Assembly: GCA_018825985.1 (NCBI GenBank)
Contig: JAHKAP010000038.1
Location: 1 to 32,868 of the forward strand
Direction of reading: 5' to 3'
Origin: Candidatus Omnitrophota bacterium
GTDB taxonomy: Bacteria; Omnitrophota; Gorgyraeia; Gygaellales; Profunditerraquicolaceae
Length of the DNA stretch: 32,868 bases
Numbering within the stretch: position 1 is the first letter of the stretch; each line of letters begins with the position of its first letter. Below, piece after piece: positions 1 to 32,868 of the stretch. The notes beneath the pieces were generated by a model that saw only the letters and a program-made list of their open reading frames with translations, was not told the origin of the DNA and searched no databases. The position numbers and the translations under genes are program-made.

Positions 1-538
1 ATAATGCGCCCGAAGGCATAGCTATTAATGATATTGGTTCAAGATTCCCGATCAGGCTATAGCCCATAATCCGGCCGGTGCCTAATAATTCCCGTATAGC
101 TGAAATCAGAATCAAGGCTAAGGTAAAACCAATACCCATACCTAAGCCGTCCAGCAGGCAATTTAATAAGTTGTTTTTGCTGGCAAAGGCTTCAGCCCTG
201 CCCAGGACAATGCAATTTACCACGATCAGTGGAACATAAATCCCTAATGCCCGGTTAAGCGCCGGGCTATAAGCTTTCATTGCCAATTCGGTAATAGTAA
301 CAAAAGTGGCGATCACTACTATGAAACAAGGGATACGTATTTTACCCGGGATAAAATTTCTGATTAAAGATATGATTATATTTGAACCCAGCAGGACAAA
401 AGTTGAAGCAATGCCCATGCCTATCCCGTTAATTACCGAAACAGACACTGCCAGGGTAGGGCAGAGCCCCAGGGCCAGGACAAAGGTCGGATTCTCTTTG
501 ATAACCCCCTTTATAAATTCTCTATAAGAATTATTCAT
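1..538 (-). CDS. rnfE: Rnf complex subunit RnfE (partial, 3' end outside window)
   Basis: This is an integral membrane subunit of the ion-translocating ferredoxin:NAD+ oxidoreductase (Rnf). I translated the reverse strand from the ATG at 536-538; the frame stays open to the left edge, giving about 179 residues, and the C-terminus is missing. The protein starts MNNSYREFIKGVIKENP and has LALGLCPTLAVS near residue 25, then several hydrophobic helices including IVVNCIVLGRAEAFA and LLDGLGMGIGFTLAL. These are the conserved signatures of the RnfA/RnfE/NqrD/NqrE family, and the ENP...LGLCP and GRAEAFA patterns fit RnfE. Its start codon directly abuts the rnfD stop codon, so the two are surely co-transcribed. 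rnfA and rnfB are not in view and probably follow beyond the window edge. Confidence 0.93.
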   Translation of the reverse strand, partial: MNNSYREFIKGVIKENPTFVLALGLCPTLAVSVSVINGIGMGIASTFVLLGSNIIISLIRNFIPGKIRIPCFIVVIATFVTITELAMKAYSPALNRALGIYVPLIVVNCIVLGRAEAFASKNNLLNCLLDGLGMGIGFTLALILISAIRELLGTGRIMGYSLIGNLEPISLIAMPSGAL

Positions 539-1498
539 TTATCTTGTTCCATATATCCTGCTTTTAGTATACCTATCAATGATCGGCGCTGCCGCATTCA
601 TCATCAGTATCGAGTAGCATACTCCTTCGGAAGTCCCGCCCCATAACCTGATAACTATAGTGATCAAACCGCAGCCGATGCCGAAAAAAACCTGTCCCTT
701 ACGGGTTAAAGGAGAAGTAACATAATCCGTAGCCATAAAAAAAGCGCCTAATATTAGCCCGCCGGAAAGAATATGGGATAACCAGTCTCCGCTAAAATAA
801 CCTTTTGGCCCGAATATATAGGCCAATAAACCTACGGTTATTATATAAGGAAAAGGGATGTGCCAGGAGATATAGCCTTTAAGAAAAAGGAACGCTGCTC
901 CTAAAATAAGGGCCAGTATGCATACCTCTCCAATACAGCCGCTTTTATTTCCCAGAAATAAATCAAGATAAGTCGTATCAATTAAAGCTTTACCTTTTTT
1001 GATCAAGGCCAGGGGGGTTGCCTGGGTTATAGCATCATAATTAAGCCAGCCCTTTGCGTATGCCGGCAAGGTAAAAGCAGTCATATATTTTGGCCAGGAA
1101 GCAACCAAAAAAGCCCTTCCTGCCAATGCCGGATTGAATATATTCTGACCTAAACCTCCAAAAACAAATTTGCCTATGGCGATAGCAAAAAAAGAGCCGG
1201 CAATGGGCAGCCAAAAAGGGGTGTTCGCGGGGAGGTTATAACTTAAGAGTAACCCGGTTAAAAAGGCGCTTCCGTCAAGAATAGTATTTTTTCTTTTGAA
1301 GAGTATTTGTAAGAGCAGTTCGCTGATTAATGCAGAGGTTATTCCCAGCATAATCGTTCGTAACGCGCTGAGCCCGAATATATATATTCCGGAAAGGCCC
1401 GCCGGGATTAAGCTGATAATTACCAGCCACATTATCCGTCTAGTGGATTCCCGGGTGTGGATGTGGGGCGAAGAAGATACAATAAGTTTATTTTGCAT
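539..1498 (-). CDS. rnfD: Rnf complex subunit RnfD
   Basis: RnfD is a membrane subunit of the Rnf complex, related to NqrB, that carries covalently bound FMN and takes part in ion translocation. The protein has 319 residues, a normal length. Several hydrophobic segments are visible, and the family motif QNIFNPALAGRAFL lies near residues 118-131. The FMN attachment region reads YDAITQATPL, with the likely flavinylated threonine at T161; the usual form is SGATPL or TGATPL, so the Q159 is slightly atypical. A second conserved patch, GGTSEGVCYSILMMNAAAP, lies near the C-terminus. Its start overlaps the end of rnfG by 11 bp and its stop abuts rnfE, which indicates translational coupling. Confidence 0.95.
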   Translation of the reverse strand: MQNKLIVSSSPHIHTRESTRRIMWLVIISLIPAGLSGIYIFGLSALRTIMLGITSALISELLLQILFKRKNTILDGSAFLTGLLLSYNLPANTPFWLPIAGSFFAIAIGKFVFGGLGQNIFNPALAGRAFLVASWPKYMTAFTLPAYAKGWLNYDAITQATPLALIKKGKALIDTTYLDLFLGNKSGCIGEVCILALILGAAFLFLKGYISWHIPFPYIITVGLLAYIFGPKGYFSGDWLSHILSGGLILGAFFMATDYVTSPLTRKGQVFFGIGCGLITIVIRLWGGTSEGVCYSILMMNAAAPIIDRYTKSRIYGTR

Positions 1499-2012
1499 TT
1501 TTTAATAATTCCATAATTTCAGATGCCTTATTTTTAACTGAATCAATGACTGCTTTTGAAGATATAGTTGCTCCGGTAATAGCCTGGATATTCTTAAGAT
1601 CAGAGTCAAATTTGCCTTTAAACTGGCCGGTAAAATCCGGTTCGGTTATCCTACTGCCTAATCCGGGAGTTTCATTCTGGTTTAAAACTTTTATCGCGAT
1701 TATCTTGCCTTCAATAGTCATGCCTGCGAGCGTGTCTATAACTCCGGAATAACCCCGGGCTGAAGTTTTAAAAATAACGCCGATCAATAATTTATTTTTA
1801 TCTAATACTTTGTAATAAGCGGTTTCGTTATTTGATCTAAGTGGTTCAAATAAAATCCCCCCAGGGATGACTTCTTTTAAACTGTTTTCCAGCTCCAGGG
1901 CTTCTTGGGCCATGATTTTGGGGGTGGTGATAAAATTTACCAGAGATAAGAGCCCGGCAGCCAAAAAGCAGATCAGTCCCAGGATCAGGCCGTAGCGTAA
2001 AGGTTCTTTCAT
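1488..2012 (-). CDS. rnfG: Rnf complex subunit RnfG (FMN-binding)
   Basis: RnfG is the membrane-anchored subunit of Rnf that carries a covalently attached FMN on the outer face of the membrane. The 174-residue protein begins with one transmembrane helix at about residues 8-27. It then has a soluble FMN-binding domain with SARGYSGVIDTLAGM, the ETPGLGS motif at 114-120 and the flavinylation motif ITGATISSKAV. T149 is the expected FMN-linked threonine. It lies between rnfC and rnfD, whereas the commonest order is C-D-G-E-A-B. The start is preceded by AAGGTG, which is embedded in one arm of an 11-bp inverted repeat (see 2013-2086), so its translation may be controlled. Confidence 0.95.
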   Translation of the reverse strand: MKEPLRYGLILGLICFLAAGLLSLVNFITTPKIMAQEALELENSLKEVIPGGILFEPLRSNNETAYYKVLDKNKLLIGVIFKTSARGYSGVIDTLAGMTIEGKIIAIKVLNQNETPGLGSRITEPDFTGQFKGKFDSDLKNIQAITGATISSKAVIDSVKNKASEIMELLKNAK

Positions 2013-2086
2013 CCCGCACCTTCCCTTTTATTCATAATTCTAAAACCATTTGTCTTAAAGTGATTTAATCTTTTAGAAGGTGCGGG
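2013..2086 (-). promoter_or_regulatory. Inverted repeat covering the rnfG ribosome-binding site
   Basis: CCCGCACCTTC at 2013-2023 and its perfect complement GAAGGTGCGGG at 2076-2086 bracket the rnfC-rnfG gap. In the minus-strand transcript one arm starts 2 bases after the rnfC stop codon. The other arm contains the AAGGTG ribosome-binding site and ends right at the rnfG ATG. Pairing would hide the ribosome-binding site. No T-run follows, so it is not an obvious terminator. Folding and function are inferred. Confidence 0.55.
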
Positions 2087-2088
2087 GT

Positions 2089-3402
2089 TCATAGTAATTT
2101 TTTCTTTGCTCTTTTTATGGATTGGACCAAGTTACGATTTGCCGGGCAGACGTAACTACATATCCCGCATTCAACGCAGTCTAATGCCCCATTTACTTTA
2201 GTTTGTTCCCAGAGTTGTTTTTCCGAAGCCAGGTTAATCAAACAGGGCATCAGTCCCACCGGGCATTCCCTTATGCATTCTCCACAACGGATACAGAAAT
2301 CTTCTTCTTGCCCTGAAGCCTCCTTTGCATTAAACAGAATGATTCCGGTAGTAGTTTTAATAACTGGGACAGTATCGGTATATTGGGCAATACCCATCAT
2401 CGGCCCCCCGATTATTATTTTAGCCGGTTTTTCTTTTACCGGAGCGCAGAAATCAATCAGGTCTTTAATGGGGGTACCGATTCTGGCTAGAACATTCTTG
2501 GGGTTTGTAAGGCAACTGCCGGTTACCGTAATGACCCTTTCATATAAAGGTTTATTTAGATAAACCGCTTCATAAATCGCGAATACCGTGGCTATATTCT
2601 GGACTACCACCCCTAAATCAAAGGGAAGTTTATTCCGGGGTATTTCTTTGCCCGATATATTTTTTATCAGTTGTTTCTCACTTCCTTGCGGGTAACGCGA
2701 TTTTAAAACTATTGTATTTAGAGGTTTTTGGTTTTTTGTGTTTGGTTGGTGTTCGTAAACCGCTGACCGTAAACCGCTGACCGATTGAAATTTTTTTATT
2801 GCCTCTGGCTTGTTATCTTCAATAGCGATATACACATTTTTCGCCCCTACGCATTTAGCGGTTAGTCCTATACCCAGCAGGATCTCTTGGGTTTTTTCGA
2901 CCATCAGGCTGCTGTCGGCAGTAAGAAACGGTTCGCATTCCGCGGCATTAATGATCAGGGTGTCTATCTGTTTGGGAGGGTTAAGTTTGATATGGGTGGG
3001 AAATCCCGCTCCACCCATGCCCACAATACCGGCTTCGAATATAATATCCCGGATTTGCTGGGAGGTTAGTTGATCTTGGCTGGATAGCGGCTGGTGGATA
3101 GTAGACGGCGAATCCTTAAAATTGTTTTCGATAACTATTGTTTTACAGCGGCCGATGGCGGGATGCGGCCAATTCTGTATATCAACCACCTTTCCAGAGA
3201 TGGAAGAATGGATGGGGGCGTATACCTGCGCTTGAACATTGGCGATTTTTTGGCCCAGGGTTACCTCTTCACCTATTTTTACTAAGGCCGCGCAGGGTTT
3301 ACCGATGTGCTGGCTTAAAGGTATATAAACCTTTGATGATGAAGGCGCAGGCTGGATCAGGACGTTTTTAGTATTATCTTTAAATTCCTTTAATCTAACC
3401 AT
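2089..3402 (-). CDS. rnfC: Rnf complex subunit RnfC (NADH/ferredoxin-facing Fe-S subunit)
   Basis: RnfC is the peripheral cytoplasmic subunit that exchanges electrons with NAD(H), built on an NQO1-like (NuoF) flavin/NADH fold plus two [4Fe-4S] clusters. The 437-residue protein shows the expected GIVGMGGAGFPTHIKL nucleotide/flavin-binding loop and INAAECEPFLTAD. Near the C-terminus are two cluster motifs, CIRCGECIRECP at about 370-381 and CVECGICSYVCP at about 409-420. The SLBB-type segment RYPQGSEKQLI is also intact. An unusual stretch upstream of it (SVSGLRSAVYEHQPNTKNQK) is encoded partly by a tandem 14-bp repeat (2754-2781) and makes this loop longer than I expect for the family. The gene overlaps the 3' end of the MFS gene by 13 bp and precedes rnfG by 76 bp. 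Confidence 0.95.
   Translation of the reverse strand: MVRLKEFKDNTKNVLIQPAPSSSKVYIPLSQHIGKPCAALVKIGEEVTLGQKIANVQAQVYAPIHSSISGKVVDIQNWPHPAIGRCKTIVIENNFKDSPSTIHQPLSSQDQLTSQQIRDIIFEAGIVGMGGAGFPTHIKLNPPKQIDTLIINAAECEPFLTADSSLMVEKTQEILLGIGLTAKCVGAKNVYIAIEDNKPEAIKKFQSVSGLRSAVYEHQPNTKNQKPLNTIVLKSRYPQGSEKQLIKNISGKEIPRNKLPFDLGVVVQNIATVFAIYEAVYLNKPLYERVITVTGSCLTNPKNVLARIGTPIKDLIDFCAPVKEKPAKIIIGGPMMGIAQYTDTVPVIKTTTGIILFNAKEASGQEEDFCIRCGECIRECPVGLMPCLINLASEKQLWEQTKVNGALDCVECGICSYVCPANRNLVQSIKRAKKKLL
2754..2781. repeat. Tandem 14-bp duplication inside rnfC
   Basis: CGTAAACCGCTGAC occurs twice head-to-tail (2754-2767 and 2768-2781). It encodes part of a non-conserved loop of RnfC (SVSGLRSAVY) and is followed by a G/T-rich stretch. 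The repeat unit is not a multiple of three, so the two copies are read in different frames while the gene remains open. Confidence 0.8.
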
Positions 3403-4646
3403 GAGAGTTTGTGATTGATAATTAAATTAATTATACCTAGAGTAGTGATAATACCGCCTACGGTAGTAAGTATAAATAAAGGAGGTATTTTGTCCGCCAA
3501 CAGGCTGCTGATAAACATGAAAATCAGGAAGCCCAGATGCATCACTATCTCCATCGAGCTGAAGATTTTTCCCATCATATGGTTTTCGCTTACCCGGTGG
3601 ATAATGGTATTAGAGGCTATCATAATTGGGGAGATCATCAGTCCCAGGATAAGCGAAAGGCCCATTGCTAGCGGGAAATAAGGGTAACTATTTATCCCAA
3701 TTGCAAAGGCGACCAGTATTATCCCAGTCAAGGTAAGCGAGATGAATATTATTTTGTATTGGGAGAGTTTCTGGCCGAAGCGGCCGTAAGCCAAAGATCC
3801 CAGGAGTAGGCCTACACCTAAGAACATAGCTAAGAGCCCTAAGTCTTTAGTAGCTGAATGCAGGTTCTTCTGGACAAAAACTATTATTACCACATAAACC
3901 GCGCCCAGCGCCGACCAGAGGGTAAATATTATCCCGGTAGTAAACCGGATGTTTTTATTCCTGATAAAATACAGGGTACCTTCTTTTATTTCGGCAAATA
4001 CTGATTTTTTGATCACATCGACTATTTCTCTGCTTACTTCTTTAAGGCTGAGCTGGGCGCTTGCCTTTTTGACGATCGAGAATATCAATAATCCGGAGAT
4101 CAGGAAGCTTAAGGAGTCTAAATAAAATCCGCTTTTAGCTCCTACCCATTCCACTATCACGCCGCTGACTCCGAATCCTAAGATTGCCGCGATCATCCCG
4201 GTGGTATTGACCAGTGAATTGGCCATAAGCAGATCTTTTTTATCTACCAGGTCGGGGATTATGGATAGTTTTGCCGGGACAAAAAATCTGCCGATTGAAA
4301 AAACCAGGAAAATGATCAGGTAAATTACCCAAGTCAGGTTTTTGCTGTAGAATAAAAATAAAGGGATGGTCAGGACCAGAGCTGCCCTTAATAGATCGCA
4401 AGTATACATAACCCGGCGCCTGTTCCATCTGTCTACGTATACGCCGGCTATAGGCCCGATGATAAAAACCGGGATTATGGTAAAGGAGAGTATTTTGGCG
4501 ATCTCTATCGCCGAACCTGGAGTTCTTGAGTAGACAAGCGCGATCAAGGCCATCTGGCCCAAGCGGTCGCCCAGTTGGGATATGATCTGGCCTATCCAGA
4601 GGAGAAAAAAATTCCTGTTCTTTAATATTTTCCGGAAATGGGACAT
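3390..4646 (-). CDS. Major facilitator superfamily exporter (DHA3/enterobactin-exporter-like)
   Basis: This is a polytopic inner-membrane transporter of 418 residues, the usual size for a 12-helix MFS protein. The N-terminus (FRKILKNRNFFLLWIGQIISQLGDRLGQMALIALVY, split here into NRNFFLLWIGQIISQLGDRL and what follows) is typical of the MFS_3/DHA3 drug or macrolide efflux group. The loop after helix 2 reads GVYVDRWNRRRVMYTCDLLRA, the signature D-R-x-x-R-R element between helices 2 and 3. The substrate cannot be told from sequence. It lies 13 bp downstream of tRNA-Thr on the same strand and its 3' end overlaps rnfC by 13 bp. It is therefore probably the first protein gene of the tRNA-MFS-rnf transcription unit. 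A functional link with Rnf is not known to me. Confidence 0.85.
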   Translation of the reverse strand: MSHFRKILKNRNFFLLWIGQIISQLGDRLGQMALIALVYSRTPGSAIEIAKILSFTIIPVFIIGPIAGVYVDRWNRRRVMYTCDLLRAALVLTIPLFLFYSKNLTWVIYLIIFLVFSIGRFFVPAKLSIIPDLVDKKDLLMANSLVNTTGMIAAILGFGVSGVIVEWVGAKSGFYLDSLSFLISGLLIFSIVKKASAQLSLKEVSREIVDVIKKSVFAEIKEGTLYFIRNKNIRFTTGIIFTLWSALGAVYVVIIVFVQKNLHSATKDLGLLAMFLGVGLLLGSLAYGRFGQKLSQYKIIFISLTLTGIILVAFAIGINSYPYFPLAMGLSLILGLMISPIMIASNTIIHRVSENHMMGKIFSSMEIVMHLGFLIFMFISSLLADKIPPLFILTTVGGIITTLGIINLIINHKLSWLD

Positions 4647-4659
4647 TTAAATATTTTTA

Positions 4660-4735
4660 TGGAGCCGATGAGTGGAATTGAACCACCGACCTTGACTTTA
4701 CGAAAGTCCTGCTCTACCAACTGAGCTACATCGGC
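4660..4735 (-). tRNA. tRNA-Thr (anticodon CGT)
   Basis: Read on the minus strand, the 7-bp acceptor stem GCCGATG/CATCGGC, D-arm GCTC/GAGC, anticodon loop TTCGTAA with anticodon CGT, T-loop TTCAATT and an encoded CCA end are all present, 76 nt in total. The layout, including the G27/A43 mismatch at the top of the anticodon stem, resembles E. coli thrW. A strong minus-strand promoter lies upstream and an MFS gene starts 13 bp downstream. Confidence 0.95.
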
Positions 4736-4763
4736 GGCATGAACCAAGATACCGATTTATTCA

Positions 4764-4791
4764 ATTATAACAATTTTTATTTAATAGTCAA
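4764..4791 (-). promoter_or_regulatory. Sigma-70-type promoter for tRNA-Thr / MFS / rnf
   Basis: On the minus strand TTGACT (4786-4791) and TATAAT (4764-4769) are separated by 16 bp and lie about 30 bp before the tRNA 5' end. It is the only good promoter I see before the MFS-rnf genes, so it may drive the whole unit. Confidence 0.7.
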
Positions 4792-4882
4792 TCTAAGATA
4801 GTATTCAAAATGATAAAATTGCATTGGAGAAAGGGGTATTTAGTAGTAAAATAGTAAAAATGAACAAAACTTTTTAGGGTAT

Positions 4883-6820
4883 ATGCCGATAAATAAAGAA
4901 GAGCTCTTAGCAGAATTTCTTAAAAGTTTTAAGATAGCTGTAAATGGCGCCCTGCTTTATACTAAATCCCACCCTTTCTTCATGCGTTATATCGAAGATT
5001 TAAAGCGGAAGATCGACCCGCTTTTTGATTTTCTGAACCCTCTGAAAGTCGTTATAACTCCTAACTCCTTAGTAATAGACGATAAAACCTTTTCTAAAAC
5101 CAGTTGGTATGATGAGTTGGTGAAAATACTTCATCGCCGTAAAATAAAAAGCATTGAATTTAAGCGGGGTATCACTGGGCAGGAACTAGTGGTACTTCTG
5201 GACAGGATATCTTTGCCTCCGCTTGAAATCTTAAAACAGGGAGGGGTAGATAGGATTTTTAGCCGGAACGATAATACGCATTTTACAATTGAAGAACTGG
5301 ATTATTCTTCCTTATTGATTGATAAAGAAGGCGAAGGATTTAACGAGGCTTGGTTTAGCCTGGTAGAGAGTTCAATAAATCATAACGAGACCCGGAAGAT
5401 TAACGAGTTTGCGGATAACTTCCAGATTATCGTGGCCAAGATAAAGATTAATGACCTGGTAACAGACGAGAGGCTACGGAAAAGCATGAGCGATTTTATG
5501 AATTATCTAAAAGTTAATCAGAAGGAGAAGTTTAATAAATGCTGCCAGGAGTTGCTGGAATCAGCCTTGAAATACAGGGGCGAGCTTGATGAGGCGCAGC
5601 TTTTAAGCCTTCAGAGTTTTTTCATTGGATTAGACGAGAAAGATCTGGCAAATGTCCTTTGGAACAAATTATCTCTGGATGATGATTTCGGCCCAGTAGG
5701 CCTAAGGTTATTTTCTCAACTGGCCGGAAAGGATAAACATAAGACAATAGTCTCTACTGTCTTTGATAAGGCCAGAGATATATCTCCGGCCAGCGGGGCA
5801 TCCCGGATAAAAGAAAAGATAGAAAAACTTTTCTCAGCTTCGGATAATATCCATATCCCTGAGATTTACCAAAATATGCTTTCTGCTTTGAGGGAAAATA
5901 GTTCTTTAGAAGACAAAATAGCCTTTGACCGGGACCAGGTGGACCGTAATTACCGCTTTATTCTTTTAAACCTTATCATAGAAGAAAAAGATGATGGCGC
6001 GCTTTCTATGCTTTTAGAGAAAGTAATGGAAGATTGGGATACAATTATTGCTAATCGGGATTTTGAATACCTGAAGAATTTAATAGAAGTCTCCAGGCGC
6101 AAAACAAGTGAAAATCCAGACTGCAGGCGCATTTTCAAGAAAATAGATGATCGAATTGGAAGTTTTTTGGAAGCTGCAGTATTTGAACAACCTTTCAATC
6201 AGAGCATCAAACCGTTGATCGAAAGCATCGAAAAAAGTTCGGCAGGGTATGATTTTTACCTAGAAAAGATCTTTAATGATAAAAAAGTTAATCAGCAGGC
6301 CCTGAGCTTGTTTTTCAGGCTTTTTCCAGGAGACCTGGAAAGATTCCGTAATAAATTGGAGCAGAATAGGGCTGATATAGATCTATTGGTAAATATGATC
6401 GAGGATCTGAAACATGTTGATTCTCTGGTTTCTCTGGATGTGCTGAAGTATTTATTTTATTCTTGTAACGAATACATAAAAATAGAAGCGTTGCGGGCGA
6501 TGCAAGAATGCTCTAATTTTGATAAAGAATTTCTCTTCTCGATTATTACCAGAGAGAATAACGCTTTAAAGAAGGAGGCCCTGCAAGTCATAATGCGGGA
6601 TCAAGAGATGCTAAAAGAGGCGCTGCAGATGCTTTTTGATATTCCCAACTCCTTTGGAAGAAGCAATGGGGTTATTATAGAGCGTATTTCGCTGGTTGAA
6701 GAAATAGAGTTAAAGGAGGCAAGCGCTTTTCTCGCTGGTTTTTCCAGGAAAATGTTTTTTTGGAATAGGGCGTTAAGGCTAAAGGCGAGAGAAGTGTTGC
6801 GTAAATGGAATGCCGAATAA
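4883..6820 (+). CDS. Uncharacterised protein: N-terminal domain shared with next gene, then helical repeats
   Basis: I do not recognise a named function for this 645-residue soluble protein. Its first ~110 residues match the first ~110 residues of the HD-GYP-like protein encoded next. Both have an LYT...HP motif (LLYTKSHP at 24-31), then a beta-rich stretch (VVITPNSLVIDDKTF), an arginine/lysine-rich 'KIKSIEFKRGITGQEL' element and a helix. The rest is almost entirely alpha-helical, with short repeating hydrophobic helices (for example LKYLFYSCNEYIKIEALRAM and the following KKEALQVIM) that look like HEAT or Armadillo-type repeats. It has no signal peptide or membrane helix. The stop overlaps the start of the next gene by 11 bp, so the two are co-translated and probably act together. 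The ribosome-binding site (AGGG) before the ATG is weak. Confidence 0.75.
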   Translation: MPINKEELLAEFLKSFKIAVNGALLYTKSHPFFMRYIEDLKRKIDPLFDFLNPLKVVITPNSLVIDDKTFSKTSWYDELVKILHRRKIKSIEFKRGITGQELVVLLDRISLPPLEILKQGGVDRIFSRNDNTHFTIEELDYSSLLIDKEGEGFNEAWFSLVESSINHNETRKINEFADNFQIIVAKIKINDLVTDERLRKSMSDFMNYLKVNQKEKFNKCCQELLESALKYRGELDEAQLLSLQSFFIGLDEKDLANVLWNKLSLDDDFGPVGLRLFSQLAGKDKHKTIVSTVFDKARDISPASGASRIKEKIEKLFSASDNIHIPEIYQNMLSALRENSSLEDKIAFDRDQVDRNYRFILLNLIIEEKDDGALSMLLEKVMEDWDTIIANRDFEYLKNLIEVSRRKTSENPDCRRIFKKIDDRIGSFLEAAVFEQPFNQSIKPLIESIEKSSAGYDFYLEKIFNDKKVNQQALSLFFRLFPGDLERFRNKLEQNRADIDLLVNMIEDLKHVDSLVSLDVLKYLFYSCNEYIKIEALRAMQECSNFDKEFLFSIITRENNALKKEALQVIMRDQEMLKEALQMLFDIPNSFGRSNGVIIERISLVEEIELKEASAFLAGFSRKMFFWNRALRLKAREVLRKWNAE

Positions 6821-8162
6821 TATAGAAAATGCGTTAAGAGACCTGATTTCGTTGCTGCAGGTGATAAAACTTTACACTGCAATGCACCCTCGTTTTAACA
6901 AATTTCTTGATAAGGCTTATGAAAGTCTCCGGGGGGTTCTTATTAATCGGCAGGAGGTGATCATTGGCATCGTGGGAGATGAATTTGTTTTTGAAAAAGA
7001 GATTTTTTTTGAGTTTAGCAAAACAGCCAAGTCGACAATCAGTTATTTAAAAGCTAGAGGAGTGGAAAAAATAATTTTTTCCGGAGCCCTCCAGAAAGAA
7101 GAACTGGCAAAATTTGTCGGTTTTCTGGCGGGTGACTCTGACAAGGAAGAGGTGAAAAAGAATCCCCAGGAGGCGTTGTATCTATCGGGAGTCAGGAATA
7201 TAACATTAGGTAAGCTTAATTCGGCTGGAGCCGTCGATTCACTCAGCGTGGCGGCGAACAAATCCATTAGTTACCTCAGTCTTTACGAGAGCTCCTTGGA
7301 CCAGGTGACGGATTCCCTGGACGGCGTGCTCGGGGAACAGGATCTTAATTACCTTCCTTTAAGGTTTGCGATAAACAATATTGCGGAAAATATGGCCGTT
7401 AAATATAATGAGATACTAAAACTTATTACCCTTAAGCGTTATGATACCGGCACATTTATTCATCTTTTGAATGTTTCTATCCTGTCAATGTATTTCTCAA
7501 CCAAGCTGGGCTTCTCCAAGGAAGATGTGTTGGATATCGGAACAGCCGCATTATTCCATGATATAGGTAAAATCTATATTTCCCGCAAGATCATAAAGAA
7601 GACAGATAAACTTACAGAGGATGAATTTAAAAATATGAGGAGCCATTCGCTTTTGGGCGCCCGACTTCTTTTAAAACATACCGAAACTCTTGGAGTTCTG
7701 CCGTTGATCGTCGCTTTTGAGCATCATATGAGGCAGGATGCGAAAAGTTACCCCAAACTTTCATTTTCCTGCATTCCGCATATTGCCTCGATTATAGTTT
7801 CGATATGCGACGTTTATGATGCCCTGGCCCAGAGACGCAGCTATAAGGCGGATTATCCGCCGAATGTTATTTATGACCTGATCAATAAAGAGAAAGAGAG
7901 GTTTTTCCAGCCTCAAATGGTAAGTAAGTTTTTTTCTATAATGGGCGTCTGGCCGGTTGGCAGCGTGGTTACTTTAAATGGAGGCAGGGTAGCCATAGTA
8001 AGAGAGCAGAATGAAAATGATATTTTTCTGCCTAAAGTTGAAATTATGTATCCTCCATCAAGAAAAGGACACATGGATTTACATCAAAGCCAGGGAGAAG
8101 ACCGGATCGAATCTTTCGTTAACCCCTTAAGGCAGGGAAAAGGGTACTTGAGCATGGTTTAG
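6810..8162 (+). CDS. HD-GYP-like phosphohydrolase with N-terminal 'LYTxxHP' domain
   Basis: The 450-residue protein has an N-terminal domain homologous to that of the preceding gene (KLYTAMHP at 20-27) and an HD-GYP-type metal-dependent phosphohydrolase domain at about 205-375. Visible catalytic residues are H218, the HDIGK motif (H250, D251, K254), H279, the HH pair (H305, H306) and CDVYDAL (D334). The GYP loop reads SYP rather than GYP, so the signature is slightly degenerate. A small beta domain (WPVGSVVTLNGGRVAIV) follows at ~381 onward, as is common after HD-GYP modules. HD-GYP enzymes hydrolyse cyclic di-GMP; activity here is plausible because the metal ligands are kept, but it is untested. 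A fork with a pure HD signalling scaffold is possible. Confidence 0.85.
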   Translation: MPNNIENALRDLISLLQVIKLYTAMHPRFNKFLDKAYESLRGVLINRQEVIIGIVGDEFVFEKEIFFEFSKTAKSTISYLKARGVEKIIFSGALQKEELAKFVGFLAGDSDKEEVKKNPQEALYLSGVRNITLGKLNSAGAVDSLSVAANKSISYLSLYESSLDQVTDSLDGVLGEQDLNYLPLRFAINNIAENMAVKYNEILKLITLKRYDTGTFIHLLNVSILSMYFSTKLGFSKEDVLDIGTAALFHDIGKIYISRKIIKKTDKLTEDEFKNMRSHSLLGARLLLKHTETLGVLPLIVAFEHHMRQDAKSYPKLSFSCIPHIASIIVSICDVYDALAQRRSYKADYPPNVIYDLINKEKERFFQPQMVSKFFSIMGVWPVGSVVTLNGGRVAIVREQNENDIFLPKVEIMYPPSRKGHMDLHQSQGEDRIESFVNPLRQGKGYLSMV

Positions 8163-8185
8163 TAAACATGCGGTTTGAAAAAACC

Positions 8186-8217
8186 TTGACTTATAATACT
8201 ATTATTGGTAGTATAAT
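8186..8217 (+). promoter_or_regulatory. Promoter with inverted repeat upstream of the ROK repressor
   Basis: TTGACT at 8186-8191 is followed 17 bp later by TAGTAT (8209-8214), which runs into TATAAT (8212-8217). The spacer carries ATACTA-N7-TAGTAT, a short inverted repeat overlapping the -10 region. This would be a natural operator for the repressor encoded just downstream, but that is inference. Confidence 0.5.
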
Positions 8218-8252
8218 TTAAAATAATTCCACAATGAAAGGTGTAAATAATA

Positions 8253-9488
8253 ATGCATGAGTTGAATTTTCAGAAAGAGGATTTTTCCGAAAAAGAAAGG
8301 CGTAACATCGATATATTGGAGATACTTAGAAGGCGCGGGCCTATAAGCCGGCCGGATATCTCTAAAGAGATAGGTATCAACGTAGTGACTATCTCTAATT
8401 ATATAGATGATTTCATTAGACATAACTTTGTACACGAGAAAGAGTTAGACCGTTCAGAAGGCGGAAGGCGGCCGACGCTACTGGATTTAAATCCCCAGGG
8501 TGGATATGTAATCGGGGTGGGTTTAAACTTAATGAATATGGTCGGGCTATTAGTTGATCTAAAAGGCAATATAATTACCAAGACCCAGATTGCCCGCCCC
8601 AGAGCTTCAGTTAATGAAATTGCCGAGTGTCTTTTGGAGCTTATCCGGGAGATCCTGCGGCGCTCCAAGGAATATGCCGCCGATATCAAAGGTATAGGCG
8701 TAGGAATGGCAGGGCTTATTAATAAGGAAGATGGTTCCATACATTGGCCGCAGAAAATGGACCATTATTATACCTACGCCTCAGTTGACCTATCTCTGAG
8801 GGAACTGATTGAAAGGGAATTCAACCTGCCTACCTTAATTGAAAATGACGCTACCAGCGCCTGTTTTGGCGAGCACTGGTTTAACATGGATTCAGATGTT
8901 AAAGATATTATTTATATGTTCTCCGGAGTAGGCTGCGGCATAATGATCAATGGCCAGATTTATAGGGGAGCTAAAGGGTATGCCGGTGAGGTATCTATTT
9001 ATAATTATAAAGAACAGGATCTTTTCAGCTGCTCAAGCGGAAATCCATGTTTTATTAAACGTTGGGAAATGGATCTGGGCATAGTTGGCCAGGCTAAAGA
9101 AATGCTGGCTAAGGATAAAGAGGCGGCGGAGAGGTTTTTTAAGCTGACCTCATCCAATATTGATAATGTAGATTTAAAAAGCGTATTTATCGCCCTCCGT
9201 TCTAAAAATGAAATTGCTATTTCAACCCTGGACTCGGCAGCTAAAAGGCTGGGCATAAAAATAGCTTCATTAGTAAATATGCTTAATCCCCAAATAGTGG
9301 TTATCGGAGGCGGATTAGAAGATGCGGGTGAAGATTTTTTAAATAAAGTAACTTTGTCCGTGAAAGATTGGTCGTTTAGAGAAGTTACCGAAGATCTAAA
9401 GATCGTTTATTCCCAGTTGAGAGAGAATGCTGTGGCCTTAGGGGCCGCGGGATTGGTGATGCAGAGAGTGTTCGCTCAAATGGAATAA
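8253..9488 (+). CDS. ROK family transcriptional repressor
   Basis: The protein has 411 residues. Residues ~15-75 form a winged helix-turn-helix (LEILRRRGPISRPDISKEIG, then NVVTISNYIDDFI). Residues ~88-400 form a ROK (repressor/ORF/kinase) sugar-kinase-like fold with GYVIGVGLNLMNMVGLLVDL, GIGVGMAGLI, ENDATSACFGEHW and the closing IVVIGGGLEDAG. NagC/XylR-type members sense sugars or sugar phosphates. The structural zinc motif (normally H...CxCGxxGCxE) is degraded here to FSCSSGNPCF, without the usual His and with only two of three Cys. Sensing may therefore differ, or the protein may have lost kinase-like ligand binding. It heads a likely operon with the coiled-coil and LacI-type genes, 18 bp apart from the next gene. 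Confidence 0.88.
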   Translation: MHELNFQKEDFSEKERRNIDILEILRRRGPISRPDISKEIGINVVTISNYIDDFIRHNFVHEKELDRSEGGRRPTLLDLNPQGGYVIGVGLNLMNMVGLLVDLKGNIITKTQIARPRASVNEIAECLLELIREILRRSKEYAADIKGIGVGMAGLINKEDGSIHWPQKMDHYYTYASVDLSLRELIEREFNLPTLIENDATSACFGEHWFNMDSDVKDIIYMFSGVGCGIMINGQIYRGAKGYAGEVSIYNYKEQDLFSCSSGNPCFIKRWEMDLGIVGQAKEMLAKDKEAAERFFKLTSSNIDNVDLKSVFIALRSKNEIAISTLDSAAKRLGIKIASLVNMLNPQIVVIGGGLEDAGEDFLNKVTLSVKDWSFREVTEDLKIVYSQLRENAVALGAAGLVMQRVFAQME

Positions 9489-9506
9489 GAAAGGAAGGTT
9501 TATAAT

Positions 9507-10682
9507 ATGCCACAGAAGATAAAGCTTATCATAACCGGCCTTGCAGTTATACTGGTAGTTAGTCTTTTTATAAATCTGCAGGTTATGGTTTCTAAGCAGG
9601 CAGTAGAGCGCGATAGGGATGCTTTGCAAAATGAGAAATCCGGATTGCTTGCCAAGATCGATAATACTTTAAAGGATAGTAAACGCCTGGAAGAAAAGAT
9701 CGGCTTAATGAGTAATGATTTAGAAAAGGTGTCCCGGGATTTAGATAAAGCCAAAAGGGATAAATCTGATGTTCAAAGACAATATGATAACTTAAACAAG
9801 GAAAAAGATGCCCTAGTGGAAAGGTTACAGAGCCGTCCCTTAGTAACGGAGCAAAAGGAAGCCAAGGAAGAAGTTTTGAGGCCGGTTTCAACTTCTACTA
9901 CAGAAGATACCTATTGGGCAGGGATATTAAAGGCCAAGGCAGAGTTAGAGCTGAAATTAGATAATCTGCGCAATGAATTAAAAATGGGTAAGGTCGCCAA
10001 CGAACAATTACAGAGAGAAAAGACTTCTTTGGTCCTGGAGTTAAAAAATCTGGAAATGCAAAATACCGATATAAAGCACCAGCTTGAATATAATCAGCAG
10101 ATCGCGGATGCCCTGACCCAGGAACTGGTCAGGGAGAAGAACGATAAGTTTAAAATACAGGAAGAAATAAGGGATTTAAGGAGGGATAGCGTAGGTCTCC
10201 GTCGTCAGTTAGAAGGGGTTTCTGTCCGTAAATCTAAACTGGAAGAAAAAGTGGCTGAACTAGAGGTAAAGAATAGCGAACTCGAGCGCAGTTTAAATAA
10301 GGCGCAGACGCAATCAGCCCTGATGAATGTATTAAAACGGCAGGCGGCCCAGGATTATCAATCCCCGGAGGCAATTCAGGATAAGAAAGAGTCGGTAGAA
10401 TTACCTGCGATTGTGGTGCGTCCGCAAAAAGAAATTTCCTCAACGCCGTTAAATTATAACCAAAAAGGTAAAGTATCCCTGGTTAATAAGGAAAATAAAT
10501 TTTTGATTATAAGCTTGGGATATGAGTCGGGGGTCAGGGTTGGCGATATATTTAAAATATACAATAAAGAAAATAAAGAGATTGCTGTTATCGAGGCTAT
10601 CCGGGTTCGCCGCGATATAACCGCCTGTGATATTAAAAGCGAATCTGCGCCTATAACTATAGGCGATGTAGTCTTAAGGTAA
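9507..10682 (+). CDS. Membrane-anchored coiled-coil protein
   Basis: This 391-residue protein has one N-terminal transmembrane helix at about residues 6-26 (KLIITGLAVILVVSLFINLQ). A long heptad-rich coiled coil follows at ~30-285 with many E/K/L/N positions, broken by a proline-containing linker near 110-130. The C-terminal ~70 residues form a separate small beta-rich domain (KVSLVNKENKFLIISLGYES, then GVRVGDIFKIYN) similar in style to the C-terminal domain of FlgT-like proteins or other ligand-less beta barrels. The likely topology is a cytoplasmic tail and a long periplasmic rod. A good ribosome-binding site (AAGGAAGG) precedes the ATG. The stop codon overlaps the next start (TAATG), so the LacI-type gene is translationally coupled. 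The function is unknown to me. Confidence 0.8.
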   Translation: MPQKIKLIITGLAVILVVSLFINLQVMVSKQAVERDRDALQNEKSGLLAKIDNTLKDSKRLEEKIGLMSNDLEKVSRDLDKAKRDKSDVQRQYDNLNKEKDALVERLQSRPLVTEQKEAKEEVLRPVSTSTTEDTYWAGILKAKAELELKLDNLRNELKMGKVANEQLQREKTSLVLELKNLEMQNTDIKHQLEYNQQIADALTQELVREKNDKFKIQEEIRDLRRDSVGLRRQLEGVSVRKSKLEEKVAELEVKNSELERSLNKAQTQSALMNVLKRQAAQDYQSPEAIQDKKESVELPAIVVRPQKEISSTPLNYNQKGKVSLVNKENKFLIISLGYESGVRVGDIFKIYNKENKEIAVIEAIRVRRDITACDIKSESAPITIGDVVLR

Positions 10683-11710
10683 TGACCAGGACAAAAAAAA
10701 CCAATTCCAAGAATATATCAATCAAAGATGTCGCCCGTTTAGCCGGAGTATCTATCAGTACGGTCTCACGGGTAATTAATAAATTCTCTTCGGTAAAAGA
10801 GAGCCACCGGATCAAGGTCCTGGATGCGGTAAAGCAACTTAAATTTCAGCCTTCGGTTTTTGCCCAACGCTTGGCAACCGGCAGGAGTAATGTTGTAGCC
10901 CTGGTAATACCGCGTTACGAGGGGATGTTTTATTCATTTTATGTTTTGGAATTGATTCGTGGCATTGGGACGCTCTGCGAGGCGCTGAAGTTAGATTTAC
11001 TGCTGCATATTATTGACGGTAAATTATCTTTTAATCAAAAGGGTGTAGGAGGGATAATTTTCGCGGATATTATTTCTAACCGGCATCAGGTAGAGGAAGC
11101 ATTCAGTAACTCTATACCTCTGGTAGTAATAAATAACTATGTTCGGGATTTAGAAGTTACCTGTTTGGCATTGGATAATCAGTCCGGGGCTGCAAAGGCA
11201 GTAGAATATTTGATAGACCTGGGACATAAGAAAATTGCCCATATCTCGGGAGATATGATTACCCAGGCTGCCCTACAGCGCCTGGAAGGTTATAAGCAGG
11301 CTTTAAAAAAGAATAAAATTCCGGTCCGGGATGAATATATCATTGAGACGGATTACTCTCGGGGTCAGGCCAGGCAGGCGGCGGAAAAATTGATAAAAAT
11401 GCCGGATCGGCCTACGGCAATTTTTGTGGCTTCAGATTCTATGGCTCTGGAAGTAATGACGGTTGCTATGGAATCAGGTTTGAAAATTCCTGCGGATCTA
11501 TCGGTAGTCGGTTTTGATGATAATCCTTCAGGGCTTTATGGCCCAGTCTCCCTGACTACGGTAAGGCAACCGTTGGTAAAAATGGCCCAGGATGCAGTAA
11601 AAGAATTAATGATCCTCATGGACCCTAAGCAGGAACATAAAGTAAAAAAGATCTTGATGCCCACGGAATTGGTGATCCGTGAGTCATGTAGCGCTTTAAA
11701 AAACCAATAG
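10682..11710 (+). CDS. LacI/GalR family transcriptional regulator
   Basis: The 342-residue protein has the expected two-part structure. The N-terminal helix-turn-helix and hinge are at ~12-65 (SIKDVARLAGVSISTVSRVI, then PSVFAQRLATGRS). The periplasmic-binding-protein-like core has GGIIFADII, DLGHKKIAHISGD, PTAIFVASDSMALEVM and the family signature VVGFDDNPSG near the C-terminus. Such proteins bind palindromic operators and respond to sugars or nucleosides; the effector cannot be read from sequence. It is the third gene of the ROK / coiled-coil / LacI unit and its start overlaps the previous stop by 1 base. Having two sugar-type repressors in one unit without any transport or catabolic gene next to them is unusual. 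Confidence 0.93.
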   Translation: MTRTKKTNSKNISIKDVARLAGVSISTVSRVINKFSSVKESHRIKVLDAVKQLKFQPSVFAQRLATGRSNVVALVIPRYEGMFYSFYVLELIRGIGTLCEALKLDLLLHIIDGKLSFNQKGVGGIIFADIISNRHQVEEAFSNSIPLVVINNYVRDLEVTCLALDNQSGAAKAVEYLIDLGHKKIAHISGDMITQAALQRLEGYKQALKKNKIPVRDEYIIETDYSRGQARQAAEKLIKMPDRPTAIFVASDSMALEVMTVAMESGLKIPADLSVVGFDDNPSGLYGPVSLTTVRQPLVKMAQDAVKELMILMDPKQEHKVKKILMPTELVIRESCSALKNQ

Positions 11711-11718
11711 CTCTTCCT

Positions 11719-11737
11719 GCCTCTATTCCATAGAGGC
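11719..11737 (+). terminator. Hairpin after the LacI-type gene, weak terminator candidate
   Basis: GCCTCTAT (11719-11726) pairs with ATAGAGGC (11730-11737) across a 3-nt loop just after the stop codon. The following bases (TCTTATA) are only partly T-rich, so termination is uncertain. Confidence 0.45.
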
Positions 11738-11741
11738 TCTT

Positions 11742-11788
11742 ATACAATTTATTGTGCCTCTCGTGAGAAAATATACCATATATTGTAT
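11742..11788 (+). promoter_or_regulatory. Two NrdR-box-like operators, 31 bp apart
   Basis: ATACAATTTATTGTGC (11742-11757) and ATACCATATATTGTAT (11773-11788) both resemble the NrdR box, which is an A/T-rich palindrome of the form ACACWATATATWGTGT. Their starts are exactly 31 bp apart, about three helical turns, which is the classical arrangement for cooperative NrdR binding upstream of ribonucleotide reductase genes. The second copy ends 7 bp before the -35 of the nrdJ promoter. NrdR itself is not encoded in this window. Confidence 0.75.
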
Positions 11789-11795
11789 TTTTTTA

Positions 11796-11824
11796 TTGAC
11801 AAACAATAATCTAAAGGATATACT
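11796..11824 (+). promoter_or_regulatory. Sigma-70-type promoter for nrdJ
   Basis: TTGACA (11796-11801) and TATACT (11819-11824) are separated by 17 bp, close to consensus. A strong GGAGG ribosome-binding site precedes the ATG at 11881. Confidence 0.8.
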
Positions 11825-11880
11825 TAAGCTTCATAAATAACATTATTTAATAACCTGTTTTTATTTTTTGGAGGCATAAC

Positions 11881-14175
11881 ATGACGCTTAGGCTTTCTGA
11901 GAATTCGCTAAAAGTTTTAGAGAGGAGGTACTTAAAAAGAGATGCTGACGGCAAGGTTATTGAGACCGCTGAAGATATGTTTAGAAGGGTAGCCCGGGCG
12001 ATAGCCGAAGCCGATAGAAAATATGATTTAAAAGAAGAAGATATCTCTAAGATCGCAGATGATTTTTTCCGGGTTATGACCGCCCTGGAATTCATCCCTA
12101 ATTCTCCTTGCTTGATGAATGCCGGGAGGGAATTAGGCCAATTGAGCGCTTGTTTTACCCTGCCGATATGCGATTCGATGGAGTCAATATTTGAGACCTT
12201 AAAAGCAACCGCCATGATCCATAAGTCCGGCGGAGGGACAGGATTTTCGTTCTCCCGTATTCGGCCTAAGAATTCGGTAGTCAAATCTACCGGCGGCGTT
12301 GCTTCAGGACCGGTTTCTTTCATGAAGGTTTATGACGCGGCTACTGAAGCGGTTAAACAGGGCGGTACGCGCAGGGGCGCGAATATGGGGATATTAAGAG
12401 TGGACCACCCGGATGTTTTGGAATTTGTGACCTGCAAAGAGAACAATAAAGAGATTAATAATTTCAATATTTCGGTAGCGATCACCGATGATTTTATGAA
12501 GAGATTAGAGAATAACCAGGAGCATGATCTGGTTGATCCTCACTCCAATGAATTAGTAAAGAGAGTGCATGCCCGCGAAGTTTTTGATCTGATTGTTAAA
12601 CAGGCCCATAAAAACGGCGAACCCGGCGTTTTATTTATTGATAAGGTTAATCAGGATAATCCTACTCCGAAATTAGGCAAGATCGAGAGTACCAACCCTT
12701 GCGGAGAACAACCGCTCCTTCCTTACGAGAGTTGCGATCTGGGCTCGATAAATCTGGACCGAATCTATAAAAAAACAGGTCCAAAATACGAAATTGATTG
12801 GGAGAAATTAAAAGATATAACCCATTTGGCTGTGCGTTTCCTGGATAATCTTATTGACGTGAACAAGTATCCTATCCCCGAGATCGAAAAAGCCACCAAG
12901 ATGACCCGCAAAATCGGTTTAGGGGTCATGGGATGGGCCAGTCTTTTGATCCGGATGGGCATTCCTTATGATGGCAATGAAGCGGTGTATTTAGGCGAAA
13001 AGGTGATGTCTTTTATCCTTAATGAAGGCTTCTTGGAATCTGAAAATCTGGCCAGTAAAAAAGGCGTATTCCCGGCTTTTAAAGGGAGTATTTATGATAA
13101 GAAAGAAGGCGGCAGGAAACTGCGTAACGCCACCCTGACTACTATCGCGCCTACCGGGACCATCAGTATTATTGCCGGACCTTGTTCTTCGGGGATCGAG
13201 CCATTGTTTGCCATAGTCTATTACCGCAATGTAATGGATAATGATAAATTGGTTGAGATAGATCCTTTATTTGAGGAGATAGCTAAAGAAAGAGGCTTCT
13301 ACAGCCGGGAATTAATGGAAAAGATCGCCGAAACCGGGTCGGTTAAAGATATTGAGGAAGTGCCTGAGGATGTAAAAAAGGTATTTGTAACCGCTCATGA
13401 CATAGCCCCGGAATGGCATGTTAAAATGCAAGCGGCATTCCAGAAATATGTTCATAACGCCGTATCCAAGACCGTTAATTTTCATCATGACGCAAGCGTG
13501 GATGAGATCAGGAAGTCTTATCTTTTGGCTTATGAGCTGGGATGTAAAGGCATTACCATATACCGCGACCGCAGCCGCGAGGAGCAGGTATTAAATATCG
13601 CCCACAAAGATAAAAAAGAAGCCCAGGAAGCGATTCTGCCGGTTAAAGAGATCGCTCCCCGCCCCCGGCCGGAAGTCATTATAGGCACTACCACTAAAGT
13701 TGCTACCGGATGCGGTAACCTTTATGTTACTATTAATATCGATGAGGAAGGAAACCCTTTTGAATTGTTTACTCAGATGGGCAAGGCCGGCGGATGCGCC
13801 GCGTCCCAGCTGGAGGCAATCGGCAGGTTGGTATCTTTAGGGTTTCGCTCCGGCATAGAAGTAAAGTCGATAATCGAACAATTACGCAATATCCGCTGTC
13901 CTTCTCCGTCATGGGAAAAAGGACAGCGTATTTTCTCTTGCGCTGACGCTATTGCCCGGGTAATTGAGAAAAGGCTGATAAATAAACAGGTTTCTACTCA
14001 GGCTATTACTATCGCTGAGCTGGCAATGAAACATTCTCATGATGAAGTTGCTCTCTTGGATAAGACAGCTGCTCATGGCGGGGATATTGTCGGAGTATGC
14101 CCGGATTGCGGGGGGACGTTGCGCCATGAGGAAGGTTGCGTTAAATGCCAGGTCTGCGGATATTCCAAGTGTTAG
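11881..14175 (+). CDS. nrdJ: Adenosylcobalamin-dependent (class II) ribonucleotide reductase
   Basis: NrdJ converts ribonucleotides to deoxyribonucleotides through a radical made from adenosylcobalamin, without oxygen. The 764-residue protein shows the catalytic thiyl Cys and Glu in NPCGEQ (C274, E276) and C285 in ESCDLGSINL. The partner redox Cys lies in LSACF (C91), matching the spacing seen in class II enzymes such as that of Thermotoga maritima. The phosphate loop LTTIAPTGTISIIAGPCSSG is present. There is no N-terminal ATP-cone. A TSCPD domain lies at about residues 610-680 (TGCGNLYVTINIDEEGNPFE, AGGCAASQLEAIGRL). The C-terminus is a zinc-ribbon-like CPDCGG...CVKCQVCGYSKC tail that re-reduces the active site. 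The only regulatory signals seen are NrdR-type boxes; I see no B12 riboswitch. It stands alone, not in a nrd operon. Confidence 0.96.
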   Translation: MTLRLSENSLKVLERRYLKRDADGKVIETAEDMFRRVARAIAEADRKYDLKEEDISKIADDFFRVMTALEFIPNSPCLMNAGRELGQLSACFTLPICDSMESIFETLKATAMIHKSGGGTGFSFSRIRPKNSVVKSTGGVASGPVSFMKVYDAATEAVKQGGTRRGANMGILRVDHPDVLEFVTCKENNKEINNFNISVAITDDFMKRLENNQEHDLVDPHSNELVKRVHAREVFDLIVKQAHKNGEPGVLFIDKVNQDNPTPKLGKIESTNPCGEQPLLPYESCDLGSINLDRIYKKTGPKYEIDWEKLKDITHLAVRFLDNLIDVNKYPIPEIEKATKMTRKIGLGVMGWASLLIRMGIPYDGNEAVYLGEKVMSFILNEGFLESENLASKKGVFPAFKGSIYDKKEGGRKLRNATLTTIAPTGTISIIAGPCSSGIEPLFAIVYYRNVMDNDKLVEIDPLFEEIAKERGFYSRELMEKIAETGSVKDIEEVPEDVKKVFVTAHDIAPEWHVKMQAAFQKYVHNAVSKTVNFHHDASVDEIRKSYLLAYELGCKGITIYRDRSREEQVLNIAHKDKKEAQEAILPVKEIAPRPRPEVIIGTTTKVATGCGNLYVTINIDEEGNPFELFTQMGKAGGCAASQLEAIGRLVSLGFRSGIEVKSIIEQLRNIRCPSPSWEKGQRIFSCADAIARVIEKRLINKQVSTQAITIAELAMKHSHDEVALLDKTAAHGGDIVGVCPDCGGTLRHEEGCVKCQVCGYSKC

Positions 14176-14186
14176 CCTAGGGCCAA

Positions 14187-15503
14187 TTGAAGAAAATATT
14201 ATATATAATCTTAGACGGCTTAGGCGATCTGCCTATAAAAGAACTAGGCAATAAAACTCCTCTTGAGGCGGCGCTCACCCCTAATTTAGACCGTCTCGCC
14301 CAATCCGGCCTAACCGGAACCGTATTTCCTGTAGGAAAAGATATCTCGCCGGAATCGGATGTCGCGGTAATCAGCCTTTTAGGTTATGACGTTTTAAAAT
14401 ATTACACTGGACGTGGGCCGTTAGAAGCCTTTGCCGAAGGCTTAAATGTTTGTAAGGGTAATCTTGCGATAAGGGTTAATTTTGCCGCAGTAGAATATGA
14501 CGGTTTGGCCATTAGAGACCGCAGGGTAAAAAGGAGCTTAACTCTTGAGGAAGCCGGTAATCTGGCTAAAGAAATAAATTCTAAAGTAACACTTTCCAAC
14601 GCCACCTTTGAATTTAAAAATACAGCCGGGCATAGAGGAGTACTGGTAATAAGGGGTATGCATTCAAGCTTATCCGGCCATATTACTAATACCGATCCGG
14701 CTTATGCCAGGGATGGTTTGTTTAGCCGGGCCCTGGATAAATTTAATAATTCTGTGCAGGAATCAAGACCTATGCCGGGGTTCGAAGATTCTCTTGAGGC
14801 CGTTGAAGCAGCAAGTCTTTTAAACGAATTTACCCAAAAATCCCATCAAGTTTTAAATAATTCAGCAATAAATAAAAAAAGGGTCTCTTTAAATTTGCCT
14901 CAGGCGAATATGGTTCTGTCCCGCTCCTGCGGAGATTCTTTGCCGGAATTACCATCTTTTAGCAGTTTGTATAATAATATAAGAATGGGATCTTTCGTAG
15001 AGATGCCGGTAGAAAGAGGCATTGCTCTTTTGACCGGTATGGATATTGTAGACATACCTTCATCAACCGGGCATTTGGATGTTGATTATACTATATGGGC
15101 AAAAGTTATTCTGGATGCGTTGAAACGCTATGAAGGTTTATACATTCATATTAAAGGTCCGGATGAGCCAGGGCACGACGGAGATTTTGTCAGGAAAAAA
15201 AAGGTAATTGAAATGATCGATAAGTTCTTTTTTTCCGGACTGATCCCGGAGATAGATTTTAAAGATTTTATAATTTGTGTTACATCGGATCACTCTACTC
15301 CCTGCCTTAAAAAAGCTCATTCTTCCCAGGCCCTGCCTTTATTGATCTCAGGCGCTGGTATTACACCGGACGGATCTTTGAGTTTTTCTGAAAAAGCCGC
15401 TAAACTTGGCTCCTTAGGTGAAATGCAAGGCAGCCAGATAATGCCCCTTCTTGTAAAATTTGCCCGGGACGGTTCTGAAAACAATCTTAAAGTGTCCCCT
15501 TAG
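14187..15503 (+). CDS. apgM: 2,3-bisphosphoglycerate-independent phosphoglycerate mutase, archaeal type (ApgM)
   Basis: ApgM interconverts 3- and 2-phosphoglycerate in glycolysis and belongs to the alkaline phosphatase superfamily. The reading frame starts at a TTG (14187) right after nrdJ; MKKILYIILDGLGDLPIKEL is the expected N-terminus with metal-binding D10. Other landmarks are SPESDVAVISLLGYDV, the RVNFAAVEYDG region, GPDEPGHDGD and the metal-binding VTSDHSTPC...AHSSQALPLLI near the C-terminus. The 438-residue length is a little above the usual ~400. The final 12 residues (RDGSENNLKVSP) are encoded by the inverted end of the transposase element at 15466, so the native C-terminus has been replaced or extended. 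The core catalytic residues lie upstream of that join. The ribosome-binding site before TTG is weak. Confidence 0.9.
   Translation: MKKILYIILDGLGDLPIKELGNKTPLEAALTPNLDRLAQSGLTGTVFPVGKDISPESDVAVISLLGYDVLKYYTGRGPLEAFAEGLNVCKGNLAIRVNFAAVEYDGLAIRDRRVKRSLTLEEAGNLAKEINSKVTLSNATFEFKNTAGHRGVLVIRGMHSSLSGHITNTDPAYARDGLFSRALDKFNNSVQESRPMPGFEDSLEAVEAASLLNEFTQKSHQVLNNSAINKKRVSLNLPQANMVLSRSCGDSLPELPSFSSLYNNIRMGSFVEMPVERGIALLTGMDIVDIPSSTGHLDVDYTIWAKVILDALKRYEGLYIHIKGPDEPGHDGDFVRKKKVIEMIDKFFFSGLIPEIDFKDFIICVTSDHSTPCLKKAHSSQALPLLISGAGITPDGSLSFSEKAAKLGSLGEMQGSQIMPLLVKFARDGSENNLKVSP
15466..15499. repeat. Left hairpin end of the RAYT-like element
   Basis: GGGACGGTTCTGAAA plus AAAGTGTCCC separated by 8 bases. 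It is read through as the last codons of apgM; the apgM TAG stop at 15501-15503 lies just beyond it and overlaps the transposase stop on the other strand. Confidence 0.85.
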
Positions 15504-15976
15504 ATCGAAAATAAATTATCTAAAAGAGTCCATTCCTCTTTTCTGGCAAAATAACTGCTCCAGCGATATCTGCCTATTTGGGTTACTAAAGAAGCTCTTA
15601 CCGGATTATTTTCTACATACTCTATACACTGCAATAAGTAGCTATCTTTTTGTATAATTTTGCTTTTAAACCTGTCCTGCCATAAATGGCCTACTGTATT
15701 ATATTTTTCGTTGAAATATCGTGTATAGCTAAGGTTTAAACCACGCATAATTTTATTTAGGCTGGTCTTTATGGGAACATCCATAAGAAGATGTATGTGA
15801 TTGGGCATTAAACAGAAACAATATAATTTAGCCTTAAAGCGTTGTTTATATTTTTGTAACAGATATAAATATTTCTCATAGTCGGCAGGTTCTCTAAAAA
15901 CACATTGTTTTTGATTTCCTCTTGTGATAATATGATACGCGGTATTATCCATGGTCAATCTAGCAATTCTTGGCAT
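15500..15976 (-). CDS. REP-associated tyrosine transposase (Y1_Tnp / TnpA_REP)
   Basis: This is a single-strand DNA transposase of the HUH family, 158 residues from the chosen ATG (15974-15976). That start has a perfect GGAGGTGA ribosome-binding site (15982-15989 on the other strand); a longer frame exists upstream but lacks one. It begins MPRIARLTMDNTAYHIITRG, the standard opening of this family. The metal-binding HUH motif is PNHIHLLMDV (H60, H62). The catalytic tyrosine is probably Y120 in YLLQCIEYVENNPVRASLV, and WSSYFARKEEWTLLDNLF follows. All key residues are intact, so it could be active. It sits inside its hairpin ends and runs opposite to apgM and mnmG. Its stop codon overlaps the apgM stop. 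Confidence 0.93.
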   Translation of the reverse strand: MPRIARLTMDNTAYHIITRGNQKQCVFREPADYEKYLYLLQKYKQRFKAKLYCFCLMPNHIHLLMDVPIKTSLNKIMRGLNLSYTRYFNEKYNTVGHLWQDRFKSKIIQKDSYLLQCIEYVENNPVRASLVTQIGRYRWSSYFARKEEWTLLDNLFSI

Positions 15977-16043
15977 ATCTATCACCTCCTCAATATAATA
16001 GACGGTTAAACTATGAATTTCTAACAAGAAAATATTAAAAAAA

Positions 16044-16076
16044 GGGACACTTTGGCTTCAGTTTCAGAACCGTCCC
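16044..16076. repeat. Right hairpin end of the RAYT-like element
   Basis: The complement of this stretch repeats the left end with 25 of 25 conserved positions (15 bp plus 10 bp) around a different 8-base middle. mnmG starts 12 bp later and no ribosome-binding site lies between. Confidence 0.85.
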
Positions 16077-16088
16077 CGAATTTAAATT

Positions 16089-17945
16089 ATGGATTACGAC
16101 GTTATAATTATTGGCGCCGGGCATGCCGGCATTGAAGCCGGCTTAGCTAGTTCCCGCATGGGCTTACATACGCTTTTAATTACTTTAGACCCTAAAACAA
16201 TCGGCAGAATGAGTTGTAATCCGGCCATCGGCGGGGTAGGCAAGGGCCAGCTGGTTAAAGAAGTCGACGCCTTGGGCGGTGAAATGGCCAAAGCAGCTGA
16301 TGCCTGCGGGATCCAGTTTCGGATCCTTAACGCTTCCAAGGGCGCGGCAGTGCAGTCTTCCCGGGCCCAGATAGATATGTATAAGTATGAAGAGTATATG
16401 CGGGAGGCAGTTTTAAAGCAAAGAAACTTAAAGGTAAAAGAAGCCCAGGTAAAGAATCTCATTATTAAAAATCATACGGTAAGAGGAGTAGTTACTGATA
16501 AGAATAAAGAGATCTTGAGCGACTGTGTAGTTATTTCTCCCGGTACTTTTTTAGACGGCCTTATCCATGTCGGATTAAACCATCATTCCGCAGGCAGGAT
16601 TAATGAGCCTGCGGCAATCGGACTGGGAGATGATTTAAAAAGGTTTGGTTTTAATCTTTTAAGGTTTAAAACCGGTACCTGCGCGCGCTTAAATAAGGAT
16701 ACAATAGATTTTTCCCGCTTGATCATACAGCAGGGGGATGACCCGCCTAAGCCCTTTTCTTTTTCAACCCCTAAGATAATCCGTAAACAAACCCCCTGTT
16801 ATATTACTTACACTAACGAAACTACTCATAAAATTATCTTGGATAATCTGGATCGCTCTCCGCTTTATTCCGGCAAGATCAAATCTACGGGGGTAAGGTA
16901 TTGTCCGTCGATTGAAGATAAGGTCGTAAAATTTAAAGATCGGACCAGGCATCAGGTTTTCTTAGAGCCTCAGGGCTTAAATACGAAAGAGATCTATCCC
17001 AATGGCATATCTACCAGCCTTCCTGAAGATGTCCAGCTGAAGTTGATCCGCTCCATTGAAGGTTTAGAAAAAGCTGAGGTTATCCGGTTTGGTTATGGAA
17101 TTGAACATACTGTGGTCGAGCCGACCCAGCTTTATCCGACCCTGGAAACAAAATTGATCAGGAATCTTTACCTGGCCGGGCAGATTAACGGCACTACTGG
17201 TTATGAAGAAGCGGCAGCCCAGGGGCTAATTGCCGGGATTAACGCCAGCCTAAGAGTTAAGAACCAAGAACCAGTTATTCTTGACCGTTCCACTAGTTAC
17301 ATCGGGGTATTGATCGATGACCTGACTACTAAGGGCACTAATGAGCCTTACCGGATGTTTACCTCGCGAGTAGAATACCGTTTGATTTTGCGTGAGGATA
17401 ATGCCGACTTGCGCTTAAGAAAAATCGGTTATAAGTTAGGATTAGTCCCTAATGAGGATTATTTAGAAACTGAAAAGAAAATAAAAGATATTGCGGGGGG
17501 AATTTCTTTTTTAAAAACCCGCCAATTAAAACCTTCAAAAGAAATAAACCGGATTTTATCTGGTCTTAATACAGCTACTTTAAATAGAAATATGAGCCTA
17601 GAACAGATTTTAAAAAGGCCGCAGGTCAACCTCTCGGATTTAAAGGATTTAAATTGTTTATCAAAGGATATCTCAGAATCTGCTTGGGCTCAGGCGGAAA
17701 TTGAGGTAAAATATGAAGGGTTCAAAAAAAGGCAACTAATTGAAGTAGCAAAGTTTAAAAACCTGGAAAAAATTAAAATTTCGGTTGATTTAGATTACTC
17801 GCAGATCCAAAGCCTTTCTCGGGAGATAAAAGAGAAGTTAAATAAATTTAAGCCCATTAATTTAGGGCAGGCTTCCCGGATCTCCGGGGTTACTCCGGCC
17901 GCGATTTCGATGCTGATGGTGTATTTAAAGAAATTTAATGAATAA
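16089..17945 (+). CDS. mnmG: tRNA uridine-5-carboxymethylaminomethyl modification enzyme MnmG (GidA)
   Basis: MnmG, with MnmE, installs the carboxymethylaminomethyl group on U34 of tRNAs that read split-box codons, using FAD, NADH and methylenetetrahydrofolate. The 618-residue length is normal. Near the N-terminus are the dinucleotide-binding loop IIGAGHAGIEAGLASSRMG and CNPAIGGVGKGQLVKEVDAL. ALGGEMAKAADACGIQFRIL, then NASKGAAVQSSRAQ, is also conserved. Further on come LRFKTGTCARL, YEEAAAQGLIAGINAS and, toward the C-terminus, the MnmE/tRNA-binding helical region. The ATG at 16089 follows the transposon right end directly and has no visible ribosome-binding site, so translation may have been altered by the insertion. 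mnmE is not in the window. It overlaps the next gene by 8 bp. Confidence 0.96.
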   Translation: MDYDVIIIGAGHAGIEAGLASSRMGLHTLLITLDPKTIGRMSCNPAIGGVGKGQLVKEVDALGGEMAKAADACGIQFRILNASKGAAVQSSRAQIDMYKYEEYMREAVLKQRNLKVKEAQVKNLIIKNHTVRGVVTDKNKEILSDCVVISPGTFLDGLIHVGLNHHSAGRINEPAAIGLGDDLKRFGFNLLRFKTGTCARLNKDTIDFSRLIIQQGDDPPKPFSFSTPKIIRKQTPCYITYTNETTHKIILDNLDRSPLYSGKIKSTGVRYCPSIEDKVVKFKDRTRHQVFLEPQGLNTKEIYPNGISTSLPEDVQLKLIRSIEGLEKAEVIRFGYGIEHTVVEPTQLYPTLETKLIRNLYLAGQINGTTGYEEAAAQGLIAGINASLRVKNQEPVILDRSTSYIGVLIDDLTTKGTNEPYRMFTSRVEYRLILREDNADLRLRKIGYKLGLVPNEDYLETEKKIKDIAGGISFLKTRQLKPSKEINRILSGLNTATLNRNMSLEQILKRPQVNLSDLKDLNCLSKDISESAWAQAEIEVKYEGFKKRQLIEVAKFKNLEKIKISVDLDYSQIQSLSREIKEKLNKFKPINLGQASRISGVTPAAISMLMVYLKKFNE

Positions 17946-18630
17946 AAATGAAAGTTATAATAGCCTGAAGAAGTATGCCCAAGATAACGGAGCGGATTTA
18001 TTCGGCGTAGCTGATATCAGCAGCGTAAAAAAAGATTTTTTGCTTTCGAATAATTCTTTAAACAAACTGGATAAGGCAATTTGTCTGGGGATGAGATTAT
18101 CCAATGCCCTCCTGCAGGAAATAATTGATGCGCCAAATCGCCTTTACTTCCATCATTATAAAACAGTTAATGCTTCTTTGGACCAGTTAGCCTTAAAGGT
18201 TTGTAATCATATTCAAAAAATTGGTTTTTTAGCCTTACCTATTCCAGCGTCCCAGATAGTTGACTGGCAGAATCAAAAAGCCCATCTTTCTCATCGACAA
18301 GTTGGTCTTTGGGCCGGACTGGGCTGGATAGGCAGGAATAATCTATTGGTTACGAAAGAATTAGGCAGCCAGTTCAGGTTAGCCACTATTCTTACAGATA
18401 TGCCTTTAAAGATTGATAAGCCCGGTAAAGATGATTGCGGAAAGTGCCGACTTTGTATAGAGGCATGCCCGGCTAAAGCGATCAAGGAAAGCCCTAAAGA
18501 GTTCAATTTTGCCAAGTGTTTTGAGAAATTAAAAGAATTTAAAAAGCTGCGCCTGGTAGACCAGTATATCTGCGGCGTGTGTGTAAATACATGTAAAGGC
18601 GGCAATAACCTTTTCGGAGAAAGAATATGA
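17938..18630 (+). CDS. QueG-like double [4Fe-4S] protein (epoxyqueuosine reductase-related)
   Basis: The 230-residue protein belongs to the COG1600-type group that includes QueG and reductive dehalogenases. It has the WAGLGWIGRNNLLV motif that helps bind cobalamin and LSHRQVGLWAGLGW before it. At the C-terminus are eight cysteines: CGKCRLCIEACP (C167, C170, C173, C177), C194 and CGVCVNTCK (C212, C215, C219). It is much shorter than QueG (about 380 residues), and the region around the QueG catalytic Asp reads VDWQNQKAHLS, so I would not call it QueG. Still, QueG and MnmG both modify tRNA position 34, which makes the neighbourhood suggestive. It overlaps mnmG by 8 bp and the next Fe-S gene by 4 bp. 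Its substrate is unknown. Confidence 0.82.
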   Translation: MNKNESYNSLKKYAQDNGADLFGVADISSVKKDFLLSNNSLNKLDKAICLGMRLSNALLQEIIDAPNRLYFHHYKTVNASLDQLALKVCNHIQKIGFLALPIPASQIVDWQNQKAHLSHRQVGLWAGLGWIGRNNLLVTKELGSQFRLATILTDMPLKIDKPGKDDCGKCRLCIEACPAKAIKESPKEFNFAKCFEKLKEFKKLRLVDQYICGVCVNTCKGGNNLFGERI

Positions 18631-19412
18631 AGGCCATAATTTATTATTTTTCCGCTACCGGTAACTCTTTAAAAGTGGCCAGGGACCTGGCGCAGGAATT
18701 AAACGGCGCCGTAGTTTATCCGGTTACTAAAGCGTTAAAAGAAAATCAGGATGAGTCTTATAACGCGCTGGGAATTGTTTTTCCGGTTTATATGTTCGGT
18801 TTACCTCTTATAATAGTTGATTTCTTGAAATATATTAAAGTAAGGCCCGGGGCTTATTTTTTTTCAGTAGCTACCCTGGGAGGCCTCCCTGGAAGGGCGC
18901 ATTCTCTGGCCAAAAAAATACTTTGCAAGCGGGATATAAAATTAGCAGCGGGTTTTTCAGTGCTTATGCCGGGTAATTACACTCCACTTTATGGAGCTAT
19001 ACCTAATGAGCAGCAGGAAAAAATGTTTACTAATGAAAAAAACAAGATTAAGAATATAGCTGAATATGTCCGTCTTCAAAAGCGCGTGACTATTGAAGAA
19101 AAGCCATTTCTAATAAATTTACTGCTTTATAAGTTATTGTATTGGGCAGGATCGCGTACAATCCCTGATTCGGATAAGGGATTCTGGATAAATGACGCCT
19201 GCACAAAATGCGGCCTCTGCGAAAAAGTCTGCCCTGTGGCGAATATCCGGTTAAAAGAGGGAAGGCCGGAGTGGTTGCATAATTGTCAGCATTGTATGGC
19301 TTGCCTACAGTGGTGCCCGGTAGAGGCGATACAATATAAAAAATCAACTTCCGGTAAAAAACGCTACCGTCATCCTCTAATAACCGCGCAGGATATAACA
19401 GGGCAGAGATAA
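18627..19412 (+). CDS. EFR1-family flavodoxin-ferredoxin fusion
   Basis: The 261-residue protein has an N-terminal flavodoxin-like domain (YYFSATGNSLKVARDLAQEL at ~7-26 with the FMN phosphate loop SATGNS; VFPVYMFGLPLIIVDFL and ATLGGLPG further on). Its C-terminal domain has two ferredoxin motifs, CTKCGLCEKVCP (C192-C202) and CQHCMACLQWCP (C220-C230). This is the EFR1 layout found in many anaerobes. It has no membrane helix. It overlaps the preceding QueG-like gene by 4 bp, so it is a reasonable electron donor for it, although I cannot show that. The protein is a likely one-electron carrier with FMN and two [4Fe-4S] clusters. Confidence 0.88.
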   Translation: MKAIIYYFSATGNSLKVARDLAQELNGAVVYPVTKALKENQDESYNALGIVFPVYMFGLPLIIVDFLKYIKVRPGAYFFSVATLGGLPGRAHSLAKKILCKRDIKLAAGFSVLMPGNYTPLYGAIPNEQQEKMFTNEKNKIKNIAEYVRLQKRVTIEEKPFLINLLLYKLLYWAGSRTIPDSDKGFWINDACTKCGLCEKVCPVANIRLKEGRPEWLHNCQHCMACLQWCPVEAIQYKKSTSGKKRYRHPLITAQDITGQR

Positions 19413-19479
19413 ATATAGTTCAGGTTCCCGGGAGTAATTTGATAACAAAAAATAATATTTAGCAAGGGAGTGAGTAGCC

Positions 19480-20331
19480 ATGATTAAAAGAATATTTTTA
19501 TTTTTGCTTATAGCTTTATTTTTCAAACCCGTTTTTGCCGCTAAAGATAATAATTCGATCCAGATAAAGGGCTCAGATACCATGGTGAATTTGGGCCAGT
19601 CCTGGGCTGAGAAATATATGGAGCAAAATCCAACTGAATTTATCGCGGTTACCGGAGGAGGTTCAGGCACCGGTTTATCCAGCCTGATCAGCGGCACCTG
19701 CGATATCGCGATGAGCTCCAGGAATATAAAAGAAAAGGAGATTGATTTAGCTAAGCAAAAAGGGGTGATTCCTTTTGAGATAAAAGTAGCTTTGGATGGC
19801 CTGGCGGTAGTAGTCAGCCCTAAAAATCCGGTGAGTAAACTTACTGCGGATGAGCTGGCCCTGATTTTTACCGGTAAGATTACTAACTGGAAAGAATTGG
19901 GAGGAGAAGATAAAAAAATAGTTATTCTATCCCGCGAGGTAAATTCCGGCACCCATGTTTATTTTAAAGAACATGTGTTGAGGAGGAATGACCCTAAATC
20001 CAGGGAGGAATTCTCTCCCGGAGCGCTGATGCTTTCTTCTTCTCAGGCGATTGCCGATGAGGTAGCTGGAAATCCGGCTGCGATAGGTTATTATGGTATG
20101 GGGTATATTTCAACAAAGCAAAAAGCTGTTGCTATAGCCAAGGATGAGAAATCGGAGTATGTGATACCGGCAATAGAGAATGTCATAAATGGTAAATATC
20201 CTATTTCCAGGCCGTTATTTTTGTATACCAATAGTCAGCCTGGCGGGTTAACAAATAAATTTATTGATTTTATCCTTTCAAAAGAAGGCCAGAAAATAGT
20301 TGTTGAAACGGATTTCGTTCCGATTAAATAG
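19480..20331 (+). CDS. pstS: Phosphate-binding periplasmic protein PstS
   Basis: PstS is the solute-binding protein of the high-affinity phosphate ABC importer. The 283-residue precursor has a typical signal peptide at residues 1-21 (basic MIKR, hydrophobic core IFLFLLIALFF, cleavage after VFA). Phosphate-binding segments are GSDTMVNL, TGGGSGTGLSSLISGTCDIA, then MSSRNIKEKE, and SREVNSGTHVYFKEHVL, as in the PstS-like family. The length is normal for this shorter class. A GGGAGTGAG ribosome-binding site precedes the ATG. I see no clear Pho box. It is followed not directly by pstC but by a 106-bp insertion-like element at 20340-20455. Confidence 0.94.
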   Translation: MIKRIFLFLLIALFFKPVFAAKDNNSIQIKGSDTMVNLGQSWAEKYMEQNPTEFIAVTGGGSGTGLSSLISGTCDIAMSSRNIKEKEIDLAKQKGVIPFEIKVALDGLAVVVSPKNPVSKLTADELALIFTGKITNWKELGGEDKKIVILSREVNSGTHVYFKEHVLRRNDPKSREEFSPGALMLSSSQAIADEVAGNPAAIGYYGMGYISTKQKAVAIAKDEKSEYVIPAIENVINGKYPISRPLFLYTNSQPGGLTNKFIDFILSKEGQKIVVETDFVPIK

Positions 20332-20339
20332 GATCTAAA

Positions 20340-20455
20340 AGGTGCTCGTCCCCGCTACGTAAGATACGTTAAAATTTCTCGTGAAATTTTAACCTTACTC
20401 CGCGGGATCTCGTTGAATGTCCCGACGTATCGTCGGGACATATATAGGTGCTCGT
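20340..20455. repeat. Hairpin element between pstS and pstC, flanked by a 10-bp direct repeat (element A)
   Basis: AGGTGCTCGT occurs at 20340-20349 and again at 20446-20455. Between them lie two stem-loops. The first is a long hairpin at 20351-20406: outer arms CCCGC...GTAAG against CTTAC...GCGGG, and an inner perfect 11-bp stem GTTAAAATTTC / GAAATTTTAAC with loop TCGT. The second is TGTCCCGACG-TAT-CGTCGGGACA at 20418-20440. They are linked by ATCTCGTTGAATG. The second direct repeat overlaps the pstC GTG start and the ribosome-binding site has been displaced. The direct repeat resembles a target-site duplication. Confidence 0.75.
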
Positions 20456-21317
20456 GCGTAAACTCAAAGAATTAATAATTGAAAAAATCATATTTCTCTG
20501 TGGAGTGCTCTCTATAATTTTCGTAGGATTGATTTTCCTCTTTCTTTTGAAGGAAGGGCTGGCCCTGTTTAAATTTATAAGCCCCGGAGGTTTTCTTTTT
20601 GGTAAGAGTTGGTATCCTATTTCTGAACCTGCCCAATTAGGCGTCTTGCCTTTAATTTTAGGTTCGCTTATAGTCACTCTGGGAGCGGCAGTCATATCTA
20701 TACCTATAGGGGTTGGTTGCGCGGTATATATCGCTGAAGTAGCTCCCGCAAAGACCAAAGAGGTGTTAAAGACAGGGATAGAGTTATTAGCTGCTATACC
20801 AAGCGTGGTCCTGGGATTTATCGGTATGGTGACCTTAGTTCCCTGGGTAAAAAATATTTTCCATCTTCCAACTGGTTTAACCGCTCTTTCAGGTTCGATA
20901 ATGCTGGCATTCATGGCTATGCCGACCATTGTTTCTATTGCCGAAGACGCGCTTTATTCTGTCCCCAAGTCTTATAAAGAAGGGGCTTTGGCTTTAGGGG
21001 CTACCCGGTGGCAGTCTATCTATCGAGTGATGCTTCCGGCAGCTTCAAGCGGCATACTTGCCGCGGTGATGTTAGGGTTAGGCAGGGTGATCGGGGAAAC
21101 CATGGCGGTTATGATGATTACCGGGAATGCCGCGGTAATACCACAAAGCATCCTTGTACCGGTCAGGACTTTGACTGCTACTATAGCCGCGGAGATGGGT
21201 GAGGCAGTAGTCGGCAGTGAGCATTATTTTGCCCTTTTTGCCGTGGGGATAGTTTTATTTGTTATTAGTTTTGCTATTAATGTAACTGCGGATTTATTCC
21301 TGCATAAGAAAAGATAA
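20448..21317 (+). CDS. pstC: Phosphate ABC transporter permease PstC
   Basis: PstC is one of two membrane subunits of the phosphate importer. The 289-residue protein has six clear transmembrane helices, beginning with IIEKIIFLCGVLSIIFVGLI at ~10-30. It carries the permease coupling motif with the PstC pattern ALGATRWQSIYRVMLPAASS followed by GLGRVIGETMAVMM. The reading frame starts with GTG at 20448 or, less likely, GTG at 20454; neither has a normal ribosome-binding site, because the element upstream ends exactly at the start codon. The stop overlaps the pstA start by 1 base. Confidence 0.93.
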   Translation: MLVRKLKELIIEKIIFLCGVLSIIFVGLIFLFLLKEGLALFKFISPGGFLFGKSWYPISEPAQLGVLPLILGSLIVTLGAAVISIPIGVGCAVYIAEVAPAKTKEVLKTGIELLAAIPSVVLGFIGMVTLVPWVKNIFHLPTGLTALSGSIMLAFMAMPTIVSIAEDALYSVPKSYKEGALALGATRWQSIYRVMLPAASSGILAAVMLGLGRVIGETMAVMMITGNAAVIPQSILVPVRTLTATIAAEMGEAVVGSEHYFALFAVGIVLFVISFAINVTADLFLHKKR

Positions 21318-22165
21318 TGCATAATTCCCAAAGAACTCAAAAAATAGCATTTTTATTTTTATTCCTGGCAACGCTTTTGATAGTAGTTCCGGTCGGCCTG
21401 ATAGTTGTGATTATTATTCAAAAAGGCTTACCGGCAATAAACTGGCAGTTTCTAACGGATATCCCCAGGCAGGGGATGCGCGCCGGAGGAATATTCCCGG
21501 CTATAGTAGGGACTATGTATCTGGTTGCAGGAGCTATTGTTTTTGCTTTGCCTATAGGGCTTCTCGCCGCGATATATTTAAGCGAGTATTCAAAAGACAA
21601 TTTTCTTAACCGTCTTATTAAACTTGCGATTGTGAATCTTGCCGGCGTTCCTTCGGTAGTTTATGGTTTGTTTGGTTTGGCTTTATTCGTGATATTTTTA
21701 AAATTTGGGGCTTCAATTCTTTCCGGTTCTTTGACTCTGGGGATTATGATTTTACCCATCATCATTACTGCTTCTCGGGAAGCATTGGAAAGCGTGCCTG
21801 ATTCTTTCCGGGAAGTGAGCTTATCATTGGGAGCGAGCAAATGGCAGACTATCCGGCATATAGTTTTGCCTAATGCCGTTCCAGGTATATTGACCGGGAC
21901 AATTTTAGGTTTGGGCCGGGCAGCTGGCGAGACAGCCCCCATACTTTTTACCGTAGCTGCTTTTTACCTGCCCCGGCTACCCCACTCAATTTTTGACCAG
22001 GCTATGGCTTTGCCATATCACCTTTATGTTATCTCAACCCAGGTGCCGAATGTAGACGAAAAAATAAGGTATGGCACTGCCTTGGTCCTTTTGGTGCTAG
22101 TTTTGTTTATGAACCTGGTGGCTATAATAATTCGTTATAAATTTAGGAAGAAAAAGAAATGGTAA
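21317..22165 (+). CDS. pstA: Phosphate ABC transporter permease PstA
   Basis: PstA is the second membrane subunit of the importer. The 282-residue protein has six hydrophobic segments, starting with [21 protein letters not shown]. The coupling motif [20 protein letters not shown] is followed by [20 protein letters not shown], the pattern typical of PstA. A conserved [11 protein letters not shown] follows helix 1. The gene overlaps pstC by 1 base and the first pstB-type gene by 7 bp, so the operon is tightly coupled. Confidence 0.95.
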
Positions 22166-22908
22166 CTAAATTTGATATTGAAAATCTGAATATCTGGTTT
22201 AAAGAGGTGCGGGCGTTAAAAGACGTCAGCCTCAAAATCCAGGCCAATGAAATATTAAGCGTGATCGGTCCGTCCAACAGCGGTAAGACTACTTTTATCA
22301 GGATGCTGAACCGGATGAATGAGCTTCAGTATAATTTCCGGATGAATGGCAAAGTAGAATTGGACGGATTTGATGTCAGAAAAATAGATCTAGAGCCTTT
22401 ACGAAAAAGAGTGGGCATGGTTTTTGCCCTGCCTCTGCCGCTTCCTTTGTCTATATTCGATAATGTGGTTTACGGAGCCAGGATGCACGGCATAAACAAT
22501 AAAAATAAACTCAAAGAAATAGTCGAGCGGTCATTAAAGCAGGCCTATATCTGGGATGAAGTTAAGGACAGGCTTGGGGTTTCAGCTTATAAATTATCCG
22601 GCGGCCAGCAGCAGCGTTTATGTATAGCCAGGACCTTAGCGGTGGGGCCTGAGGTAATTTTATATGATGAGCCTTGTTCAGGCCTGGACCCTATTTCAAC
22701 GGCTAAAGTAGAAGAGACCATGCTTAAACTAAAAGAGAAATACACTATAGTCCTGGTCACTAATAACGTAAAACAGGCTGCCCGCGTAGGTGACAGGACC
22801 GCTTTTTTCTTGAACGGAGAGCTGGTTGAATTAGACAAGACCGATCAGATATTTACCGCGCCCAGGGATAAACGCACCGATGGTTATATCAGAGGGAAAT
22901 TCGGATGA
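22159..22908 (+). CDS. pstB: PstB-type phosphate ATPase, first copy, with degenerate ATP-binding residues
   Basis: The 249-residue protein has the overall PstB fold and neighbourhood, but three ATP-site residues are altered. Walker A reads GPSNSGKTT (normal G-x-x-G-x-G-K-S/T; N40 replaces the fourth-position Gly). The Q-loop reads [10 protein letters not shown] (A90 where Q is expected), and the H-loop reads VTNNVKQA (N202 instead of His). The signature [13 protein letters not shown] (146-158) and Walker B VILYDEP are intact. It overlaps pstA and, at 22905, the second pstB. Alone it would be a poor ATPase; combined with the second copy it could donate its good signature to a working site. This tandem with complementary defects is the main argument for a heterodimer. 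I know of PstB pairs with such Walker A variants only vaguely. Confidence 0.88.
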
Positions 22909-23660
22909 CGCCTAAGATAAAGATCGAAAACCTGAATTTATGGTATGGTAGTTTCCAGGCCTTAAAAGAGATAAACGCCGCTTTTTTAGAAAAGAGGATT
23001 ACCGCAATAATCGGTCCTTCAGGATGCGGCAAATCCACGATGCTTCGGGTATTCAACCGGATGAACGAGATGATTGAGGGTGTGCGCACCAAGGGGAATA
23101 TTTTAATTGATAAAGAGAACATTCTTGATGCGGATACCGATCTGGTCGTGTTGCGTAAAAAAGTAGGCATGGTCTTTCAAAGGCCCAACCCATTCCCGTT
23201 GTCTATATATGAAAACATCGTTTTCGGGCCCAAAGTCCATGGTTTGAATAATAGATATGAATTAGAACAGATCGCTGAACACAGCCTCAGATCGGTTCTT
23301 TTATGGGATGAATTAAAGGATAAATTGAATCATTTTGCTTTGAGTTTATCTTTGGAGCAGAAACAGAGACTCTGTATTGCCAGGCTGATCGCGGTGAAAC
23401 CGGATATACTACTGATGGATGAACCATGTTCAACCCTGGACCCGCAGGCAACTTCCAAGGTTGAGGAATTAATGCGCGAACTTAAGAACAATTATACTAT
23501 AATAATAGTTACTCATAATATGCAGCAGGCAGCCCGGGTTAGCGATGATACGGGTTTTATGCTTTTGGGGGAATTAATTGAATTTGGCAAGACCGAAGAT
23601 ATCTTTACTAAGCCAAAAGATAAGCGCACTGAAGATTATATAACCGGAAGGTACGGTTAA
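22905..23660 (+). CDS. pstB: PstB-type phosphate ATPase, second copy, with degenerate signature
   Basis: The 251-residue protein has intact Walker A (GPSGCGKST, residues 37-45), a good Q-loop ([11 protein letters not shown]92), Walker B ([13 protein letters not shown]) and H-loop (VTHNMQQA, H204). Its signature is not LSGGQ but LSLEQ (148-152, followed by KQRLCIAR), which should abolish its ability to complete an ATP site in a partner. The first copy has the reverse pattern. The two proteins align over their full length and sit in one tightly overlapping operon after pstS-C-A. I read the nucleotides directly (TTA TCT TTG GAG CAG) and the change is not a frameshift. Confidence 0.92.
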
Positions 23661-23695
23661 TAAAAAGAGACAGCATAAGAAGATATAATTATGTA

Positions 23696-23781
23696 CGGAT
23701 TATTACGGATGAAAGAACAGATTATCACAGAAAAATCTTTAATAATCCGTGTGTATCCGTGAAGTGATCCGTGTATATCCG
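23696..23781. repeat. Self-complementary repeat cluster between pstB and phoU
   Basis: CGGATTATTACGGAT (23696-23710) is followed by two direct copies of the related word in the opposite orientation, ATCCGTGTGTATCCG (23745-23759) and ATCCGTGTATATCCG (23767-23781). The first arm pairs perfectly over 10 bp with TAATAATCCG at 23740-23749. The pattern is 5-bp word, N5, 5-bp word, then its reverse complement. It fills most of the 143-bp pstB-phoU gap and is not a Pho box. Confidence 0.65.
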
Positions 23782-23803
23782 GGATTAAAAAAGGAGTGAA
23801 ACC

Positions 23804-24472
23804 ATGGAGAGACATTTTGACGAAGAATTAAAAGAATTACATAAAGGTATACTTAGGATGGGGGCAATGGCCCAGGAGGCGATATTCAAGTCTACCGAAG
23901 CCTTGAAATCCTGGGATAAAAACCTGGCTCAGGGGGTAATTGATGCGGATGACAAGATCGACACTCTGGAGTTAAGTATTGATGAGCTTTGTATTGATCT
24001 GATCGCCAGGCATCAGCCTATGGCCACGGATTTAAGGTTGATTACTACCGGGATGAAGATTAATGCTGAATTAGAGAGGATCGCGGACCTGGCGGTTGAT
24101 ATTTCCCAGAGGGTGTTGGAGCTTGTAGATAAACCTCTTTTAAAACCGTTGGTTGATATCCCTAAGTTATCCTTTATTGCCCAGGAGATGGTTAAAGGCT
24201 CAATTGATGCTTTTGTAAAGAAGGATGCTGGAATGGCCAGGAAGGTAGTTCTATCCGATGCCCAAGCTGATGAATTGCGTAATTTAGTCCAAAAGGAGCT
24301 GGTTGAAGACTATATGGTTAAAGACGGTAAAACCGCTGATCGGGCAGTGCCGCTTCTTTTGATCTCCCGGCACCTGGAGCGTATCTGCGACCACGCTACT
24401 AATATAGCCGAAGATGTGATTTACCTGGTTGAGGCTAAAGTGGTTAAACATCATCCTGAAGAGCTTAGCTAA
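23804..24472 (+). CDS. phoU: Phosphate transport regulator PhoU
   Basis: PhoU links the phosphate importer to the phosphate-sensing histidine kinase and dampens Pho signalling. The 222-residue protein has the standard two three-helix bundles. Each contains the family-type acidic motif: HFDEELKELHKGILRMGAMA near the start and RLITTGMKINAELERIADLA, and, in the second half, VPLLLISRHLERICDHATNI (containing the ER-x-x-D-H-A-T-N motif). A good AGGAGTG ribosome-binding site precedes the ATG. It is the last gene of the pst operon, separated from pstB by the repeat cluster at 23696. No phoR/phoB pair is in the window. Confidence 0.95.
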   Translation: MERHFDEELKELHKGILRMGAMAQEAIFKSTEALKSWDKNLAQGVIDADDKIDTLELSIDELCIDLIARHQPMATDLRLITTGMKINAELERIADLAVDISQRVLELVDKPLLKPLVDIPKLSFIAQEMVKGSIDAFVKKDAGMARKVVLSDAQADELRNLVQKELVEDYMVKDGKTADRAVPLLLISRHLERICDHATNIAEDVIYLVEAKVVKHHPEELS

Positions 24473-24482
24473 GGCTTTTAAT

Positions 24483-24645
24483 GAGGTTGCTGAAAAATTC
24501 ATAAAACCTACACCAGCAACCTCTGATTACATAGATTCTAAAAAGATTACAGAGATTTAACGACGAAACTAAATCGTTGTAATCTGCATTTAATCGCCGT
24601 AATCAGAGAGCGCTGCCTATTTTTGGTAATATTTCAGCGCTCTCT
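24483..24645. repeat. Inverted-repeat cluster after phoU
   Basis: The gap to nadE holds three pairs. (1) GAGGTTGCTG (24483-24492) / CAGCAACCTC (24514-24523). (2) Two direct copies GATTACATAGATT (24525-24537) and GATTACAGAGATT (24545-24557) facing two inverted copies AATCGTTGTAATC (24572-24584) and AATCGCCGTAATC (24592-24604). (3) AGAGAGCGCTG (24605-24615) / CAGCGCTCTCT (24635-24645). The last hairpin may terminate phoU transcription although the T-run after it is short. Confidence 0.65.
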
Positions 24646-24655
24646 TAATATCCCC

Positions 24656-24684
24656 TTGACCCCGCCTGTTTAGGGGTATATAAT
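24656..24684 (+). promoter_or_regulatory. Sigma-70-type promoter for nadE
   Basis: TTGACC (24656-24661) and TATAAT (24679-24684) are separated by 17 bp, and lie 30 bp before the nadE ATG. Confidence 0.75.
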
Positions 24685-24713
24685 CTTAAAATCAGGCTTA
24701 TCATATTCATCCC

Positions 24714-25430
24714 ATGAAAAATAAGATAATTAATTGGATCAGAAGGCAGGTAAAATCCAGCCGGGCTAAAGGTCTGGTTTTGGGCCTATCAGGAGGCATA
24801 GATTCGGCGGCGGTCCTGGCATTGGCTAAACAGGCGGTAGGCAAGGGTAAAGTTTTAGCTATATACTTGCCTTGCCACAGCCATCGGGAGCATTTAGATG
24901 ATGCCAGATTGGTAGCCAGGAAATTTGGGATCAAGACTAAAGTTATAGATCTATCAACTGTTTATGATACCCTGATTAAGGCATTGCCCAAAGCTAATAA
25001 ATTAGCTCTTTCAAATCTTAAGCCGCGTTTAAGAATGCTTACTTTGTATTATTTTGCCAATAAATTTAATTACCTGGTCTGCGGCACCGGGAATAAATCC
25101 GAAATTATGGCTGGCTACTTTACTAAATACGGCGATGGCGGCGTTGATATCCTTCCTATAGGTGATTTATTAAAAAGCCAGGTCAGAGAATTGGCCCGGG
25201 AGCTAAAGATACCCGAATCCGTAATTACCAAGCCTCCTACTGCCGGGTTATGGCCGGGCCAGACCGACGAAGGAGAAATGGGCGTTACTTACCGGGAATT
25301 GGATGATATTTTTTGGGCAATGGAAAATAAGAAAAAGCAGATCCTTCCCCGGGATAAAGTTAATAAGATCAAGGGAATGGTTGAGTGTTCAGAGCATAAA
25401 AGGCGGATGCCTAAGATATGTAAGGTATAA
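24714..25430 (+). CDS. nadE: NAD+ synthase, ammonia-dependent (NadE)
   Basis: NadE amidates deamido-NAD+ (nicotinate adenine dinucleotide) to NAD+ using ATP. The 238-residue protein has the PP-loop of N-type ATP pyrophosphatases, GLSGGIDSAAVLALA (S26-S31), and GTGNKSEIMAGYFTKYGDGG, then VDILPIGDLLKSQVRELARE and TAGLWPGQTDEGEMGVTYRE, all highly conserved. The absence of an N-terminal glutaminase domain makes this the short, ammonia-dependent form. A good promoter lies just upstream, so it is not part of the pst operon. The neighbour downstream is an AsnC-type regulator, with the repeat element B between. Confidence 0.94.
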   Translation: MKNKIINWIRRQVKSSRAKGLVLGLSGGIDSAAVLALAKQAVGKGKVLAIYLPCHSHREHLDDARLVARKFGIKTKVIDLSTVYDTLIKALPKANKLALSNLKPRLRMLTLYYFANKFNYLVCGTGNKSEIMAGYFTKYGDGGVDILPIGDLLKSQVRELARELKIPESVITKPPTAGLWPGQTDEGEMGVTYRELDDIFWAMENKKKQILPRDKVNKIKGMVECSEHKRRMPKICKV

Positions 25431-25443
25431 TTAGATTGGCTCT

Positions 25444-25524
25444 ATCCGCCTTCGCGATTTAATAAAGTACAAAAAAGCTCTGGCACACTACGGCGGATTT
25501 CGTTAAATGCGTGTTTCGCACGCA
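25444..25524. repeat. Hairpin element upstream of the AsnC/Lrp gene (element B, related to element A)
   Basis: ATCCGCC (25444-25450) pairs with GGCGGAT (25492-25498). This is followed by TTCGTTAAATG and a hairpin TGCGTG-TTTCG-CACGCA (25508-25524). The block GGCGGATTTCGTTAAATG (25492-25509) matches element A at 20402-20419 in 14 of 18 positions, while the stems on either side have different sequences but keep pairing. The downstream edge runs up to the gene's ribosome-binding site. Confidence 0.65.
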
Positions 25525-25548
25525 AGTTTGAGCTCAAGGAGGATTAAA

Positions 25549-26034
25549 ATGGATGAGATATTGGAGATTCTGGAAAATGACGGCCGCACAACTGCGGAAG
25601 AAATAGCTAAAATGCTTAAACTCAAGCCTGAGGCGGTTAAAAAGACAATTAAAAATTATGAAAAAGAAGGCGTAATTCTAAAATATAAAGCGGTTATAAA
25701 CCGGGAAATGGTCCGGGACGCTGATGCTGAAGCCCGGGCTTTGATTGAGGTTAATATTGTGCCTCAGAAAGATGTTGGTTTTGATAAAATTGCCGAACGG
25801 ATATACTCTTTTCCTGAGGTCTCCAGTTGTTATTTGATTTCCGGGACCTATGACCTATTGGTTATAGTGGAAGGAAGGAATATCCATGAGGTATCCAGGT
25901 TTGTGGCCGAGAAATTATCTTGTCTAGAGAATGTCCGGGGCACTGTAACCCATTTTTTACTCAGGAAATACAAAGAAAACGGAGTAATTTTAAAACACAA
26001 GGAAGTGAATAAAAGAATAGCCATATCATATTAA
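25549..26034 (+). CDS. AsnC/Lrp family transcriptional regulator
   Basis: The 161-residue protein has an N-terminal winged helix-turn-helix (EILENDGRTTAEEIAKMLKL at ~6-25, VKKTIKNYEKEGVILKYKAV) and a RAM/AsnC ligand domain. The ligand domain contains ALIEVNIVPQKDVGFDKIAE and SSCYLISGTYDLLVIVEGRN, followed by GTVTHFLLRKYKENG. The ATG at 25549 has an AAGGAGG ribosome-binding site 8 bp upstream; the frame is open for another 14 codons upstream but these fall in the repeat element and I leave them out. Such regulators sense amino acids. An aminotransferase lies 87 bp downstream, as with B. subtilis yugG (AsnC type) and yugH (aminotransferase), so it probably controls that enzyme. Confidence 0.9.
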   Translation: MDEILEILENDGRTTAEEIAKMLKLKPEAVKKTIKNYEKEGVILKYKAVINREMVRDADAEARALIEVNIVPQKDVGFDKIAERIYSFPEVSSCYLISGTYDLLVIVEGRNIHEVSRFVAEKLSCLENVRGTVTHFLLRKYKENGVILKHKEVNKRIAISY

Positions 26035-26050
26035 ATCAGTAGGTAGTATG

Positions 26051-26092
26051 TAGTAGGTAGCATGTAGGGTTTTCCCTAAGACCTACCTACTA
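26051..26092. repeat. GTAGG-rich hairpin between the AsnC-type and aminotransferase genes
   Basis: TAGTAGGTAG (26051-26060) pairs with CTACCTACTA (26083-26092), with a second hairpin TAGGG-TTTT-CCCTA (26065-26078) nested inside. The element also contains several direct GTAG repeats. It ends about 30 bp before the GTG of the aminotransferase, so it could act as an RNA leader; this is not shown. Confidence 0.6.
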
Positions 26093-26121
26093 ACTACTAT
26101 ATACTAAAGCTAGAGGTTAGG

Positions 26122-27288
26122 GTGAAGAGAGAGATTTCTGGAATAGTGGAGAAGATGAAGCCGTCGGGGATAAGGGCTTTTTTTGACCTGGTTTTAGGCA
26201 TGAAAGATGTTATATCTCTAGGAGTGGGAGAACCTGATTTTGTTACGCCCTGGCAGATTCGCGAGGCTGGGATAACTTCCCTTGAGCAGGGTTTTACTTC
26301 TTATACTTCCAATAAAGGGCTTTATAAATTAAGGTTAAGCATAGCTCAGTATATGAAGAATAGATATGGCCTGGTTTATTCTCCTGATGATGAGATCCTG
26401 ATTACTGTAGGAGTCAGCGAGGCCAAGGATTTGGCTATGCGGACTATCCTTAATCCCGGAGATAAAGTTTTAGTCTGTAGTCCCAGCTATGTTTCTTACG
26501 GCCCGCTGGTGGAATTGGCAGGCGGCAAACCGGTGTATATTGATACCCGCAGCAGCGGATTTAAGCTTTCTCCCAAGGCTTTGGGAAAAGCTATAGATAA
26601 AAAAACTAAGGCCTTGATTTTGAATTACCCGTCTAATCCGACCGGGGTCTCTTATATCAGAAAAGAATTATCCGAGATCAACCGGGTTTTATTGAAACGC
26701 AATATTTTATGCGTTTCAGATGAGATCTATGGCGACCTGTCCTACGATTTTGAGCATACCCCTTTTCCGGTGTTATCCGGGGCTAAGGAGAATTGTATTT
26801 ATCTCAACGGATTTTCCAAGAGCTATGCTATGACCGGATGGCGGGTAGGCTATGCCTGCGGACCGAAAGATATAATCGCCGGGATGACCAAGATACATCA
26901 GTATACCATAATGTGCGTGCCTATAACTTCTCAAATGGCCGCTGCCGAGGCAATACATACCGGCAGGAAATCGGTAGAAGAGATGAAACGGGAATATAAA
27001 AGGCGCCGGGAATTTATGTGTGATGGTTTAACTAAGCTTAGGCTTGATTATGTTATGCCCCAGGGGGCGTTTTATTTCTTTGTCTCGGTCAAGAATACCG
27101 GGATGAGCTCTTTGAAATTTGCCGAAAGACTGCTTAAGGAAGAAAAAGTGGCTTTGGTTCCGGGAACGGCATTCGGAGAGAGTTTTGATGATTATGTCCG
27201 GATATCCTATGCCTCAAGCTATGAAAATCTTAAGGAATCGCTGATCAGGATCGGTTCATTTTTAAATAGAAGGAAAGGCCGTGGCTAA
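26122..27288 (+). CDS. Class I/II pyridoxal-phosphate aminotransferase
   Basis: The 388-residue protein is a fold-type I aminotransferase of the aspartate/aromatic aminotransferase group. The PLP lysine is K233 in FSKSYAMTGWRVGY, and other conserved residues are N172 (NYPSNPTG), D200 and Y203 (SDEIYGDL), and R241. The C-terminal arginine that binds the substrate carboxylate is visible in VRISYA. The reading frame starts with GTG (26122) after an AGAGG-type ribosome-binding site. Exact amino acid specificity is not readable; the pairing with an AsnC/Lrp regulator suggests a role in alanine, branched-chain or aromatic amino acid metabolism. The stop overlaps the next gene by 8 bp. Confidence 0.93.
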   Translation: MKREISGIVEKMKPSGIRAFFDLVLGMKDVISLGVGEPDFVTPWQIREAGITSLEQGFTSYTSNKGLYKLRLSIAQYMKNRYGLVYSPDDEILITVGVSEAKDLAMRTILNPGDKVLVCSPSYVSYGPLVELAGGKPVYIDTRSSGFKLSPKALGKAIDKKTKALILNYPSNPTGVSYIRKELSEINRVLLKRNILCVSDEIYGDLSYDFEHTPFPVLSGAKENCIYLNGFSKSYAMTGWRVGYACGPKDIIAGMTKIHQYTIMCVPITSQMAAAEAIHTGRKSVEEMKREYKRRREFMCDGLTKLRLDYVMPQGAFYFFVSVKNTGMSSLKFAERLLKEEKVALVPGTAFGESFDDYVRISYASSYENLKESLIRIGSFLNRRKGRG

Positions 27289-28006
27289 AAAAGAAACCAA
27301 GGAGAATTACAAGATATATTTAAAGCAGATCGAGGGGATCTCCAAGGTAGCCAGCCTGATCACCTCTGGTTTGTATTTGGATGAGTTGCTGCGCTTGGTA
27401 GTGAACGTTACTGCCGAGTTAATGAATTCCAAGATCTGCTCTTTGATGTTGCTGGACCCGGAGAAAAAAGAATTAGTGATCAAGGCTACCCAGTCAGTTT
27501 CAGAGGCCTATAATAAGAAACCGAATATTAAATTAGGTGAAGGCGTTTCTGGTAAGGTAGCTAAAGAAAATAAGCCTATCTGTGTGCTGGATGTTAAAGA
27601 AGATATCAGTTATAAGAATAGGGATATTGCTGAAAAAGAGGGGATCTGTTCTTTGGCCAGTGTTCCTTTGGCGGTTAAGGGCCGGGTGATCGGTGTACTT
27701 AACTGTTATACTACTAAAAAACATAAATTTACCAAGTATGAACTGGATATGTTAAGCGCGATGGCTAATCAGGCAGCCGTGGCTATTGAGAACGCGGAAC
27801 TAGATTTAAGGGCCCGCAGCGCCGAAGAGGCTTTATTGACCCGTAAGATGGTGGAACGGGCCAAGGATATACTTTCTCAAGAGGCGAATATCCTTCCTTC
27901 CGAGGCTTATAGATTGATCCAGAAACAAAGTATGGATAGCCGTAAATCCATGCGCGAGATCGCCGAGGCTATTATTTTGGCCAAGGATATCAAAGCCAAA
28001 ACTTAA
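27281..28006 (+). CDS. GAF-ANTAR protein (RNA-binding antiterminator-type sensor)
   Basis: The 241-residue protein has a GAF domain at ~28-172 (LYLDELLRLVVNVTAELMNS, LGEGVSGKVAKENKPICVLD, LASVPLAVKGRVIGVLNCY) and an ANTAR domain at ~183-235 (ALLTRKMVERAKDILSQEAN, then SEAYRLIQKQSMDSRKSMRE, IAEAIILAK). ANTAR domains bind RNA hairpin pairs and prevent termination, usually in response to a signal sensed by the attached domain. The start codon is GTG (27281), 8 bp inside the aminotransferase gene, so the two are coupled. I did not identify its RNA targets. Its signal is unknown; GAF domains can bind small molecules or sense redox state. Confidence 0.9.
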   Translation: MAKKETKENYKIYLKQIEGISKVASLITSGLYLDELLRLVVNVTAELMNSKICSLMLLDPEKKELVIKATQSVSEAYNKKPNIKLGEGVSGKVAKENKPICVLDVKEDISYKNRDIAEKEGICSLASVPLAVKGRVIGVLNCYTTKKHKFTKYELDMLSAMANQAAVAIENAELDLRARSAEEALLTRKMVERAKDILSQEANILPSEAYRLIQKQSMDSRKSMREIAEAIILAKDIKAKT

Positions 28007-28015
28007 CGCATCCCT

Positions 28016-28032
28016 AATTATAACCTATAATT
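28016..28032. repeat. Short palindrome after the GAF-ANTAR gene
   Basis: AATTATA (28016-28022), loop ACC, TATAATT (28026-28032), a perfect 7-bp inverted repeat ten bases before the hydrogenase-remnant ATG. It could be an operator or a small terminator without T-run; I cannot tell. Confidence 0.4.
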
Positions 28033-28041
28033 GAAAACCTT

Positions 28042-28352
28042 ATGAATCGCGAATATTTACTTTTAGCAGCTATCTTCATCCCGTTATTAGGGGCTTTTAT
28101 CCTGCTTCCTATAGGTTGGTTCTCTATGCGTGCAAGGAATTGTTTGGCGTTGTTTTTTGTTTTGGTATCTTTTATTGTTTCAGTTCGGCTTGTCCCGGTA
28201 GTAATATCCGTGAAGTCATAACTATAACGGGCGATAAGCAGTTTGAAGCGGAATTAGATATAGGGAAGTGTTTATATTGCGCTCAATGCGTCGACTCCTG
28301 CCCTAAAATGGAATGAGCTAAGGATGTAGAATTGGTTCAGTTAGGCCCCTAA
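28042..28352 (+). pseudogene. Remnant of an energy-converting [NiFe]-hydrogenase operon (first gene fused to last)
   Basis: From ATG 28042 a 59-codon frame encodes MNREYLLLAAIFIPLLGAF, then ILLPIGWFSMRARNCLALFF and VLVSFIVSVRLVPVV. This is the typical opening of a complex I-like antiporter subunit (NuoL/HyfB/EchA type). It stops at 28219-28221. In another frame, downstream of about 28225, GDKQFEAELDIGKCLYCAQC and then VDSCPKME is visible up to a TGA at 28314-28316. This is the second half of a hydrogenase/complex I ferredoxin subunit (HycF/EchF/NuoI type). After the TGA the same frame continues with AKDVELVQLGP to TAA at 28350-28352, as expected of that C-terminus. So the start of the first gene and the end of the last gene of such an operon are joined with all middle genes missing, plus one in-frame TGA. 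A maturation protease follows. Confidence 0.75.
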
Positions 28353-28371
28353 AGATTAAAAGTGAAATTAA

Positions 28372-28869
28372 GTGATAAATCTTAAAAAAAAACTTAAAGA
28401 AAAGCTTAAAGATGCCGGGAAGATCGCTCTTTTAGGGATAGGGTCGGAATTAAGGAGCGATGACGCGGCGGGAATTCTAGTGGCTAAAGAGCTTGAAGAG
28501 ATCCAAGGGAGGATAAAGGGTAAGCCGGAATTCAAGGTTTTTATCGGCGGGACTGCCCCGGAAAATGTTACAGGAGAGATAAAAAGATTTAAGCCGACCC
28601 ATCTGATTATTATAGATTCAGCTGAGGCAGGAGAGGAGCCTGGATCGGTAATGCTGATTGATCCGGGAGAGATCGGCGGAGTATCTTTCTCCACCCATGC
28701 CTTACCGTCTAAGATCATGGTTGATTATCTTCAGGATTCTCTGAAATGCGTTATAATAATGCTGGGGATCCAGCCTAAGACCATAAAATTCGGTGAAACT
28801 GTTTCACCGGCCATAGTAGGCGCGGTTAAAGAAGTAGTTAAAACCCTTAAAGAGATCATCCGGGATTAA
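28372..28869 (+). CDS. [NiFe]-hydrogenase maturation protease (HycI/HyaD type)
   Basis: The 165-residue protein cleaves the C-terminus of a hydrogenase large subunit after nickel insertion. It has the family opening IALLGIGSELRSDDAAGI (E26 as metal ligand), IIIDSAEAGEEPGSV (D82) and GVSFSTHALP (H109), all positions used for the nickel-recognition site. HAL-PSKIMVDYL also fits HycI. The start codon is GTG at 28372 with no clear ribosome-binding site. It sits at the end of the collapsed hydrogenase locus. It is intact, although I see no hydrogenase large subunit in the window, so its substrate must be encoded elsewhere or it is a relic. Confidence 0.9.
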   Translation: MINLKKKLKEKLKDAGKIALLGIGSELRSDDAAGILVAKELEEIQGRIKGKPEFKVFIGGTAPENVTGEIKRFKPTHLIIIDSAEAGEEPGSVMLIDPGEIGGVSFSTHALPSKIMVDYLQDSLKCVIIMLGIQPKTIKFGETVSPAIVGAVKEVVKTLKEIIRD

Positions 28870-28883
28870 TATTAGGGTTTTTC

Positions 28884-28911
28884 TTGAAAAATAATTAAAT
28901 TTGTATATAAT
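28884..28911 (+). promoter_or_regulatory. Promoter for tRNA-Phe
   Basis: TTGAAA (28884-28889) and TATAAT (28906-28911) are separated by 16 bp. The tRNA starts 50 bp after the -10. A hairpin lies between them. Confidence 0.65.
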
Positions 28912-28948
28912 ATAACCATATTCCATCCCGTGGGTGGATAATGGTTAT
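28912..28948 (+). promoter_or_regulatory. Stem-loop between tRNA-Phe promoter and tRNA
   Basis: ATAACCAT (28912-28919) pairs with ATGGTTAT (28941-28948). An inner stem CCA/TGG and CCC/GGG with a bulged T and very small loop lies inside. It starts next to the -10 element, so it would be in the transcript leader. It could be a processing signal or an operator; no T-run follows. Confidence 0.45.
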
Positions 28949-28961
28949 AGCGAATGATTTT

Positions 28962-29033
28962 GCCGAAGTAGCTCAGTGGTAGAGCGCGGCCCTGAAAAGG
29001 CCGGCGTGGGGGGTCCGATTCCCTCCTTCGGCA
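28962..29033 (+). tRNA. tRNA-Phe (anticodon GAA) with unusual T-loop
   Basis: Acceptor GCCGAAG/CTTCGGC, D-arm GCTC/GAGC, anticodon stem CGGCC/GGCCG with loop CTGAAAA (anticodon GAA) and T-stem GGGGG/CCCTC (one G-T pair). The T-loop reads TCCGATT, so position 55 is C rather than the near-universal U, and position 48 is G rather than C. There is no encoded CCA, unlike tRNA-Thr in this window. The tRNA is followed by terminators and the mobile-looking region, so it may be the integration site. Confidence 0.88.
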
Positions 29034-29043
29034 TTTAATTTTT

Positions 29044-29070
29044 AAGAGGGGTTTCCATAACCCTCTTTTT
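29044..29070 (+). terminator. Rho-independent terminator after tRNA-Phe
   Basis: AAGAGGG (29044-29050), 10-nt loop, CCCTCTT followed by T residues. It lies 10 bp after the tRNA end. Confidence 0.85.
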
Positions 29071-29080
29071 TATTGCAGTT

Positions 29081-29121
29081 ATCCGTAATTCCTTTATTTT
29101 TAAGGGGGTTACGGATTTTTT
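29081..29121 (+). terminator. Second terminator
   Basis: ATCCGTAA (29081-29088) pairs with TTACGGAT (29109-29116), followed by TTTTT. It is a second hairpin in tandem, which may also block incoming transcription from the other side. Confidence 0.75.
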
Positions 29122-29168
29122 GTTTATCTATACCGATTTCACTATTTTTATATGTTTTTGTATTTATC

Positions 29169-29198
29169 TTGAGCTTAAAGGCTTGTTAAAGGCATAAT
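29169..29198 (+). promoter_or_regulatory. Promoter candidate for the DUF3987-like gene
   Basis: TTGAGC (29169-29174) and CATAAT (29193-29198), 18 bp apart. Plausible but weak. Confidence 0.35.
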
Positions 29199-29253
29199 TT
29201 TGGAGAGGGTTTCTTGTTTAAAAAAGTGGTAGAAAAGCAGGGAGGAAATGATA

Positions 29254-29307
29254 ATGACAACCAATGTATTGCTAACAAGTGAGGTGGCGTATGACGAACG
29301 ACATTAG
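29254..29307 (+). CDS. Short leader ORF overlapping the DUF3987-like gene
   Basis: A good ribosome-binding site (GGAGG at 29241-29245) precedes an ATG at 29254 that opens a 17-codon frame, MTTNVLLTSEVAYDERH, ending at the TAG of 29305-29307. It overlaps the first codons of the DUF3987-like gene in another frame. The main gene start (ATG 29291) lies inside it, with its own GAGGTGG (29281-29287) nearby. It may serve translational coupling. It is short and could be chance. Confidence 0.4.
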   Translation: MTTNVLLTSEVAYDERH

Positions 29308-30601
29308 TTCAATTCCAGAGACTTTAGAAACAGCGAGAAAAGTAGCAGGTAGAGTAATTGCTTCATACAAAGACGATAAACGATATTTTTCGGTGAACTA
29401 CTTGCCAGATGGGTTTCTAAAAGACTATGTTAATTTCGCTGAGCCATTAACAGAAGCCCCAATCCAATATCACATCGCTACAGCATTATCACTTGTTGCT
29501 ACTTGTCTTGGCAGAAGCGTATATTTGAGTGAGGGGGCAACAGAGTATTATCCTAACCTATATGTTTTGGTAATAGGAGAATCAGGAATTACAAGGAAAT
29601 CAACAGCTACGGGACTTGCGAAGAGGTTTCTGTCTAACATTGATTCTAGTTTAGTCTTGGGGGCGTTAGGAAGCAAGGAGGCTTTCCTTGAGGCGTTTAG
29701 AAACAATTACTGCCACTTAATTATATTTGATGAATTAAAGCAGTTATTAGATAACGCAGAGAAGTCTTATGGGACAGGAATTATAACTGACTTCACTATG
29801 CTTTGGTCTTGTCCGCCAAGCCACAGGTTTGAATTTAAGAGTATGGATGAGAAAGAACGGGAAATAAAAGATCCGACACTAAATATTTTATCTTGCACAA
29901 CCCCAGATTGGTTAATGATTAAAGAACACGATATCGGAGGTGGATTCTTAGGAAGATTCCTCCCCATATTTTCTACCAAGCCAGTTAAGCGTATGCCCAT
30001 CAGACCGAAGATGGACTCGGGCGAATTTGAGAGGTTAATAAGTGAATTAAAGCGGATCAGGGAAATCAAAGGCGAGTATGTATGGACTGAAGAAGCACAA
30101 AGGCTCTTTGAGGGCTTATATAATGAACTTATGGACGGGTTAGAGAAAGAAGAAGAAAAAACCAAGCTACAGCCTTACTGGAGCAGGATTGATACCCATA
30201 TAAGGAAGTTGGCTATGATATTTGATGTTTGCTCTCCACAACCGACCTTTACCATAACTAAAGACAATCTGATGAGAGCGTTTGGAATGATGGAACTTAT
30301 AACCGAGTATTACAAAGAAATGCTTGGGTGTATAAGCTATTCATTTGTGGATAAGAAAGAGAAGCAGTTTATCAATATTCTAGAGAGCGTAGGAGTGCAG
30401 GGCATAGATCATTCAAGGGCTTTGCAGAACCTACACATAGATGCCAAGCTGATGCAGGGATTAGTGGCAACGCTTATAGAGAAAGAGTTAATAGTTTTGA
30501 ATACTGAGAAGCAGCCGGGAGACAGAAAGGCAGTAAAAAGATACTACGCTAAGCAGTATGCTGATCTTTTAGTTATAGAAGGCGAACAGGCGAATAGTTA
30601 G
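29291..30601 (+). CDS. DUF3987-like P-loop ATPase
   Basis: The 436-residue protein resembles proteins annotated DUF3987 (YfjI-like), which occur on phages, plasmids and integrated elements and are suspected helicase/primase-type ATPases. In sequence order there is an HIATALSLVATCLGRSVYLS segment, EYYPNLYVLVIGESG, and a Walker-A-like GESGITRKST with G96, K103 and S104. It is longer than a standard Walker A by spacing. A Walker B, LIIFDELKQLL (143-153), follows, then TLNILSCTTPDWL, GGGFLGRFLPIF and a C-terminal winged-helix-like region near residues 350-430. The ATG at 29291 is favoured over the upstream GTG because a GAGGTGG ribosome-binding site lies right before it. The exact role is unknown. 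Confidence 0.7.
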   Translation: MTNDISSIPETLETARKVAGRVIASYKDDKRYFSVNYLPDGFLKDYVNFAEPLTEAPIQYHIATALSLVATCLGRSVYLSEGATEYYPNLYVLVIGESGITRKSTATGLAKRFLSNIDSSLVLGALGSKEAFLEAFRNNYCHLIIFDELKQLLDNAEKSYGTGIITDFTMLWSCPPSHRFEFKSMDEKEREIKDPTLNILSCTTPDWLMIKEHDIGGGFLGRFLPIFSTKPVKRMPIRPKMDSGEFERLISELKRIREIKGEYVWTEEAQRLFEGLYNELMDGLEKEEEKTKLQPYWSRIDTHIRKLAMIFDVCSPQPTFTITKDNLMRAFGMMELITEYYKEMLGCISYSFVDKKEKQFINILESVGVQGIDHSRALQNLHIDAKLMQGLVATLIEKELIVLNTEKQPGDRKAVKRYYAKQYADLLVIEGEQANS

Positions 30602-30827
30602 CAAAGCCTTGCTAGTTATTCTAATTATCGGTAATTATTCAGCTAATAGTTAGCAATAGTTAGCAACTACTCTGCTAATTATTCAAGCCCGTTTTTAAGC
30701 ACGAATTAGCCAATAATTAACAATTAACATATATTTATATATACTCTACTTAAAAACAGACAAATTGATTGATTAAAGACCTTTTATTCTACGGTTATAT
30801 ATAGGGGCTGCTAATTGCTAATTATTC
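30595..30827. repeat. Iteron-like repeat cluster
   Basis: TAGTTAGCAA occurs three times (30595-30604, 30647-30656, 30657-30666), the last two in tandem. GCTAATTATTC or a one- or two-base variant occurs four times (30611-30621 GCTAGTTATTC, 30630-30640 GGTAATTATTC, 30674-30684, 30817-30827). The rest of this 269-bp gap is very AT-rich. Such clusters occur at plasmid or phage replication origins, and the DUF3987-like gene ends in the first copy. I call it a candidate origin only. Confidence 0.5.
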
Positions 30828-30870
30828 GTTTTGTTATTATAAAGTGGGGTAAATGTAAAGGGGTGGCACA

Positions 30871-31182
30871 ATGGCTTGGGAAACAAGAGGGAATAATAAA
30901 TATTACTACCGGAAGAAGAAAGTAAACGGCAAGGTTACTTCCGAGTATGTGGGAAAGGGGTTAGTGGCTCAAGAGATCGCCTTGAGGGATTTAGCAGAGA
31001 GGCAGGAAAGAAATAAGAAAGCTGAGGCTATAAAGAAAGAAAAGACCGATCTCCAATTATTAGATGAGCAGGTAACTCAAGTAACCTCGTTTATAAAGCA
31101 GGTTTTAGAAAATGCTCTTATAGTGTATGGTTTTCATAAGCATAATGGTCAGTGGAGAAAGAAACGAAATGGAAGAACATGA
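30871..31182 (+). CDS. Small basic protein with WETRGNNKYYYRKKK N-terminus; unknown function
   Basis: The 103-residue protein opens MAWETRGNNKYYYRKKKVNG and continues KVTSEYVGKG. It then has a charged helical middle (RDLAERQERNKKAEAIKKEK) and ends HKHNGQWRKKRNGRT. It is very basic and probably cytoplasmic; it has no membrane helix. I have an impression, which I cannot verify here, that proteins starting WE-x-R...YYYR and ending in GYH-x-H..WRKRR occur in planctomycetes and other bacteria, next to genes like the following one. It has a GGGGTGG ribosome-binding site 6 bp before the ATG. It overlaps the next gene by 14 bp, so the two are coupled. Nucleic-acid binding is a guess from charge alone. 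Confidence 0.7.
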   Translation: MAWETRGNNKYYYRKKKVNGKVTSEYVGKGLVAQEIALRDLAERQERNKKAEAIKKEKTDLQLLDEQVTQVTSFIKQVLENALIVYGFHKHNGQWRKKRNGRT

Positions 31183-31735
31183 AGTCCAGATGATGCCTCT
31201 TGAGCAGCAGAAGGGAGAGTTTTACGAAACACTCCAAAAAATATTTAAGAAGGAAAGCCCGGATGCCAATATAGAGAAGGCGAAAGCTATGCTTAAAAAT
31301 AATCCAGATGTATGGAAAAAATATGTTGGGCTAAGTTATAGCACGATGAGAAAGTTTTTAGCTGTTTTTGGTGAAGAAAAAGGCAACCAATTGCTTATAG
31401 AGGCTGAGGTATTAAGCATAAGAAATGGTTTAGGCTATGCTTCAGCAAGCCAGTTAGAGCGGCTTATCATAGATCAGATTATGCTTTGTTGGGCACGAAT
31501 AAATCATGCTGAGTATATGGTGGTCATTATGGTTTTGGAAAATTATTCTTATTACAAAAGAGACCATTTGGAATATTGGCAAAATAGATTAATCTTTTAT
31601 CAGAATAGCTATTTGAAAGCAATAGAAACGCTTGCCAGGGTCAGGAGGCTGAGTAAGGGTGTAGCGTTCCAGGTGAACATAGCCACAGATGGAGGTCAGC
31701 AGGTCAATGTTAATGAAGTTAAGAAAGAGGAATGA
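31169..31735 (+). CDS. Uncharacterised protein with LARVRRL and QVNI..QQVNV C-terminus
   Basis: I chose the ATG at 31169 (188 residues). An earlier in-frame ATG at 31127 adds 14 residues, but the GGAGAAAG just upstream of 31169 favours the shorter form. The protein is mainly helical. Its middle contains YSTMRKFLAVFGEEKGNQLL and QLERLIIDQIMLCWARINHAE, then SYLKAIETLARVRRLSKGVA and FQVNIATDGGQQVNVNEVKK at the end. The LARVRRL plus QVNI...QQVNV signature looks like that of small uncharacterised proteins that I recall from planctomycetes and mobile elements; this is memory, not a search. It overlaps the preceding 103-residue gene by 14 bp, so the two form one unit. Confidence 0.7.
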   Translation: MEEHEVQMMPLEQQKGEFYETLQKIFKKESPDANIEKAKAMLKNNPDVWKKYVGLSYSTMRKFLAVFGEEKGNQLLIEAEVLSIRNGLGYASASQLERLIIDQIMLCWARINHAEYMVVIMVLENYSYYKRDHLEYWQNRLIFYQNSYLKAIETLARVRRLSKGVAFQVNIATDGGQQVNVNEVKKEE

Positions 31736-31843
31736 GGTTGAGACCTACCAAACAAGTTAATACTTCTTTAGAATAGGGTTTAGGAGCATTTTCAATAAGG
31801 GAATTATGGTAGGGACTTATTTGGTATGCTAATAGGAGAAACA

Positions 31844-32005
31844 ATGACTTTAAGTGGAGTAAACAAGGTTTGTCAGCAATGCACCGGGGTCTGTAAACAA
31901 TGGGAGCAAGTTAAGGTTATCCGTTGTCCTATGTTTAAAAGTAGGCAAAGTCTAAAAGTGGATGCCCTTCAAGCACAGCAATACGAAAAAGAAGCCCAAA
32001 GTTAA
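31844..32005 (+). CDS. Small cysteine-rich protein, possible zinc-binding
   Basis: A 53-codon frame, MTLSGVNKVCQQCTGVCKQW, then EQVKVIRCPMFKSRQSLKVD, ends at the TAA of 32003-32005. Four cysteines (C10, C13, C17, C28) are arranged CxxC...C...C, compatible with a single zinc site. The ribosome-binding site AGGAG lies 7 bp before the ATG. Its base composition and context match the mobile-looking region. It is short; the cysteine pattern and ribosome-binding site are the reason I keep it. Confidence 0.55.
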   Translation: MTLSGVNKVCQQCTGVCKQWEQVKVIRCPMFKSRQSLKVDALQAQQYEKEAQS

Positions 32006-32065
32006 GCGATTTCTGGCAGATGACCTTACGGACGGCTTTTTGAGTTCGTTGATTGTAGGGCAGAT

Positions 32066-32449
32066 TTAGGGTTTAATTCTCCATATAACAAGGCGAATGA
32101 AGTAAACAATCGGGTAAGCAGAAACATATGCCATAGTTAAACTATTAGGTATTATTCCTAAAAGCCCAATAGTCCAATAGGAGAAGAATATTATCAATTC
32201 TCTGCGGTTAATAATAGTATCCCCAAATGTTTTATGATTTTTAAATCCAATTTTAAAGAAATATAAGAAGTTACAAATAGCACCAATAATTATAAGCGAA
32301 TAGAGGAGGCTTAGCTTATAACTAAGTTGATATGAAATTATAAGCAAGGGAAACATAATTATACTCATTAATATAGCAACCATATTCAAATCTATGATAA
32401 AAGCTACTATTTTTTTTAGCCAATAAGATATTGGATTAGCATTAGTCAT
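32066..32449 (-). CDS. Small membrane protein, RDD-like
   Basis: The 127-residue protein has three or four hydrophobic segments (VAFIIDLNMVAILMSIIMFP, LSLLYSLIIIGAICNFLYFF, IIFFSYWTIGLLGIIPNSLT, and a C-terminal helix). The sequence KKIVAFIID...FKIGFKNHKTFGDTI fits the RDD family, which has a D in helix 1 and a G-x-x-T/S loop. Function in RDD proteins is generally unknown, possibly ion transport. It overlaps the following minus-strand gene by 8 bp and is convergent with the small genes to its left. I see no terminator between them. Confidence 0.65.
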   Translation of the reverse strand: MTNANPISYWLKKIVAFIIDLNMVAILMSIIMFPLLIISYQLSYKLSLLYSLIIIGAICNFLYFFKIGFKNHKTFGDTIINRRELIIFFSYWTIGLLGIIPNSLTMAYVSAYPIVYFIRLVIWRIKP

Positions 32450-32868
32450 TTTGTTCCTTATTTTCAGCGATCTGCATAGCCGTTACTAAATATGTTTGGA
32501 ATAAAGCTGCACCTATCCAAAGAATACGCAGAGGAATTAAAGAAATCCCTGTAAATAAATACATAAACGCAAGAGTAAACCAGGTCAGAATGGCTAAGAA
32601 TATACCAATATTAGTGCCTATGCTATCTTTATCTTCTCCTCTTGCCATATACGCAAGGGGGCCCATAGCTACTCCATAAGACCATATTAGCAAGGGTATC
32701 CAATTATTATCAGTAGTTTTAGATAAAAACGTATTAAAGACCATATAAACCCAAATTACAATTAAAAAGTTTTGGTATATAGTATTTAGTAATGCACAAA
32801 TAACAATCATCGGAATATTTTTTCTCTTGTTAAAGTATTTAAAAAGGGGAATTACTATTAATGTGACC
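32442..32868 (-). CDS. Small membrane protein (5' end outside window)
   Basis: The reading frame does not stop at the right edge: upstream of the internal ATG at 32810 the frame continues through VTLIVIPLFKYFNKRKNIP with no stop, so the start is beyond the window. It is a hydrophobic protein with about four transmembrane segments (ALLNTIYQNFLIVIWVYMVF, WIPLLIWSYGVAMGPLAYMA, NIGIFLAILTWFTLAFMYLF, then GISLIPLRILWIGAALFQTY). It has a short charged C-terminus (QIAENKEQND). I recognise no family. It is co-transcribed with the RDD-like gene. Whether they belong to the mobile element or to the host is not clear. Confidence 0.65.
   Translation of the reverse strand, partial: VTLIVIPLFKYFNKRKNIPMIVICALLNTIYQNFLIVIWVYMVFNTFLSKTTDNNWIPLLIWSYGVAMGPLAYMARGEDKDSIGTNIGIFLAILTWFTLAFMYLFTGISLIPLRILWIGAALFQTYLVTAMQIAENKEQND

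Follow-up and report, generated by a model that had tools for sequence, protein, structure and literature searches.

The window analyzed here is the entire contig C60 (32868 bp) of the Omnitrophota genome G000, an assembly of 1.77 Mb in 84 contigs with an estimated completeness of ~94%; the other G numbers denote genomes of the same family. The locus under study is read on the forward strand. An aminotransferase class I/II gene (26122..27288; Pfam PF00155, E 3e-72) is followed by a gene encoding a GAF-ANTAR protein (27281..28006; Pfam GAF_2 and ANTAR). Both belong to the conserved upstream neighborhood of the operon described below: the aminotransferase is 69–73% identical to its neighbor-gene counterpart in G023, G038, and G025, and the GAF-ANTAR gene is 77–83% identical and keeps its position in the same three genomes. 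By consensus scan alone, a candidate promoter-like site (TTAACG-17-TATAAT) lies at 28003..28031 and is possibly the old operon promoter.

The next feature is the stub of a first antiporter-like subunit gene (28042..28215). Its frame translates from 28042 as MNREYLLLAAIFIPLLGAFILLPIGWFSMRARNCLALFFVLVSFIVSVRLVPVVISVK, followed by Ser and a TAA at 28219, giving 59 open codons. The stub aligns with codons 1 to ~58–59 of the intact first antiporter gene of eight relatives at 37–56% identity (best E 2e-10), a gene that types as NuoL/HyfD-like. The family HMM alone returned an E value of 0.026, which is too weak to convince; the identity of the stub is certain because both stubs at the locus share order, strand, and flanking genes with their intact counterparts in G038 and G025.

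The second stub (28215..28385) corresponds to the final third of a ferredoxin gene of the NuoI/EchF type, as identified by alignment, tblastn (E to 1e-12), and NCBIfam (FpoI/PRK08348, E 1e-6 to 1e-5). Read from 28215, it translates as VITITGDKQFEAELDIGKCLYCAQCVDSCPKME*AKDVELVQLGP*RLKVKLSDKS*, where asterisks are stops. Aligned to nine intact ferredoxins, it shows no frameshift, keeps one cluster motif (CLYCAQCVDSCP), and reaches the native 3' end, with the native stop at 28383–28385 overlapping the start of hycI as in relatives. Two in-frame stops precede that end, a TGA at 28314–28316 and a TAA at 28350–28352, so that the stub is unable to yield the protein. The sequence-only reading had described the 5' end of an antiporter-like gene fused, in another frame, to the 3' end of a ferredoxin gene, with a later TGA breaking the ferredoxin frame. 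Translation, alignment, and synteny with intact operons agree with this description, and the TAA at 28350 is a further stop that it had overlooked. The boundaries where antiporter homology ends and ferredoxin homology begins place the deletion junction at ~28209–28218 (28209..28218), within the interval of 28,200–28,230 proposed previously.

Could the short frames, open for 59 and 66 codons, be expressed as new micro-proteins, one a short membrane peptide and the other a ferredoxin fragment with a single cluster? We regard this as highly improbable. The ferredoxin frame contains the second cluster motif alone and is broken by both stops, its open part begins within out-of-frame antiporter sequence, and in G023 the counterpart stub carries a different frameshift and no longer has that second motif.

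Downstream of the stubs lies an intact gene, with a GTG start, for a HycI-type [NiFe] hydrogenase maturation protease (28372..28869), which scores 136.9 bits against TIGR00142 (cut-off 119.1), as expected from the earlier claim of an intact protease at this position. In an alignment with Escherichia coli HycI (2e85; E 2e-18), the D, D, and H of the SDD, IIIDS, and STH positions are kept; we take these to be the metal-binding residues. A tRNA-Phe (GAA) gene found by ARAGORN (28961..29034, forward strand) forms the right-hand border, ahead of a different gene set. Beyond it, from 29041 to 32868, the G+C content falls to ~38%, and this region, which carries a DUF3987 gene (29279–30601) and unknown ORFs, is possibly an integrated element truncated by the contig end. 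Two small REP-associated/Y1 transposase-like genes, recognized by eye alone, occur elsewhere in G000, at 15500–16027 of the window and at L189:8046–8534.

The intact operon in related genomes

In G038 and G025, the same upstream genes precede a complete operon. The gene order is aminotransferase, GAF-ANTAR, antiporters 1, 2, and 3, NuoJ-like, NuoK-like, NuoA-like, small subunit, 30 kDa subunit, large subunit, NuoH-like, ferredoxin, and HycI; the arrangement that had been reconstructed for the ancestor, with an antiporter first, a ferredoxin last, and then HycI, is exactly what these genomes contain. Judged from the coordinates, ~9.0 kb of operon sequence between these neighbors separates the points that are joined in the window. 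Other relatives carry full or partial operons of the lost type.

The large subunit of the intact relatives has both nickel-binding CxxC motifs (RVCGICSHTH and DPCFSCTDR in G038), and its nearest characterized counterparts are the alpha subunit of Pyrococcus Mbh (6cfw; E 2e-94) and HycE of formate hydrogenlyase (7z0s; E 5e-83). Like these group-4 enzymes, the operon of the relatives combines the two CxxC nickel motifs with a small subunit, three antiporter-like subunits, a NuoH-like membrane subunit, a 2[4Fe-4S] ferredoxin, and HycI. In contrast, the window retains two partial genes, one from each end of the operon, and HycI alone; on its gene content, the locus is a remnant rather than a member of the group-4 [NiFe] hydrogenase operons. 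Compared with Hyc and Ech, the operon of the relatives has an added NuoK-like subunit, which exceeds the Pfam cut-off, together with NuoA- and NuoJ-like subunits that match weakly and fall short of it; this set of subunits places the operon nearer complex I. The segment of G038 from antiporter 1 to HycI (L045) thus encodes an unusually complex-I-like hydrogenase with a nickel-binding large subunit.

Loss of the operon in G000 and its sister G023

The sequence-only reading had noted that all the middle genes, including the hydrogenase subunits, are gone, and had left the choice between a single large deletion and an assembly mis-join. A genome search revealed that the sole PF00346 large subunit of G000 and its two PF00361 antiporters are all encoded in another operon, situated on contig C22; subunits of the lost type were found nowhere else in the 84 contigs of this 94% complete genome.

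A mis-join would mean that metagenome assembly had fused the two ends of a complete operon, with the middle placed elsewhere or lost. The fragmentation of the G000 assembly is compatible with such an error, but G000 contains no other large subunit or antiporter of the lost type, and a mis-join would not create two stops in the ferredoxin stub. Furthermore, the operon is independently absent from this position in G023, which the trees of HycI (95/94) and of the large subunit (85/90) both place as sister to G000. There, the ANTAR gene is followed within 300 bp by an intact HycI, and the intervening stub is a frameshifted ferredoxin that keeps N-terminal parts and lacks the second cluster motif. 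Given this second loss at an identical position, in which erosion of the ferredoxin remnant took another form, we regard a mis-join as very improbable and strongly favor a real deletion. The breakpoints of the two scars differ, reflecting either one old loss that eroded differently or two losses.

The locus is the remnant of a lost group-4 (energy-converting, Mbh/FHL-related) [NiFe] hydrogenase operon. One deletion of ~9.0 kb, or several successive deletions that finished at the present junction, took out all catalytic and most membrane subunits; the missing stretch extends from codon ~58 of antiporter gene 1 to ~codon 62 of the ferredoxin gene. The ferredoxin stub acquired its stops later.

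A second group-4 hydrogenase and the retention of HycI

G000 retains another group-4 [NiFe] hydrogenase, encoded on contig C22 and continuing on contig C21. This operon comprises beta and FNR-like subunits, a ferredoxin, a membrane subunit, the small, 30 kDa, and large subunits, a PhoU-like protein, an antiporter, Mrp-type MnhB-G, and HycF. The large subunit has the motif DPCYCCTER followed by a C-terminal extension of ~38 residues, the kind of extension that HycI removes (PMC7654741). In relatives, the C22-type block continues with a patatin, a lipoprotein, in some cases a symporter, a second protease that we term HycI-B, and a DUF3568 lipoprotein. HycI-A, the type found in the window (clade support 99/94), and HycI-B form separate clades.

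The HycI-B slot is occupied in eleven relatives (G004, G011, G018, G029, G033, G038, G046, G049, G062, G069, and G107). In G000 (contig C79), G066, and G025, the slot is assembled but contains no HycI-B, and these three carry HycI-A alone. In a TIGR00072 search, HycI was the sole protein matched in each of G000, G023, G066, and G025. The reverse case is found in G034, G068, G069, G070, G071, G072, and G073, in which an operon of the lost type is present, the ferredoxin is not followed by HycI-A, and HycI-B is the sole protease. In G009 (82% complete), where the other hydrogenase is present and the slot is empty, no protease was found; its absence is either tolerated or the gene is situated in a gap. 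G074, considered as a counter-example with both hydrogenases and no protease, was rejected, as its protease slot is masked by N. Across the family, a HycI relative is present in 74 of 108 genomes. A scan of the genome collection with HycI gave one match, a duplicate of G065 DNA.

As no other maturation protease was found in G000, HycI most likely survived by serving the C22 enzyme. We infer that HycI-A processes the C22 hydrogenase and was retained for that reason. On the simplest reading of these gene distributions, either protease may be able to serve either hydrogenase, so that one would be dispensable, and in G000 the survivor would be the one in the ruined operon. Selection would then keep hycI because cleavage after DPCYCCTER is still required in the large subunit of the second group-4 hydrogenase, whose own HycI-B has been lost. 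Overall, we assign a probability of roughly 0.75 to the reading that this region is what remains of a group-4 operon, with hycI kept under selection for the C22/C21 hydrogenase lacking its own HycI-B.

The competing explanation is that HycI is young debris, a gene that nothing retains and whose decay has not yet begun. The usual location of a HycI gene is the operon of its target enzyme, which fits this explanation, and pS between the HycI genes of G000 and G023 is saturated, so that the comparison does not isolate selection after operon loss. However, the adjoining ferredoxin stub already has stops, and the sister G023, whose HycI is 53% identical, also has an intact HycI after operon loss. 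The values for this HycI pair (pN 0.30, pS 0.75) count toward retention under selection. G066 likewise retains HycI-A without the operon, and in all three genomes HycI-A is the only protease while a hydrogenase of the processed type persists. We therefore consider young debris unlikely. Orphans of HycI-A represent only two or three independent cases (G000/G023 and G066). In the second, independent orphan (G066, L054:2412–2906), HycI-A stands alone directly 3' of a fused EF-G-like gene, with hydrogenase genes absent nearby.

The locus is a synteny-established case in which a whole energy-converting hydrogenase was lost and its protease spared. Natural gene loss in two directions supports the exchange of HycI-type proteases between different group-4 hydrogenases, a reading that runs against the older view in which each protease is dedicated to one enzyme. 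The first laboratory exception to that view showed that E. coli HycI and Pectobacterium atrosepticum HyfK are interchangeable in vivo, the E. coli hyf operon being without a protease of its own (PMC7654741). The HycI of the window belongs to the same family (TIGR00142) as these two proteins. In contrast to the HycI/HyfK swap, the swap inferred here is deduced from patterns of gene loss and spans two clearly distinct group-4 hydrogenases, whose large subunits share ~45% identity.

HydG and a HypC::HydE fusion in [NiFe] hydrogenase genomes

Beyond the ruined operon itself, the more novel lead is a possible hybrid maturation of the [NiFe] enzymes. In G000 and G023, a HydG gene lies directly 3' of HycF, and C21 of G000 carries both HydG and a fusion of HypC and HydE parts (L116:1553–4106). 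C21 HydG scores 536 bits against TIGR03955 (cut-off 312), and its translation has the CX3CX2C motif CINDCDYC and the C-terminal cluster motif CTACYR...FC. The HydE part of the fusion scores 239.5 bits against TIGR03956, below the equivalog cut-off of 254.6, and the HypC part passes the Pfam HupF_HypC cut-off and reaches 41.5 against TIGR00074, below the cut-off of 48. C21 thus resembles the [FeFe] maturases HydG and HydE and the [NiFe] maturase HypC in part composition, having HydG plus a fusion of a HydE-like radical SAM part with a HypC part. Unlike known HydE and HypC, the two parts are fused, both fall just under their NCBIfam cut-offs, and they are situated in or beside [NiFe] operons of genomes in which HypD, HypE, and HypF were not found.

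We ran a composite query on 16 genomes, all of which have [NiFe] large subunits. The query combined HypC::HydE and HydG from C21, HypD and the C-terminal part of HypF from G066, and hand-written consensus sequences for HydA and HypE. With the HydA consensus, scores against solved [FeFe] hydrogenases reached 332 bits, and the HypE consensus gave a match at 51–55% in all seven Hyp genomes. HypD, HypE, and HypF are present in G066, G025, G004, G019, G038, G069, and G053, and neither HydG nor HypC::HydE was found in these seven. Conversely, HydG and/or the fusion is present in G000, G023, G056, G057, G083, G085, G091, G092, and G100, and HypD, HypF, and HypE were not found in these nine genomes, whose assemblies are 75–94% complete. 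Weak matches to the HypE segment (28–31%) are read as related proteins of the AIR-synthase type. The lineages behind this mutual exclusion are non-independent and amount to about three clades. HydA was found in G085, G091, G092, and G100 alone among the 16 genomes queried.

The genomic positions link these genes to [NiFe] operons and their proteases. In G056 (L097:12611–15162), the order is HycF, protease, HydG, HypC::HydE. The fusion lies immediately 3' of HycI-A in G091 (L055:11194–12489) and G100 (L057:13718–15010). It lies behind the protease of a second [NiFe] hydrogenase in G083 (L053:1980–3275), G085 (L193:6754–10167), and G092 (L195:6276–7574), and behind HypA as well in G083 and G085. 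The remaining loci are in G057 (L197:213–1391) and G023 (L199:3–749). Several g55 genomes have a separate, stand-alone HydE, which in G100 adjoins HydA, HydG, and a HydF-like GTPase. The stand-alone and fused forms of HydE fall into distinct clades (100/100). Among plasmid records, the best ten fusion matches cover the HydE part alone, from residue 42 or later, and none includes a complete HypC part.

All eight fusions start with MCY.IP and retain Cys2, and in all eight the HypC His (VHAGFAI), which is present in five canonical HypC proteins (L156, L157, L202, L203, and L204), is replaced by Gln (Y[AV]QGG). Four large-subunit residues separate the HydG-type from the Hyp-type genomes, none of them at the Arg-containing APRG motif.

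In [FeFe] enzymes, HydG makes CO and cyanide from tyrosine. These genomic associations point to a hybrid [NiFe] maturation route that appears undescribed; among open papers, we found no report of HydG/HydE or HypC::HydE in [NiFe] maturation. In this route, HydG and HypC::HydE would replace HypD, HypE, and HypF for the [NiFe] hydrogenases of C22 and related lineages, with HycI making the last cut, a proposal to which we give even odds. HydG yields two CO and one CN, and the [NiFe] site holds one CO and two CN. Because these counts do not match, a hybrid route would imply either that HydE-HypC rearranges the ligands or that the site differs. If the proposal is true, [NiFe] and [FeFe] cofactor assembly would be exchangeable in nature, and Omnitrophota without HypD/E/F that carry HydG and/or HypC::HydE would make the interchangeability of the Fe(CO)(CN) chemistry of both classes directly testable.

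Two further observations concern genes related to those above. A second, divergent HydG-like gene, ~42% identical and in a clade of its own, is present in G000 (contig C8, L188:7826–9316) and G057 (contig C9, L198); HydA was not found in either genome, and the C8 gene sits among MinD-like ATPases and radical SAM genes. Finally, G090, G101, G093, G055, G094, and G089 contain a 37–41% relative of the [NiFe] large subunit, and the match crosses one TAA in each.
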